From positions 23,729 through 87,728 of the forward strand of contig CAMVJD010000008.1 of NCBI GenBank assembly GCA_947167715.1: a stretch of 64,000 bases of DNA. Reading direction: 5' to 3'. The DNA is from an uncultured Eubacteriaceae bacterium (GTDB taxonomy: Bacteria > Bacillota > Clostridia > Lachnospirales > CAG-274). Under the pieces are notes generated by a model. The model was given only the letters and a program-made list of their open reading frames with translations. It did no database searches and was not told where the DNA came from. The first letter of the stretch is position 1; every line of letters starts with the position of its first letter. Positions 1-64,000 of this stretch are shown here, piece after piece. A program made the translations under genes and the position numbers.

Positions 1-64
1 GAATACCCAATAATATCATTGCAAGGCCAAAGGCCAATAAAAAGAGCTTTATTAGTTTTTTCAA
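1..64 (-). CDS. 5' end of a truncated CDS running off the window; N-terminus MKKLIKLFLLAFGLAMILLGI.. looks like a signal peptide or TM segment (TTG start)
   Basis: Reverse complement reads TTG AAA AAA CTA ATA AAG CTC..., preceded by GGTGAG; K-rich start followed by a hydrophobic stretch. Confidence 0.45.
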   Translation of the reverse strand, partial: MKKLIKLFLLAFGLAMILLGI

Positions 65-295
65 ATTCACTCACCGTCCCGATAGTATTATTGGGTCCTT
101 TAAAATGCTTTATCAGGTAATGATATTTTTTAGACCCTTTTATACAGATTATAACATATAAAAGTTTATTTACAATAAAAGTTTTAAAAAGATTTTATTA
201 AATATTTCTGAATATATGCGGGGCTTTATGTAATAATTGACGTATCGGTGTCTTAAATATCTAAAAAAAATCGGAAAAGTCAAGAAAACTTCGTC

Positions 296-324
296 TTGAA
301 AAATATCTTGTTTTATGGTAAAAT
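296..324 (+). promoter_or_regulatory. Sigma-A-like promoter for the aminotransferase gene
   Basis: TTGAAA-N17-TAAAAT, about 37 bp upstream of the ATG. Confidence 0.6.
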
Positions 325-360
325 AAAAAAGATAATATCGAAACTTATGGGGTGATAGAT

Positions 361-1554
361 ATGAAATTGTCAAAAATTGCATCTGTTGTATGTCCTTCGC
401 CTACGCTTACAATGGCTTCGCGCGTGGCGGCAAAAAGAGAATCGGGCGTTGATGTAGTGGATTTCAGCGCAGGCGAGCCGGATTTTAATACACCCGATTG
501 TGTTAAAAAAGCGGCTGTACAGGCTTTGGAAGAAAACTTTACCCATTATACGCCTTATGCCGGCATATACGAGCTTCGCAAGGCATTTGCAGAGGACCTG
601 AAAAAATATAAACTGGATTATGATGCTTCGCAAATAGTGGTTTCAAACGGCAGCAAGCATGCACTTAAAAATGCTTTTGCCGCTATTCTTGATGCGGGCG
701 ATGAGGTAATCGTGCCTGCACCGTACTGGAACAGCTATATCGATATAATAAAAATGTGCAGCGGTGTTCCTGTTGTGGTAAAAACAAAACGCTCAAACGG
801 TTTCAGAGTTACCGTTGACGAGCTTAAGGCAGCGTTTAGTGAAAAAACAAAGGCATTGCTTATAAACAGTCCCAATAATCCCACGGGTATGGTCTATTCC
901 GAGGAGGAATTGCGTGAAATAGGCAATTTTGCTGTGCAAAACGATCTTTTTATTATTTCGGATGAAATTTATAACAGATTGATATACAGTAAAAAATTAT
1001 TGCATTGCAGTATTGCTTCCCTTGGCGAAAATATAAAACAGCGTACTATAGTTATAGGCGGTCTTTCAAAAAGCTATGCAATGACGGGCTGGCGTGTAGG
1101 ATTTACCGCATCAAATACAGAGGTCGCAACGGCAATAGCAAATATACAGTCAAATTCGACATCAAATATTAATTCAATTGCACAAAAGGCCGCTGTGGCT
1201 GCGCTTACGCTTGCACAGGATGATGCGGAGGCAATGTTAAAGCAATTTGAACACAGACGTGATTATATTGCACAAAGGATATCCGATATACCGTTTTTAA
1301 GCAGCCTGCTGCCAAAGGGAGCCTTTTATCTGTTTGTGGATGTTTCAAAGCTTCTGGGTCAAAGTGTTGGAGAGTACAGGATAGAAACTGCGGATGATGT
1401 GGCGGAAGTGCTTTTTGACAAGTATAATGTTGCGGTTGTACCGTCGGGTGCATTTGGATATGAGGACCACATCCGTATATCTTACGCAACGGGTATGCGT
1501 GATATAGTTGAGGGTGTAAATCGCATAGAGCGCTTTGTAAAAGAAAATTTTTAA
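361..1554 (+). CDS. Pyridoxal phosphate-dependent aminotransferase (aspartate aminotransferase family)
   Basis: NSPNNPTG and SDEIYNRL...GGLSKSYAMTGWRVG (PLP lysine) motifs; ATG at 361 preferred over the GTG at 352. Confidence 0.92.
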   Translation: MKLSKIASVVCPSPTLTMASRVAAKRESGVDVVDFSAGEPDFNTPDCVKKAAVQALEENFTHYTPYAGIYELRKAFAEDLKKYKLDYDASQIVVSNGSKHALKNAFAAILDAGDEVIVPAPYWNSYIDIIKMCSGVPVVVKTKRSNGFRVTVDELKAAFSEKTKALLINSPNNPTGMVYSEEELREIGNFAVQNDLFIISDEIYNRLIYSKKLLHCSIASLGENIKQRTIVIGGLSKSYAMTGWRVGFTASNTEVATAIANIQSNSTSNINSIAQKAAVAALTLAQDDAEAMLKQFEHRRDYIAQRISDIPFLSSLLPKGAFYLFVDVSKLLGQSVGEYRIETADDVAEVLFDKYNVAVVPSGAFGYEDHIRISYATGMRDIVEGVNRIERFVKENF

Positions 1555-1558
1555 TGCT

Positions 1559-2716
1559 ATGAAAAAAATAATTTTAATAATGTTTTTCTGTCTTGCTTTT
1601 GCGGGCTGTGCAAAAAAGGATGAGACCCCGCCTGCACATGAAATACAAACGGCTGTTGCAGCTACTGTGGAGGAAACCTCGGAGACGACTACAATTGATG
1701 AGATAGCATCGCAAATAGACGAAATGAGTCTTGAAGATAAGGTAGGGCAGATGTTTATTATTGATTTTGGCAATATGGATACAAGCTTTGTTGTTCATTC
1801 ATCAAGCGGAGAGCTTGATATTAAGCAGCATAATGTTGGCGGCTTTATCCTTTTTGCCGAAGATATAAAGGGCGTAGAGCCTGTAAAAGAATTAACGGCG
1901 GAGCTTAAGAAAATAAGCAAAATACCGCCGTTTATTTCGGTAGATGAGGAGGGCGGTGTCGTAAGCCGCATAGGAGACTCCGGTGCAGTAGCGGATTATT
2001 GTATACCCTCGGCACGCAATATGGCAAACAACGGAACTGTTGAGGAAAACTACACTAAAATAGCAAAAACGCTTAAGTCAATGGGCTTTAATATGGACTT
2101 TGCACCCGATGCCGATGTGGATACCAACCCCGATAACCCTATAATCGGCAACAGAGCGTTTTCCTCGGATGCGGATATTACCGCACAAAATGTTTTAATA
2201 GCGTTAAATGCATTAAGGGATAACGGTGTTATACCTGTTATCAAGCATTTTCCCGGCCATGGAGATACCGAGACCGACAGCCATAAGGGTACTGCAATTA
2301 TCCCGCACGACAGACAAAGGCTGGACAGCGTTGAGCTGGTGCCGTTTAAAAAAGCAATAGAAAACAAAGCTCCCGTTATAATGGCAGGACATATAAAGGT
2401 GCCGGCTATAAGTGATACCGACAGGCCCGCAACGCTTGACCCCAATATTATAACAGGGCTTTTGCGCACGGAGCTTGGCTATGACGGTGTTGTTATGACC
2501 GATGCTATGAATATGGGCGCGGTTACACAATACGGTTCGGCCGAAAGTATAAAGGCGGCCGTAAATGCTGGTGTGGATATAATACTTGTGCCAACGGATG
2601 TTAAAGAAGCTTATGATACCGTTGTAAATATGGTAAAAAACGGTGAAATAAGCGAAAACAGGATAGATACATCAGTTTATAGGATATTATTATTAAAAAA
2701 GGAGATTGGAGAATAA
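1559..2716 (+). CDS. Glycoside hydrolase family 3 lipoprotein (NagZ-like beta-N-acetylhexosaminidase)
   Basis: Lipobox-like CLAFAGC; KHFPGHGDTETDSH and VVMTDAMNMGAV typical of GH3/NagZ. Confidence 0.9.
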   Translation: MKKIILIMFFCLAFAGCAKKDETPPAHEIQTAVAATVEETSETTTIDEIASQIDEMSLEDKVGQMFIIDFGNMDTSFVVHSSSGELDIKQHNVGGFILFAEDIKGVEPVKELTAELKKISKIPPFISVDEEGGVVSRIGDSGAVADYCIPSARNMANNGTVEENYTKIAKTLKSMGFNMDFAPDADVDTNPDNPIIGNRAFSSDADITAQNVLIALNALRDNGVIPVIKHFPGHGDTETDSHKGTAIIPHDRQRLDSVELVPFKKAIENKAPVIMAGHIKVPAISDTDRPATLDPNIITGLLRTELGYDGVVMTDAMNMGAVTQYGSAESIKAAVNAGVDIILVPTDVKEAYDTVVNMVKNGEISENRIDTSVYRILLLKKEIGE

Positions 2717-2720
2717 AAAA

Positions 2721-5387
2721 ATGAAAAGATATTTAGCTGTTATTATGATCGCTGCTGTATTTGCGGGCAGCTTTATTTGTGAGCAAACATCGGTATATGC
2801 CGAGCCGGAGATCATAACCGTTGTTACCGGGCAAAATGCCGACAAGTTTTTGGGCTTTACGCTTAACGAGGACGGCGTATCCTATACGATAACATCATGC
2901 GATGCCTCGGTAGTAAGTGCGGATATTCCCGATACATACAACGGCAAAAAAATAACGGGTATAGGCAGTTCGGCGTTTGCGGGTTCGCATATTGTCAGTA
3001 TAAAGCTGCCGCAATACCTGACGGATATAGGAGATAATGCCTTTGATAGCTGTACAGAGCTTAAAAGCATTACCTTGCCCGATTCGGTTGAAAATATAGG
3101 AAACAGAGCCTTTGCTAATATGACGGGTCTTACCGAGATAGTGCTGCCCAAAAACGCAAAAAATCTTGGTATGGTATTATTTTACAAATGTACAGCACTT
3201 GAAAAGGTGACTGTGGGCGAAGCGCTTGAAAATTTTGACCTTAGTTCGTTTGCGGGCTGTACAGCAAAACAAATAAATGTGGATGAAAACAATGCGGTTT
3301 ATTTTTCTTATGACGGTATAGTTTATAACAAAAAAACAAAGGAGTCGGTATTCTGTTCCAAAAGCTATGAGGGAAATGTTACCATACCCAATGGGATAGT
3401 CAGGATCTCGGGTTATACTTTTTCGGGCATAACGGGCATTACGGGCGTTAGTTTTCCCGATACGCTGACGGATATTGAGGGCTTCGCATTTAAGGACTGC
3501 ACGGCACTTACCGAACTGACCCTGCCGCAGGGGCTTAAAAGCATAGGTGATTGTGCCTTTAAAGGCTGCAGCGCGCTTAATACGGTCAATTTTAACAACG
3601 CTCTTGAAACCGTCGGGGCAAATGTATTTGAGGACTGCATAAAGCTTACGGATGCGGAGCTGCCAAACAGTATCACGCAAATTGGCAGCGAGTCGTTTTC
3701 GGGTTGTTATTCGCTTGCAGCGGTCAAGCTTCCCACGGGACTTACATCAATAAGCAGCGGGCTTTTCCAAGATTGCCGAGCCCTTAAAAGCATAGATATA
3801 CCCGCTTCGGTCAAAAATATCGGTGAAAATGCTTTTAATAACTGTACGGAACTTGAAAGCGTCGATCTGCACGAGGGCTTGACGGAAATAGGCGCAAATG
3901 CCTTTTGTTACTGCTATGAGCTTAAGGAGCTGACCATACCGTCCTCCGTAAAAACAATAGGCGCAAAAGCTTTTTATAATTGCAATAGAATAAACAGCCT
4001 TACGTTAAACGAGGGGCTTGAAACGGTCGGCGCAGATGCGTTTAGCGGCTGCGGCGGCGTAAAGGCACTTATAATACCCGACAGCCTTTCAAATATCGGT
4101 GACAATGCCTTTTATAGCATGACAGCACTTGAAAGGCTGCATATTGGCAAAAACGTAAAAAATGTGGATAAAAAATTGTTGGCTTCCAAAAAGATAACAT
4201 TGCTTACGGTTTCGGATGAAAACCCATATTATTCCGTTTTGGACAATATTTTATATAATAAGACAAAAACACAGCTTATAAATGCCGTTGCGGCAAAGGG
4301 AAGCATTACTGTGCCGGAGGGCGTTGTTACGATAATGGGATCGGCGTTTTTCGGCAATTCGGCGCTTACGGATATCTCTTTTCCGTCAAGCCTTGAATAT
4401 ATAGATGATGAAGCATTCAGAAACTGTAATAACATAACAAAGATAGTTTTACCTGACGGTCTTAAGCATATTGGCAGCAATGCTTTTAACGCCTGTGAAA
4501 AAATAACGGAAATTATCGTACCCGACAGCGTAATATATGTTGGCGACGATGCGTTTTCAAACTGCTACAGTCTGAAAAAGGCTGTGCTTCCCAAAAATAT
4601 GACTGCTCTGCCGAACGGTTGTTTTTCAAAATGCATTGACCTTGTGGATCTGACCCTGCCAAATGGGCTTAAAAGCATAGGAAATCGTGCGCTTGCCGAT
4701 ACGGATCTGGAAAGCATTTATTTGCCGGATAGTGTGGAAACTATTGGAGAGGGCTGCTTTAACGGCTGCAATTCGTTAAAGACGGTCAAGCTTCCGGAGC
4801 GACTTAAGGAGATACCCGAAAGTGCATTTTACGGCTGCTTTGATCTTGTAAGCATATATTTACCCTCATCTATCGAAAGGATAGGGTCAAATGCTTTTAA
4901 TACCTGTACCGATCTGGAGACTGTGATATTACCCGACGGTGTGACAGAGCTTGAAAAAAATATATTTTACAGATGCTTAAATTTAAAGACCGTTGTTATA
5001 CCCGCAAGCGTAAAAAAAATAGATGCCGAGGCATTTCAGGGCTGCGATAATATAAAGGATATCTATTTTGTCGGTGATGCCCCCGAATTACCAACGGTAA
5101 GAAGATACAGCTACAAAACATATCAAATGGAAACGATGCATGCGTTTTATGACTGCTCGGATAAGGCTGTTGTACATTACGACATTGCCGCAAACGGCTT
5201 TGACGGAGACACCTTCGGCGAATGCCGTGCCGTTGCGGAGACAGCTGTTAACACAAAGCCAAATGCAAAAATTATACTTGAGTATTTGACCGGTGTTAGA
5301 GCGTTAGACGAAATATCGGTAAAACAAGCCGATAAGGACGGCAGCGGCATTACAGATATTGCAGATGTTATTGCAATTTTAAATTAA
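2721..5387 (+). CDS. Secreted BspA-type leucine-rich repeat (LRR_5) protein with C-terminal dockerin-like segment
   Basis: Many 23-aa repeats of the form IGxxAFxxCxxLxxVxLPxxLxxI; signal peptide from 2721; C-term ADKDGSGITDIADVIAILN. Confidence 0.9.
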   Translation: MKRYLAVIMIAAVFAGSFICEQTSVYAEPEIITVVTGQNADKFLGFTLNEDGVSYTITSCDASVVSADIPDTYNGKKITGIGSSAFAGSHIVSIKLPQYLTDIGDNAFDSCTELKSITLPDSVENIGNRAFANMTGLTEIVLPKNAKNLGMVLFYKCTALEKVTVGEALENFDLSSFAGCTAKQINVDENNAVYFSYDGIVYNKKTKESVFCSKSYEGNVTIPNGIVRISGYTFSGITGITGVSFPDTLTDIEGFAFKDCTALTELTLPQGLKSIGDCAFKGCSALNTVNFNNALETVGANVFEDCIKLTDAELPNSITQIGSESFSGCYSLAAVKLPTGLTSISSGLFQDCRALKSIDIPASVKNIGENAFNNCTELESVDLHEGLTEIGANAFCYCYELKELTIPSSVKTIGAKAFYNCNRINSLTLNEGLETVGADAFSGCGGVKALIIPDSLSNIGDNAFYSMTALERLHIGKNVKNVDKKLLASKKITLLTVSDENPYYSVLDNILYNKTKTQLINAVAAKGSITVPEGVVTIMGSAFFGNSALTDISFPSSLEYIDDEAFRNCNNITKIVLPDGLKHIGSNAFNACEKITEIIVPDSVIYVGDDAFSNCYSLKKAVLPKNMTALPNGCFSKCIDLVDLTLPNGLKSIGNRALADTDLESIYLPDSVETIGEGCFNGCNSLKTVKLPERLKEIPESAFYGCFDLVSIYLPSSIERIGSNAFNTCTDLETVILPDGVTELEKNIFYRCLNLKTVVIPASVKKIDAEAFQGCDNIKDIYFVGDAPELPTVRRYSYKTYQMETMHAFYDCSDKAVVHYDIAANGFDGDTFGECRAVAETAVNTKPNAKIILEYLTGVRALDEISVKQADKDGSGITDIADVIAILN

Positions 5388-5457
5388 TTATGTTATAATG
5401 TTTATATATGGGATATATGTCCCTTTTATAAAAATAATTTCTATGGAGGATATACAA

Positions 5458-6720
5458 ATGAAAAGATTTATGGCAACTTTGCTGACGGGTATTATTGCAT
5501 TTTCGGCGCTTAATGTGCCTGCAGCGGCAGATACCGTCGATGTATTTATTGCAGGTGATTCAACTGCGTGTGAATACGGTAAGGATGAAAAATATGCGCT
5601 TCCCCGCGCAGGCTGGGGTATGTACCTTGGCAAGTATGCAAAGGATGTAAATGTTACGGATTATGCGCTTTCGGGCAGAAGCTCAAAAAGCTTTACAACA
5701 GAGGATAACTACTACAAGCTTATGCGTGATGTGGGCGAGGGTGACTATGTTATTATCCAGTTTGGCCATAACGATGCTAAAAATTCAAGTGACGAGGATA
5801 AGGAGCTTCGCTATACGGATCCCAAGGGCGACAAGGATACAGAGGGCAGCTTTAAAAACAGCCTTTACAAAAACTATATCCTTCCCGTTCAGGAAAAGGG
5901 TGCAACACCTATTCTTTTAACACCTATTTCCAGAAGAAACTTTGAAGATAACGGCAAAGTAAAGGATTCGCACGGCCTTTATGACGATGCTGTAAGAGAG
6001 CTTGCAGATGAGCTTGGTATTACATATATTGATATGACAAAGATAACAGAGGATATTTACAACAAAGTCGGAGAAAACGGCGCAATGTATTATCACGCTA
6101 TCTATAATGACAGAGAAAAGGGTAAAAACGGTATCGACAATACGCACCTTAACCATTGGGGCGGTGAAAAGATAGCTTATTTAACAGCATCGGAGCTTGC
6201 AAAGGCCGGCGTATTTGAGCTTTCGGGTCAGTATGACGATTCTGCCTTGACAAGGGGCGAATTTACACAGGCGCTTGTTCGTGTGCTTCAGCTTGAAAAT
6301 GCCGATGCAAAGGATAATTTTTCTGATGTAAATACCGATGCCGAATATGCGGAGTCGGTTGCTGTTGCAAAGGCCTTCGGTATTGTGCTTGGTGATGAAA
6401 AGGCTGTATTTAACGGCGAAAGGACTGTTACCTCCGCAGAAATGCTGCTTATGCTTGAAAGAGGTTTAAAGGCGTGCGGCGCTGAAATGCCCGAAAATAT
6501 CGGCACAACAATGGACGAGCATGTTAAAAATGCAGTAAGCAATCTTAAATCTCTTGGCCTTGACGAAAAGGAAAAGGTAAATCTTACATCACAGGATTGC
6601 TATGCTATCCTTACAGATGCTTTTAACGAAGTTACCGAGTTAAAGAGCCTTCAGGCCGAGAAAGAACAGTCACTTGACGAAATAGAGGCTACGGAAAACG
6701 TAGTTATCGATAAAAAATAA
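5458..6720 (+). CDS. Secreted SGNH/GDSL hydrolase (rhamnogalacturonan acetylesterase-like) with C-terminal SLH-like region
   Basis: IAGDSTAC, FGHNDAK and DNTHLNHWG blocks; SLH-like LTRGEFTQALVRVL...FSDVNTDAEYAESVAVAKAFGIVLGDEKAVFNGERTVTSAEM; ATG 5458 behind GGAGG. Confidence 0.87.
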   Translation: MKRFMATLLTGIIAFSALNVPAAADTVDVFIAGDSTACEYGKDEKYALPRAGWGMYLGKYAKDVNVTDYALSGRSSKSFTTEDNYYKLMRDVGEGDYVIIQFGHNDAKNSSDEDKELRYTDPKGDKDTEGSFKNSLYKNYILPVQEKGATPILLTPISRRNFEDNGKVKDSHGLYDDAVRELADELGITYIDMTKITEDIYNKVGENGAMYYHAIYNDREKGKNGIDNTHLNHWGGEKIAYLTASELAKAGVFELSGQYDDSALTRGEFTQALVRVLQLENADAKDNFSDVNTDAEYAESVAVAKAFGIVLGDEKAVFNGERTVTSAEMLLMLERGLKACGAEMPENIGTTMDEHVKNAVSNLKSLGLDEKEKVNLTSQDCYAILTDAFNEVTELKSLQAEKEQSLDEIEATENVVIDKK

Positions 6721-6738
6721 TTGCAATAAATAAAAAGG

Positions 6739-6767
6739 GGCTGTCGCTAATGCGGCAGCCTCGTTTT
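6739..6767. terminator. Intrinsic terminator between convergent genes
   Basis: GGCTGTCGC-TAAT-GCGGCAGCC followed by a T-rich tail. Confidence 0.7.
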
Positions 6768-8225
6768 TTATAAGTTTTTTAAAATTTGTATCGTATCTCG
6801 TACATCAAACATACTGTCTTCATTTACATCTGCGGAAGTTATACAAAACAGATCGTCTGTTTTAAGACAGCCGGCAGCATATCTTAAAGCAAGCTTTGCA
6901 TCTTTTTTATCCTTTTTTCCGTCAAGATCTACATCATATCTCATCAATGCCTTGGTAAATGAACTATCGCAGTATTTTACTATTTTAATATAATTTTCGG
7001 GATAATCACGTTTAAAAATATAAATAGGATAACTGCTTATGCTTTCAACGTCTATACCGTCTTCAAACAATGTGTAATTTGATGCAAAGAATTTAAGGTC
7101 GGAAATACCGCTGCCGTTGTTTGATTTAGTTACTAAAAGCAGCGGAATGGACGGAGAAAACCCGTTTTGCGCCTCGTCGTTCAATGCGTTATAGGTGTTT
7201 TCGCTTATAACGGCTTCCTTAAGCATATTACAGTTTAAAAATGCAGAGGCCTCAAGTGTGGTCAAGCTTTCCGGCAGTTTTATTGTTTTAAGCAGTGAAC
7301 AATCGGAAAATGCCGATGATTTTATAACCGATACGCTGTCTGGAATATCAATTTTTTCAAGCTTTTCACATTGCCCGAATGCATTTACGCCTATAGTTTT
7401 TACAGAGTCGGGGAGTGAAACGCTTTCAAGACTTGTACAGCCGTAAAATAGAAATTTGCCAAGTGCTGTTATCCCGGACGGCACAGAAACGCTTTTTAAG
7501 GACGAACAGCCGTTAAATGCATATTCGCCAAGATATGTTACCGCAGCGGGAATATTAATGCTTTTAAGCGATGTACAGCCGTCAAATGCATTGGCGGATA
7601 TTTGGGTAACTTTATTCATACCGCTTACGCTTTCAAGCGAAACACAGTTTTGAAATGCACTCTTGCCGATAAAAGTGGTTTTATCGGGAATATTTATTGT
7701 TTTAAGCTTTTTGCAGTTTAAAAATGTACTTCCGAGTATATCCTTAACATTTGGCGGTATATTGATACTTTCAAGGCTTGTACAGCCCTCAAAGCAGGCG
7801 CCGCTGTAATTTGCGCCGATATACGACAAAGTATCAGGAAGTATAACTGTTTTTAAGGCTTTGCAGCCGTTAAATGCGTAGCCCTCTATCTTTGTCATAT
7901 TGGCTGTTATCTCGACGCTTTCAAGGGCAGTATATTTTAAAAAGCAGCTATTTTTAATAATTTTGGAATTGCCTGTGATAATAAGTTTTTTTAATGCGGT
8001 TTTATCAGTGCCGACAACGGAAGAAACATTTGCTGCGGTAATGCTGTATACATCGGTTATTGTAAGCGTACCGTTTTCAAAGGTATAGCCGTCTATATCG
8101 GCAGCATATGTGTTTGCGGTAAATATATTGCATTTATCCGGCAAAACGGGTATGAGCATGGCGACAAAACATAATGTAAGACAAACCGTATATTTTAATA
8201 ATGATATTTTTGTCTTATTTTTCAT
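6768..8225 (-). CDS. Secreted BspA-type LRR protein with C-terminal type I dockerin-like domain
   Basis: LRR_5 repeats; C-term DVDLDGKKDKKDAKLALRYAAG...SADVNEDSMFDVRDTIQILKNL has two F-hand-like repeats. Confidence 0.88.
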   Translation of the reverse strand: MKNKTKISLLKYTVCLTLCFVAMLIPVLPDKCNIFTANTYAADIDGYTFENGTLTITDVYSITAANVSSVVGTDKTALKKLIITGNSKIIKNSCFLKYTALESVEITANMTKIEGYAFNGCKALKTVILPDTLSYIGANYSGACFEGCTSLESINIPPNVKDILGSTFLNCKKLKTINIPDKTTFIGKSAFQNCVSLESVSGMNKVTQISANAFDGCTSLKSINIPAAVTYLGEYAFNGCSSLKSVSVPSGITALGKFLFYGCTSLESVSLPDSVKTIGVNAFGQCEKLEKIDIPDSVSVIKSSAFSDCSLLKTIKLPESLTTLEASAFLNCNMLKEAVISENTYNALNDEAQNGFSPSIPLLLVTKSNNGSGISDLKFFASNYTLFEDGIDVESISSYPIYIFKRDYPENYIKIVKYCDSSFTKALMRYDVDLDGKKDKKDAKLALRYAAGCLKTDDLFCITSADVNEDSMFDVRDTIQILKNL

Positions 8226-8244
8226 TATAAATTTCTCCTTACTA

Positions 8245-8277
8245 AAAAAGAGGCGCGGTTTTTACAACCGCGTCTCT
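8245..8277 (-). terminator. Terminator downstream of the pyruvate:ferredoxin oxidoreductase gene
   Basis: AGAGGCGCGGTT...AACCGCGTCTCT with an A-run on the + side (T-run on the - strand). Confidence 0.65.
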
Positions 8278-8360
8278 TAATGTATATATTACATACAAAT
8301 TCGACAGCTGCCGAATTTAAAGTAAGCCCAACCGCTTATGCAGCCGGCGTACTTGATCTA

Positions 8361-11300
8361 TTACTTGCCTGCAAGTACCTTGTAGCCTTCAAGTCTTCTC
8401 TTTGCGTCTTCTGCACACTTATCGAAGAGTTCGTCAGCAACCTCGGGGAATGCCTTTGCAAGTGAAGCATAACGAACCTCGCCCTTGATGAATTCCTTAA
8501 AGTCTGCTGTAGGCTCCTTGGAGTCGAGTGTGAATACCTCACCCTCGGGATTGTATCTGTAAAGCTGCCAGTAACCGCAGTCAACAGCCTTTTTAGCCTC
8601 TGTATGGAAGTTAGTTCTAAGGCCGTGGTTGATACAAGGAGCGTAAGCGATGATAAGTGAAGGACCGTGGTAAGCCTCAGCCTCTTTAAGTGCCTTCATA
8701 AGCTGTGCCTTGTCAGCGCCCATACATACCTGTGCAACATATACATAACCATAGCTCTTAGCTATCATACCAAGGTCTTTCTTGCGTACTCTCTTACCGG
8801 AAGCGGCAAATTTAGCGATAGCAGCAGTAGGAGTAGCCTTGGAAGCCTGTCCACCTGTGTTGGAGTAAACCTCTGTATCGAATACGAATACATTTACATC
8901 TTCGCCGGAAGCAAGAACGTGGTCTACGCCGCCGAAACCGATATCGTAAGCCCAACCGTCACCACCGAAGATCCACTGGCTCTTCTTAACAAGCATATCC
9001 TTGTGAGCAAGGATGTAATCGCGGTTAGCGCACTCGCCCTCGCAGTGAGCGTTTTCAAGCTCTTCAACAAGCTTAGCGGATGTAGCCTTGGAAGCCTCGC
9101 CGTCAAACATTGTGTCAAGCCAAGCCTGAGCAGCTGCCTTGATAGATTCGGACTTGCCGTTTGCAATTACGTCCTTAACAACCTCTGCAAGCTTTTCTCT
9201 CTGCTGCTTAACACCTGTGTACATACCGTAACCAAACTCTGCATTATCCTCAAACAGTGAGTTACACCAAGCAGGACCCTGACCCTTTTCGTTTGTTGTA
9301 TAAGGTGTTGAAGGTGCGGAACCACCCCAGATAGAAGAACAGCCTGTAGCGTTTGCTATGTACATTCTGTCGCCGTAAAGCTGAGTGATAAGTCTTGCAT
9401 AAGCTGTTTCTGCACAGCCGCCGCAGGAACCGGAGAATTCAAGGTAAGGAAGCTCGAATTGAGAACCCTTTACGCTGTACTTGTCTTCGGGATTTTCCTT
9501 GCGAGGAAGCTTAACTGCATAGTCCCAAGCCTCGACCTGATCTCTTGCGTCGTCGATAGGAACAAGCTTAAGCGGATCGCTCTTGCCTGCAAGAGGACAG
9601 CTTGCGATACAGTTGCCGCAGCCTGTACAGTCCATAATGTCAACCTGCATTACATACTTGTAGCCTGCTTCCTTGCCCTTGCCGTCTACAGCCTTTAAGG
9701 AAGCGGGAGCTGCCTTTGCTTCGTCCTCTGTTAAAAGGAAAGGTCTGATACAAGCGTGCGGACAAACAAATGCACACTGGTTACACTGGATACATGTAGA
9801 AGGATCCCAAACAGGAACATTGATAGCGATACCGCGCTTCTCGTAAGCAGCTGTACCATGCTCGAATGTACCGTCCTCGATGCCCTTGAATGCGGAAACG
9901 GGGAGTGTATCACCCTTTTGAGCGTTCATAACATCAACGATATCTGTGATGAACTTAGGTCTGTCCTTAACCTCGACCTTTTCGTCAACTGCGTTAGCCC
10001 AGTCAGCGGGGATCTCAACCTTATGGAAGCCCTCTGCACCTGCATCAACAGCTGCATAGTTCATATTAACGATCTTTTCGCCCTTCTTGCCGTAGGACTT
10101 AACGATAAATTCCTTCATGTACTTGATAGCGTCATCCTTGGGAATGATCTCTGTGATCATAAAGAATGCAGACTGAAGTACCATGTTGAACTTGCTGCCA
10201 AGGCCTAACTCAGCACCGATCTTAACAGCATTGATTGTGTAGAAGTTGATATTCTTCTTAGCAAGGTCTCTCTTAACATTTGCGGGAAGGTGAGTATTAA
10301 GCTCTTCATCCGACCAGATAGTGTTAAGAAGGAAGCTGCCGCCGTCCTTAAGGTTGGATGTCATATCATACTTGTTAAGGTATGACTGCTGATGACAAGC
10401 AACGAAATCGGCTGTATCGATAAGGTAAGGTGAACGGATAGGCTTGTGACCGAATCTTAAGTGAGAATTGGTGATACCGCCCGACTTCTTTGAGTCATAA
10501 GCGAAGTAAGCCTGTGCATACATATCTGTATGGTCACCGATAATTTTGATAGAGTTTTTGTTAGCACCTACTGTACCGTCGGAACCAAGACCCCAGAATA
10601 AGCAGTTCTTGGTACCCTCGGGAGTAACGTCAACAACCTCGCCGCGCTCGAGCGAAAGGTTTGTAACATCGTCGTTGATAGCAAGTGTAAAGGGATTCTT
10701 GGGCTGTGCAGCGTCAAGATTCTTGTAAACAGCGATGATGTCCGCAGGTGTAGTATCCTTTGAACCAAGACCGAAGCGGCCGCCGATGATCTCGGGCTTT
10801 CTGTCGCTGTGGAAGAATGCTGTACAAACATCCTGATATAAAGGCTCGCCAAGTGAACCGGGTTCCTTTGTTCTGTCAAGAACAGCGATCTTCTTAACAG
10901 TTGCGGGGATAGCCTCAAGAAGCTTTTCGGGAACAAAAGGTCTGAAAAGATGTACGTTTACAAGACCAACCTTCTCGCCCTTTGCTGCAAGATAGTCGAT
11001 AGTGCCGGCGATAGTATCGCAGATAGAGCCCATTGCAACAATGACCTTTTCTGCATCGGGAGCACCGTAGTAGTTAAATAACTTGTAATCTCTGCCTGTA
11101 AGTTTGCTGATTTCTGCCATATATTCTTCAACAACAGCGGGAGTTGCATCGTAGTAAGGATTGCAAGCCTCGCGAGCCTGGAAGAAGATATCGGGGTTCT
11201 GTGCAGTACCGCGTGTGCAGGGATGTTCGGGGTTAAGAGCGTGTTCCTTGAACTCCTTAACCTTGTCCATATCAACTAATTTAGCAAGATCCTCATAATC

Positions 11301-11858
11301 AAGAACCTCGATTTTCTGAATTTCGTGAGAAGTACGGAAACCATCGAAGAAGTGAAGGAAGGGAACCTTAGCCTTGATAGTTGAAAGATGAGCAACAGCA
11401 CCAAGATCCATAACTTCCTGTACGCTTGATGAAGCAAGCATTGCAAAACCTGTCTGACGACAAGCCATAACGTCGGAGTGGTCACCGAAGATGTTAAGCG
11501 CGTGGCTTGCAACACAACGAGCACTTACATGAAGTACGCAGGGAAGTAATTCACCTGCAATTTTGTACATATTTGGGATCATAAGAAGAAGACCCTGTGA
11601 TGCTGTGTAAGTCGTTGTTAAAGCACCCGATGCAAGAGAACCGTGAACGGTACCTGCGGCACCTGCCTCGGACTGCATCTCTACAACCTTAACTGTCTGA
11701 CCGAAAATGTTTTTCTTACCTCTGGCAGCCCATTCATCAACGTGCTCTGCCATAGGTGAGGACGGTGTTATAGGGTAAATGCCGGCAACTTCCGTAAAAG
11801 CGTAGGAAATTTCAGCAGCAGCCTGATTACCATCCATGGTTTTCATAACCTTTGACAT
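8361..11858 (-). CDS. nifJ: Pyruvate:ferredoxin (flavodoxin) oxidoreductase
   Basis: Full-length POR with GIYPITPSSPMAEHVDEWAA, two CxxCxxC ferredoxin motifs and a TPP-binding region; AGGAGG upstream of ATG at 11858. Confidence 0.96.
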   Translation of the reverse strand: MSKVMKTMDGNQAAAEISYAFTEVAGIYPITPSSPMAEHVDEWAARGKKNIFGQTVKVVEMQSEAGAAGTVHGSLASGALTTTYTASQGLLLMIPNMYKIAGELLPCVLHVSARCVASHALNIFGDHSDVMACRQTGFAMLASSSVQEVMDLGAVAHLSTIKAKVPFLHFFDGFRTSHEIQKIEVLDYEDLAKLVDMDKVKEFKEHALNPEHPCTRGTAQNPDIFFQAREACNPYYDATPAVVEEYMAEISKLTGRDYKLFNYYGAPDAEKVIVAMGSICDTIAGTIDYLAAKGEKVGLVNVHLFRPFVPEKLLEAIPATVKKIAVLDRTKEPGSLGEPLYQDVCTAFFHSDRKPEIIGGRFGLGSKDTTPADIIAVYKNLDAAQPKNPFTLAINDDVTNLSLERGEVVDVTPEGTKNCLFWGLGSDGTVGANKNSIKIIGDHTDMYAQAYFAYDSKKSGGITNSHLRFGHKPIRSPYLIDTADFVACHQQSYLNKYDMTSNLKDGGSFLLNTIWSDEELNTHLPANVKRDLAKKNINFYTINAVKIGAELGLGSKFNMVLQSAFFMITEIIPKDDAIKYMKEFIVKSYGKKGEKIVNMNYAAVDAGAEGFHKVEIPADWANAVDEKVEVKDRPKFITDIVDVMNAQKGDTLPVSAFKGIEDGTFEHGTAAYEKRGIAINVPVWDPSTCIQCNQCAFVCPHACIRPFLLTEDEAKAAPASLKAVDGKGKEAGYKYVMQVDIMDCTGCGNCIASCPLAGKSDPLKLVPIDDARDQVEAWDYAVKLPRKENPEDKYSVKGSQFELPYLEFSGSCGGCAETAYARLITQLYGDRMYIANATGCSSIWGGSAPSTPYTTNEKGQGPAWCNSLFEDNAEFGYGMYTGVKQQREKLAEVVKDVIANGKSESIKAAAQAWLDTMFDGEASKATSAKLVEELENAHCEGECANRDYILAHKDMLVKKSQWIFGGDGWAYDIGFGGVDHVLASGEDVNVFVFDTEVYSNTGGQASKATPTAAIAKFAASGKRVRKKDLGMIAKSYGYVYVAQVCMGADKAQLMKALKEAEAYHGPSLIIAYAPCINHGLRTNFHTEAKKAVDCGYWQLYRYNPEGEVFTLDSKEPTADFKEFIKGEVRYASLAKAFPEVADELFDKCAEDAKRRLEGYKVLAGK

Positions 11859-12070
11859 TATTATATTCCTCCTTGTCAAATTATTTTTCGGACACTTTTG
11901 AAATATATAATTCCGCATATGTCCCTATGTAGTCATTATACCAAATTTTCGTCAAATAGTAAATAGTTTATTTCAAAAATTTTTAAAATTTTTTTCGGGT
12001 TCGTTTCAGGGATGTTACAGGTATATTACAAGGTGAAAGAAGAAATTGGCTGCGTTAAGATTTTTGAATT

Positions 12071-12099
12071 AAAAAAACCGCTGTGCGTACACACAGCGG
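12071..12099 (-). terminator. Terminator after the YfhO-family gene
   Basis: CCGCTGTG...CACAGCGG with an adjacent A-run on + (T-run on -). Confidence 0.65.
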
Positions 12100-12105
12100 C
12101 TGGTT

Positions 12106-14805
12106 TTAGCCCTCTGCGGGCTGAACCTTTTTAAATTTTTTCTTTTTGTTGTATTTATCCAAAAGCATGGTATAGGCTATGGCGCAAATCACGGAGATAA
12201 TTGCTATAAATATACCGCCTGCAAAGCCTGATGGTGAATATTTAAACGTAATTTCATGTGTACCCTTTGTAAGGTTTACGCCTATAAGGCCGTTGCTGCC
12301 AACGGGTACCTTTTCGGCATCGGCACCGTCTACCTTTACCTTCCAGCCGGGAACATAAGGTATAGAGGTAAGCATAATGCCGTCTTTTTCTGCATTGATG
12401 GTACCTGTTATTTCGGTATCCTTAAAGCTTGTTATTTCAAAGGGCTGAGTTTTAAGCTTGTCATAAGCCTTTTGGAACACCGTATCGTCATAGCTTGCGG
12501 CATATATCTTAACAGTACCGTCCTTACGGTAGGTATGCTCAAATTCACCCTTGTTTGTAAGCTCAAACTTAACGGTTATCTCTTCGCCCGCCTTAACGTG
12601 TCCTATATCAAATAAACTCTTGCCGGCCGAAAGCTCACGCTGCTCGTTTGCGCTATCCGTAATATAGGTTACATTTTTGGTATTGCCCGCATCCACATAA
12701 AGGTAAAGATACTGATCCTTGTCGGATATTATTTTTGATGTGACCGTGGGATGCAGGGTCAGGTTTGCGGGGTCAGTCAGCTCGTATTTATATTCGTTGT
12801 CGTTTATCTGCTCGGTAATGTTCATATATGTGTAATCAAAGGTAGAAAGAGGCACATCGGTGAACATTTTTTCGTCAACACCGGCAGCGGTTTTAATAAA
12901 ATCATTCTGAACATCAAAAGGCATTGAGTCCTTTGTCTGCCAATTGTTTATATCGTCGGAAACCATATATCCAAGCGGAAGTATACGGTCGTTTTCGTAT
13001 ATCCATACGTTGTCAAAAGCATTTAAGTATTTATATCTTTCGTTTTTGATAGTACCGTCATATACGCCGTCATCGGTCTCCTTTGCCTTGTTCATAACAT
13101 ATTTCATATCAAACATGGCATCAACAAGCGCGGTGGGGTCATAGTAGCGGTAGCTGTTGCCTGTTGCGGCAATACCCAAAGCACCGATAAGCTCCGAAAT
13201 ACCGCCGGGTGCCATAGAGCTGAACTGTGAAAAACCGTTGTAGTGATAGAGCGAGGCGTCGTTTATGGTCGTAAAGCGACGGAACTCGGTACGGTAAAAA
13301 TTGCCCTGTTCCTTTTCGTTAAGGTAAGCAACGGCCTTGTCTGCGGCATCTATATACTGTACATAGCTTTTTCTGTCGGTAGTTCTGTCAAGACCCTCAT
13401 AGCTTGAAAAAAGTGCTTCTGCGCATATGCAGGCTAATACTACCATCAATATGGTTTTTTGCTCGCTTTTTTTGGCTGTACGGATATAGTATAAAAGCAC
13501 TATATAAATTATCATGGCAATAAGGTTTATCACAACATCCACATTTGTGAGTACCTTGTCTATTTCCTTGTAGTTGGGCACAAGTATATATTCCGTAAAG
13601 AATATGATGACCGCATAGAAAACAAACGCCTTGTAAATAAGCTCAAATTTTACATCCTTAAAATTAACGAAAGCCTTATAGGATATCATAATAAGTATAA
13701 AGCTGTAAATAAATGTGTAGCGGTGCGGCAGGTTAGACGGGAAGTGCATACCGTGTATAAGATAGTCCATGGGCTTTACACAGGCGCAAACCAGCATAAA
13801 TATAAGCAGACCGCCAAACCACGCCTTTTCGCGTGTATTTATCTTTCGGTTAAAGAAGTAAAACGGCATTAAAAGCATTGTTATAATACCGCTGTAGACG
13901 TTGGGAAGGTCCTCGTTTCGTGCAAGTACGACGGGACGGGCGCCTACAAAGTGGTTTGTTATAAGCTGATAAATGTTTTCGTATATCTCAAATTTAGGGA
14001 ATGTGGATTCGCTTGTTGCGGTATGCGAAAGCGCAATGACCGTAGGTATGGTCAAAAACATCGATACGCCGCCTGCCAAAAGCGATATTATGCCAAACTT
14101 GATAATACGGTCAATAATTAACTGCTTGTTTTTATTTAATGTATATTTTCCGAATATATATGCAAAGAAATAAAGTACGGAGAATACACATACAATAAAG
14201 GCGATATAAAAGTTGATAATAATTACAAGCGCAAGTGATATAAGGTATATTGTATGCTCGCCCTCGTCTGTAAGACGCTGTATGCCAAGCGCAACAAGCG
14301 GGAACAGCGCAACGGCATCAAGCCACATGACGTTCCAGTAAAAGCCTGTCATAAATGACGAAAAGGCATATAAAAGACCAAAAACAATGATAGTAAGGTC
14401 GTTTTTATCAAATGTTTTTCTTAAATAATATGCAAAAAACGCGCCGCTGAAAGCTATTTTTAAAATTATGAAGATAGCAAGTGCCTCGGGCAGGGAATGC
14501 TGCGAGAAAAAGAGTATAAATATACTTAACGGGCTTGCGGTGTAGTAAGCCGACTGTACCAGAAACTCCTTGCCAAGGCCGCCTTCCCAGCTGTAAAACA
14601 GGCTTTGGCCGTTAAGTATGCGGCTGCGCAGCTCCTCGTGGAAGGGCGCATATTGGTGATAAAGGTCAACCTTTAAAACTATCTGGTCGCCAAACGGGTA
14701 AACACCTCTTAAAATATAAGTAATAGTGTAAATAAGCAATGCAAACAAAAAGGTGAGTATTACATACTTATTATCTGTCAGCAGCGTATTTTTTTTATTG
14801 TTCAC
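12106..14805 (-). CDS. YfhO family multi-TM membrane protein (GT-C-like)
   Basis: About 12 TM helices, WNVMWLDAVALFPLVALG, C-terminal YxPGWKVKVDG; GTG start at 14805 behind AAGGAG preferred over the ORF-track start inside the GtrA gene. Confidence 0.87.
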   Translation of the reverse strand: MNNKKNTLLTDNKYVILTFLFALLIYTITYILRGVYPFGDQIVLKVDLYHQYAPFHEELRSRILNGQSLFYSWEGGLGKEFLVQSAYYTASPLSIFILFFSQHSLPEALAIFIILKIAFSGAFFAYYLRKTFDKNDLTIIVFGLLYAFSSFMTGFYWNVMWLDAVALFPLVALGIQRLTDEGEHTIYLISLALVIIINFYIAFIVCVFSVLYFFAYIFGKYTLNKNKQLIIDRIIKFGIISLLAGGVSMFLTIPTVIALSHTATSESTFPKFEIYENIYQLITNHFVGARPVVLARNEDLPNVYSGIITMLLMPFYFFNRKINTREKAWFGGLLIFMLVCACVKPMDYLIHGMHFPSNLPHRYTFIYSFILIMISYKAFVNFKDVKFELIYKAFVFYAVIIFFTEYILVPNYKEIDKVLTNVDVVINLIAMIIYIVLLYYIRTAKKSEQKTILMVVLACICAEALFSSYEGLDRTTDRKSYVQYIDAADKAVAYLNEKEQGNFYRTEFRRFTTINDASLYHYNGFSQFSSMAPGGISELIGALGIAATGNSYRYYDPTALVDAMFDMKYVMNKAKETDDGVYDGTIKNERYKYLNAFDNVWIYENDRILPLGYMVSDDINNWQTKDSMPFDVQNDFIKTAAGVDEKMFTDVPLSTFDYTYMNITEQINDNEYKYELTDPANLTLHPTVTSKIISDKDQYLYLYVDAGNTKNVTYITDSANEQRELSAGKSLFDIGHVKAGEEITVKFELTNKGEFEHTYRKDGTVKIYAASYDDTVFQKAYDKLKTQPFEITSFKDTEITGTINAEKDGIMLTSIPYVPGWKVKVDGADAEKVPVGSNGLIGVNLTKGTHEITFKYSPSGFAGGIFIAIISVICAIAYTMLLDKYNKKKKFKKVQPAEG

Positions 14806-14827
14806 GGTCGTATTCTCCTTCTTTTTA

Positions 14828-15310
14828 TTATTTGTGCTTTTTAAATATGAACAGCTTGCTGAAAATATAATTAAGTACAACCACAACAAACTGTGCTATG
14901 ATCTTACAAATAAAATCACCGTCAAACGAAATCGAGGTAAAGGGTATTCTTAAAGTCTTATCGCCAAAGCCCAAAAGGTCAACGGTAAGCCACATCCAAG
15001 CCTCTTCAAACCCCAATGATAAGAGCCTTGCGCCAAAAAATGCCGATATTTCTTTTAAAACCGCATTAAGCGTATTGTTTTTGGAATGAAAAACAAAAAT
15101 TCGGTTTGTGATATAGGCAAAGGCAACTGCGCAAATCCAGCTTAACACATTGGATAAATATACCATTTTACTGCCGGTGGCCTTTAAGAACGCATCGGTA
15201 AAAACCTTGTATGTAAAAAGGCTGACAACGGTAGTAAGCACGCCGAATATAAGGTAGCTTATCGTTTCGCGATTTATATATTTGGAAAATGTTTTTTTCA
15301 GTTTATCCAT
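14828..15310 (-). CDS. GtrA-like membrane protein
   Basis: Four TM helices; YLIFGVLTTVVSLFTYKVFTD and AYITNRIFVFHSK. Confidence 0.88.
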   Translation of the reverse strand: MDKLKKTFSKYINRETISYLIFGVLTTVVSLFTYKVFTDAFLKATGSKMVYLSNVLSWICAVAFAYITNRIFVFHSKNNTLNAVLKEISAFFGARLLSLGFEEAWMWLTVDLLGFGDKTLRIPFTSISFDGDFICKIIAQFVVVVLNYIFSKLFIFKKHK

Positions 15311-15331
15311 AAGTTACCGCCTTATTATACG

Positions 15332-16285
15332 TTAAATGTGATAATCGTCCTTGGGTTCGTCAACATTTGTGCGTCTTATTATATAAACGGGTCTGTTTTT
15401 GACCTCAAGATATATTTTTGCAATATATTCACCCAATATGCCGCAGGCAAGCAAAAGCATACCGCCTACAAACAAAATAAGCGTTATGGTCGATGCATAA
15501 CCGGGCAGATCCTTGCCGAAGATAAGGGTTTTAATAATAATGTAAATAAGGTAAATAAACGCGGATGCGGCGGTAAATAAGCCGACATAGCTCGATACCT
15601 TGAGCGGAAAGGTGGAAAAGGCGGTTATACCGTCTATCGCGTAGGAAAACAGCTTCCAGAAATTCCATTTTGTCTCGCCTGCGGCACGTTCAACATTTTC
15701 AAAGTTTATCCACTTTGTTTTAAAGCCTACCCAGCTGAATATTCCCTTTGAAAAGCGCTGTACCTCGCTCATTGCAATGACCGCATTTACCATTGCGCGG
15801 TTCATCATACGAAAATCGCCTGCACCGTCGGGCATATCGACCTCGGATATCTTGTTTACAATGCGGTAAAAACGTCTTGTAAAAAAGGTGCGCAGGGCAG
15901 GGTCGCCGTCGCGCGTGGCACGGTTTGCGGCACAGCAGTCGTAGCCTTCCTCCATAGCCTCCAGCATAGGGATAATAAGCTTCGGGGGATGCTGCAGGTC
16001 GGCATCAAGCACCAGCATATAATCGCCCGTGGAGTTCTTAAGCCCCGCATACATTGCGCTTTCCTTGCCGAAGTTTCGCGAAAATGAGATGTATTTTACA
16101 TCCTTGTATTTCTGCGCAAAGCCCTCCAATATTTCAAGCGTCCTGTCCTTGCTGCCGTCGTCAATAAATATAAAGGTAAACTCGTAGCCGCTTATGCCGT
16201 TTATTACCTTTTTTGTTTCGTCGTAAAAAAGATTTAAGACCTGCTCCTCGTTAAAGCAGGGGACTATTAAATCTACTTTTTTCAT
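15332..16285 (-). CDS. Family 2 glycosyltransferase (GtrB/CsbB-like, C-terminal TM)
   Basis: LIVPCFNEEQVL, FIDDGSKDRTLE, DADLQHPP; two C-terminal TM helices. Confidence 0.92.
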   Translation of the reverse strand: MKKVDLIVPCFNEEQVLNLFYDETKKVINGISGYEFTFIFIDDGSKDRTLEILEGFAQKYKDVKYISFSRNFGKESAMYAGLKNSTGDYMLVLDADLQHPPKLIIPMLEAMEEGYDCCAANRATRDGDPALRTFFTRRFYRIVNKISEVDMPDGAGDFRMMNRAMVNAVIAMSEVQRFSKGIFSWVGFKTKWINFENVERAAGETKWNFWKLFSYAIDGITAFSTFPLKVSSYVGLFTAASAFIYLIYIIIKTLIFGKDLPGYASTITLILFVGGMLLLACGILGEYIAKIYLEVKNRPVYIIRRTNVDEPKDDYHI

Positions 16286-16398
16286 TTTATTTACTCCTGT
16301 CAAGTCAAAAAATTACATACTTACTTATTGTAACTCAATTTAACAAGAATATCAATATAAAATTTTATAATTTTTTAAAAAAATTGATGTTACAAGGT

Positions 16399-17295
16399 TT
16401 ATTTCGGCAGATCCTTCATTTTGAATATAATTTTACCGTTTCGGTCTACCAAATAATTGTCATCTTCCCCAAAACAAAATACATATCCGTCCTTACTGTA
16501 ATTATAATAGTCAGTGTTTAAATACAAAGATCCTCCGGTTCCGTCAATGGCGTAAACAGGCACAAATCGCGGTGAAATAACGATATTGTTATTTCCGTCC
16601 CTAAAACCGACCTTATCATTGTAAACATAAGGATAGCGATCGTGGCTAAACTGTTTTATTTGCTCCGATAGATCGATTTTTGAATTTTTATCCCCGGTAT
16701 CTGACGAATCGGCATTAAAGTTATCCCTTAGTTGGAACCAATCCGCTTTTTTGGGCTGATATACAACGTTTCCCTTTTTATCTATCACCTGCATTATACC
16801 GTTATCAACGACCTTTGCAAAACCGTTATAAAAGCGCTCTGCGTAATCATACTTAGGGGATATCACATATTCGCCTTTTGTGTTTATGTACCCGTATTTT
16901 CCGTCGCTTTTTACGGCAGCAAGCCCGCTTTCGTCAAAATATCCCGCACGCTCAAAGGTTTTGTTAAAGACATTTTTTCCAGATCTGTTAATATAAAAGC
17001 TGTCGCCGTCAACATTGTCAACAGCTGCAATGCCAAATTGAAAAACATTGAGACTACCGGCTGTTTTTATAATCGAACCGTTTTTCCCGTTGCCCGTTAA
17101 TTGCTCCAAGGGAAGTGAATTTATGTTGAAAACCTTTTCAAATCTGTCGTTCTCGTCAGAATCATAAAGTCCGGGGTAAGGAGATATTTCTTGTATAGGC
17201 TCGGGCTTGTTAAGTTGTAAATCAAAATAAAATGCCATTTCAAGGGCTATCATCAATATCCCGAAAAATATAATTTTCATACTTTTCATAATCAT
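16399..17295 (-). CDS. WG repeat-containing membrane-anchored protein
   Basis: N-terminal TM; GLAAVKSDGKYGYINTKGEYVISPKYDYAERFYNGFAKVVDNGIMQVIDKKGNVV is WG-repeat-like. Confidence 0.75.
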   Translation of the reverse strand: MIMKSMKIIFFGILMIALEMAFYFDLQLNKPEPIQEISPYPGLYDSDENDRFEKVFNINSLPLEQLTGNGKNGSIIKTAGSLNVFQFGIAAVDNVDGDSFYINRSGKNVFNKTFERAGYFDESGLAAVKSDGKYGYINTKGEYVISPKYDYAERFYNGFAKVVDNGIMQVIDKKGNVVYQPKKADWFQLRDNFNADSSDTGDKNSKIDLSEQIKQFSHDRYPYVYNDKVGFRDGNNNIVISPRFVPVYAIDGTGGSLYLNTDYYNYSKDGYVFCFGEDDNYLVDRNGKIIFKMKDLPK

Positions 17296-17607
17296 CGCTC
17301 CTATGTGTGTAATTACGGATGTTTAGTTGCAGCCAAGAAAAAACCGGTTTCAACATTTAATAAAGTATAACATAAATCATTACCGAATGCAATATTGACT
17401 TTGTTTTGGGTTTCTGTATTTTGGGCGTGATTTTTGCTTGAAATTCGGTAAATAACAGAGTAACGGTAAAAATTCTTTGTGATGCAAGATTTTACCACAA
17501 AACGCAAGCGGCAATTCCCTGTCAAATTAAAAATTGTGCAACATACACATTTCCGATAAAAAATGCGGAAAATCAAATGACTACAAGCAAAGACATATCC
17601 AAGAAAC

Positions 17608-17633
17608 AAAAAAAGCCCGTTAAAAACAGGCTT
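17608..17633 (-). terminator. Probable terminator of the ABC transporter operon
   Basis: AAGCCCGT..ACAGGCTT imperfect stem with an A-run on +. Confidence 0.45.
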
Positions 17634-17862
17634 AATACTGTAAACTTCCGTGGTCTATGCCCTTATCGGTCAGGCGGAATTTTACCCTTATCTCGGACTC
17701 GTGGGTTATTTCCACCAGTCCCTGCTCCTGCAGGCTTTTGACCGCATCGGCATTTTTTTTGTTGATCTCGGGCTTTTTATTGAAATTTACAACGTGCAGA
17801 TCCCCGCCCATAAGATAGGACTGGTATGCACGGTCAAAAATCTCGGATTCATATTTATTCAT
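17632..17862 (-). CDS. Small hypothetical protein (76 aa)
   Basis: MNKYESEIFDRAYQSYLMGGDLHVVNF...; ATG at 17862 behind AAGGAG, just downstream of the ABC ATPase gene. Confidence 0.6.
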   Translation of the reverse strand: MNKYESEIFDRAYQSYLMGGDLHVVNFNKKPEINKKNADAVKSLQEQGLVEITHESEIRVKFRLTDKGIDHGSLQY

Positions 17863-17872
17863 AAAGATCTCC

Positions 17873-18607
17873 TTATAAAACCTTTTCAAGAAATTCCTGC
17901 AAGCGTTTGCTCTTTGGCGTATCAAAAAATTCCTTGGGCTCGTTTTCTTCGACAATACGTCCGTTTTCCATAAAAATAACTCTTGTTGCGACCTCTCTTG
18001 CAAAGCCCATTTCGTGGGTAACTACCACCATAGTCATATTTTCCTTTGCAAGGTCCTGCATTACCTCCAAAACCTCTCCGACCATTTCGGGGTCAAGTGC
18101 GGAGGTAGGCTCGTCAAAAAGCATCACATCAGGCTCCATACAAAGGGCGCGTACAATGGCTATACGCTGCTTTTGTCCGCCCGAAAGCTGGTTTGGATAG
18201 CTGTCGGCACGGTCATCAAGTCCGACCCTTTTTAAAAGCTCCACAGCCTTTTCCTCGGCCTGCTGTTTTGTCTTTCCCTGCAGCTTCATAGGTGCAAGCG
18301 TAAGGTTTTGCATGACCGTCATATGCGGGAAAAGATTAAACTGCTGAAAAACCATACCCATACGCTGACGCAGCTTGTTTATGTCGTTTTTGGGGTCTGT
18401 TATATCGCTGCCCTCAAAGAAGATATGCCCGCTTGTTGGCTCCTCCAAAAGGTTAAGGCAGCGTAAAAATGTGCTTTTGCCGCTGCCCGACGGGCCTATA
18501 ACGGCAACCACCTCGCCCTTTTGTATCTCCGCGTTTACGTTGTCAAGCGCCGTAGTAGTGGAGTATTCCTTAACAAGTCCCTGGACTTTGATAATAGCTT
18601 CAGACAT
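17873..18607 (-). CDS. Polar amino acid ABC transporter ATP-binding protein (GlnQ-like)
   Basis: [38 protein letters not shown]. Confidence 0.95.
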
Positions 18608-18616
18608 TTTTTCACC

Positions 18617-19360
18617 TTACCTTTCGTTAGACCTTGCGTTTTGCTCCAGCTTTTTAACACCCGCGCTTAAGGCCATAACTATTACAAGATAGATAAAGGC
18701 CGCCGCAAACAGCGGTAAAAATGCAGAGTAGGTCTGTCCCCTGATGATATTTGCGCCCATTGTAAGGTCCTCAAGTGCTATATAGCCCGAAATAGAGGTC
18801 TCCTTTAAAAGCACTATGACCTCGTTGCCAAGGGCGGGCAGTACATTTTTAAATGCCTGCGGCAAGATGATATACCACATTGTGGGTACATAGCCAAAGC
18901 CAAGACTGCGGCCTGCCTCAAACTGTCCGTTGTCAACGGACATAATGCCGCTGCGGACTATCTCGGCAACATAGGCACCCGAGTTTATACCGAATGCACA
19001 GATCGCCACAATGGATTTATCAATATTGACGCTGCCAAAGATAACAAAGTAAATTATCATCAGCTGCACGGTCGAGGGCGTACCGCGGATGACCGTAAGA
19101 TATATATTGCATAAAAAATTGGCAATGCTTAAAAGTATCTGCAAAAAGCAATGCAGAGGACTGCTGTATTTTGTTGTATGAGTCTTGTCATAGGATGAAC
19201 GTACTATCGCAATAAATACGCCTATCGCAAGACCGACCAAAAGTGCAAAAAATGTAACCTTTAAGGTGACTTTAAGACCCTTTACAAGGTATATGTAACG
19301 GTCGTTTTTTATAAAGTTAAGATAAAAATCGTCCCGAAACGATTGAAGATCCAAATACAT
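18617..19360 (-). CDS. Polar amino acid ABC transporter permease
   Basis: ALGINSGAYVAEIVRSGI-type EAA motif (CAFGINSGAYVAEIVRSGIMSVDNGQFEAGRSLGF). Confidence 0.94.
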   Translation of the reverse strand: MYLDLQSFRDDFYLNFIKNDRYIYLVKGLKVTLKVTFFALLVGLAIGVFIAIVRSSYDKTHTTKYSSPLHCFLQILLSIANFLCNIYLTVIRGTPSTVQLMIIYFVIFGSVNIDKSIVAICAFGINSGAYVAEIVRSGIMSVDNGQFEAGRSLGFGYVPTMWYIILPQAFKNVLPALGNEVIVLLKETSISGYIALEDLTMGANIIRGQTYSAFLPLFAAAFIYLVIVMALSAGVKKLEQNARSNER

Positions 19361-19396
19361 TTCGTAGTTCCTTTCATTAGAGGTACCAATTAATAT

Positions 19397-19427
19397 AAAA
19401 GCGGTTTGGTTTTGCCAAGCCGCTTTT
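19397..19427 (-). terminator. Stem-loop between substrate-binding and permease genes
   Basis: AAAAGCGGTTTGG-TTTTG-CCAAGCCGCTTTT; 13-bp stem with one G-U. Confidence 0.6.
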
Positions 19428-19440
19428 ACTTTTGAAAAAA

Positions 19441-20325
19441 TTATGCAGCATCGGTTGCAGCTTCTGCCGCTTCTGTTTCGGCCTCTGCACCTGTTTCTGC
19501 GGCCTCTTCCTCGGAAGTCTTATACTTGGCGATTATTTCGTCAAGCTTGCCGTTTTCCTTCATCTCTGCAAGAGCGCTGTTGATAGCGTCAAGAAGTGCT
19601 GTGTTGCCCTTCTGTACTGCGAAAGCATATTCCTCAACTGTAAGAGGGTCTGCATCAAGCTTAACGATATCGCCGCTTGTATCAGCTTCGATAAACTTGT
19701 CTGCTGTGTCGCCGTCTATAACAACTGCGTCGATCTTAAGCTGCTTTAAAGCCTCGATAGCTTCAAAGCCCTTGCCGTAACGCTCAACTGTTGCATCTGT
19801 GTAGTTTTGTGTAACATATTCGTCGCCGGTAGTGTTAAGCTGAACACCGATATTCTTGCCCGCAAGGTCCTCAACCGTCTTGATAGGGCTGTCAAAGCGA
19901 ACTATAACAACCTGACTTGTTGAAACATAAGGATCGGAGAAGTCAACGCTCTGCTTTCTGTCCTCGTTTACGGTGATGCCCGATGCGGCAACATCTGTCT
20001 TGCCGGAGCTTACAGCTGTGATAACGCTGCTGAAGTCCATATTTTCTGCGGATGACTCAAGGCCGAGCTTTTCGGCAACATAAGCCATGACATCTGCGTC
20101 GATACCTACTACCTGCTCATTTTCGATAAATTCGTAGGGCGGGAAGTCTGCACTTGTAGCCCAGGTAAGCTTGCCGTCAACAGCTGTCTTTATCTCAACA
20201 GCGGGAGTCTCACCGCCTGCCGTGGGTGAAGAGGGCTGTGCGGGCTCGCTCTGGCCGCAGCCTATCATTGACATTAAAATTACGCCTGCAAGTGTTGCCG
20301 AAATAATACTTTTAAATTTTTTCAT
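19441..20325 (-). CDS. Amino acid ABC transporter substrate-binding lipoprotein
   Basis: Lipobox MSMIGCG; DFPPYEFIENEQVVGIDADVMAYVAEKLG typical of SBP family 3. Confidence 0.93.
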   Translation of the reverse strand: MKKFKSIISATLAGVILMSMIGCGQSEPAQPSSPTAGGETPAVEIKTAVDGKLTWATSADFPPYEFIENEQVVGIDADVMAYVAEKLGLESSAENMDFSSVITAVSSGKTDVAASGITVNEDRKQSVDFSDPYVSTSQVVIVRFDSPIKTVEDLAGKNIGVQLNTTGDEYVTQNYTDATVERYGKGFEAIEALKQLKIDAVVIDGDTADKFIEADTSGDIVKLDADPLTVEEYAFAVQKGNTALLDAINSALAEMKENGKLDEIIAKYKTSEEEAAETGAEAETEAAEAATDAA

Positions 20326-20363
20326 AATAGAGTTCCCTTTCTTTATTTTGTTGTAATATTTTA

Positions 20364-21740
20364 TCAAAGCGATGCAAGATAAGCTTTGTTCGTTTCGATA
20401 AGCTTTTTGATATAAGCCTCGGACGGACCGCCCTCTACGGTGCGTGTGTTTACGCAGGTCTCAAGACTTATTGCATTGTAGATCTCGCTGGTAAATACAT
20501 CGCTTTCGGCCTTGAACTCGTCAAGAGTAAGCTCGTCAAGCGATTTGCCGTTTTGTACGCAGTACAGCACAAGCCTGCCGACTATGGCATGAGCATCCCT
20601 GAAAGGCACGCCCTGCTTTACAAGCCAGTCGGCTGCGTCTGTAGCGTTCATAAAGCCGCCCTTTGCGGCCTTGTACATATTTGCCTTGTTTACCGTCATG
20701 GTGGATATCATACGGGTAAAGACGGGCAGACACATTTTTAAGGTGTCTACGGCGTCAAAAACGCCCTCCTTGTCCTCCTGCATATCCTTGTTGTATGCAA
20801 GTGGAATGCCCTTCATTGTCGTTAAAATACCCATTAAATGACCGTATACGCGGCCTGTTTTACCCCTTATAAGCTCTGCCATATCGGGGTTTTTCTTCTG
20901 CGGCATTATGGATGAGCCCGTCGAATAGGCATCGTCCATTTCCACAAATTTATAATTCTGGCTGTTCCAAATTATGATCTCCTCACAAAAGCGGCTCAAA
21001 TGCATCATAATTATTGACAATGCACTTAACAGCTCTATAACGAAATCTCTGTCGCTCACGCCGTCCATAGAGTTAAGGGTAATATCGTCAAAGCCCAGCT
21101 CTTCACATACAAAACGGCGGTCGATAGGGTAGGTGGTGGCAGCCAGCGCACCGCTGCCAAGCGGCATAATATTTGTACGCTTGTACACATCGCCAAGGCG
21201 CGCATAATCGCGCTTGAACATTTCCATATAGGCGAGCAGATGATGCGCAAGCGTGACGGGCTGTGCATTTTGAAGATGCGTATAGCCCGGCAGGATAGTT
21301 GCGGTATGCTCCGCCGCCATATCGTTAAGTGTGTGCATAAGCTCGTATACAAGCTTTTTAATATCTGTTATTTGGTCCTTAAGGTACATCCTTATATCAA
21401 GCGCCACCTGGTCGTTGCGGCTTCTGCCCGTGTGAAGGCGTTTGCCTACATCGCCTATCCTTTGGATAAGAATGGTCTCGACATTCATATGGATATCCTC
21501 GGCCTTTTCGTCAAATGTGACCTTGCCGTCCTCTATATCCTTTAATATCTCCAAAAGCGTTTTTTGTATCAGCTCGCTGTCTTCCTTGGGGATTATACCC
21601 TGCTTGCCGAGCATTTTGCTGTGCGCGACGCTGCCCAGTATATCCTGCTTGTACATGCGGCTGTCAAAGCTTATGGAGGAATGGAAGTGGTCGGTAAAGC
21701 TGTCTGTGGATCCGGTAAATCTTCCGCCCCAAAGTTTCAT
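20364..21740 (-). CDS. argH: Argininosuccinate lyase
   Basis: [32 protein letters not shown] signature. Confidence 0.97.
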
Positions 21741-21764
21741 ATTATATACCTCAAATATTTGATA

Positions 21765-22985
21765 TTATTTATTTTCGTTTCTCTGCTTCATCATTGCTCT
21801 TACCTTTAAGGGAAGACCGAAAAGGTTGATAAAGCCGACTGCATCCTTGTGGCTGTAAAGCTCACCGGTAGTAAAGCTTGCAATATCCTCGTCATACAGG
21901 CTGTAAGGTGATGAACAGCCTGCCGAGATTATATTGCCCTTGTAAAGCTTTAACCTTACCTTGCCGGTAACGGTTTCCTGAAGAGAGTCGTTAAATGCGT
22001 CAAGCGCCTCACGAAGGGGAGTGTACCACTCGCCGCTGTAAAGAAGCTCGGCATACTTTGTAGCGATAGTCTCTCTGAACTGCTGGCTTTGCTTGTCAAG
22101 GCAAAGATATTCAAGCTCTCTGTGTGCGTACATAAGAATGGTGCCGCCCGGTGTTTCATAAACGCCGCGTGACTTCATACCTACAACGCGGTTTTCAACG
22201 ATATCCGCGATACCGATGCCGTTTGCTCCGCCTACCTCGTTAAGCTTTGTCATAAGCTCGATAGGTGAAAGCTTCTGTCCGTCAATGGCAACGGGGATAC
22301 CCTTTTCAAATTCAATCTCAATATATGTGTCCTTGTCGGGTGCCTTTTCGGGTGTTACGCCAAGAACAAGCAAACGGTCGTAGTTAGGCTCGTTTGCGGG
22401 GTCCTCAAGCTCAAGACCCTCGTGGCTGATGTGCCACAGGTTGCGGTCACGGCTGTAGCTGTCGTCCTTTTTCATAGGTACGGGTATGCCGCGCTCTTCA
22501 AGGTAAGCAATTTCGTCCTCTCTGGACTGCATTTTCCATTCGTCCATCTTCCAGGGCGCAATAATTTCAAGGTCGGGTGCAAAAGCCTTAACGGTAAGCT
22601 CGAAACGAACCTGATCGTTGCCCTTGCCCGTAGCGCCGTGGCAGATAGCGAAGGCGCCTTCCTTGCGTGCTATCTCGACAAGACGCTTTGCAATTATAGG
22701 TCTTGCCATAGATGTGCCGAGAAGATACTTGCCCTCATATACCGCATTTGCCTTGACTGTGGGATAAATAACGTCGGTAATGAATTCCTCCGTAAGGTCC
22801 TCGATGTAAAGCTTGCTTGCGCCCGTTGAAAGTGCGCGCTCCTCAAGACCGTCCGTCTCGCTGCCCTGTCCAACATTTGCACAAACCGCGATGACCTCAA
22901 CGTCCTTGTAAAGCTCCTTTAACCAAGGAATAATAACGGTGGTATCAAGACCGCCGGAGTAAGCTAAAACTATTTTTCTGCTCAT
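21765..22985 (-). CDS. argG: Argininosuccinate synthase
   Basis: [33 protein letters not shown]. Confidence 0.97.
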
Positions 22986-23183
22986 TTTATATGACCTCCT
23001 GAATTGATTTTAAACTTTTTATTGATTATATCACAATATACATAGTATATTCAAGTATAAAAAACAAAATTTTCATAAAAAATAAAAATTTGTAAAAAAT
23101 GCTTGCATATTATTCATATTCGTTGTATAATTATAAAATAATTTACCCGGATATTCCTTTTTTATAACAATAAAAATTTATAC

Positions 23184-23212
23184 TGTACATTTTACAAAAA
23201 AAGGTGTATACT
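23184..23212 (+). promoter_or_regulatory. Putative argC promoter
   Basis: TGTACA-N17-TATACT upstream of argC. Confidence 0.45.
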
Positions 23213-23278
23213 GGTAAGGATATAGAAATTATACCTATAAATTATTAGTAAATAAATTTTCGGAAAGGAAGTAATATA

Positions 23279-24319
23279 ATGATAAAAGTTGGTATTATCG
23301 GTGCTACGGGCTATGCGGGCAGCGAACTTGTAAGGATAATAACCTCTCACCCCGAGGCGGAGATAAAGACCCTCACCTCGCAGTCCTACGCGGGAAAGGA
23401 CTACGGCAGCGTATACGAGAGCTACCGCCACAGAAGCGACTATGTCTGCGAGGAAGAGGATATTGAAAAAATGGCCGAGGAATGTGACGTTATTTTTATG
23501 GCGCTCCCTCACGGTGTCGCAAGCAAAAAGGTAAACGAAAGCATACTGTCAAAGACAAAAATAATCGACCTTGGTGCCGATTTTCGCTTACAATATATCG
23601 ATGTATACGAAAAATGGTATACAACACATTACGCAAAGGATATACTTCCCGAGGCCGTATACGGCCTTTGCGAGATAAACCGCGACAAAATTAAAAACAG
23701 AAGGATCGTCGCAAACCCCGGCTGCTATACCACCTGCAGCATTTTATCCCTTTATCCCCTTGTAAAGGAAAAAATGATAGACCTTTCAACTATTATAATA
23801 GATGCAAAATCGGGTGCTACGGGCGCAGGCAGGGGCTTATCCCTGGGCAACCATTACTGTGAGCTTAACGAAAGCGTAAAGGCCTATAAAATAGCCAACC
23901 ACAGACATACCCCCGAGATTGAAGAGCAGCTTTCCTACGCGGCGGGCGAGGACGTTGTTTTAAGCTTTACACCGCACCTTATCCCCATGGACAGGGGCAT
24001 ACTTGCTACCTGCTATGCAAAGCTTCTTAAAAACTATACTTACGAAGATATCCTTGCAGCTTATGAAAAGTACTACAAGGACGAATATTTTATCAGAATA
24101 ACAAAACAAGGTATGTTCCCCGAAACAAAATGGGTAAAGGGCTCCAATTTTGTGGATATCGGCTTTACCGTGGACGAAAGAACAAACCGCGTTATAGTTA
24201 TAGGCGCACTTGACAACCTGTTTAAGGGTGCGGCGGGACAGGCAGTACAGAATATGAATATTCTTTTCGGCCTTGACGAAAAGACGGGACTTGACTACAT
24301 CCCCGTATTCCCCGCATAA
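23279..24319 (+). CDS. argC: N-acetyl-gamma-glutamyl-phosphate reductase
   Basis: GIIGATGYAGSELVRI, VANPGCYTT. Confidence 0.96.
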   Translation: MIKVGIIGATGYAGSELVRIITSHPEAEIKTLTSQSYAGKDYGSVYESYRHRSDYVCEEEDIEKMAEECDVIFMALPHGVASKKVNESILSKTKIIDLGADFRLQYIDVYEKWYTTHYAKDILPEAVYGLCEINRDKIKNRRIVANPGCYTTCSILSLYPLVKEKMIDLSTIIIDAKSGATGAGRGLSLGNHYCELNESVKAYKIANHRHTPEIEEQLSYAAGEDVVLSFTPHLIPMDRGILATCYAKLLKNYTYEDILAAYEKYYKDEYFIRITKQGMFPETKWVKGSNFVDIGFTVDERTNRVIVIGALDNLFKGAAGQAVQNMNILFGLDEKTGLDYIPVFPA

Positions 24320-24332
24320 TTGGAGAATTATT

Positions 24333-25610
24333 ATGGAAATTAAATTTATAGCGGCAATTTGCGTTTTATCGGCCGCTTTATGCACGGGATGCCATAGAAA
24401 CGGCCGCGTATACGGCCATAATCCAAATGTCCGTCCCAATAATCAGGTTACGGCGCAGCAGCCCGCAGCTGTACAAAAGCCTGCCGCGCCAAGCCTTCCG
24501 CAGGATCTGACAACGATCTATGCGCTCAAGTTAAAAAAAGGTATAGTAAAGCGCCCTAACGGTATGCTTGACAGCCGTGAACATAATTTGACATGGGTAG
24601 TGGAGCATAACGGCGATATCGTGCTTGAAGCCAATGCTGTCGATAATTTTGAAATGGATGCACGCTGGCACGGCAACGGTCATTATAAAATTTGGCTTAA
24701 GGCATGGATAAACGGTTATACCGCCGTAAGCAATACCGTAGAATTTGATATGCCCCTTGACGGGACGGAAGAGCCCGATGACGGAGAGATAGATCTGCAG
24801 CCCATAGAAAACACAAAATATATCAATGCATATAAATTGACCGAGGACGCAGGCCTTGTGACCCGTACAAGCGGTGAATACGAAAGCAGCAACATAGGCT
24901 GGAAGATCGTTTATAACGGCGTTACAAAGCTTGAAAGAAACGCAGAAAACGAGATGAGCTATCGCCCCATGAACTACGGCGACGGTAAGTACGAGGTCTG
25001 GCTTGAAGCCTTTATTGACGGCGGCTATAAGCGCGTAAGCAATAAGGTCAGCTGGGAAACTCCGCTTGATATAAGCGCGGAGGATGCCGAGATGATCGAA
25101 ATGAAAAGTAAGATGAAAAGTCTTATACGCAATATTGACGGCGAAAATGATCATTACGAGTATAAAATGGGCTTTGTTATAGACCCGGATCATGACGGTG
25201 AGTATAACAACTGCGTATTTTATGCAGGTACTGACAATAACGGCAGGGAAGCACAGTATATTTTCCAAAACGGTACTTATTCAATACAGTTTTCTACCAA
25301 CTACACAAGGGATAACGGTACCGCGTATATGGATAATGCGTATCTTTATATCTGGTGTGATGAGATAACGGGCAAGGACTATATAGTACGCTGTGCAACG
25401 GATGAAAGCGGCAATATCACCGCAAAGGACTGCTGCACAAACGAAATTATTTATACAATAATAAACGGCGAGCTGACCCTGTTCGGTCAAAAAACACAGG
25501 ATAAAAGCGTGCTGGATAAGGGAAAATACTATTTCCGCTCGTCCGCACCCTATGATAAGGACCATTTTATAGTGTCCAAAAACGGCAAGGCGGAAATGCA
25601 GGGCGCATAG
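24333..25610 (+). CDS. Hypothetical lipoprotein with two tandem repeats
   Basis: Lipobox LCTGC; two ~85-aa repeats (YALKL..KRPNG..LTWVVEHNG.. / YKLTEDAG..TRTSG..IGWKIVYNG..); lies between argC and argJ. Confidence 0.8.
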   Translation: MEIKFIAAICVLSAALCTGCHRNGRVYGHNPNVRPNNQVTAQQPAAVQKPAAPSLPQDLTTIYALKLKKGIVKRPNGMLDSREHNLTWVVEHNGDIVLEANAVDNFEMDARWHGNGHYKIWLKAWINGYTAVSNTVEFDMPLDGTEEPDDGEIDLQPIENTKYINAYKLTEDAGLVTRTSGEYESSNIGWKIVYNGVTKLERNAENEMSYRPMNYGDGKYEVWLEAFIDGGYKRVSNKVSWETPLDISAEDAEMIEMKSKMKSLIRNIDGENDHYEYKMGFVIDPDHDGEYNNCVFYAGTDNNGREAQYIFQNGTYSIQFSTNYTRDNGTAYMDNAYLYIWCDEITGKDYIVRCATDESGNITAKDCCTNEIIYTIINGELTLFGQKTQDKSVLDKGKYYFRSSAPYDKDHFIVSKNGKAEMQGA

Positions 25611-25640
25611 CCGCCGACCCCAAGAGAAAGGAGAATTTTT

Positions 25641-26855
25641 ATGAACATAATAAACGGCAACGTTACATCCCCCAAGGGCTTTTCCGCGGGTGGCTGTAAT
25701 ATAGGCCTGAAAAAAGACAAAAAGGATATGGCTGTTATAGTCAGCGAAAAAATGTGTACCGCAGCGGGCTGCTTTACAACAAACGTAGTTAAGGCGGCAC
25801 CCGTTATGTGGGATATGGAAAAGGTAAATAATCAAATAAAGGGTATAGTCGCAAACAGCGGCAATGCCAACGCCTGCACGGGTCAGCAGGGCATAAAGGA
25901 CTGCGAGGACACCGCCGCAAGGCTTGCGGAGCATATAGGCGTTAAAGCAGAAAATGTCCTTGTATGCTCAACGGGCGTTATAGGCGTAAACCTTGATATG
26001 GATAAAATTTTACCCGGCGTTGATAAGACCTTTTCAGGGATATCAAGCGACTTTGCGGGCGGCGAAAGCGCAAGCCACGCCATTATGACCACCGATACAC
26101 GCCCCAAGACCGCCGCTGCCGAAATAGAGATAGGCGGCAAAAAGGTAACTGTTGCGGGTATGGCAAAGGGCTCGGGTATGATAAACCCCAATATGGCAAC
26201 TATGCTTTGCTTTATCACCACCGACTGCGCCATTGAAAAGCCCTTGCTTGATAAGGCGCTTAAAGGCTGTGTTATAGATACCTTTAATATGATAAGCGTT
26301 GACGGCGATACATCTACAAACGACACCGTGCTGGTGCTTGCCAACGGTATGGCGGAAAACCCAGTTATAAACACGGAAAACGACGATTACAACAAATTTG
26401 TAGAGGCGCTTTTCTATATCAATAAAACTCTTGCCGTAATGTGCGCGGACGACGGCGAGGGCGCAACAAAATTAATGGAGGTAAACGTCACGGGCTGCGC
26501 TGACGAGAAAAGTGCAAGGCTTATCGCTCAATCCGTTACAAGCTCAAACCTTTTAAAGTGTGCGCTTTTCGGCGAGGATGCAAACTGGGGCAGGGTGCTT
26601 TGTGCCATGGGCTACTCGGGCGGTAAGTTTGACCCCATGGGCGTTACTATCAATTTTAAAAGCGCAAAGGGTGAAATAAAGCTTATGGATAACGGCACAC
26701 CCATAGTCTTTGACGAGGAGCTGGCGGCAAAGATACTTTCCGAACATAATATCTATATTGATATACTGCTTAACGAAGGCAGCGCAAAGGCGACCGCCTG
26801 GGGCTGTGACCTTACCTATGATTATGTAAAAATTAACGGAGATTACAGGTCTTGA
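25641..26855 (+). CDS. argJ: Bifunctional glutamate N-acetyltransferase / ornithine acetyltransferase
   Basis: MAKGSGMINPNMATMLCFITTDC autoprocessing motif. Confidence 0.96.
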   Translation: MNIINGNVTSPKGFSAGGCNIGLKKDKKDMAVIVSEKMCTAAGCFTTNVVKAAPVMWDMEKVNNQIKGIVANSGNANACTGQQGIKDCEDTAARLAEHIGVKAENVLVCSTGVIGVNLDMDKILPGVDKTFSGISSDFAGGESASHAIMTTDTRPKTAAAEIEIGGKKVTVAGMAKGSGMINPNMATMLCFITTDCAIEKPLLDKALKGCVIDTFNMISVDGDTSTNDTVLVLANGMAENPVINTENDDYNKFVEALFYINKTLAVMCADDGEGATKLMEVNVTGCADEKSARLIAQSVTSSNLLKCALFGEDANWGRVLCAMGYSGGKFDPMGVTINFKSAKGEIKLMDNGTPIVFDEELAAKILSEHNIYIDILLNEGSAKATAWGCDLTYDYVKINGDYRS

Positions 26856-26857
26856 TC

Positions 26858-28066
26858 ATGAACAGTTTTGAAAAAAGATTTATTGACGATTTAAATAAAT
26901 ACAAGGATATAATGTTTTTTGCCATAATCTGTCTTATTGCTTTTTTTGCGCGCTATGCGGGCAGGGAATGTCAGAGTATGGATTATGTATACTTTTTTAA
27001 GCCGTGGTTCGACCAGATGAAAGAGGCGGGCGGTCTGCCGTCCCTTAAAGAGCAGATAGGAAACTACAGCCTTTTGTACCAGACCATAATTGCCTTTATG
27101 ACCTATATTGATATTGAATGCATATATCAGTATAAAATATTAAATGTAATTTTTGATTACGGCTGCGCTTTTGTTATTGCCGAGCTTGTTGCGGCTGCCG
27201 TTAAGGAAAAGCGCTTCGGCCAAAAGTACAATATCGCCTTTGCGGTGTCTATGATGCTGCCTACGGCAATTACAAACGGCGCTTACTGGGGTCAGTGCGA
27301 CAGCATTTATTCGTTTTTTCTGCTGCTTACGGTGCTTTTGCTGTATAAGGAAAAATATAAATGCGCATTTGCCGCCTACGGCCTTGCGTTTGCCTTTAAA
27401 TTTCAGGCCATATTTATGCTGCCGTTTATAATTTGCTGCTGGATATCAAAAAAAAAGTTCAGCATATTAAATTTATGGGTGACCCTTGTTACATTCTGGG
27501 CATCGGGCATAGTTGCATATTTAAACGGCAGAAATATTTTTGATGCCTTTAAAATTTACTTTGGACAGGCCAACGACAATATTGCGATGTATGACAATTT
27601 TTCAAGCTTCTGGCACCTGTTCAATAACGACTACGGCCGTTTTGGCACAATGGCAAGCCTTATTGCAATTACGCTTATGGGTCTTGGGCTTTATGCGGTA
27701 ATGTACGGCAAAAAGTCCTTTGACAATGCCGAAAAGCTTTTAAACGGTGCGGCATGGTTTTTATGGACAGCAATACTGTTTATGCCCAATATGCGCGACA
27801 GATACGGCTTTACAATGGATATAATGCTTGTGGGTCTTACCTGTATAAATATTAAATATATTAAATTTGCTGCCGTTTCGGTGCTTATAAGCACTATAGG
27901 CTACGGCACCTATCTTGTAAGCCAGCCTTCGCCCTATAACAGGGTAACGGCGCTGATATACCTTATTGCCTGGGGATATTTCGGCTATACGCTTATAAGG
28001 GACGAAAGTATAAAAATACAGTCAGAAACAGAGATAAAGACTAAAAAAACGGAGGCTAAAAAATGA
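26858..28066 (+). CDS. Multi-TM GT-C-like (mannosyltransferase-type) membrane protein
   Basis: Many TM segments; NGAYWGQCDSIYSFFLLLTV and AFKFQAIFMLPF; overlaps the argJ and argB ends. Confidence 0.7.
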   Translation: MNSFEKRFIDDLNKYKDIMFFAIICLIAFFARYAGRECQSMDYVYFFKPWFDQMKEAGGLPSLKEQIGNYSLLYQTIIAFMTYIDIECIYQYKILNVIFDYGCAFVIAELVAAAVKEKRFGQKYNIAFAVSMMLPTAITNGAYWGQCDSIYSFFLLLTVLLLYKEKYKCAFAAYGLAFAFKFQAIFMLPFIICCWISKKKFSILNLWVTLVTFWASGIVAYLNGRNIFDAFKIYFGQANDNIAMYDNFSSFWHLFNNDYGRFGTMASLIAITLMGLGLYAVMYGKKSFDNAEKLLNGAAWFLWTAILFMPNMRDRYGFTMDIMLVGLTCINIKYIKFAAVSVLISTIGYGTYLVSQPSPYNRVTALIYLIAWGYFGYTLIRDESIKIQSETEIKTKKTEAKK

Positions 28067-28929
28067 ATATGCAGGACATTATAAGCAAGGCAGAAGTTCT
28101 TACCGAGGCCTTGCCCTATATTAAGGAATTTTCGGGTATCACAGTTGTTATCAAATACGGCGGCGCTGCCCTTATCAACGAGGAGATCAAAAGCACGGTC
28201 ATCAAGGATATCGCGCTTATGAAATATGTTGGATTTAAGCCTGTGCTTGTACACGGCGGCGGCAAGGATATAAATAAGGCGCTTGAAAAAATAGGCAAAA
28301 AGCCCGAATTTAAGGACGGTTTAAGAGTGACCGACGAGGAAACTATGGATGTCGTTCAGCAGGTGCTTGCGGGCAAGCTGAATAAGGACCTTGCTACCGA
28401 GCTTTGTATGCACGGTATAAATGCAGTAGGTATCTGCGGCAAGGATGCAAACTTTATGCAAGTAAGAAAGGCTATGCCAAACGGCCTTGATCTTGGCCTG
28501 GTGGGCGAGGTAACAGAGGTAAATACGGGCCTTGTAAGGACACTTCTTGACAATGATTTTGTACCCGTTATATCTTCTATAGGTGTTGATGAAAACGGTA
28601 CTGCATACAATGTAAATGCAGACTATGCCGCAGTTGCCGTTGCGGGCGCACTTAATGCCGAAAAGCTGGTATTTATTACGGATGTTGCGGGCATTATGGA
28701 GGATGTTAACGACCCCGACAGCGTAATTTCCGTTGCACACGTTGACGAGGTAAAGGGCATGATAGACAGCGGCATTATATCGGGCGGTATGATACCCAAG
28801 GTACAATGCTGTATAGCGGGCGTTGAAGCAGGTGTTGCCAATGTGCATATCCTTGACGGACGCATACCTCATTGTCTGATACTTGAAATATTCACAAAAC
28901 GCGGCTGCGGTACGCTTATAGAGGGGTAA
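28063..28929 (+). CDS. argB: Acetylglutamate kinase
   Basis: VIKYGGAAL, VHGGGKDINKAL, FITDVAGI. Confidence 0.96.
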   Translation: MNMQDIISKAEVLTEALPYIKEFSGITVVIKYGGAALINEEIKSTVIKDIALMKYVGFKPVLVHGGGKDINKALEKIGKKPEFKDGLRVTDEETMDVVQQVLAGKLNKDLATELCMHGINAVGICGKDANFMQVRKAMPNGLDLGLVGEVTEVNTGLVRTLLDNDFVPVISSIGVDENGTAYNVNADYAAVAVAGALNAEKLVFITDVAGIMEDVNDPDSVISVAHVDEVKGMIDSGIISGGMIPKVQCCIAGVEAGVANVHILDGRIPHCLILEIFTKRGCGTLIEG

Positions 28930-28944
28930 AGGAGGAAAAGATCA

Positions 28945-30120
28945 ATGAATACATTTGAAAAAGGCGAAAAATATGTAATGCATACATACAACCGTTTTCC
29001 GCTGGCTTTTACGCACGGCGAGGGTATGTATGTCTATGACGAGGACGGCAAGGAATATCTTGATTTTGTTGCGGGTATTGCGGTAAACAGTCTGGGACAT
29101 AACTACAAGCCCCTTGTTGATGCAATTACCGAGCAGGCATCAAAGATGATACATATATCAAATTTATATTATACAAAGCCCCAGACCGAGCTTGCGGAAA
29201 AATTGGTCGAGGCAGGCTCTCTTGACAAGGTATTTTACTGCAACAGCGGTGCAGAGAGTATCGAGGCGGCGTTAAAGCTTGCGCGTAAATACGGCTCAAA
29301 AACAGGCCGTCAGGAGATAATCACAATGGAGCATTCGTTCCACGGCAGGACCTTCGGTGCCGTTACAGCAACGGGTCAGCCGCATTATCACGAGGGTTTC
29401 GGCGATATGCTGCCGCATATCAAGTACGCTGTTTACAATGATATCGAATCGTTAAAAAATACTATAACCGACCGTACTATAGCAATTTTATTTGAACCCG
29501 TACAGGGCGAGGGCGGTATCCATCCGGCAGAACAGGCTTATATTGAGGAAGTAAGAAAAATCTGTACAAAAAAGGATATACTTCTTATTTTTGACGAGGT
29601 ACAGTGCGGTGTCGGCCGACTCGGTACGCTTTTTGCATACCAGTATTTTGATGTGGTACCCGATATTATGTGTACCGCAAAGGGCATCGCGGGCGGTATT
29701 CCCTGCGGCGTGATGATGGCAAAGGCAAGGGTAGCCGAAAGCTTTAAACCGGGCGACCACGCATCCACCTTTGGCGGCAACCCGCTTGCGACAGCTGCGG
29801 GCAATGTTGTGGTAGATACGCTTTTAAACGGCGGTGTGCTTGACAATGTCAAGAAAATGGGCGAGTACCTTACCGAGTGTCTTGAAAAGGTAAAGGAAAA
29901 ATACAGCTTTGTTACCGATGCCAGAGGTGTTGGCCTTATGCAGGGCATAGAGCTTGACAGACCCGTGGGCGATATTGTAGGAAAGTGTATCAAAAGCGGC
30001 CTTTTGCTTGTAAACGCGGGCAAAAATGTAATACGCTTCGTTCCGTCGCTTATCGTATCAAAAAAGGATATCGATAAGGCCATGGAGATACTTGACAAGG
30101 TATTGAGCGAAGAAAAATAA
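28945..30120 (+). CDS. argD: Acetylornithine aminotransferase
   Basis: FCNSGAESIEAALKLARK, LIFDEVQCGVGRLG, HASTFGGNPLA. Confidence 0.95.
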   Translation: MNTFEKGEKYVMHTYNRFPLAFTHGEGMYVYDEDGKEYLDFVAGIAVNSLGHNYKPLVDAITEQASKMIHISNLYYTKPQTELAEKLVEAGSLDKVFYCNSGAESIEAALKLARKYGSKTGRQEIITMEHSFHGRTFGAVTATGQPHYHEGFGDMLPHIKYAVYNDIESLKNTITDRTIAILFEPVQGEGGIHPAEQAYIEEVRKICTKKDILLIFDEVQCGVGRLGTLFAYQYFDVVPDIMCTAKGIAGGIPCGVMMAKARVAESFKPGDHASTFGGNPLATAAGNVVVDTLLNGGVLDNVKKMGEYLTECLEKVKEKYSFVTDARGVGLMQGIELDRPVGDIVGKCIKSGLLLVNAGKNVIRFVPSLIVSKKDIDKAMEILDKVLSEEK

Positions 30121-30184
30121 ATTTTTTCGGACTGTCGGCTTTGCTTGCAGTCTGTGAAAAAAACGGATAAATCTTTTTTTAAAT

Positions 30185-30250
30185 AGGGCTGAAGCATTAA
30201 ACGTGGTATCGGTAGCGGGATATCATCCTTTAATGTTCAGCCCTTTTTTA
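30185..30250 (+). terminator. Terminator at the end of the argCJBD operon
   Basis: AGGGCTGAAGCATTAAA ... TTTAATGTTCAGCCCT-TTTTTT. Confidence 0.65.
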
Positions 30251-30438
30251 TAATATTTTTTTGTAAAAATACCATAAAGGGGACAAATTGTATCAAAAAA
30301 ACGATAAAAATGTAAAAACTTTGTTAATTTTTAAATTTTGGTTGTAAAATCTTGTTTTATACTTTATAATAGGATTAGAGAAATATGTTTAAAAAACGTC
30401 GTCCTATACGGCGGCAAAAAGTTAAGGGGGCTTTCACA

Positions 30439-31398
30439 ATGAAAAAAGCTTTATCTGTTTTTGCACTTTCTGTATTGATGACAGCAGGTGCAGCATTTAC
30501 GGCGCACGCGCAGGATGTCAAGGTCTATGTAAACAACGATATGCTTGACAGCGGCGGTGCATATCCCAGCGCTGTTATCATAAACGATTATACCTATGTA
30601 CCGCTTGCGGAAATAAGCAATGCACTTGGCTTTGAGTGCAGCTGGATCGCAGAATCAAAAACCATATTGATGTCCGGAAACGGCAAGCAGATCAAAATGC
30701 AGATAAACAACAGTACGGTAACAATAGAGGATTATGAAACGGGGCTTGAAGACGAGATAATCATACCTTCGGCACCTACAATTGTAAGCAGTAAAACATT
30801 TGTACCCGTCAGAGCGGTAGCAGATGCGTTTGAAGCCGATACACAATGGGATGCCAATACAAAATCCGTATATATTTCCACAATGTCGGGAGAATATCAC
30901 GAAGATATCGGCGGAGAAGCGGGCGAATTAAATTGGACGTTTTCAGATGCGGGCGTGCTTACCATATCGGGTGCGGGCCCTATGCCGGATTACGGCCCCG
31001 ATACGCCGTGGGCTTATGTATGCAAGGAGCATGACGGCAATATACACGTTAAGATAAACGAGGGCGTTACAAGCATTTCAGCCGATGCATTTAAGGGCAT
31101 ATCCAATTTAAGCGGCGTTGACATTCCTTTCAGCGTTACGGAAATAGGCGGTAATGCCTTTAACGGCTGCTATCTGCTTACCAAGGTAAATATACCTTAT
31201 AATGTTGCTTTTGTCGGAAACAAGGCATTTTCCGACTGTACCTCGCTTACGGATGTAACTATAGCGGGTTCGGGTACAAATATCAGCACAGATGCTTTCA
31301 GCTACAGCATCAATATTAAAAATGTAAATGTCAAAAAGGGCAGTCCCGCAGATAATACAGAGCTTTATCCAAAGGGCGTGCATATTTCTTATAGTTGA
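30439..31398 (+). CDS. Secreted protein with copper amine oxidase N-terminal domain followed by BspA-type LRRs
   Basis: Signal peptide from 30439; VYVNNDMLDSGGAYPSAVIINDYTYVPLAEISNALG and TFVPVRAVADAFEADTQWD; then LRR_5 repeats ISADAFKGISNLSGVDIPFSVTEIGGNAFNGCYLL. Confidence 0.85.
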   Translation: MKKALSVFALSVLMTAGAAFTAHAQDVKVYVNNDMLDSGGAYPSAVIINDYTYVPLAEISNALGFECSWIAESKTILMSGNGKQIKMQINNSTVTIEDYETGLEDEIIIPSAPTIVSSKTFVPVRAVADAFEADTQWDANTKSVYISTMSGEYHEDIGGEAGELNWTFSDAGVLTISGAGPMPDYGPDTPWAYVCKEHDGNIHVKINEGVTSISADAFKGISNLSGVDIPFSVTEIGGNAFNGCYLLTKVNIPYNVAFVGNKAFSDCTSLTDVTIAGSGTNISTDAFSYSINIKNVNVKKGSPADNTELYPKGVHISYS

Positions 31399-31414
31399 CA
31401 GAGGATAATAAAAA

Positions 31415-32059
31415 ATGAAATACTGTAAAAGATGCTTCAGAAACATAACAGAGGATGTTTCGGTTTGCCCGTTTTGCAATCAATCGGACAAACTTATAGA
31501 TTACGACAAGGAAAAACGCGGGGAGGATTTTACCTGCAACGACGAGTCTTCGTTCACAAGCCATATTAAAAAGGACGCCTACGACACCGAGGACAGCGAG
31601 GCCGATGCGGACAATGCCTACGGCAACCAAAAGCGCCATAATATAGACAACTGCGAAAACAGCGCAGAGGCGCCCGAGGCAGCCGATCCGGGTACACCCA
31701 GCGAAAATTTAAGCAAAACGCTTACATATTTGCGTACACTTCCCGCAAATGTAAGACAGGGGCTTATAAGGACATTGCTGGAGGATATAGAGCGCCGTTA
31801 CGGCCCTAATCCCGACGAAAATTCCACCGTTACCGTAAACGGCAGGGAAATAACCGTGGCACAGTTTAAAAAGCTTGCCGTGTTCTTTAACACGACGGAT
31901 ATGCAAAAAACTGCGGCGAATACCACGACGGTAAATAAAAATATGGCATCCTTTATTGCGGTTTGGGTGATAATTACCGTTATTTTCCCGCCCCTTGGCA
32001 TAATATTGGGTATTATTGCAATATCTATATATACACAAAATAAAAAGAAACAACAATAA
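31415..32059 (+). CDS. Zinc-ribbon N-terminus, single C-terminal TM hypothetical protein
   Basis: MKYCKRCFRNITEDVSVCPFC; acidic linker; C-terminal hydrophobic segment. Confidence 0.7.
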   Translation: MKYCKRCFRNITEDVSVCPFCNQSDKLIDYDKEKRGEDFTCNDESSFTSHIKKDAYDTEDSEADADNAYGNQKRHNIDNCENSAEAPEAADPGTPSENLSKTLTYLRTLPANVRQGLIRTLLEDIERRYGPNPDENSTVTVNGREITVAQFKKLAVFFNTTDMQKTAANTTTVNKNMASFIAVWVIITVIFPPLGIILGIIAISIYTQNKKKQQ

Positions 32060-32079
32060 TAAAATTTTAAAGCAAAGGG

Positions 32080-32661
32080 ATGATTATTGTGGATAAAGTT
32101 AAAATGCGTGAAAAATACAAGCTGATGCGTGATTCTATGCACCGCAGCGAAATAATGGACAAAAGCCTTGCCATTGTAAACAGGCTTTTGGGCACGGATG
32201 CATACCGGCATGCCGAATGGCTGTTTCCGTATGTAAGCTACGGCTCGGAGGTAGATACGCTTTCGCTTATCGAAACCGCGCTTAAGCAGGGCAAAAAGGT
32301 CGCTGTGCCTATACTTACCGATCCGCGCCGCAACAGAATGGTATTTTGCCAAATCGACAGCGTAAAAGACCTTGTTTCGGGACACTACGGTATTTTGGAG
32401 CCCGAATATAAGGAGGACAGAGTGGTAGAGCCCACCGACAAAACACTTATGATAGTGCCCGGCGTTGCCTTTGATGTAAACGGCTATCGCCTTGGTCAGG
32501 GCGGCGGCTACTACGACAGATATCTTGCCGAGCATAAGGGTCTTGCAAACTACGGCCTTGCTTATGAGGAGCAGATAGTTGACAGAATTATGATAAACGG
32601 CTATGATATCCGTATGAACGGTCTTGTTACCGATTCAAAAGTATACAAATGGGAGCATTAA
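32080..32661 (+). CDS. 5-formyltetrahydrofolate cyclo-ligase
   Basis: VPGVAFDVNGYRLGQGGGYYDRYL. Confidence 0.92.
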   Translation: MIIVDKVKMREKYKLMRDSMHRSEIMDKSLAIVNRLLGTDAYRHAEWLFPYVSYGSEVDTLSLIETALKQGKKVAVPILTDPRRNRMVFCQIDSVKDLVSGHYGILEPEYKEDRVVEPTDKTLMIVPGVAFDVNGYRLGQGGGYYDRYLAEHKGLANYGLAYEEQIVDRIMINGYDIRMNGLVTDSKVYKWEH

Positions 32662-32665
32662 GTAA

Positions 32666-33904
32666 ATGAAAACTTTAAAAGAGATAGGCGAGGCGGCCGT
32701 AAAAGCCAAAAGAGAACTTGCGGTCCTGGGCACGGCGGATAAGAACAAAATTTTATGCGACTGTGCAGAGGCTCTTCGCAAAAACACGGATAATATTATT
32801 GCGGCCAATAGGATAGACCTTGCAAATGCCGAGAAAAACGGTATGAAAGCGTCACTTGTAGACCGCCTTACCCTTACCGAAAAACGTATCGAGGATATGG
32901 CGGTGGGTCTCGAGCAGATAGCAAAGCTTCCCGACCCTATAGGCGAATACCTTAATTCAAAAACCCTGCCAAACGGCCTTATAATCACGCAAAAGCGTGT
33001 GCCTATGGGCGTTATCGGCATAATTTACGAGGCACGCCCCAATGTTACAAGTGATGCCTTCGGCCTTTGCTTAAAGGCGGGCAGTGCAGTTATCCTGCGC
33101 GGCGGCAGCGATGCCATAAACTCAAACAAGGCTGTTATAGCTGCTTTTCACGATGCAATAGACATTAATAAGGATATCGTTCAGCTTGTCGAGGACACCT
33201 CAAGGGAGTCCGCAAATGAAATGATGCGTATGAACGGCTTTATTGACGTGCTTATCCCGCGCGGCGGTGCAGGCCTTATCCAGGCCGTTGTTAAAAATTC
33301 CACCGTACCCGTTATTGAAACGGGCGTGGGCAACTGTCATGTTTTTGTGGACGAAAGCGCCGATATCGAAAAGGCGGTAAATATAATAGTAAATGCCAAG
33401 GCACAGCGCCCCGGCGTATGCAATGCGGCAGAAACTATGCTTGTGCATAAAAATATAGCGGCGGCATTTTTGCCTGCGGCAGCTGCTGCATTAAGGGATA
33501 AAAATGTTGAGATTCGCGGTGATAAGGCAGTTAAGGCTGTAGTTCCCGATGTTGTTGATGCTGTTGAGGAGGATTGGGCGACCGAGTACGGCGACTATAT
33601 CCTTGCGGTAAAGGTAGTAGACAGCGTTGACGAGGCTATCGACCATATCGCAAAATACTCCACGGGTCACAGCGAAAGCATAGTGACGGAAAGCTACTTA
33701 AACAGCAAAAAATTCACCGAAAGGGTGGATTCCGCAGCAGTCTATGTAAATGCATCCACACGATTTACCGACGGCAACGAGTTTGGCTTTGGTGCAGAGA
33801 TAGGCATAAGCACACAAAAGCTCCACGCAAGGGGACCTATGGGTCTTAAGGAGCTTACGACAACAAAATATATTATTCTTGGTGAGGGCCAGGTAAGAGG
33901 ATAA
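32666..33904 (+). CDS. proA: Glutamate-5-semialdehyde dehydrogenase
   Basis: GVIGIIYEARPNVTSDAFGLCLKAGSAVILRGGSDAI. Confidence 0.96.
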   Translation: MKTLKEIGEAAVKAKRELAVLGTADKNKILCDCAEALRKNTDNIIAANRIDLANAEKNGMKASLVDRLTLTEKRIEDMAVGLEQIAKLPDPIGEYLNSKTLPNGLIITQKRVPMGVIGIIYEARPNVTSDAFGLCLKAGSAVILRGGSDAINSNKAVIAAFHDAIDINKDIVQLVEDTSRESANEMMRMNGFIDVLIPRGGAGLIQAVVKNSTVPVIETGVGNCHVFVDESADIEKAVNIIVNAKAQRPGVCNAAETMLVHKNIAAAFLPAAAAALRDKNVEIRGDKAVKAVVPDVVDAVEEDWATEYGDYILAVKVVDSVDEAIDHIAKYSTGHSESIVTESYLNSKKFTERVDSAAVYVNASTRFTDGNEFGFGAEIGISTQKLHARGPMGLKELTTTKYIILGEGQVRG

Positions 33905-33916
33905 AGCTGTGAATAA

Positions 33917-33962
33917 AACGCCGATTTTCTATGCATTATATAGAAGACCGGCGTTTTTTTTT
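33917..33962 (+). terminator. Intrinsic terminator after proA
   Basis: AACGCCG...CGGCGTT plus T-tail. Confidence 0.7.
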
Positions 33963-34080
33963 ATTCTATATTTTTATTCAAATATTCAAAGAATAATAAT
34001 TGCATTAAGACAAATTATATTCATTAAGCACCGATTTTATGCCGTTTTATAATTTTCTTATAAATTTTGTTAAAAAAGTG

Positions 34081-34109
34081 TTGTAAAATATTTGTTTTTT
34101 TGGTATAAT
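34081..34109 (+). promoter_or_regulatory. Promoter of ppdK
   Basis: TTGTAA-N17-TATAAT. Confidence 0.65.
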
Positions 34110-34139
34110 ATCCATAACATTTAATTGGGAGGTTTAAAG

Positions 34140-36770
34140 ATGAGTAAAAAATATCTTTACTTATTCTCTGAAGGCAACGGCCGGATGAGAGAATTACTTG
34201 GCGGCAAGGGCGCTAACCTTGCGGAAATGACTAACTTGGGTATGCCTGTACCCCAGGGCTTTACAATTTCGACAGAGGCTTGTACTCAGTACTATGAGGA
34301 CGGCGAGACCATCAACGATGAGATTCAGGCACAAATTATGGAATATATCGCAAAGATGGAGGAGATAACCGGCAAAAAGTTTGGTGATCTTAACAATCCT
34401 TTGCTTGTTTCCGTTCGTTCGGGCGCAAGAGCATCCATGCCCGGTATGATGGATACCATCCTTAACCTTGGTCTTAATGACGAGGTTGTTGAGGCTTTTG
34501 CAAAAAAGACCAACAATCCCCGTTTTGCTTACGATTCCTACAGAAGATTTATCCAGATGTACTCCGACGTTGTTATGGAGGTCGGCAAAAAATATTTTGA
34601 GCAGCTTATCGACGAAATGAAGGCAAAGAAAGGCGTTAAGCTTGATACAGAGCTTACTGCCGAGGACCTTAAGGAGCTTGCAAATCAGTTTAAGGCGGAA
34701 TACAAATCAAAAATCGGCGTTGATTTCCCCTCTGACCCCAAGGATCAGCTTATGGGCGCTATAAAGGCTGTTTTCCGTTCGTGGAACAACCCCCGTGCTA
34801 TCTACTACAGAAGAATGAACGATATCCCCGGTTCCTGGGGCACAGCCGTAAACGTACAGTCTATGGTATTCGGTAATATGGGCGATACCTCGGGTACGGG
34901 CGTTGCCTTTACAAGAAACCCCGCTACAGGCGAAAAGAAGCTTTACGGCGAGTTCCTTATGAACGCACAGGGTGAGGACGTTGTTGCGGGCGTAAGAACA
35001 CCCCAGACTATCGACCAGCTTAAGGAAGTTATGCCCGAGGCTTACGAGCAGTTTGTGGATATCTGCGCAAAGCTTGAAAGCCATTATCACGATATGCAGG
35101 ATATGGAGTTTACTATCGAGGACAAGAAGCTTTATATGCTCCAGACAAGAAACGGCAAGAGAACTGCCGCTGCTGCATTAAAAATTGCTTGTGACCTTGT
35201 TGACGAGGGTATGATAGATGAAAAGCAGGCTGTTTTGATGATAGACCCCAAGCAGCTTGACGCACTTTTACATCCCCAGTTTGACGCTGCCGCTTTAAAG
35301 GCTGCAACACCCGTGGCTACCGCTCTTGCGGCTTCTCCCGGTGCTGCCTGCGGTAAGGTGGTATTTACTGCCGAGGATGCTGTTAAAAAGGCTAAATTAG
35401 GCGAAAAGGTAGTTCTTGTCCGCCTTGAAACTTCTCCCGAGGATATCGAGGGTATGAACTATGCACAGGGTATTCTTACCGTTCGCGGCGGTATGACATC
35501 CCACGCAGCAGTTGTTGCACGCGGTATGGGTACTTGCTGTGTATCGGGCTGCGGCGAGATAAAAATGGACGAAGAAAACAAGAAATTCGAGCTTGGCGGC
35601 AGAGTTTACACCGAGGACGACTGGATCTCTCTTGACGGTTCTACGGGTAACATCTACGGCGAGGCATTAAAGACAGTTGATGCTACTATCGGCGGCGAGT
35701 TTGGCCGTATTATGGCTTGGGCTGACAAGTACCGCGCACTTAAGGTAAGAACAAACGCAGATACACCGCGTGATGCAAAGCAGGCGCGTGAATTTGGCGC
35801 AGAGGGTATCGGTCTTTGCCGTACAGAGCATATGTTCTTCGATCCCGACAGAATTTCCGCTATCCGTGAAATGATCTGCTCCGATACAGTTGAGCAGCGC
35901 GAGGCTGCCCTTGCAAAGCTTGAACCTATGCAGCAGGGCGACTTTGAAAAGCTTTACGAGGCTATGGCAGGCTACGGTGTTACTATCCGTTTCCTTGACC
36001 CGCCCTTACACGAATTTGTACCTACGGATGATGCCGATATCGAGCTTCTTGCAAAGGCACAGAATAAGTCTGTTGCGGAGATCAAGGCTATTATCGCATC
36101 CCTGCACGAGTTTAACCCCATGATGGGACACAGAGGCTGCCGTCTTGCAGTTACCTATCCCGAAATTGCGGCTATGCAGACCCGTGCCGTTATCAAGGCA
36201 GCTATCAATGTAAACAAGGCTCACCCCGATTACAATATAGTTCCCGAGATAATGATACCGCTTGTAGGCGAGGTAAAAGAGCTTGCTTATGTAAAGAGCG
36301 TTGTTGTTAAGACAGCCGATGAGGAAATTGCAAAGGCCGGTGTTGAACTTAAGTATCAGGTAGGTACTATGATAGAGATACCGCGTGCGGCACTTACAGC
36401 CGATGAGATAGCTAAGGAAGCAGAGTTCTTCAGCTTTGGTACAAACGACCTTACACAGATGACCTTCGGCTTCTCGCGTGATGATGCCGGCAAGTTCCTT
36501 GATGCTTACTATGCAAAGAGCATTTACGAGGCTGATCCCTTTGCAAGACTTGACCAGGTTGGTGTTGGCAAGCTTGTTAAAATGGCTGTGGAATTAGGCA
36601 AGAAAACACGCCCCGATATCAAGCTTGGTATCTGCGGCGAGCACGGCGGCGATCCCTCGTCCGTTGAGTTCTGCCATAACGCAGGCCTTACCTATGTTTC
36701 CTGCTCACCGTTCCGTGTACCTATCGCACGTCTTGCGGCTGCACAGGCTAACATTAAAAACCCCAGATAA
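34140..36770 (+). CDS. ppdK: Pyruvate, phosphate dikinase
   Basis: LTVRGGMTSHAAVVARGMGTCCVSG phosphohistidine motif; full length; ATG at 34140. Confidence 0.97.
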   Translation: MSKKYLYLFSEGNGRMRELLGGKGANLAEMTNLGMPVPQGFTISTEACTQYYEDGETINDEIQAQIMEYIAKMEEITGKKFGDLNNPLLVSVRSGARASMPGMMDTILNLGLNDEVVEAFAKKTNNPRFAYDSYRRFIQMYSDVVMEVGKKYFEQLIDEMKAKKGVKLDTELTAEDLKELANQFKAEYKSKIGVDFPSDPKDQLMGAIKAVFRSWNNPRAIYYRRMNDIPGSWGTAVNVQSMVFGNMGDTSGTGVAFTRNPATGEKKLYGEFLMNAQGEDVVAGVRTPQTIDQLKEVMPEAYEQFVDICAKLESHYHDMQDMEFTIEDKKLYMLQTRNGKRTAAAALKIACDLVDEGMIDEKQAVLMIDPKQLDALLHPQFDAAALKAATPVATALAASPGAACGKVVFTAEDAVKKAKLGEKVVLVRLETSPEDIEGMNYAQGILTVRGGMTSHAAVVARGMGTCCVSGCGEIKMDEENKKFELGGRVYTEDDWISLDGSTGNIYGEALKTVDATIGGEFGRIMAWADKYRALKVRTNADTPRDAKQAREFGAEGIGLCRTEHMFFDPDRISAIREMICSDTVEQREAALAKLEPMQQGDFEKLYEAMAGYGVTIRFLDPPLHEFVPTDDADIELLAKAQNKSVAEIKAIIASLHEFNPMMGHRGCRLAVTYPEIAAMQTRAVIKAAINVNKAHPDYNIVPEIMIPLVGEVKELAYVKSVVVKTADEEIAKAGVELKYQVGTMIEIPRAALTADEIAKEAEFFSFGTNDLTQMTFGFSRDDAGKFLDAYYAKSIYEADPFARLDQVGVGKLVKMAVELGKKTRPDIKLGICGEHGGDPSSVEFCHNAGLTYVSCSPFRVPIARLAAAQANIKNPR

Positions 36771-36780
36771 AAAAATCTTT

Positions 36781-36810
36781 GGCGCAGGCTTAACGGTCTG
36801 CGCCTTTTTT
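36781..36810 (+). terminator. Terminator after ppdK
   Basis: GGCGCAG-N10-CTGCGCC-TTTTTT. Confidence 0.8.
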
Positions 36811-36824
36811 AGTACAAAAAACAT

Positions 36825-36853
36825 TTGGCTTTTGTGCTGTTATGTGGTATAAT
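36825..36853 (+). promoter_or_regulatory. Promoter upstream of the hairpin-rich element and the TIR-LRR gene
   Basis: TTGGCT-N17-TATAAT. Confidence 0.55.
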
Positions 36854-36870
36854 TACGTTATAAAATATGT

Positions 36871-37263
36871 AGATTTCAATTTGACGGGGAGTTTCTTGGG
36901 GGCTCCGCGCCCCCAAACCCTGCGGTTACTTTGGAGCCAAAGTAACCAAAGCTAATCTGCGAATTTATGCTATTTTATACCAAAGTTTTCACCGCAGCTT
37001 TACACGCCGCAAATAGGTATTTGCGGCAACAAAAGTTACAAATGCGGAAATAAAGTTGAATTTTAAATAATGTACTTCGCGGAAATGCTTTGCCTACATG
37101 TGAGGGATCCTTTAGTATCCCTCATCTCGCAGAGATTTGAATTGCTTTAGCAATTCAAACAAGGAGCCAAAGTAGGCGTGGGTGTGGGGTTCGGTCATTA
37201 CCCCGCGCAGGGGCGCGCGGCCCCACAAAACGTAAGAATTAACTACTCGTCAAATAGAAATTT
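36871..37263. repeat. MITE-like hairpin-rich noncoding element with imperfect ~21-bp terminal inverted repeats
   Basis: Left AGATTTCAATTTGACGGGGAG vs revcomp right AAATTTCTATTTGACGAGTAG (17/21); internal perfect stems at 36896-36916, 36924-36947, 37006-37027, 37101-37124 and 37136-37159; no credible ORF. Confidence 0.6.
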
Positions 37264-37281
37264 GATTTAAGGAGATATTAA

Positions 37282-39705
37282 ATGTCGGTTTTAAAGTGTA
37301 AAATGTGCGGCGGAGAGCTGAACATTACAGATATAAACAGCGTAGTTAAATGCGAGTTTTGCGGTACATTCCAGACCGTCCCCACAATAGACGAGGAGCG
37401 TAAGGCCGGGCTTTTCAACCGCGCTGTGCAGTTACGGCTTGCCAACGAGTTTGACCGTGCCGCCGCCGTATACGACAGCATCATAGGTGAATTTCCAAAC
37501 GAGGCCGAGGCATATTGGGGTCTGGTTTTATGCAAATACGGTATAGAATACGTTGACGACCCGCCTACGGGTCTTAAATTGCCTACCTGCCACAGGACTT
37601 ATGTCGATAGAATATTCTCGGATGAAAATTATATTAAGGCAATGGAAAATGCCGACTCGGTGGCGCGTGAGCTGTACGAAAAAGAGGCCTATATAATAGA
37701 CGAGATACAGAAAATGATACTGGATATAGCGTCAAACGAGGAGCCCTTTGATATTTTTATAAGCTGTAAGGACAGCGACGAAAACGGAGCGCGCACAAAA
37801 GACAGCGTGCTTGCACAGGAGATATATTATGCGCTTACAAACGAGGGCTACAGGGTATTTTTCTCGCGCATTACGCTGGAGGACAAGCCCGGCACACAGT
37901 ATGAACCGTATATTTTTGCTGCTTTGAATTCGGCAAAAATAATGATAGTTGTCGGCACCAAGCCGGAGTTTTTTAACGCTGTTTGGGTTAAAAACGAGTG
38001 GCAGAGATTTCTGGAGCTTATGAAAACGGATAAAAGCCGTACAATTATCCCTGCCTACCGTGATATGGATGCCTACGACCTTCCCGACAGGCTTGCGGTG
38101 TACCAGGCGCAGGATATGTCAAAGCTTGCCTTTATGCAGGACCTTGTGCGCGGAATAAATAAGCTGCAAAACAGGACCGCCGCAGCCGATGTTGCCGCTC
38201 CCGCGGATAATTCCGTGAACAGCGGTACACTTCATCCCGAGATATTAAAGCTGCTTAAAAGAATAAATATCTGCATAGAAAATAACGAGATAGGCAGTAT
38301 AGAGAGCTACTGCAATAAAATACTGGATATCGACCCCGATTTTGCCGAGGCGCTTTGCCTGAAAAAAATGACAGGTTACGACAAAAGCGTTTATAAGGTG
38401 CGGGATTGGGACAACTGTGCAATAGACGGGGATCATATAACAACTGCCGACAAAACAAGGATAATAGGCTTTGTACGCATTGAAAGCAATATAAAAATAA
38501 CGGATGATACAAAATACCTTGACTGCCTGCCGTTTTATTCGGTACCCGAGCTTGAAAGTGCCGAGTTTGCCGATAATATACAGGCAGACCCCGATATTTT
38601 TATGTTTTTTGACTGTACACAGCTTAAAAGCGTAAAGCTGCCTTTAAATCTGACACGCATAAATGATAATGCTTTTAACGGCTGCACAGCCCTTAAGCAT
38701 ATAGATATACCGCAAAATGTTGAATATATTGGCGAATACGCTTTTTATAACTGCACCGCGCTTGAAAGCATCAGCCTGCCTGATAAATTAAACGATATCG
38801 GCTATTATGTGTTCGGCGGGTGCAGGTCGCTCGGAGAGATAAAATTCCCGCCCGAGGTAACGAGCATAGACGCCTATGCGTTTTACGGCTGCGGCTCGCT
38901 TAAAAATATCACTCTTCCGTCGAAGTTAAACGATATAGGCGAGCATGCCTTTGACGAGTGTTCCCGTCTGGAGGAAATAACCGTGCCCGACGGTGTTACG
39001 GAAATAAAGGATTACAGCTTTCAGGATTGTTTTGCGCTTAAAAGCGTATCATTGCCGGAAAAATTGGACAAAATAGGTATGTGGGCTTTCAGAAATTGCC
39101 GCTCGCTTACCGCGATACATTTGCCAAACGGCGTAAAAAGGATAGAAGAGGGCACCTTTAACGGCTGTACCTCGCTTGTCAGCGCGGATATCCCCAAATG
39201 CACCACAAGCATAGGCCTGCACGCATTTAACGGCTGCGGTATGCTTGAAAGGGTGGCTTTGCCTGCTTGTATTGAGGAAATGGGCCGCACGGCCTTTGAC
39301 AACTGTCCCGTGCTTAAAATAACCATACCCGACAGCACGCTCGACAGGCTGATAGAAAAGGACAAAACAAGCATAGGTATGTGGTTTGACCGCGTTATTG
39401 ATCCGTCAACAGGCGAATATTTGCCTATCCGCGGCGAAAGAGGCTTGCTTCTTACGTCAAACGAAAGAAAATTCAGGGAAAGAGATACCAAGCGTGCCGA
39501 GATGATTCTTGCCGAAAAAAACAAAAGAATAGAAGAATACAAAAAACAGCTGGAGGCCTTAAAGACAGAACGCGACAACGCCGTAAAGGAGATATCAAGG
39601 CTCGGTATATTCGGCCTTGGAAGAAAAATAATGCTTAACAGGCGTATAGATGAGCTTATTAATGAAATAAACGAGGTCAAATTTTTGCTTGACAAACTAA
39701 AATAA
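37282..39705 (+). CDS. Zinc-ribbon / TIR domain / BspA-type LRR / coiled-coil protein
   Basis: CKMC...CEFC; FDIFISCKDSDENG...GYRVFFSRITLEDKPGTQYEPYIFAALNSAKIMIVVGTKPEFFNAVWVKNEWQRFLE; LRR_5 repeats from about residue 430; charged C-terminal coiled coil. Confidence 0.88.
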   Translation: MSVLKCKMCGGELNITDINSVVKCEFCGTFQTVPTIDEERKAGLFNRAVQLRLANEFDRAAAVYDSIIGEFPNEAEAYWGLVLCKYGIEYVDDPPTGLKLPTCHRTYVDRIFSDENYIKAMENADSVARELYEKEAYIIDEIQKMILDIASNEEPFDIFISCKDSDENGARTKDSVLAQEIYYALTNEGYRVFFSRITLEDKPGTQYEPYIFAALNSAKIMIVVGTKPEFFNAVWVKNEWQRFLELMKTDKSRTIIPAYRDMDAYDLPDRLAVYQAQDMSKLAFMQDLVRGINKLQNRTAAADVAAPADNSVNSGTLHPEILKLLKRINICIENNEIGSIESYCNKILDIDPDFAEALCLKKMTGYDKSVYKVRDWDNCAIDGDHITTADKTRIIGFVRIESNIKITDDTKYLDCLPFYSVPELESAEFADNIQADPDIFMFFDCTQLKSVKLPLNLTRINDNAFNGCTALKHIDIPQNVEYIGEYAFYNCTALESISLPDKLNDIGYYVFGGCRSLGEIKFPPEVTSIDAYAFYGCGSLKNITLPSKLNDIGEHAFDECSRLEEITVPDGVTEIKDYSFQDCFALKSVSLPEKLDKIGMWAFRNCRSLTAIHLPNGVKRIEEGTFNGCTSLVSADIPKCTTSIGLHAFNGCGMLERVALPACIEEMGRTAFDNCPVLKITIPDSTLDRLIEKDKTSIGMWFDRVIDPSTGEYLPIRGERGLLLTSNERKFRERDTKRAEMILAEKNKRIEEYKKQLEALKTERDNAVKEISRLGIFGLGRKIMLNRRIDELINEINEVKFLLDKLK

Positions 39706-39726
39706 TAATTTTTAATTAAAATTTTA

Positions 39727-39755
39727 TTGGCTTTTGTTGTGATTTGTGATATAAT
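39727..39755 (+). promoter_or_regulatory. Promoter of rimO
   Basis: TTGGCT-N17-TATAAT. Confidence 0.6.
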
Positions 39756-39793
39756 AAAAGTTAGTTTATATAAAGCAATATGAGGAAATGTAT

Positions 39794-41134
39794 ATGAGTG
39801 CAAAAATAAGTTTTGTTTCGCTTGGATGCGATAAAAACCTTATCGACAGCGAGATCATGCTTGGCCTGATAGACGAGTGCGGTTATATAATAACCGACGA
39901 TTTTACACAGGCTGATATTATAATAGTAAACAGCTGCGGCTTTATTATGGATGCCAATCAGGAGGCTATAGACAAAATACTTGAGGTCGCGGACAACAAA
40001 AAGGACGGTGCCTGCAAGGGTATCATAGTTACGGGCTGTATGGCGCAGCGCTACAAAAACGAAATATTCGAGTCCCTGCCCGAGGTTGATGCGGTTGTAG
40101 GCACGGGTGATTTTGAAAAAATAGGCGATGTGATAAAGGCTATTCTGGACGGACAAAAGCAAATACAGCTTGTTACCGACCGCGACCATACCATATTGGA
40201 GGAAAACAGCTATAAGCGCATTGTTACAACAACGGGCGGCTTTGGCTATTTAAAAATTGCGGAGGGCTGCGACAATCACTGTACATACTGCACGATACCG
40301 TCGTTAAGGGGCAAATACCGTTCAAGGACGCTGCCGTCACTTGTAAGAGAGGCGGAGATACTTGCCGAAAAGGGTGTAAGGGAGCTTATACTTATCGCGC
40401 AGGATGTTTCGCTTTACGGCAAGGATATTTACGGCGAACAGCAGCTTCACATACTTTTAAAAAGGCTGTCCGGGATAGAGGGCATACATTGGATAAGGCT
40501 TTTGTACTGCTATCCCGAAAATATATATCCCGAGCTTATCACGGAAATGGCATCAAACCCCAAGGTTTTGCATTATCTTGATATGCCGATACAGCACAGC
40601 ACGGATAAAATATTAAAACGAATGGGCAGAAAAAGCGACAGGGCAAGCCTTGTAAGGGTCATTAACGATTTAAGGACGGCTATGCCGGATATATGCTTAA
40701 GGACAACGCTGATAGTCGGCTTCCCCGATGAAACACAGCATGATTTTGACGAGCTTTGCGATTTTATCGGCGAGATAAAATTTGACCGTCTCGGGGTATT
40801 TACCTATTCGCGTGAGGAGGGCACTCCCGCGTATGATTTGCCAAACCAGATAGATGAAGAAATAAAACAGCAAAGAAAAGAATATATACTTGATCTTCAA
40901 AAAAATATTTCGGCTGAAATTTGCGAGGGCTATATCGGCAAGGAGCTTGAGGTCATAGTAGAGGGCAGGCTTCAGGACGAGGATGATGTCTATTGCGCAC
41001 GCAGCTACCGTGATTGCTATGAAATAGACGGGTTTGTATTTTTTAACAGCAAGGAGGATCTTATCGCAGGCGATTTTTACAGGGTAAGGGTCACTTCCGC
41101 AGGCGATTACGACCTTATTGCCGAATTAATTTAA
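39794..41134 (+). CDS. rimO: Ribosomal protein S12 methylthiotransferase
   Basis: FVSLGCDKNLIDSE, radical-SAM EGCDNHCTYCTIPSLRGKYRSR, C-terminal TRAM. Confidence 0.96.
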   Translation: MSAKISFVSLGCDKNLIDSEIMLGLIDECGYIITDDFTQADIIIVNSCGFIMDANQEAIDKILEVADNKKDGACKGIIVTGCMAQRYKNEIFESLPEVDAVVGTGDFEKIGDVIKAILDGQKQIQLVTDRDHTILEENSYKRIVTTTGGFGYLKIAEGCDNHCTYCTIPSLRGKYRSRTLPSLVREAEILAEKGVRELILIAQDVSLYGKDIYGEQQLHILLKRLSGIEGIHWIRLLYCYPENIYPELITEMASNPKVLHYLDMPIQHSTDKILKRMGRKSDRASLVRVINDLRTAMPDICLRTTLIVGFPDETQHDFDELCDFIGEIKFDRLGVFTYSREEGTPAYDLPNQIDEEIKQQRKEYILDLQKNISAEICEGYIGKELEVIVEGRLQDEDDVYCARSYRDCYEIDGFVFFNSKEDLIAGDFYRVRVTSAGDYDLIAELI

Positions 41135-41149
41135 AAAGGACTTGTTAAA

Positions 41150-41689
41150 ATGAATATACCAAATAAATTAACAATGATAAGAGTTATTATGATACCGTTT
41201 TTCCTTGTGTGTCTTTATATGCAGACATTTTATACAAGGATAGCGGCGCTTATACTGTTTTGCGCAGCCAGTCTTACAGATGCATTGGACGGATATATCG
41301 CAAGAAAGTATGATCTGGTAACAAATTTCGGAAAATTTATGGATCCTCTTGCGGATAAGCTTTTGGTATGCAGCGCTATGATAGCACTTTCCGATGTAAG
41401 CTCCGCTGTTATGCTGCCGTCATGGATAGTTATTATAGTTATTGCAAGAGAATTTATGATAACGGGTTTCCGCACCCTTGCCGCGGAACAGAATATTGTT
41501 ATTGCCGCAGGCCTTTGGGGCAAGCTGAAAACGGTTTTTCAGATGATAATGATAATTGTTTTGCTGCTTAATATCGACAACAGCTTTTTCAATGCGGTAA
41601 GCTATATCCTTATCGGCTTGTCGCTGGTGCTTACCGTAATTTCGGCATTGGATTATATTATAAAAAATAAAGACGTACTACATGGGTAA
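41150..41689 (+). CDS. pgsA: CDP-diacylglycerol--glycerol-3-phosphate 3-phosphatidyltransferase
   Basis: DALDGYIARKYDLVTNFGKFMDPLADK CDP-alcohol phosphotransferase motif. Confidence 0.93.
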   Translation: MNIPNKLTMIRVIMIPFFLVCLYMQTFYTRIAALILFCAASLTDALDGYIARKYDLVTNFGKFMDPLADKLLVCSAMIALSDVSSAVMLPSWIVIIVIAREFMITGFRTLAAEQNIVIAAGLWGKLKTVFQMIMIIVLLLNIDNSFFNAVSYILIGLSLVLTVISALDYIIKNKDVLHG

Positions 41690-43037
41690 AGCGGGTGAAG
41701 ATATGAAAAAAATAATTTTGCCGCTTATAGCGCTTACCATAGCCTTATCGGGTACGGTGCCCGTAAGTGCGGCGGTGAGCCGTGAAGAAGTAGTGCCGTA
41801 TCTTTCAGAGCTTATTGATTTTATAAACGAAAATTATATAGGCGAGATAGATCAGCAAAAACTGATTGAAGCAGCTATGAGCGGTATAGCCAAAACACTT
41901 GATGATTACAGCGCATATTATACCGCGGATGAATATGCGGCAGTAACAAGAAATACCGCAAAAACCGTATATACGGTAACTTTTGGCTTTGAAATGAACA
42001 AAAGCGGAGAGTTTAATATAGTCGAGTTTCCTAACGGCCAAAAACGTGATGATGACGGCTTCAGATACCGCGATAAAATAAACTCCGTAAACGGGGTCAG
42101 CACGGCAGGGCTTTCGCTTAGCGAGATGCGAGGCTTACTTATCAGCACATCGCCCTCGCCTTTAAATATCAATGTAACCAGAAACGGCAAGTATTTGGAT
42201 ATTAAAGCCAAGCTTATACCCGTTACATCCAAAACCATTAGTTACGGCGGCATAGCATCTTATATTAACTTTAAAGAGGAAAATGCCGACAAATCGGTGG
42301 GATATATTAAAATAGATACCTTTGGCGAGGGTACCGCAGAGGAATTTCGCACAGCGCTGACCGCTTTAAGACGCGATAAAAAAACAAAACTTATACTTGA
42401 CCTGCGGGGAAATACCGGGGGCTATGTTGACCAGGCAATTTCCATATGCAACCTTATCGTGCCGAGCGGCAATATAATATCCACAAAGGATAAGGCCGGA
42501 AATGTTCAAACATATAAATCAAATCTTTCGTCTGTACCCTTTACAAAGATAGTAATACTTGTTGATGAAATGACGGCTTCCGCATCGGAAATAATAGCAT
42601 CTGCGCTTCAGGATTCGGGCGTGGGCATAATAGTGGGTGAGCATACATTCGGAAAGGGCGTTATGCAGGGCGTTGTCGATTTTGGCGATATTGGCACATT
42701 AAAGCTTACCATGTACGAATACTATTCAAGAAACGGCCGAAAGATCGACGGAGTGGGCATAACACCGGATTATCAGATAGATGATGTGCTTTTCGTCAGC
42801 GAAACGGATAAATTAACAAGCAAAAAGCTTAAGGATGCGCTTGTTTATCTTGGCTATAATGCAAGCTCCGAAAACGAGATCATTAAAAGCATAGGCAAGT
42901 TTCAGATAGCCGAGGGGCTTTCGCCCACATACAAATTAAATGCGGAAACCGCAGCCAAAATCAATTTAAGGCTGTACGAAAATCAAAATAAATCCGATGA
43001 TATATTAATGCAGGGATATCTTCTTTGTTTAAGATAA
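41682..43037 (+). CDS. S41 family C-terminal processing peptidase with PDZ
   Basis: LILDLRGNTGGYVDQAISI, VDEMTASASEIIASALQD, GEHTFGKGVMQ. Confidence 0.93.
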   Translation: MGKAGEDMKKIILPLIALTIALSGTVPVSAAVSREEVVPYLSELIDFINENYIGEIDQQKLIEAAMSGIAKTLDDYSAYYTADEYAAVTRNTAKTVYTVTFGFEMNKSGEFNIVEFPNGQKRDDDGFRYRDKINSVNGVSTAGLSLSEMRGLLISTSPSPLNINVTRNGKYLDIKAKLIPVTSKTISYGGIASYINFKEENADKSVGYIKIDTFGEGTAEEFRTALTALRRDKKTKLILDLRGNTGGYVDQAISICNLIVPSGNIISTKDKAGNVQTYKSNLSSVPFTKIVILVDEMTASASEIIASALQDSGVGIIVGEHTFGKGVMQGVVDFGDIGTLKLTMYEYYSRNGRKIDGVGITPDYQIDDVLFVSETDKLTSKKLKDALVYLGYNASSENEIIKSIGKFQIAEGLSPTYKLNAETAAKINLRLYENQNKSDDILMQGYLLCLR

Positions 43038-44726
<1,689 letters not shown>

Positions 44727-44742
44727 AACTTAATATAATTAT

Positions 44743-44770
44743 GGGGCGGTGAGTTTCATTGCCCCTTTTT
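44743..44770 (+). terminator. Weak terminator after pyrG
   Basis: GGGGCGG...TTGCCCC-TTTTT. Confidence 0.45.
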
Positions 44771-44789
44771 AAGTATGGGAAGTGAAAAA

Positions 44790-45680
44790 ATGGATAAAGG
44801 TATGGCGGCATATCTGGCCGTCAGCGCTGTTATATGCGTTGGAATATGCAAATACTGCGGCTTATCAAAGACAGCTGAAGTACCGAAAATAATTACGCAA
44901 ACGGTTGAAAGCACCGAAATGACTACACAGGATGTTGTTGACAATAACGGCAAAAAGTTCATAAGTATGCCGGTATATGCAGAATACGCTTTTCTTGATG
45001 ATTTTAATATTCCGCATGTTATTGTTAAAAACAATACAGAGCAGATATACGGCTATAGTCTTTCGGTAAAATATTACGACGATAATAAAAAAGAAATTGA
45101 AAATAAAAATATTGATATGCAGGCTGTGATACCGTCGGGGATGTCTGAAAGTCCCGAAAGATTTATACCTCCGGTTGACGGCGCAAAGTATATTGCCGCT
45201 GCCGTTACAGCATATTCAATAAAGGATAAAAGCATTAAAATACAGCCTGTTTACAATGATCACCTTTATACCCTGCAGCAGCTGAAAAAAGAAAATAAGG
45301 ATGCGCCCTGCAGCTTGATAACCATAGGCCGGCCCGAGATCATAGCCTCACACGGAGAAAGCGACCTGTCGGATATACGTTTTTCTATCACCAATCTTTC
45401 CGATAGGCCTGTAAAAAATATAGAATTTCTTGTTGCGGAATATGATGCAAACGGAAAGCCTGTGACAACAAAACCGAATGGCTATATAAAAGAAAATATA
45501 AGAAAGCTGACCTGGGATAATGCCGGGCTTATAAAGGATATCCCAAAGACAGCAGCCTCGGCAATGGCGCTGAACAAAAACTGCGCAGAAGTAAGGGTGA
45601 TGGTATTGCATATCGATTTTGAGGACAGGGGAGTGTGGTCAAATCCTGCCGCCCTGGACTGGATACTTTCGCAGGAATAA
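44790..45680 (+). CDS. Hypothetical membrane-anchored protein
   Basis: MDKGMAAYLAVSAVICVGICKYCG N-terminal hydrophobic segment; good ORF between pyrG and the DUF4127 gene. Confidence 0.7.
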   Translation: MDKGMAAYLAVSAVICVGICKYCGLSKTAEVPKIITQTVESTEMTTQDVVDNNGKKFISMPVYAEYAFLDDFNIPHVIVKNNTEQIYGYSLSVKYYDDNKKEIENKNIDMQAVIPSGMSESPERFIPPVDGAKYIAAAVTAYSIKDKSIKIQPVYNDHLYTLQQLKKENKDAPCSLITIGRPEIIASHGESDLSDIRFSITNLSDRPVKNIEFLVAEYDANGKPVTTKPNGYIKENIRKLTWDNAGLIKDIPKTAASAMALNKNCAEVRVMVLHIDFEDRGVWSNPAALDWILSQE

Positions 45681-45718
45681 AATAACAAAAACGCACGGTC
45701 TATTAAGGAGATGAATAA

Positions 45719-47557
45719 ATGAAAAAATTACTTACCGCAATTATTGCAGCAGCTGCCGCTTTGGCAATGTATACATCCGTTTATGCCGATACGGTCATAA
45801 CCGCGCCCATTGACAGCCGTCCGATAAGCAACGAATATCTGGGTGCTCTGGCGGAGCTTGGCGGCGATGATTTTATTAGTGTTGACAAGAAAAATCTTGA
45901 TTTTTTTACCGCTTATCTGTCGGACAGCCATTTTGGCAACAGCAAGGCGGTAAGAGAGGATATATATGAAAGCGTTTCGCAGAATAATAAGAAAAATACG
46001 GTAGTTATCATTAATTCCTCAAGCTATGTTACAAACGGCCTTGTCGGCAGCCGCGTGGGTAAAAATTACGGGGACTGCAGCCTTGCTATGGACGAGCTTG
46101 AACAGCTTATGACGGATTTTCCCGAGCCCGATTATTATTTTAACCTTTCTATTCCCCGCTCCCTGCCCGAAACACGCTTTAATACCATCTGGCGTGAAAA
46201 GGACAGTCCCGTGCTTTACGGCATTGGTCATTTTTACCTTGAAAGCGTTCCCGATGCAGCGGATAAAAAGGAAATCAAAGCTAAATTTGACACCGTTTCT
46301 CCGTCACAGATATTGCTGGAATACGGCTATGTCGCAAATAAGGCAGAGGAGCTTGGCATGCATGAGCTTACGGATTGGGAAAGAGCATTTTTAAAATATT
46401 TCCGTTCAAGCTTTGCATCAAAGCAGCCCTATATGGCGTATATAGAGGATTATAAAAAGCCCTATGCCGCAAGTGCGGAAATGTTTTCAAGGCTTTTGGA
46501 AATGCAGAAAAAGGGGCTTTTGGATGAAATTACAGTATCCAATGACGACCTTCAGCTGCCCGACAGCATAAATTATTTTTACGGCAAAAAGGCAAAGTGG
46601 GTGCAAACCGAAAAGGGCTCGCCCGTAAAATACAGCTTTGCCCGCACAATGCGCAGCGTTGCCTATAACAGCATATATAAGCAGTTTGACAGAGCCTACG
46701 GCAGCAGGGAGCGCGCCTACGCCCTTGTCGGCAGAGGGAAAAAGGTCAATTTTATAAATGGTGTTGACGAGGTACCGCAGCTTATTTATGCACGCAGCCT
46801 TTCAAAAAGGAAAGGGCTTACCGCAAACCTGAACATAATTACAAATAATTCGGACAGGACAGCGGGCTCCTTTGATGTTACGGGCATACAAAGCCTTATA
46901 GATACAGCCAAAAACTTTGTAAGCGCAAACAATACAAAAACACAAAAAAAGTTTAATTTATACCTTTATAATTACAATGTGCCCACCGAGCATAAAACCT
47001 TTTTGCAGAATATGAAGAGGGATTATTTAAAGGGCGATAATATCGGTCTTATAGAGATATTCAAGCTTAAAACAAGCAATAGGGTATTAAAGGATATTTT
47101 AAACGATACAAGCAAGGGTTATCCCTCTGTTACCGAGCTTTCAAGCTACAGCGCCTGGAATACCAACGGCAATGCTATAGGTCTTGGCATAGCACATTCG
47201 CAGGTCTATGCCATTACCGAGCAGAAAAATCATAACCCGACGGGCTATATAAACAAGCAATTAAAGGTGCTTGCACAGCATATCTATGAGGACGGCATAT
47301 ATACCGCACGCGGCAAGCTGGAGCTTTCAAATAAGGGCTATAAGCCCTATGCCTCCGAGGAACAAAAAAGCGATACGCTTTATCCTATTTTAAACGACGG
47401 CAGTGTGAACTTTGTCGGCAGAACGATAAGGGCCGGCGGCAAGGAGTATCTCATTAAAAAGGTGGATATGACAAGCTATGGTTTCCCGTGGAGAAGGATT
47501 TTTGATATTTATCTTGATTTTGATATCAAAACAAAGCAGGTGCCGATACAGGAGTAA
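45719..47557 (+). CDS. Secreted DUF4127-like protein
   Basis: Signal peptide; ITAPIDSRPISNEYLGALAELGGDDF; length and motif match DUF4127 as I recall it. Confidence 0.7.
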   Translation: MKKLLTAIIAAAAALAMYTSVYADTVITAPIDSRPISNEYLGALAELGGDDFISVDKKNLDFFTAYLSDSHFGNSKAVREDIYESVSQNNKKNTVVIINSSSYVTNGLVGSRVGKNYGDCSLAMDELEQLMTDFPEPDYYFNLSIPRSLPETRFNTIWREKDSPVLYGIGHFYLESVPDAADKKEIKAKFDTVSPSQILLEYGYVANKAEELGMHELTDWERAFLKYFRSSFASKQPYMAYIEDYKKPYAASAEMFSRLLEMQKKGLLDEITVSNDDLQLPDSINYFYGKKAKWVQTEKGSPVKYSFARTMRSVAYNSIYKQFDRAYGSRERAYALVGRGKKVNFINGVDEVPQLIYARSLSKRKGLTANLNIITNNSDRTAGSFDVTGIQSLIDTAKNFVSANNTKTQKKFNLYLYNYNVPTEHKTFLQNMKRDYLKGDNIGLIEIFKLKTSNRVLKDILNDTSKGYPSVTELSSYSAWNTNGNAIGLGIAHSQVYAITEQKNHNPTGYINKQLKVLAQHIYEDGIYTARGKLELSNKGYKPYASEEQKSDTLYPILNDGSVNFVGRTIRAGGKEYLIKKVDMTSYGFPWRRIFDIYLDFDIKTKQVPIQE

Positions 47558-47573
47558 AAAGGAGGCGCACACT

Positions 47574-47801
47574 ATGTTTGAGTTAAAGGAAAAGGCGATC
47601 CTTAACGAAAAAATAGCCGAGCTTGAAATGAATTTGTCCAACAACTATAAGGACCTTGCCATAACGGCATTTAAGGAGCTTGGACAGCTTTTGGAAAGCC
47701 TTAAGCTAAAGGAAAAGACCTATAACAAATACAAAAAAATATATGACGAGTATGCGAAAAAAATGGAGGGCTACAGCCACAGGGATTTTTACCACTCGTG
47801 A
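47574..47801 (+). CDS. Small charged coiled-coil protein (75 aa)
   Basis: MFELKEKAILNEKIAELEMNLSNNYK...; RBS AGGAGG upstream. Confidence 0.65.
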   Translation: MFELKEKAILNEKIAELEMNLSNNYKDLAITAFKELGQLLESLKLKEKTYNKYKKIYDEYAKKMEGYSHRDFYHS

Positions 47802-47850
47802 TCTTAAGTCGGTGCGCCGATAAAAAATAAAACTGAAAGAAGGAAAAACA

Positions 47851-48963
47851 ATGGATCCAAGATTTGAACAGCTTGCAAAAAATATAGTAAATTACAGCTG
47901 TAAAATACAAAAGGGCGAAAGGGTGCTTATCGGCAGCGGCTTAAACGCGATGCCGCTTATCAAGGCGCTTATACGCGAAATTTATAGGGTAGGTGCCTAT
48001 CCTTACGTGGATATAGCCTCAAATGTTATCCAGCGTGAGCTTTTACTGGGTGCAAGCAAGGAACAGTACGATTTTATCGCAGGGGTCGATGCCGAAAAAA
48101 TGCAGGGAATGGATGCTTATATAGGTATAGGCTGCTATGACAACACCGCCGAGCTTGCGGATGTTCCTGCCGAAAAAATGGATATTTACAATATGTACTA
48201 TTCAAAGCCCGTACACCATGATATCCGTTTAAAGAAAAAATGGGTGGTTTTAAGATACCCCACAAACAGCCTTGCACAGTCGGCAGGCACCAGTCAGGAG
48301 GCCTTTGAGGACTTTTATTTTAAGGTATGTAACCTTGATTACAGTAAAATGGACAAGGCTATGGATAAGCTTGTGGCGCTTATGGATAAGACCGACAGGG
48401 TGCGCCTTGTGGCAAAGGATACCGACCTTTCCTTTAGCATAAAGGATATTCCAGCAATTAAATGCGCAGGCGAAATGAACATACCCGACGGCGAGGTGTA
48501 CACGGCCCCCGTCAAAAACAGCGTAAACGGCGTTATTACCTACAATACCCCTACGGAATATCAGGGCGTTACCTTTGAAAACGTAAGGCTTAAATTCAAG
48601 GACGGCAAAATAGTGGAGGCCACCGCAAACGATACCGAGCGCATAAACCAAATTTTTAACAGCGACGAGGGCGCAAGATATGTCGGTGAGTTTGCCATAG
48701 GCGTAAATCCCTATATTACAAAGGCTATGAAAAATATCCTGTTTGACGAGAAAATAAGGGGAAGTATACATTTTACCCCGGGTAATGCCTATGACGATGC
48801 CGATAACGGCAACCGCAGCAATATCCATTGGGACCTTGTGCTTATTATGACCCCAGAGTACGGCGGCGGAGAAATATACTTTGACGATGTGCTTATAAGA
48901 AAGGACGGAGTTTTTGTGCTTGACGAATTAAAGTGCTTAAACCCCGAAAACCTGATCGATTAA
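47851..48963 (+). CDS. M29 family aminopeptidase
   Basis: GERVLIGSGLNAMPLIKALIREIYRVGAYPYVDI; NRSNIHWDLVLIM. Confidence 0.92.
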   Translation: MDPRFEQLAKNIVNYSCKIQKGERVLIGSGLNAMPLIKALIREIYRVGAYPYVDIASNVIQRELLLGASKEQYDFIAGVDAEKMQGMDAYIGIGCYDNTAELADVPAEKMDIYNMYYSKPVHHDIRLKKKWVVLRYPTNSLAQSAGTSQEAFEDFYFKVCNLDYSKMDKAMDKLVALMDKTDRVRLVAKDTDLSFSIKDIPAIKCAGEMNIPDGEVYTAPVKNSVNGVITYNTPTEYQGVTFENVRLKFKDGKIVEATANDTERINQIFNSDEGARYVGEFAIGVNPYITKAMKNILFDEKIRGSIHFTPGNAYDDADNGNRSNIHWDLVLIMTPEYGGGEIYFDDVLIRKDGVFVLDELKCLNPENLID

Positions 48964-48974
48964 AAAATATGTAT

Positions 48975-49038
48975 AAAAGCGGATATATCTCTCTTCGACA
49001 GGAAAAACAGTCTGTGAGAGATATATCCGCTTTTTTTC
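48975..49038. terminator. Bidirectional terminator with a 19-bp perfect stem
   Basis: AAAAGCGGATATATCTCTC ... GAGAGATATATCCGCTTTT between convergent genes. Confidence 0.75.
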
Positions 49039-49057
49039 AAAGAAAATATTATAGTTT

Positions 49058-49723
49058 TTATCGTTCTATACTGTCCAAATATTTGTAAATAGGATATATC
49101 AGCTTAAAGCCTTCGAAAACAAGGTCGGTCAAACCGCTTTCATAAAAGATATTTTCGGAATAATCGTGCCAGGATGTAAACTCCAGATACTTTTTCTGAT
49201 ACCATTCGATTAGATTTTTGTCGATATCCTTGTTGAAAAGGCGCTTGTAATCCTCGCCGTAAAGCTTGAATATATCCTGCTTTTCGTATAATTTCTTTAT
49301 TTTTTTAAACTCGGCGAGGTTGGCGTCAATGCGTTTTCTGTAATTGCGCATACCCGTCGGAGAGGGCGCATAAAAAAGCCCGTAGCGCCACCAATCTGGC
49401 GACATTTCAAAAAAGTAGGTGGGGCGGGCATAGACCAGATCGGGCTTGCCGTCCGCACGAAAGAAGAACCATTTACACTCCTTGTAGGGATTTTTGTTTT
49501 TGGAAAAGCGTATATCTCTGTTTGCACGGGATATTTTGGGTATTTCCATAAAATCCTTGTCCATATCCTGCATTTTCGCAAATAGATCATCCGCAAGTGC
49601 CGCAATAGGCTCGTGTACATTCTCACGGTACATATTTTTATGCTCCGTAAACCATTCTTTGTTGTTGTTTAGCCTTATTCCCATTAAATATTCGTTTGTA
49701 AGCTCGTTAAATCCCGTAAACAT
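49058..49723 (-). CDS. DUF2461 family protein
   Basis: NNNKEWFTEHKNMYRENVHEPIAALADDLF...ISRANRDIRFSKNKNPYKE. Confidence 0.88.
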   Translation of the reverse strand: MFTGFNELTNEYLMGIRLNNNKEWFTEHKNMYRENVHEPIAALADDLFAKMQDMDKDFMEIPKISRANRDIRFSKNKNPYKECKWFFFRADGKPDLVYARPTYFFEMSPDWWRYGLFYAPSPTGMRNYRKRIDANLAEFKKIKKLYEKQDIFKLYGEDYKRLFNKDIDKNLIEWYQKKYLEFTSWHDYSENIFYESGLTDLVFEGFKLIYPIYKYLDSIER

Positions 49724-49787
49724 AATATACCTTTCATTTTTGAGTTAGATCACAAATTTTATTTCCTAAAAACTTATTATTACTGCC

Positions 49788-49979
49788 TTATATTTTCCCA
49801 AGCCTTAATATCCTTTTTACGCTGCGATAATTTTTATATACCTTTACAGCGCCCACAAGCAGGGCAAATATACCCGAAATGCCCACAAGGATAAGCTTTA
49901 TATCCTCATCCTTTGTAACGCCGCTTGATATATCAAAGCCCTTTGAAAGCAGCTTGAAAATTCTTTGCAATACGTTCAT
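49788..49979 (-). CDS. Small single-TM protein (63 aa)
   Basis: MNVLQRIFKLLSKGFDISSG...LILVGISGIFALLVGAVKVYKN; upstream -35/-10 TTGACT-N18-TATACT on the - strand. Confidence 0.6.
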   Translation of the reverse strand: MNVLQRIFKLLSKGFDISSGVTKDEDIKLILVGISGIFALLVGAVKVYKNYRSVKRILRLGKI

Positions 49980-50106
49980 ATTATCACCCTTTTTTGTTGT
50001 TTTACAATTACAGTATACCACAAAATACTTAAAAAAGTCAATCTGCGAAAATGTATTGACTTTACTCGTTTTTTTGTATGATTTTTGCTTGAAATGCGGT
50101 AATTGA

Positions 50107-50180
50107 CGGCAAGCCCCGCAAATAATTTCGGCTTACAGCGTATATCCGCTCTAAAGGAAGATCATTTGCGGGGCTTGCCG
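50107..50180. repeat. 74-bp element with 17-bp perfect inverted repeat arms
   Basis: CGGCAAGCCCCGCAAAT (50107-50123) and ATTTGCGGGGCTTGCCG (50164-50180). Confidence 0.75.
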
Positions 50181-50355
50181 AAAAAATGTGTAAAAAATGG
50201 GTCCCCAAAAAAGCAAAAAAATAATAGGGAACATCAAAAAAATTTTTATTGCAATTTGTAAAAGTATATAGTATAATAATCGGGTAAATTTAATTTGCCG
50301 CTTTTGCGGCTGTGCGCTGTATCCGTAAGGAACGGCAGCAAGGAGGAAACTAAAT

Positions 50356-50988
50356 ATGGAAAAACAACAAACGGTAAACGTAAAGGACATGGTGGAAATA
50401 GCACTGTTTACGGCTATAATGCTTGTTTTGGCATTTACTCCGCTGGGCTATATTCCCGTCACACCTGTTATCAAGGCAACCACTATGCATATCCCCGTTA
50501 TAATCGCGGGCGTTGTGCTGGGCGGCAAAAAGGGCGCTATGCTGGGCTTTATTTTCGGTCTTACAAGCTTTTTAAAGGCGTCGTTTTTTTCACCCAACCT
50601 TACAAGCTTTTTATTTACTCCCCTTTATCCGGGCGGTAATTTCTGGAGCCTTGTGATCTGCTTTATACCGCGTATTCTTATTGGCGTTGTGGCAGCGCTT
50701 GTATTTAACGCACTTATAAAGCTTATCAAAAACGAGACCGTATCGCTTGCGGTGGCAGGTGTTGTCGGCTCGCTTACAAACACGGTGCTTGTTATGGGTA
50801 TGGCATATATTTTCTTTGCCGAGCAGTTTGCTAACGCAGTTGGCAAGGAGTCGGGCGAGGTTTTAAACTACATAATTACTGGTGTAGTTATTACAAACGG
50901 TATCCCCGAGGCCATTGTTGCGGGTATAATCACCGCGGGCGTAGGCAAGGCACTGCTTGTTGTAAACAGGAAAAGGGCATTGGCATGA
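50356..50988 (+). CDS. ECF transporter S component (pantothenate-type by context)
   Basis: IALFTAIMLVLAFTPLGYIPVTPVIKATTMHIPVIIAGVVLGGKKGAMLG; stop overlaps the coaX start. Confidence 0.87.
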   Translation: MEKQQTVNVKDMVEIALFTAIMLVLAFTPLGYIPVTPVIKATTMHIPVIIAGVVLGGKKGAMLGFIFGLTSFLKASFFSPNLTSFLFTPLYPGGNFWSLVICFIPRILIGVVAALVFNALIKLIKNETVSLAVAGVVGSLTNTVLVMGMAYIFFAEQFANAVGKESGEVLNYIITGVVITNGIPEAIVAGIITAGVGKALLVVNRKRALA

Positions 50989-51749
50989 TTTTAGCTATTG
51001 ATATTGGAAATACAAACATTGTGCTGGGCGGTATAACCGACGGCAAAATAGACTTTATTGCAAGAACATCCACGGACAGGATAAAGACGGCAGACCAGTA
51101 CGGTATACAGATAAAAAACATACTGGAGCTTTACAACACCGATATAAATAAGATAGACGGCAGTATAATTGCCTCTGTTGTTCCGCCCGTGCTTAATGCA
51201 ATGAAGGGCGCGGTGGAGCTTGTTACGGGCTCAAAGCCGCTTATAGTCGGCCCGGGGGTAAAAACGGGGCTTAATATTGTAATGGACAACCCCGCATCCG
51301 TGGGCGCTGACAGAATAGTTTGCGCAATAGCAGGACTTTCTATGCACAAGCCGCCGCTTGTTATGATAGATATGGGCACGGCGACCACTATAGATGTGGT
51401 GGACGAAAATAAAAACTACATTGGCGGCTGCATTATGCCGGGGCTTAAATCAAGCCTTGACGCCTTGTCCGAAAGGGCGGCACAGCTTCCCGAAATAAGC
51501 CTTGAAGAGCCTAAAAGCATCATCGGCAAAAACACGGTTGACTGTATGCGAAGCGGCTTTTTATACGGCTTTGCAAGTATGCTTGACGGCTGTATAGACA
51601 GGGTGGAGGAGCAGCTGGGCAAAAAGGCAAATGTTATTATAACGGGCGGATTAAGCCGCTTTATAAAGCCGCTTTGCCGCAGGGAAATGACCTTTGCCGA
51701 CGATCTTCTTTTAACTGGTCTTTACATTATTTATCAAAAAAATGTTTGA
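50985..51749 (+). CDS. coaX: Type III pantothenate kinase
   Basis: ILAIDIGNTNIVLGG, GADRIVCAIAG, VMIDMGTATTIDVV. Confidence 0.96.
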   Translation: MILAIDIGNTNIVLGGITDGKIDFIARTSTDRIKTADQYGIQIKNILELYNTDINKIDGSIIASVVPPVLNAMKGAVELVTGSKPLIVGPGVKTGLNIVMDNPASVGADRIVCAIAGLSMHKPPLVMIDMGTATTIDVVDENKNYIGGCIMPGLKSSLDALSERAAQLPEISLEEPKSIIGKNTVDCMRSGFLYGFASMLDGCIDRVEEQLGKKANVIITGGLSRFIKPLCRREMTFADDLLLTGLYIIYQKNV

Positions 51750-51757
51750 ATTTCTTA

Positions 51758-51789
51758 CGGAGCAGTATGATATCTGCTCCGCTTTTTTT
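51758..51789 (+). terminator. Terminator after coaX
   Basis: CGGAGCAG-N8-CTGCTCCG plus T-tail. Confidence 0.8.
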
Positions 51790-51914
51790 ATCTTCTTATG
51801 TTACAGTAATGTTACAAATATTTCAATTAGGTTACATACATTTTTAACTATCCCAAGATTTAGGCAACTGCAAACGGTTGTTACATATTTAACCAATTAT
51901 TAGTTTTTTTAGAC

Positions 51915-51943
51915 TTGACAACACAATATATAGGTTGTAAAAT
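51915..51943 (+). promoter_or_regulatory. nrdD promoter
   Basis: TTGACA-N17-TAAAAT. Confidence 0.7.
51921..51936 (+). promoter_or_regulatory. NrdR box 1
   Basis: ACACAATATATAGGTT; core CAATATATAG matches CWATATATWG 10/10. Confidence 0.75.
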
Positions 51944-51951
51944 AGTATAAG

Positions 51952-51967
51952 AAACTAAATATAGTTG
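51952..51967 (+). promoter_or_regulatory. NrdR box 2
   Basis: Core CTAAATATAG matches CWATATATWG 9/10; exactly 31 bp from box 1. Confidence 0.7.
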
Positions 51968-52157
51968 CAAACAGGCGCGCGCTGTTTGCTGTCCATACAC
52001 GGCCTTTTCTGCCTTTGATATGCATATCGGGTAAAGATTTTAAACGATACCGCAGTTTTGGGAGGGGTATTTTAGGTGCTGCTTTGCGGCGGTGTTTAAA
52101 GTACGGCGCATTTGATATCAGAGAAGTTTTTTTTAATTTTTAGGGAGGATCATAAAA

Positions 52158-54344
52158 ATGGAAACCGAAGTTAAAGATTTTAATTCGGTAAAGCGTTATA
52201 TTGTCAAAAAGGACAATACACTTGAATTATACGATAACGAGAAAATAATCGCGGCTATCACAAAATCTGCAAGCCGCGTTATGTATACTTTTACACAGGA
52301 CGAATATAAGCAGGTCTGTACATGGGTCGAAAGCCGCATCGTTAACGAGGGGCTTGAACAAATACCTATCCAGACCATGCATAATTTGGTAGAGAGCGCG
52401 CTGGAGGCTATTGAGCCGCGTGTTGCAAAAAGCTATAAGGACTACCGCAATTACAAAAAGGACTTTGTTCACATGCTTGATGATGTTTATCAAAAGGCAC
52501 AGTCCGTTATGTATATCGGCGATAAGGAAAATTCCAACACGGATTCGGCACTTGTTGCCACCAAGCGAAGCCTTATCTACAATCACTTGAATAAAGAGCT
52601 TTATCAGAAGTTCTTTCTTACCACAAACGAAAAGCAGGCCTGCAAGGACGGATATATCTATATCCACGATATGTCGGCAAGGCGCGATACAATGAACTGC
52701 TGTCTTTTTGATATGGGCAATGTATTAAAGGGCGGCTTTGAAATGGGCAACCTTTGGTATAACGAGCCAAAGACACTTGCTGTTGCCTTTGATGTTATAG
52801 GCGATGTTGTTTTATCCACGGCAAGCCAGCAGTACGGCGGCTTTACCGTGCCCGAGATAGACAAGATACTTGAACCTTATGCGGAGAAATCCTATAAAAA
52901 ATACTGTGATGAGCTTCGCAGCTATATGGAATTTGCAAAAAACGGCGAGCCCCTTACCGAGGCTGACGAAAAATATATATCGGACAACGCTAAAAAGCGT
53001 GTTAAGCGTGATTTTGAACAGGGCTTCCAGGGTCTTGAATACAAGCTTAACTCCGTTGGCTCGTCACGCGGCGATTATCCGTTTATAACAATAACTCTCG
53101 GCCTTGCACAGGGCGAATTCGGTAAAATGGCATCTATTACCGCGCTTGAGGTACACCGCGGCGGACAGGGCAAAAAGGATAATAAAAAGCCCGTTCTTTT
53201 CCCGAAGATAGTATTTTTATACGATGAGAACCTCCACGGTGAGGGCAAGCCGCTTTATGATGTTTTTGAGGCGGGTGTGGAATGCTCCGCACACACTATG
53301 TACCCCGACTGGTTAAGCCTTACGGGCGACAGCTATGTTGCCGAGGCATACAAAAAATACGGCGTTGTTATCAGCCCAATGGGCTGCCGTGCTTTCCTTT
53401 CGCTTTGGTTTGAACGCGGCGGCATGGAGCCTGCCGACGAAAACGACAAGGCAATAACGGTAGGCCGCTTTAATATGGGCGCTATAAGCCTGCATCTGCC
53501 TATGATACTTGCAAAGGCGCGCTCGGAAAGCAAGGATTTTTACGAGGTGCTTGACTATTATCTTGAAATGATAAGGGGTCTGCACAAGAGAACTATTGAA
53601 TACCTTGGCGAGATGAAGGCCAGCACCAACCCCATGGCATACTGCGAGGGCGGCTTCTACGGCGGACATTTAAAGCCAAATGACAAGATAAAGCCTTTGC
53701 TTAAGTCAGCTACAATAAGCTTTGGCATTACTGCGCTTAACGAGCTTCAGGAGCTTTACAACCACAAGAGCCTTGTTGAGGACGGTCAATTTGCCATTGA
53801 GGTAATGGAATATATCAACAACAAGGTAAATCAGTATAAAAAAGAGGATGGCATTTTATATGCGCTTTACGGCACCCCCGCAGAGAGCCTTTGCGGCTTG
53901 CAGGTAAAGCAGTTCCGCAAGAAATTCGGTATTGTGGAGAATGTTTCGGACAGAGAGTATGTTTCAAACAGCTTCCATTGCCACGTTTGCGAGAAGATAT
54001 CGCCCATACAGAAGCAAAACCTTGAAAAGCGTTTCTGGAATTTAATGAACGGCGGCAAGATACAGTATGTTAAATATCCCATAGACTATAACAAGGGCGC
54101 AGTTGTATCGCTTATACACCGCGCTATGGATATGGGTTTTTACGAGGGCGTGAATTTAAGCCTTTCGTATTGCGACGACTGCGGACATCAGGAGCTTGAA
54201 ATGGATGTTTGCCCAAAGTGCGGCAGCCGCAATCTTACAAAAATAGACCGTATGAACGGCTATTTAAGTTATTCGCGCGTTCATGGCGATACACGCCTTA
54301 ACGATGCAAAAATGGCGGAGATCGCAGATAGGGTGAGTATGTAA
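52158..54344 (+). CDS. nrdD: Anaerobic (class III) ribonucleoside-triphosphate reductase
   Basis: N-terminal ATP-cone, C-terminal CDDCG..CPKCGS zinc site, RMNGYLSYSR glycyl radical region. Confidence 0.97.
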   Translation: METEVKDFNSVKRYIVKKDNTLELYDNEKIIAAITKSASRVMYTFTQDEYKQVCTWVESRIVNEGLEQIPIQTMHNLVESALEAIEPRVAKSYKDYRNYKKDFVHMLDDVYQKAQSVMYIGDKENSNTDSALVATKRSLIYNHLNKELYQKFFLTTNEKQACKDGYIYIHDMSARRDTMNCCLFDMGNVLKGGFEMGNLWYNEPKTLAVAFDVIGDVVLSTASQQYGGFTVPEIDKILEPYAEKSYKKYCDELRSYMEFAKNGEPLTEADEKYISDNAKKRVKRDFEQGFQGLEYKLNSVGSSRGDYPFITITLGLAQGEFGKMASITALEVHRGGQGKKDNKKPVLFPKIVFLYDENLHGEGKPLYDVFEAGVECSAHTMYPDWLSLTGDSYVAEAYKKYGVVISPMGCRAFLSLWFERGGMEPADENDKAITVGRFNMGAISLHLPMILAKARSESKDFYEVLDYYLEMIRGLHKRTIEYLGEMKASTNPMAYCEGGFYGGHLKPNDKIKPLLKSATISFGITALNELQELYNHKSLVEDGQFAIEVMEYINNKVNQYKKEDGILYALYGTPAESLCGLQVKQFRKKFGIVENVSDREYVSNSFHCHVCEKISPIQKQNLEKRFWNLMNGGKIQYVKYPIDYNKGAVVSLIHRAMDMGFYEGVNLSLSYCDDCGHQELEMDVCPKCGSRNLTKIDRMNGYLSYSRVHGDTRLNDAKMAEIADRVSM

Positions 54345-54347
54345 ATT

Positions 54348-54842
54348 ATGAATTATCATAATATAACACATGACGATATGTTAAACGGTGACGGCCTGCG
54401 CACGGTTTTGTGGGTGAGCGGCTGTAACCATCAATGTGAGGATTGCCAAAATCCTATAACCTGGGATGTAAACGGCGGTATCTCCTTTGATGCCGCCGCC
54501 GAAGAAGAGCTGTTTAAAAGCCTTGCAAAGGATTATATTTCCGGTGTTACCTTTTCGGGCGGTGATCCGCTTCACCCGCAAAACAGGGACGAGGTAGCAA
54601 GGCTTGCAAAAAAATTTAAAGATATGTTTCCCGATAAAACGGCGTGGCTTTATACGGGCTACCTTTGGGACGATATAAAGGACCTTGAAGCGGTGAAATA
54701 TCTTGATGTTTTGGTGGACGGTCCTTATATGAAGGATTTGCGCGATCCGCAGCTTCATTGGAAGGGCTCATCCAATCAAAGAGTGATAGACGTTCAGCCC
54801 TCGCTTAAAAATAATACTATAGTTTTACACAAGGATAATTAA
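54348..54842 (+). CDS. nrdG: Anaerobic ribonucleotide reductase activating protein
   Basis: LRTVLWVSGCNHQCEDCQNPITW radical SAM cluster motif. Confidence 0.95.
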   Translation: MNYHNITHDDMLNGDGLRTVLWVSGCNHQCEDCQNPITWDVNGGISFDAAAEEELFKSLAKDYISGVTFSGGDPLHPQNRDEVARLAKKFKDMFPDKTAWLYTGYLWDDIKDLEAVKYLDVLVDGPYMKDLRDPQLHWKGSSNQRVIDVQPSLKNNTIVLHKDN

Positions 54843-54843
54843 A

Positions 54844-55362
54844 ATGCAGGACAACAAAATTTATTTTGCAAAGGTCAGACCGAATGCAAAAATACCTACA
54901 AGGGAAGTGTGGAATGCAGGTGTTGACATATATCCCTGCTTTGACGAGGAGCATATGATAATACCGCCGCACAGCACGGTGCTGGTGCCTACGGGCATTG
55001 CGAGCGCTATTCCCGAGGATTTTTACATACAGATATATGAAAGAGGTTCAAGCGGCAGCAAGGGCATTAAATATAGTGCGGGCGTGATAGATTCAAGCTA
55101 TCGCGGAGAGTGGTTCTTGGCCACTACCAATACAAACGACAAGCCCGTATTGATAACCAAGCTTGACCTTGAAAGTGTTGATATGTCTATCAAGGAGTTG
55201 ATAGAAAAAGCCTATATCGTTTACCCCTACGATAAGGCACTTTTCCAGGGCGTTGTGCATAGTGTGCATAACGAGCTGGAGCGTGAAGAGATATCCCATG
55301 ATGCCTTGCTTGCAATACCGTCACATCGTGGTGCAGGCAAACTCGGCAGCAGCGGGAAATAA
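54844..55362 (+). CDS. dUTPase-like protein
   Basis: WNAGVDIYP, YERGSSGSKGI, AGVIDSSYRGEW, RGAGKLGSSGK map to dUTPase motifs I, II, III and V. Confidence 0.82.
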   Translation: MQDNKIYFAKVRPNAKIPTREVWNAGVDIYPCFDEEHMIIPPHSTVLVPTGIASAIPEDFYIQIYERGSSGSKGIKYSAGVIDSSYRGEWFLATTNTNDKPVLITKLDLESVDMSIKELIEKAYIVYPYDKALFQGVVHSVHNELEREEISHDALLAIPSHRGAGKLGSSGK

Positions 55363-55426
55363 AATTGCTTTTCATTTTACTCCTTTTGTGCCGCCCGAAA
55401 TGGGCGGCTTTTTTTGAGGTGATACA

Positions 55427-56023
55427 ATGTCTTTACTGAAAAAAGAAATTATAAAAAAGCTTGATGAATATATAAAAATAAACTACATACCCGAACTGCG
55501 ATTTGAGTGTTGTGTGCCCGAACCGGAAGTGGTTGAAGATCTCTGCGATGAGAAGTGTGAAGAGCTTTATGAAAAAAAGCCCAAACGCAACGGTATGTTT
55601 GCCAAGCTTTGCGCCCCGATGGAGGCTTCGGCGAAAATGTCCGCAGATTCAAGCCCGCGCAAGCTTGACGATGTTTTGGACGAAATAGGTATGACCTTTT
55701 CACAAAGCCTTTTCAAGCACATAGAAAATAAGGGGCTGACTAATGCCGAGGTCTATAAAAAAGCGGGCATAGACAGAAAGCTGTTTTCAAAAATTCAGTG
55801 CAATCCCGATTACAAGCCAAATAAAAAAACGGCAATTGCCTTGGCGCTTGCGCTGGAGCTAAATAAGGACGAAACAAAGGACCTTATTGCAAGGGCGGGC
55901 TATGCCTTTTCGCCAAGCAGCGTTTCCGACATTATAATACAGTTTTTTATAGAAAACGGCATATATGATATTTATGCTGTAAACGAGGCACTTTATGAGC
56001 ATAACGAGCCTGTTTTGATATAA
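55427..56023 (+). CDS. HTH-containing hypothetical protein
   Basis: HIENKGLTNAEVYKKAGIDRKLFSKIQCNPDYKPNKKTAIALALALELNKDETKDLIARAGYAFSPSS resembles an XRE-type fold. Confidence 0.72.
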   Translation: MSLLKKEIIKKLDEYIKINYIPELRFECCVPEPEVVEDLCDEKCEELYEKKPKRNGMFAKLCAPMEASAKMSADSSPRKLDDVLDEIGMTFSQSLFKHIENKGLTNAEVYKKAGIDRKLFSKIQCNPDYKPNKKTAIALALALELNKDETKDLIARAGYAFSPSSVSDIIIQFFIENGIYDIYAVNEALYEHNEPVLI

Positions 56024-56122
56024 AAAAAAGTCGCTTGAAAAGCGACCATTAAGTTAAGTCTTTTTTGTATAATTAACTTACAAAATAAAACACAGGGGTT
56101 TTTAAGAAAGGAGTTAATTATT

Positions 56123-56779
56123 ATGAAAAAGACAGAACTTAACATTACCGAGGTCATCTTTATACTGGACAGAAGCGGCTCGATGGGCGGGCTTGAAAGC
56201 GATACCATAGGCGGATACAATTCAATGCTTGAAAAGCAGAAAAATACCGACGGCGAAATAAGAGTAACTACCGTACTTTTTGACGATAAGGTCGAAAAGC
56301 TTTATGACAATGTACCCTTGAATGAGGTAAAGCCCATGACCGATAAGGAATACTATGTAAGGGGCTGCACGGCGTTGCTGGACGCTGTCGGTTCAACTGT
56401 GGAGAGTGTTGGCAAGCGTCACAAAAAAGGCGAAAGACCCGATAAAACGCTTTTTGTTATAACTACCGACGGGCTTGAAAATGCAAGCTGCGAGTACAGC
56501 TATGACAAGGTCAAAAAACTGATCGAAAAAAAGAAGGAAAAGCATAACTGGGAATTCCTCTTCCTCGGTGCCAATATTGATGCGGCGGCAGAGGCGGGCA
56601 GGCTTGGAATATCGGCAGAAAAGGCAGTTAAGTTTAAATGCGATAAAAAAGGCACAAAGCTTAATTACGATGTCCTTGCGGATGTAGTCGGAAGATTTGC
56701 GGCGGCTAAATGCAGCTGCATCGAGGATGATTGGAAACAGGAAATAGAGGAATACTCCCTGCAGCAAGATAAAAATTAA
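56123..56779 (+). CDS. von Willebrand factor type A domain protein
   Basis: EVIFILDRSGSMGGLESDTIGGYNSML (MIDAS DxSxS). Confidence 0.9.
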   Translation: MKKTELNITEVIFILDRSGSMGGLESDTIGGYNSMLEKQKNTDGEIRVTTVLFDDKVEKLYDNVPLNEVKPMTDKEYYVRGCTALLDAVGSTVESVGKRHKKGERPDKTLFVITTDGLENASCEYSYDKVKKLIEKKKEKHNWEFLFLGANIDAAAEAGRLGISAEKAVKFKCDKKGTKLNYDVLADVVGRFAAAKCSCIEDDWKQEIEEYSLQQDKN

Positions 56780-56881
56780 CAATAAAACCGTAAATGCGGA
56801 AAATATAATATTTTTTAAGTTGAAAATATCACTCCTATATGTTATAATAGGTATATATAACGGAAAAAGGGAGTTGATATA

Positions 56882-59368
56882 TTGCTGGAAATGATAATTA
56901 AAATGTCGCTTGTGACGTCGTTATACGTTGTTATTACCGCAGCGCTTTGGCTGTGGGTACACGGCAAGATGATAAGGATGACAAACGGCAAAAGAATACT
57001 TATTGGTGTGTTATACGGTATATGCGCCATACTTTCAACGCATTTTGGCGTTGTATACGAAACCATGACGCTTAATGTGCGTGATATCGCGCCGCTTGCT
57101 GCGGGCATGTTTTTTGACCCCGCAGCAGGCATAATTGCGGGCCTTATCGGCGGCATAGAGCGCTTTATAGTAGGAGAATATTTCGGTATCGGACAATATA
57201 CAAGGGTAGCGTGCAGCGTGTCCACCTGTCTTGCGGGCTTTTTGGCCGCAGCGATGAACAGGGTGATATTCAAGGGTAAAAAGCCCACGCCGTTTTATGC
57301 CTTTTTTATGGGCGCGGTAATGGAAGTTTTCCATATGTATGTGGTGTTCATAACTCACCGCAACGATATGAATATGGCGTTTTATGTTGTCGATGTCTGC
57401 GCAAAGCCTATGATAATCTTTACGGGCATAGGTCTTGCGGCCTCGTCTGTTGTGCTGTACTTGCTTTCGGGCAGGCTTCGGCGTCTGCCAAAGCGTCCGC
57501 ATGACGAGGATGTGCCCATAAGTGTTAAATTTCAGGTATGGCTTTTTATCTGCACAATGATAATGCTTATGTTTACATTTACATTTTCATATTCTATGCA
57601 GACAAAAACAAATATGCAAAACACCAATCATATCATGACCATAAACAGCGAGGACGCAAAAACCGCCTATTCGCTTTTGTCGGACGATTACAAATCCCTG
57701 CAGGAGCTTATTAAGGAGCAGACTCTTGTTATGGCGCACGCCGTTGCAAGCGCGGTGGATTATTTCGGCGGCATACACAATATGCCCGTTGAGGGTCTTG
57801 AAAGTATGTGCAGGACCTACGATTTTTACGAGATAAACCTTATCGAGAAAAACGGCAATATAATCAGCTCGTCAAACCCGCTTAATGTAAATTTTGATAT
57901 GTATTCCACCGACCAGTCAAGGCCGTTTATGGATATAACAGATAAAAATATCGGCGAGTTTGTTCAGGATTACAGGCCTATCGGCCGCGACAGTAAGGTC
58001 TCGCTTATGTATGCGGGCGTAAAATGCGTGGACGGCATAGTGCAGGTGGCACTTGACGACAAGCAGATAGAAAAATACGGCAGCACCGACGAATATGAAG
58101 CTATGTTCGGCGACAGACACGTCGGTGAAAACGGCGCTATCTATATTTATGATGATAACTCCGCCGACAAGGTCATACTTTTGGGCGAGCAAAAGGGCAA
58201 AACACTTTCGCAGATAGGCGTAAACTATTTATCAAAACAGGGTACGCCCGAAGTATATTATTTTGAAGCCGATGTGCTTGGCATAAGCTCCTACTGCCGC
58301 TGTGAAAATTATGCCGACGGCTTTGGCGTGCTTGCAACCATGCCCATTACGGAGGTCTACCGCAGCAGAGATATGGCGGCCTACGAAACGGCCTTTGCCG
58401 ATATACTTTTGTTTACGCTTATATTCCTGCTTATTTACATACTTGTGCAAAAAATTATAGTTGATAATCTTAACAGGATAAATACCTCCCTTGGCAAGAT
58501 AACAAAGGGTAATTTGGACGAGATAGTGAATGTGCGTGCATCAAGCGAGTTCGCATCGCTGTCCGAGGATATCAATTTAACGGTGCAGGCACTTAAAGGA
58601 TATATTGAACAGGCGGAAAAACGTATTGAAGAGGAGCTTGAATTTGCCCGTGAGATACAGTTCTCCGCCCTGCCGCAGAATTTTGATTTTCCGCGCAAAG
58701 AATTTCAGCTTTATGCATCTATGGACCCCGCAAAGGAGGTCGGCGGAGATTTCTACGACTTTTTCTTTGTTGACAAAAACAAGATAGCCCTTGTTATTGC
58801 GGATGTTTCAGGAAAGGGCATCCCTGCCGCACTGTTTATGATGCGAAGCAAAACCGCAATAAAAAGCCTTGCAGAGTCGGGAAGCAGCCCGGGCAAGATA
58901 TTTGAAAAGGCAAATAATGCCCTTTGCGAGGGCAATGATGCGGATATGTTTGTAACCGCCTGGATAGGTATAGTTGACCTTGAAACCGGCAAGGTACAAT
59001 GCGCAAATGCGGGACACGAGTACCCTGCAATAAAACGAGCCGACGGACAATGGGAGCTTATACATGATAAGCACGGTCTTGCGCTTGCGGCAATGGAAGA
59101 TATGCCGTTTAAGGAATATGAATTGCAGTTAAACCCCGGGGATAAGCTTTATGTATATACAGACGGTGTACCCGAGGCAATAAACGAGCAGGATGAGCAG
59201 TACGGCACAGACGAGATGCTCAGGAGCCTGAACGCGGCAAATACAAGGACAATGCGTGAGCTTCTGCCGTTTATAAGAAAACGTATATCAAGTTTTGTCG
59301 GAAACGCAGACCAATTTGACGATATAACTATGCTCGGCTTTGAATTTAAACAATTTATGGAAAAATAG
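56882..59368 (+). CDS. LytS-like 5TM sensor / HAMP / SpoIIE (PP2C-type) serine phosphatase
   Basis: N-terminal 5TM region; HAMP near residues 530-580; EEELEFAREIQFSALPQ and YASMDPAKEVGGDFYDFFFVDKNKIALVIADVSGKGIPAALFM; TTG start 56882 or ATG 56891. Confidence 0.9.
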   Translation: MLEMIIKMSLVTSLYVVITAALWLWVHGKMIRMTNGKRILIGVLYGICAILSTHFGVVYETMTLNVRDIAPLAAGMFFDPAAGIIAGLIGGIERFIVGEYFGIGQYTRVACSVSTCLAGFLAAAMNRVIFKGKKPTPFYAFFMGAVMEVFHMYVVFITHRNDMNMAFYVVDVCAKPMIIFTGIGLAASSVVLYLLSGRLRRLPKRPHDEDVPISVKFQVWLFICTMIMLMFTFTFSYSMQTKTNMQNTNHIMTINSEDAKTAYSLLSDDYKSLQELIKEQTLVMAHAVASAVDYFGGIHNMPVEGLESMCRTYDFYEINLIEKNGNIISSSNPLNVNFDMYSTDQSRPFMDITDKNIGEFVQDYRPIGRDSKVSLMYAGVKCVDGIVQVALDDKQIEKYGSTDEYEAMFGDRHVGENGAIYIYDDNSADKVILLGEQKGKTLSQIGVNYLSKQGTPEVYYFEADVLGISSYCRCENYADGFGVLATMPITEVYRSRDMAAYETAFADILLFTLIFLLIYILVQKIIVDNLNRINTSLGKITKGNLDEIVNVRASSEFASLSEDINLTVQALKGYIEQAEKRIEEELEFAREIQFSALPQNFDFPRKEFQLYASMDPAKEVGGDFYDFFFVDKNKIALVIADVSGKGIPAALFMMRSKTAIKSLAESGSSPGKIFEKANNALCEGNDADMFVTAWIGIVDLETGKVQCANAGHEYPAIKRADGQWELIHDKHGLALAAMEDMPFKEYELQLNPGDKLYVYTDGVPEAINEQDEQYGTDEMLRSLNAANTRTMRELLPFIRKRISSFVGNADQFDDITMLGFEFKQFMEK

Positions 59369-59379
59369 GGAGGCATATC

Positions 59380-59781
59380 ATGTATGAACTTACGGTAGAT
59401 GCAAAATCGGAAAATCTTGAAAAAATCAATGATTTTATTGCAGACATCCTTATGGGCTGCCCGATGAAGCTGCTGATGCAGATCGACCTTGTGGTAGAAG
59501 AGGTGTTTGTTAATATTGCAAGCTATGCTTATAAGGATAAGATCGGCAAGGTAACGATAAAATGCGAGCTTAACAAAGAAACGGGGCTTCTTATGATCGT
59601 TTTTGAGGATGAAGGCATACCGTTCGATCCGCTTAAAAAAGAAGACCCGGATATAACTATAAGTGCCGATGAGCGCGAGATAGGCGGGCTTGGTATTTTC
59701 CTTACCAAAAAACTGATGGATGAAGTAAACTATCAAAACAAAGATAATAAAAACATACTTACGCTTATAAAGAAAATATAA
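59380..59781 (+). CDS. RsbW-like anti-sigma factor / ATP-binding (HATPase_c) protein
   Basis: VVEEVFVNIASYAY (N-box), FEDEGIPFDPL, GGLGIFLTKKLMDEV. Confidence 0.88.
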   Translation: MYELTVDAKSENLEKINDFIADILMGCPMKLLMQIDLVVEEVFVNIASYAYKDKIGKVTIKCELNKETGLLMIVFEDEGIPFDPLKKEDPDITISADEREIGGLGIFLTKKLMDEVNYQNKDNKNILTLIKKI

Positions 59782-59785
59782 AAAT

Positions 59786-60658
59786 TTATAAATGCATAAG
59801 TTTTAAACTGTTTTTCAGCGCGGCTTCGGCTGCGCTTTTTTTGTCAAGCCCGGTTATCGAGCAAAAATTTTCAAGCGCTGTATGCATAGTAAGGCAGCTT
59901 CCGGCAAGTATGCCGTCGGCATAAACGGTTTGCCCGTCAAAATAAACTTTTTTATTGCAAAAATCATATTCTCCTATGCTGCTTTGCATGGCACTCATGG
60001 CATCGGTCACCAAAACAATATTTTCAAGACCGACGGTTTTGTATATCATATTTACAGTATCCGGGCTTAAATGGTGCTTATCGACAATTATTTCGCATGG
60101 CAGGCCGGACAAAAGCGCAGTTTGGGCAATAGAGCCGTTTCGGTGATGGATACCGCGCATTGCATTAAAAAGGTGTGTAAAACCGGAGGCACCGGCTTCT
60201 ATCGCCTTTTTGGTCATTGTACCGTCATCGTTGCTGTGACCGAGAGTGATAATACCGCCGTTTTTTACAACGTATTTTATAAAGCTTAAAGCATTTTTAC
60301 TTTCGGGGGCTACGGTAAAACGCAAAGGCAGACCATAGGCCGAAAGAACATCAAAATAATTTTCGTCGCAGGGGATCGTATTGTCTTTGGGCAATACACC
60401 GCATTTTTCGGTGCTTATAAAAGGCCCTTCAATATGTATGCCGATTATTTCGCGGCAAACCGCCGCCGCTTTTGATATTTCCGCCGCACAGCGCTCAAGC
60501 CTTGGCAGGGTATCGCCGACAAGTGTGGGCGTCCACATGTTTACGCCGTCGGCTTTTAATTTATTTGACAGTTTTATAATATCCTCGGCATCGGCCTTCA
60601 TAAGATCTATTCCGTATCCGCCGTGGATATGCAGATCGATATATTTATAGCTTTCCAT
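59786..60658 (-). CDS. nagA: N-acetylglucosamine-6-phosphate deacetylase
   Basis: YIDLHIHGGYGIDLM, GIHIEGPFIS, TLGHSND, THLFNAM, LVTDAM; start at 60658. Confidence 0.92.
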   Translation of the reverse strand: MESYKYIDLHIHGGYGIDLMKADAEDIIKLSNKLKADGVNMWTPTLVGDTLPRLERCAAEISKAAAVCREIIGIHIEGPFISTEKCGVLPKDNTIPCDENYFDVLSAYGLPLRFTVAPESKNALSFIKYVVKNGGIITLGHSNDDGTMTKKAIEAGASGFTHLFNAMRGIHHRNGSIAQTALLSGLPCEIIVDKHHLSPDTVNMIYKTVGLENIVLVTDAMSAMQSSIGEYDFCNKKVYFDGQTVYADGILAGSCLTMHTALENFCSITGLDKKSAAEAALKNSLKLMHL

Positions 60659-60811
60659 ATTATTATCTCCGGGTAAAAACAATTTAAAAAACCATAATAA
60701 TTATAAATTATTGATCCTATCATGTCAATTGACTTTTTTGTTAATTATTTGTTTGTTTACAATAATTATACAAAAAATACAAAAAACAGAGAAACTTAAA
60801 GCCCTCGTATA

Positions 60812-60840
60812 TTGACAATTTGTATATAAAGGTGTATACT
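60812..60840 (+). promoter_or_regulatory. Strong sigma-A promoter
   Basis: TTGACA-N17-TATACT. Confidence 0.75.
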
Positions 60841-60882
60841 TGATATGTAAACAAAACAATATTTCAAAAAAGGGGAATACTT

Positions 60883-61734
60883 ATGAAATTAAGAAAATTA
60901 CTTTTAACAGCTGTAGCTGCAGCAGCTATGTGCAGCGCAGTTTACGCACAGGACATTAATGTAAGCCTTAACGGCAATATTGTTTCTTTTCCTAATCAGA
61001 AGCCTGTTGTAGTAGAGGGCAGAACTCTTATTCCTTTAAGAGGCGTATTTGACAATATGGGCTATTCTATTGACTGGGACGGCGAGACAAAGACAGTTAC
61101 GCTTGCAAAGGGCAGCGATACTATCACAATTTCTATCGGTCAGGCAAGCTATACCCTTAACGGTACTTCTCATGCTATCGATGTACCCGCACAGATAATC
61201 AACGGCAGCACAATGCTTCCTTTAAGAGCTATTGCCGATGCTACCGGTGCAGATGTACTTTGGGACGGCGAAACAAAGATCGCTACTATCCTTGACAAGA
61301 GCTCATCATCCGCAGAGCCTATAAGCGGTGTTGTTACGACAAACAGTGAGTCAGAGGCTGCTTTTATTAACGGTTTCTCTTCAATAAACGAAACTTTTAA
61401 TACCACAGCTGCTGAATTCCTTGCTTTTGCCGGCAATCCCGACAGCTTTAAGGACCTTAAGAATGTTGCATCACAGTCACAGAAAATGTATGATGCTGCA
61501 AATACGGCAAAGGATGCGCTTAATGCACTTCCCGCACCAGACAAGTATGCAGACCTTAAGGCAAAGAGCGTTGATTATATGCAGGGCGTTGCAGATCTTG
61601 CAAAAATAATGGCTGATGTAGCTAACGGCAATATGTCACTTGAAGAATTTGGCACAAAGCTTAATGCCATCGGTACAGATGTTGCACTTAAGGAAGCTGC
61701 ATATCAGGCAGCTGTTAAAGCAGTTCTCAACTGA
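60883..61734 (+). CDS. Secreted copper amine oxidase N-terminal domain protein
   Basis: Signal peptide; VSLNGNIVSFPNQKPVVVEGRTLIPLRGVFDNMGYSIDWDGETKTV and MLPLRAIADATGADVLWDGETKIATI. Confidence 0.87.
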   Translation: MKLRKLLLTAVAAAAMCSAVYAQDINVSLNGNIVSFPNQKPVVVEGRTLIPLRGVFDNMGYSIDWDGETKTVTLAKGSDTITISIGQASYTLNGTSHAIDVPAQIINGSTMLPLRAIADATGADVLWDGETKIATILDKSSSSAEPISGVVTTNSESEAAFINGFSSINETFNTTAAEFLAFAGNPDSFKDLKNVASQSQKMYDAANTAKDALNALPAPDKYADLKAKSVDYMQGVADLAKIMADVANGNMSLEEFGTKLNAIGTDVALKEAAYQAAVKAVLN

Positions 61735-61758
61735 TATAATATAAATTGATCACTTTTG

Positions 61759-61785
61759 GGGAACGGAAAAACCGTTCCCTTTTTT
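61759..61785 (+). terminator. Intrinsic terminator
   Basis: GGGAACGG-AAAAA-CCGTTCCC-TTTTTT. Confidence 0.85.
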
Positions 61786-61928
61786 ATATAATTTTTTTTA
61801 CAAAAAATAAAAACTAAAGAAAATAGAAGAAAATCAAAGAAAATGAAAGATAATTACAGCAAAACAAATAATAAATGTCTGTAAATAGCATTGCAAAATA
61901 ATGGATATTAGGGTAATATTACAATAAA

Positions 61929-61955
61929 TTAGCACTCAACTTAAATGAGTGCTAA
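61929..61955 (+). promoter_or_regulatory. CIRCE element (HrcA operator)
   Basis: Perfect TTAGCACTC-N9-GAGTGCTAA upstream of groES. Confidence 0.97.
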
Positions 61956-61992
61956 CAAGAAAGTATACAAATTTACAGGAGGCGCTTATAAA

Positions 61993-62277
61993 ATGAGTTT
62001 AAAACCATTAAACGACAGAGTTATTTTAAAACAGCTTGAAGCCGAGGAGACCACTAAAGGCGGTATTATCCTTACAACACAGTCAAAGGAAAAGCCGCAG
62101 GAGGCAGAGGTCATCGCAGTAGGCCCCGGCGCCGTAGTTGACGGCAAGGTCGTGCCTATGACTGTTAAAGTTGGCGAAAAGGTTGTTTACAGCAAGTACG
62201 CAGGTACAGAGGTCAAGTATAACGGCGAAGAATACATTGTAGTCAAGGAAAGCGATATCCTTGCAATAGTAGAATAA
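61993..62277 (+). CDS. groES: Co-chaperonin GroES
   Basis: MSLKPLNDRVILKQLEAEETTKGGIIL; ATG 61993 (the ORF-track start lies in CIRCE). Confidence 0.97.
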   Translation: MSLKPLNDRVILKQLEAEETTKGGIILTTQSKEKPQEAEVIAVGPGAVVDGKVVPMTVKVGEKVVYSKYAGTEVKYNGEEYIVVKESDILAIVE

Positions 62278-62289
62278 TAGGAGGCATAA

Positions 62290-63912
<1,623 letters not shown>

Positions 63913-64000
63913 TATCAAATCAATAATTATAAGAAACGGTCGTAATATGATATGTACCCAGAATTCTGGACACATTGATTTATGAGCAGGCCACACACAT

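What the first reader, a model, noticed from the sequence alone, without database searches (positions are those of the whole stretch)
37282..39705. Zinc-ribbon/TIR/LRR/coiled-coil protein resembling a receptor-type immune protein
Seen directly: N-terminal CKMC...CEFC zinc ribbon (C6, C9, C24, C27), then a helical region, then a TIR-like domain starting near residue 155 (EPFDIFISCKDSDENG). WVKNE at residues 235-239 aligns by eye with SARM1 WVHKE, so E239 is the candidate NADase catalytic glutamate. A BspA-type LRR array and a charged coiled coil follow. Established: many bacterial TIR proteins are NAD-consuming effectors (e.g. Thoeris ThsB, short pAgo-TIR, CBASS TIR), and TIR plus LRR recalls TLRs and plant TNLs. 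Inference: the LRR could be a sensor and the TIR an effector, as a one-gene defence or signalling module. The protein lacks a signal peptide, unlike the other LRR proteins here, so the LRRs are probably cytosolic.
Basis: partly seen in the sequence, partly recalled or inferred. Interest (0 to 1): 0.78.

Follow-up and report, generated by a model that had tools for sequence, protein, structure and literature searches.

The report
TIR receptor with swappable sensor domains
This gene encodes one member of a family of gut-bacterial proteins in which the same enzyme-like TIR signalling module is joined to many different sensor tails and usually travels with a membrane-scaffold (flotillin-like) gene pair, so it looks like an undescribed bacterial immune-type or stress receptor system; its activity has not been tested.

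Summary
In detail: 37282-39705 (+) is one intact 807-aa ORF with a zinc ribbon, helical/TPR segment, TIR domain, TPR linker, eleven 23-residue BspA-type LRRs and a coiled coil. AlphaFold2 gives a confident TIR fold (best PDB matches SARM1, AbTir, SPARTA). E239 aligns with the glutamate position of flax L6/L7 TIR and is kept in 86 of 87 homologs.

Residues 1-297 are a conserved module (about 55-82% identical, more than 115 loci, mostly gut and rumen Bacillota) fused to interchangeable C-termini: LRR, RCC1, DUF6273, WG, zinc ribbons. Among single-TM members 45 of 46 are predicted N-in, giving a TLR-like topology; the window protein has no TM and is NLR-like. Neighbouring copies can share modules over 90% identical with almost unrelated tails. 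In 51 loci a same-strand zinc-ribbon/SPFH gene is present, in 45 also a ~232-aa membrane-protein gene; the genome-level association gives p about 1e-13. The window's genome encodes this pair on another contig.

Best reading: a sensor-TIR NADase receptor on an SPFH membrane platform, probably defence or stress signalling. NADase activity, phage defence and platform binding are untested. New variant of a known kind.

The parts
37282..39705 (+). Whole gene: zinc ribbon - TPR-like - TIR - TPR linker - BspA LRR - coiled coil, 807 aa
37270..37274 (+). AGGAG ribosome-binding site, 7 bases before the ATG
   Evidence: read directly
37282..37389 (+). N-terminal zinc ribbon (residues 1-36; C6, C9, C24, C27)
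   Evidence: Cys present in 124 of 124 homologs covering them; beta strands in model
37390..37737 (+). Helical / TPR-like segment (residues 37-152)
   Evidence: TPR_14 weak match 46-81; TPR matches of the profile in PDB; helices in model
37738..38172 (+). TIR domain (residues 153-297)
   Evidence: Pfam TIR_2; AlphaFold2 plus Foldseek: SARM1, AbTir, SPARTA TIR-APAZ, plant TIRs
37996..37998 (+). E239 codon, candidate catalytic glutamate in WVKNEW
   Evidence: 86 of 87 aligned homologs have E here; the exception is the divergent L098; aligns with the E in flax L6/L7 TIR and TcpB
38215..38370 (+). Second TPR-like pair (residues 312-363), a linker shared by family members
   Evidence: A2 consensus LLKRxxxxLEDGxWxxA..; TPR families in many C-termini; helices 319-363
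38602..39351 (+). BspA-type LRR array, eleven 23-residue repeats (residues 441-690)
   Evidence: LRR_5 5e-87; strands every 23 residues
39457..39699 (+). C-terminal coiled-coil-like helices (residues 726-806)
   Evidence: helices 726-773 and 779-806 in model

Best explanation
The gene is one member of a family of modular TIR receptors. The conserved N-terminal module (zinc ribbon, TPR-like helices, TIR) is the output and docking part; the C-terminus is an interchangeable sensor, here cytosolic BspA-type LRRs plus a coiled coil. Shown here: the architecture, conservation of the module with swapped tails, and gene linkage and genome co-occurrence with an SPFH (flotillin-like, zinc-ribbon-bearing) protein and a small polytopic membrane protein. 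Inferred: the zinc ribbon/TPR part docks on the SPFH-membrane platform; ligand or damage sensed by the C-terminus clusters TIR domains; clustered TIRs cleave NAD(P)+ through E239, depleting NAD or making an ADP-ribose signal, as a defence (possibly anti-phage) or envelope-stress response.
For: TIR fold with SARM1, AbTir and SPARTA, which are NADases, as top PDB matches (their activity from established knowledge); E239 kept in 86 of 87 and aligned to L6/L7 and TcpB. C-termini of 97 members: DUF6273 in 20, RCC1 in 14, LRR_5 in 3, TPRs in many. Paralog pairs in one locus with N-modules 90-95% identical and tails about 28-35% identical over short stretches. 45 of 46 single-TM members predicted N-in, median 252 residues after the TM; L041 has the same module, then TM, then LRR. 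SPFH gene in 51 loci and membrane gene in 45, always on the TIR strand, gaps mostly under 150 bp. Genome co-occurrence: TIR x SPFH 14/17 vs 14/271, p=1e-13; TIR x membrane protein 13/17 vs 9/271, p=9e-14; relatives 8/8 vs 3/33, p=1.7e-6. SPFH pairs without TIR mostly neighbour other N-terminal zinc-ribbon proteins. Membrane protein fused to a TM-TPR-DUF6273-like tail in L156 and L157. Purifying selection on the module, faster tail. SIR2-like and DUF4062 genes occur inside or beside some loci.
Against: No assay of NAD cleavage. A glutamate at this position does not guarantee NADase activity (PMC7075850). The window copy is not next to the SPFH pair, nor in a defence island. No homolog found in the plasmid, phage or viral collections, unlike many mobile defence systems. 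Fisher tests treat related genomes as independent. Docking of the zinc ribbon on SPFH is inference from gene association only. Sensor ligands are unknown.
Confidence: 0.5

Rival explanations
1. Envelope-stress or membrane-homeostasis signalling rather than immunity: the SPFH-membrane pair works like Bacillus YdjI-YdjG/H, and TIR proteins are adaptors or NAD-based messengers reporting membrane or wall damage.
For: SPFH domain is Band_7_1; in B. subtilis the SPFH protein YdjI is anchored by membrane proteins YdjG/YdjH and recruits PspA (PMC8581546). Most single-TM members are predicted to place the tail outside the cell.
Against: PspA is found in only 2 of 19 TIR-bearing genomes tested and not in the window's genome, so this is not the PspA pathway. 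Patchy distribution, tandem copies and tail swapping look more like a conflict system than housekeeping.
Confidence: 0.25
2. TIR acts as a scaffold, not an enzyme: sensor-driven TIR clustering recruits a downstream partner, as in animal TLR adaptors.
For: Profile similarity to a TLR TIR (E=2e-4); zinc ribbon and TPRs are interaction modules; some loci carry other candidate effectors such as SIR2-like proteins.
Against: Near-invariant E239 in the WVxNEW motif and best structural matches to SARM1, AbTir and SPARTA.
Confidence: 0.15
3. Solo cytosolic anti-phage gene, working without SPFH or membrane partners.
For: In the window the gene stands alone between ppdK and rimO; G313, G072 and G139 have the TIR gene without a detected SPFH gene.
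Against: The window's own genome has the SPFH-membrane pair on contig C88, and all eight TIR-bearing relatives have SPFH.
Confidence: 0.15
4. Secreted effector acting on the animal host's TLR signalling, like TcpB-type bacterial TIR proteins.
For: Gut bacteria; TIR similarity to TLR and TcpB profiles.
Against: No signal peptide or TM in this protein; zinc-ribbon N-terminus; N-in prediction in the single-TM members; a conserved operon with a cytosolic/membrane scaffold.
Confidence: 0.03

Closest known systems
Thoeris (ThsB TIR with ThsA SIR2-SLOG; type III ThcB4)
   Same: TIR domain with weak profile similarity to ThsB and ThcB4; probable NAD-based output; TIR proteins can be direct infection sensors (ThsB1 binds capsid protein, PMC12578639)
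   Different: No ThsA-type STALD/SLOG found in 22 TIR-bearing genomes (no positive control in that search); zinc ribbon, TPRs and swappable tails; SPFH-membrane partners
Animal Toll-like receptors
   Same: Single-TM members have a cytosolic TIR, one TM and a sensor outside; L041 combines TIR, TM and LRR
   Different: Inverted order (TIR at the N-terminus), BspA-type LRRs, bacterial partners; no evidence of common descent of the architecture
Plant TIR-NLRs (L6, RPP1, ROQ1)
   Same: Cytosolic TIR plus LRR, as in the window protein; E239 aligned with the L6/L7 glutamate
   Different: No NB-ARC/STAND ATPase; clustering would need LRR, coiled coil, TPR or SPFH instead
B. subtilis YdjI-YdjG-YdjH-PspA
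   Same: Band_7_1 SPFH protein with membrane partners in an operon (PMC8581546)
   Different: PspA mostly absent here; TIR or other zinc-ribbon proteins take the variable place
PADLOC candidate PDC-S66
   Same: 79 of 87 module sequences match this candidate profile, best E 1.3e-8
   Different: Partial match over residues 123-261 only, weak (3.9e-5 for the window protein); a candidate profile, not a tested system

Membership tests
TIR domain superfamily | TIR fold | tested here: met
   Pfam TIR_2 4.8e-12; AlphaFold2 pLDDT 91.8 and Foldseek top matches TIR domains
TIR NADases | Catalytic glutamate in helix alpha-C | tested here: met
   E239 in helix 234-249, aligned to L6/L7, conserved 86 of 87; pocket geometry not measured
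TIR NADases | NAD(P)+ cleavage | not testable with these tools
   needs an enzyme assay
Thoeris | ThsA partner with SIR2-SLOG (STALD) | tested here: inconclusive
   STALD in 0 of 22 TIR-bearing genomes, but the control genomes also gave none
Thoeris | ThsB/ThcB4 profile above curated cut-off | tested here: not met
   ThcB4 20 bits against cut-off 220; ThsB E 0.018
Plant-type TIR-NLR / bacterial STAND | NB-ARC or NACHT ATPase | tested here: not met
   none in Pfam scan or model
Toll-like receptor | Single TM between TIR and LRR | tested here: not met
   no TM in this protein; present in the relative L041
YdjI/PspA envelope system | PspA encoded in the genome | tested here: not met
   2 of 19 genomes, window genome negative; control rings in B. 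subtilis and E. coli
Known anti-phage system (PADLOC 2023) | Convincing match to a system profile | tested here: not met
   only weak or partial matches; SPFH and membrane partners have none

The most novel reading that the evidence does not exclude
A bacterial receptor family that uses one TIR output module with plug-in sensors, some outside the cell (TLR-like) and some inside (NLR-like), assembled on a flotillin-type membrane platform, with sensors exchanged by recombination among tandem copies.
Probability: 0.35. Interest if true: 0.88.

Novelty: new variant of a known kind. Interest (0 to 1): 0.72.

Why it matters
If right, gut bacteria use the same logic as animal and plant TIR receptors, one output module with many sensors, and tie it to an SPFH membrane scaffold, a coupling I did not find described for bacterial TIRs in the papers searched. 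It would give a testable model of how bacterial TIR proteins recognise what they sense (swap tails, keep the module), and would explain many TIR genes in gut Clostridia that existing defence catalogues match only weakly.

Tried and rejected
Shufflon or promoter inversion by the serine recombinase found in nine loci: six recombinase-TIR regions show no shared inverted repeats. DGR-driven tail diversity, suggested by DUF6273 being known from DGR targets: a motif scan of the loci found one reverse transcriptase, of a YADD retron-like type (L046), and no DGR pattern. Mobile-element origin: no match to the module in plasmids, phages or viral contigs. Psp stress system: PspA mostly absent. Defence-island test: genes within 2 kb of the operons match 160 PADLOC families against 51 for genes beyond 3 kb, but profiles are redundant and the per-gene count is unknown, so this is only suggestive. 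Positive selection on the LRRs: dN/dS 0.26, below 1. Literature: no paper on a TIR-SPFH system found, within an open-access library.

Full report
1. The observation. The ORF 37282-39705 (+) is intact, starts with ATG after AGGAG, and encodes 807 aa. Pfam finds TIR_2 and BspA-type LRR_5. AlphaFold2 of residues 1-297 with 87 homologs is confident (pLDDT 91.8); Foldseek against the PDB returns TIR domains, led by SARM1, AbTir and SPARTA TIR-APAZ. The full-length model (pLDDT 88.2) shows zinc ribbon, helices 39-151, TIR, a disordered link 300-311, a TPR-like pair 319-363, a beta region, eleven 23-residue LRRs and helices 726-806. There is no TM segment.

2. The catalytic position. E239 lies in helix 234-249 in the motif WVKNEW. 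In profile alignments it falls on the glutamate of flax L6/L7 TIR and of TcpB. Of 87 aligned homologs 86 keep it; the exception, L098, is a divergent member whose TIR has lost the motif. This supports, but does not show, NADase activity; glutamate frequency does not always track activity (PMC7075850).

3. A family with exchangeable tails. A scan with residues 1-305 confirmed 115 loci, of which the best 80 were kept, mostly gut and rumen Clostridia, Lachnospiraceae, Oscillospiraceae and Erysipelotrichi. The module is 55-82% identical to the window's in nearly all, but the part after residue about 297 differs. Among 97 C-termini, 20 match DUF6273, 14 RCC1, 3 LRR_5, and many have TPRs. Of 76 loci, 27 carry two to four copies. 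Neighbouring paralogs can have N-modules 90-95% identical in protein while their tails are nearly unrelated (L013, L045, L053, L055). This is the pattern expected if a fixed output module is combined with varying sensors.

4. Topology. Of 46 members with a single predicted TM in the tail, 45 follow the positive-inside rule with the TIR module inside, and a median of 252 residues lies beyond the TM. L041 has the same module, a TM at residue 600 and LRRs after it, a TLR-like arrangement in reverse order. The window protein and others lack a TM and are NLR-like in placement. The TM prediction is a simple hydropathy scan.

5. Partners. In the fetched loci, 51 carry a gene for a zinc-ribbon protein with an SPFH (Band_7_1) domain and 45 a gene for a roughly 232-aa polytopic membrane protein without a Pfam match. 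They lie on the TIR strand, usually within 150 bp of the next gene, as [TIR]n-SPFH-membrane or SPFH-membrane-[TIR]n. In 288 genomes of the class, SPFH occurs in 14 of 17 TIR-bearing genomes and 14 of 271 others (p=1e-13), the membrane protein in 13 of 17 and 9 of 271 (p=9e-14); among 41 close relatives, SPFH is in 8 of 8 and 3 of 33 (p=1.7e-6). These tests do not correct for relatedness. SPFH pairs without TIR mostly neighbour other zinc-ribbon proteins, which suggests that the zinc ribbon is the docking part. In L156 and L157 the membrane protein itself carries a TM-TPR-DUF6273-like tail.

6. The window copy. In the window the gene sits between ppdK and rimO among core metabolic genes. The relative G001 has it in the same place; G002, G003 and G004 have other genes upstream of rimO. 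The window's genome has a single copy of the module and one intact SPFH-membrane pair on contig C88, so the partners are present but unlinked. Compared with G001 the TIR has dN/dS 0.09, the LRRs 0.26, and the regions beside the LRRs diverge still more; rimO has 0.04.

7. What it is not. It fails the ThcB4 cut-off and has only weak ThsB similarity; no STALD/SLOG partner was detected, though that search lacked a positive control. There is no STAND ATPase. PspA is absent from 17 of 19 genomes, so the SPFH pair is not the B. subtilis Psp pathway (PMC8581546). No relatives were found on plasmids, phages or viral contigs.

8. Function. The best-supported reading is a sensor-TIR receptor whose TIR is an NAD(P)+-cleaving enzyme activated by clustering, held on an SPFH membrane platform. 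Architecture, conservation and gene association are shown here; enzyme activity, docking, ligand and the purpose (phage defence or envelope stress) are inferred. Adjacent SIR2-like and DUF4062 genes and the larger number of defence-profile matches near the operons lean toward conflict, weakly.

9. Limits. Gene calls in loci are simple ORF calls; many loci are MAG contigs and some may be misbinned (Methanocorpusculum, Victivallales). The 77 loci are the closest relatives of the query, not a random sample. The paper search covers open-access papers only. Whether TIR proteins already shown to cleave NAD in gut bacteria (PMC9092222) belong to this family could not be checked.

Noticed in passing
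L114:6571-7200 (-); also L013, L018, L021, L030, L046, L118, L121, L123; L172:1929-2522: A small serine recombinase (Resolvase + HTH_7, about 200 aa) lies close to the TIR/SPFH genes in several species; no shared inverted repeats found, role unknown.
   Followed up: partly
L156:2557-4071, L157:1-1278: The membrane partner is fused to a TM-TPR-DUF6273-like tail, the same sensor class found on TIR proteins.
   Followed up: partly
L133:2915-3694, L139:3011-3790, L135:206-1045, L160:6358-7170, L162:5658-6482: TIR-less zinc-ribbon proteins of 260-280 aa next to the SPFH gene; possible alternative clients of the platform.
   Followed up: partly
L043:5012-6058, L039, L051; L045, L052, L056, L078; L123:2349-3428: SIR2-like (L043 group), an unmatched 369-aa protein family (L045 group) and a DUF4062 protein sit inside or beside TIR loci.
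   Followed up: partly
L046:2787-3698 (-): Retron-like reverse transcriptase (YADD) near a TIR-SPFH locus.
   Followed up: no
L171:4476-4781: Truncated TIR-module remnant of 102 aa within an array that also holds a transposase-like gene, suggesting turnover of copies.
   Followed up: no
window 36933-36944 and 37163-37174: Two copies of GGAGCCAAAGTA in the intergenic stretch upstream of the gene (expected 0.01 by chance); possibly a dispersed repeat.
   Followed up: no
window 31415-32059 (+): Another zinc-ribbon protein with a C-terminal TM segment, about 5 kb upstream; no TIR.
   Followed up: no
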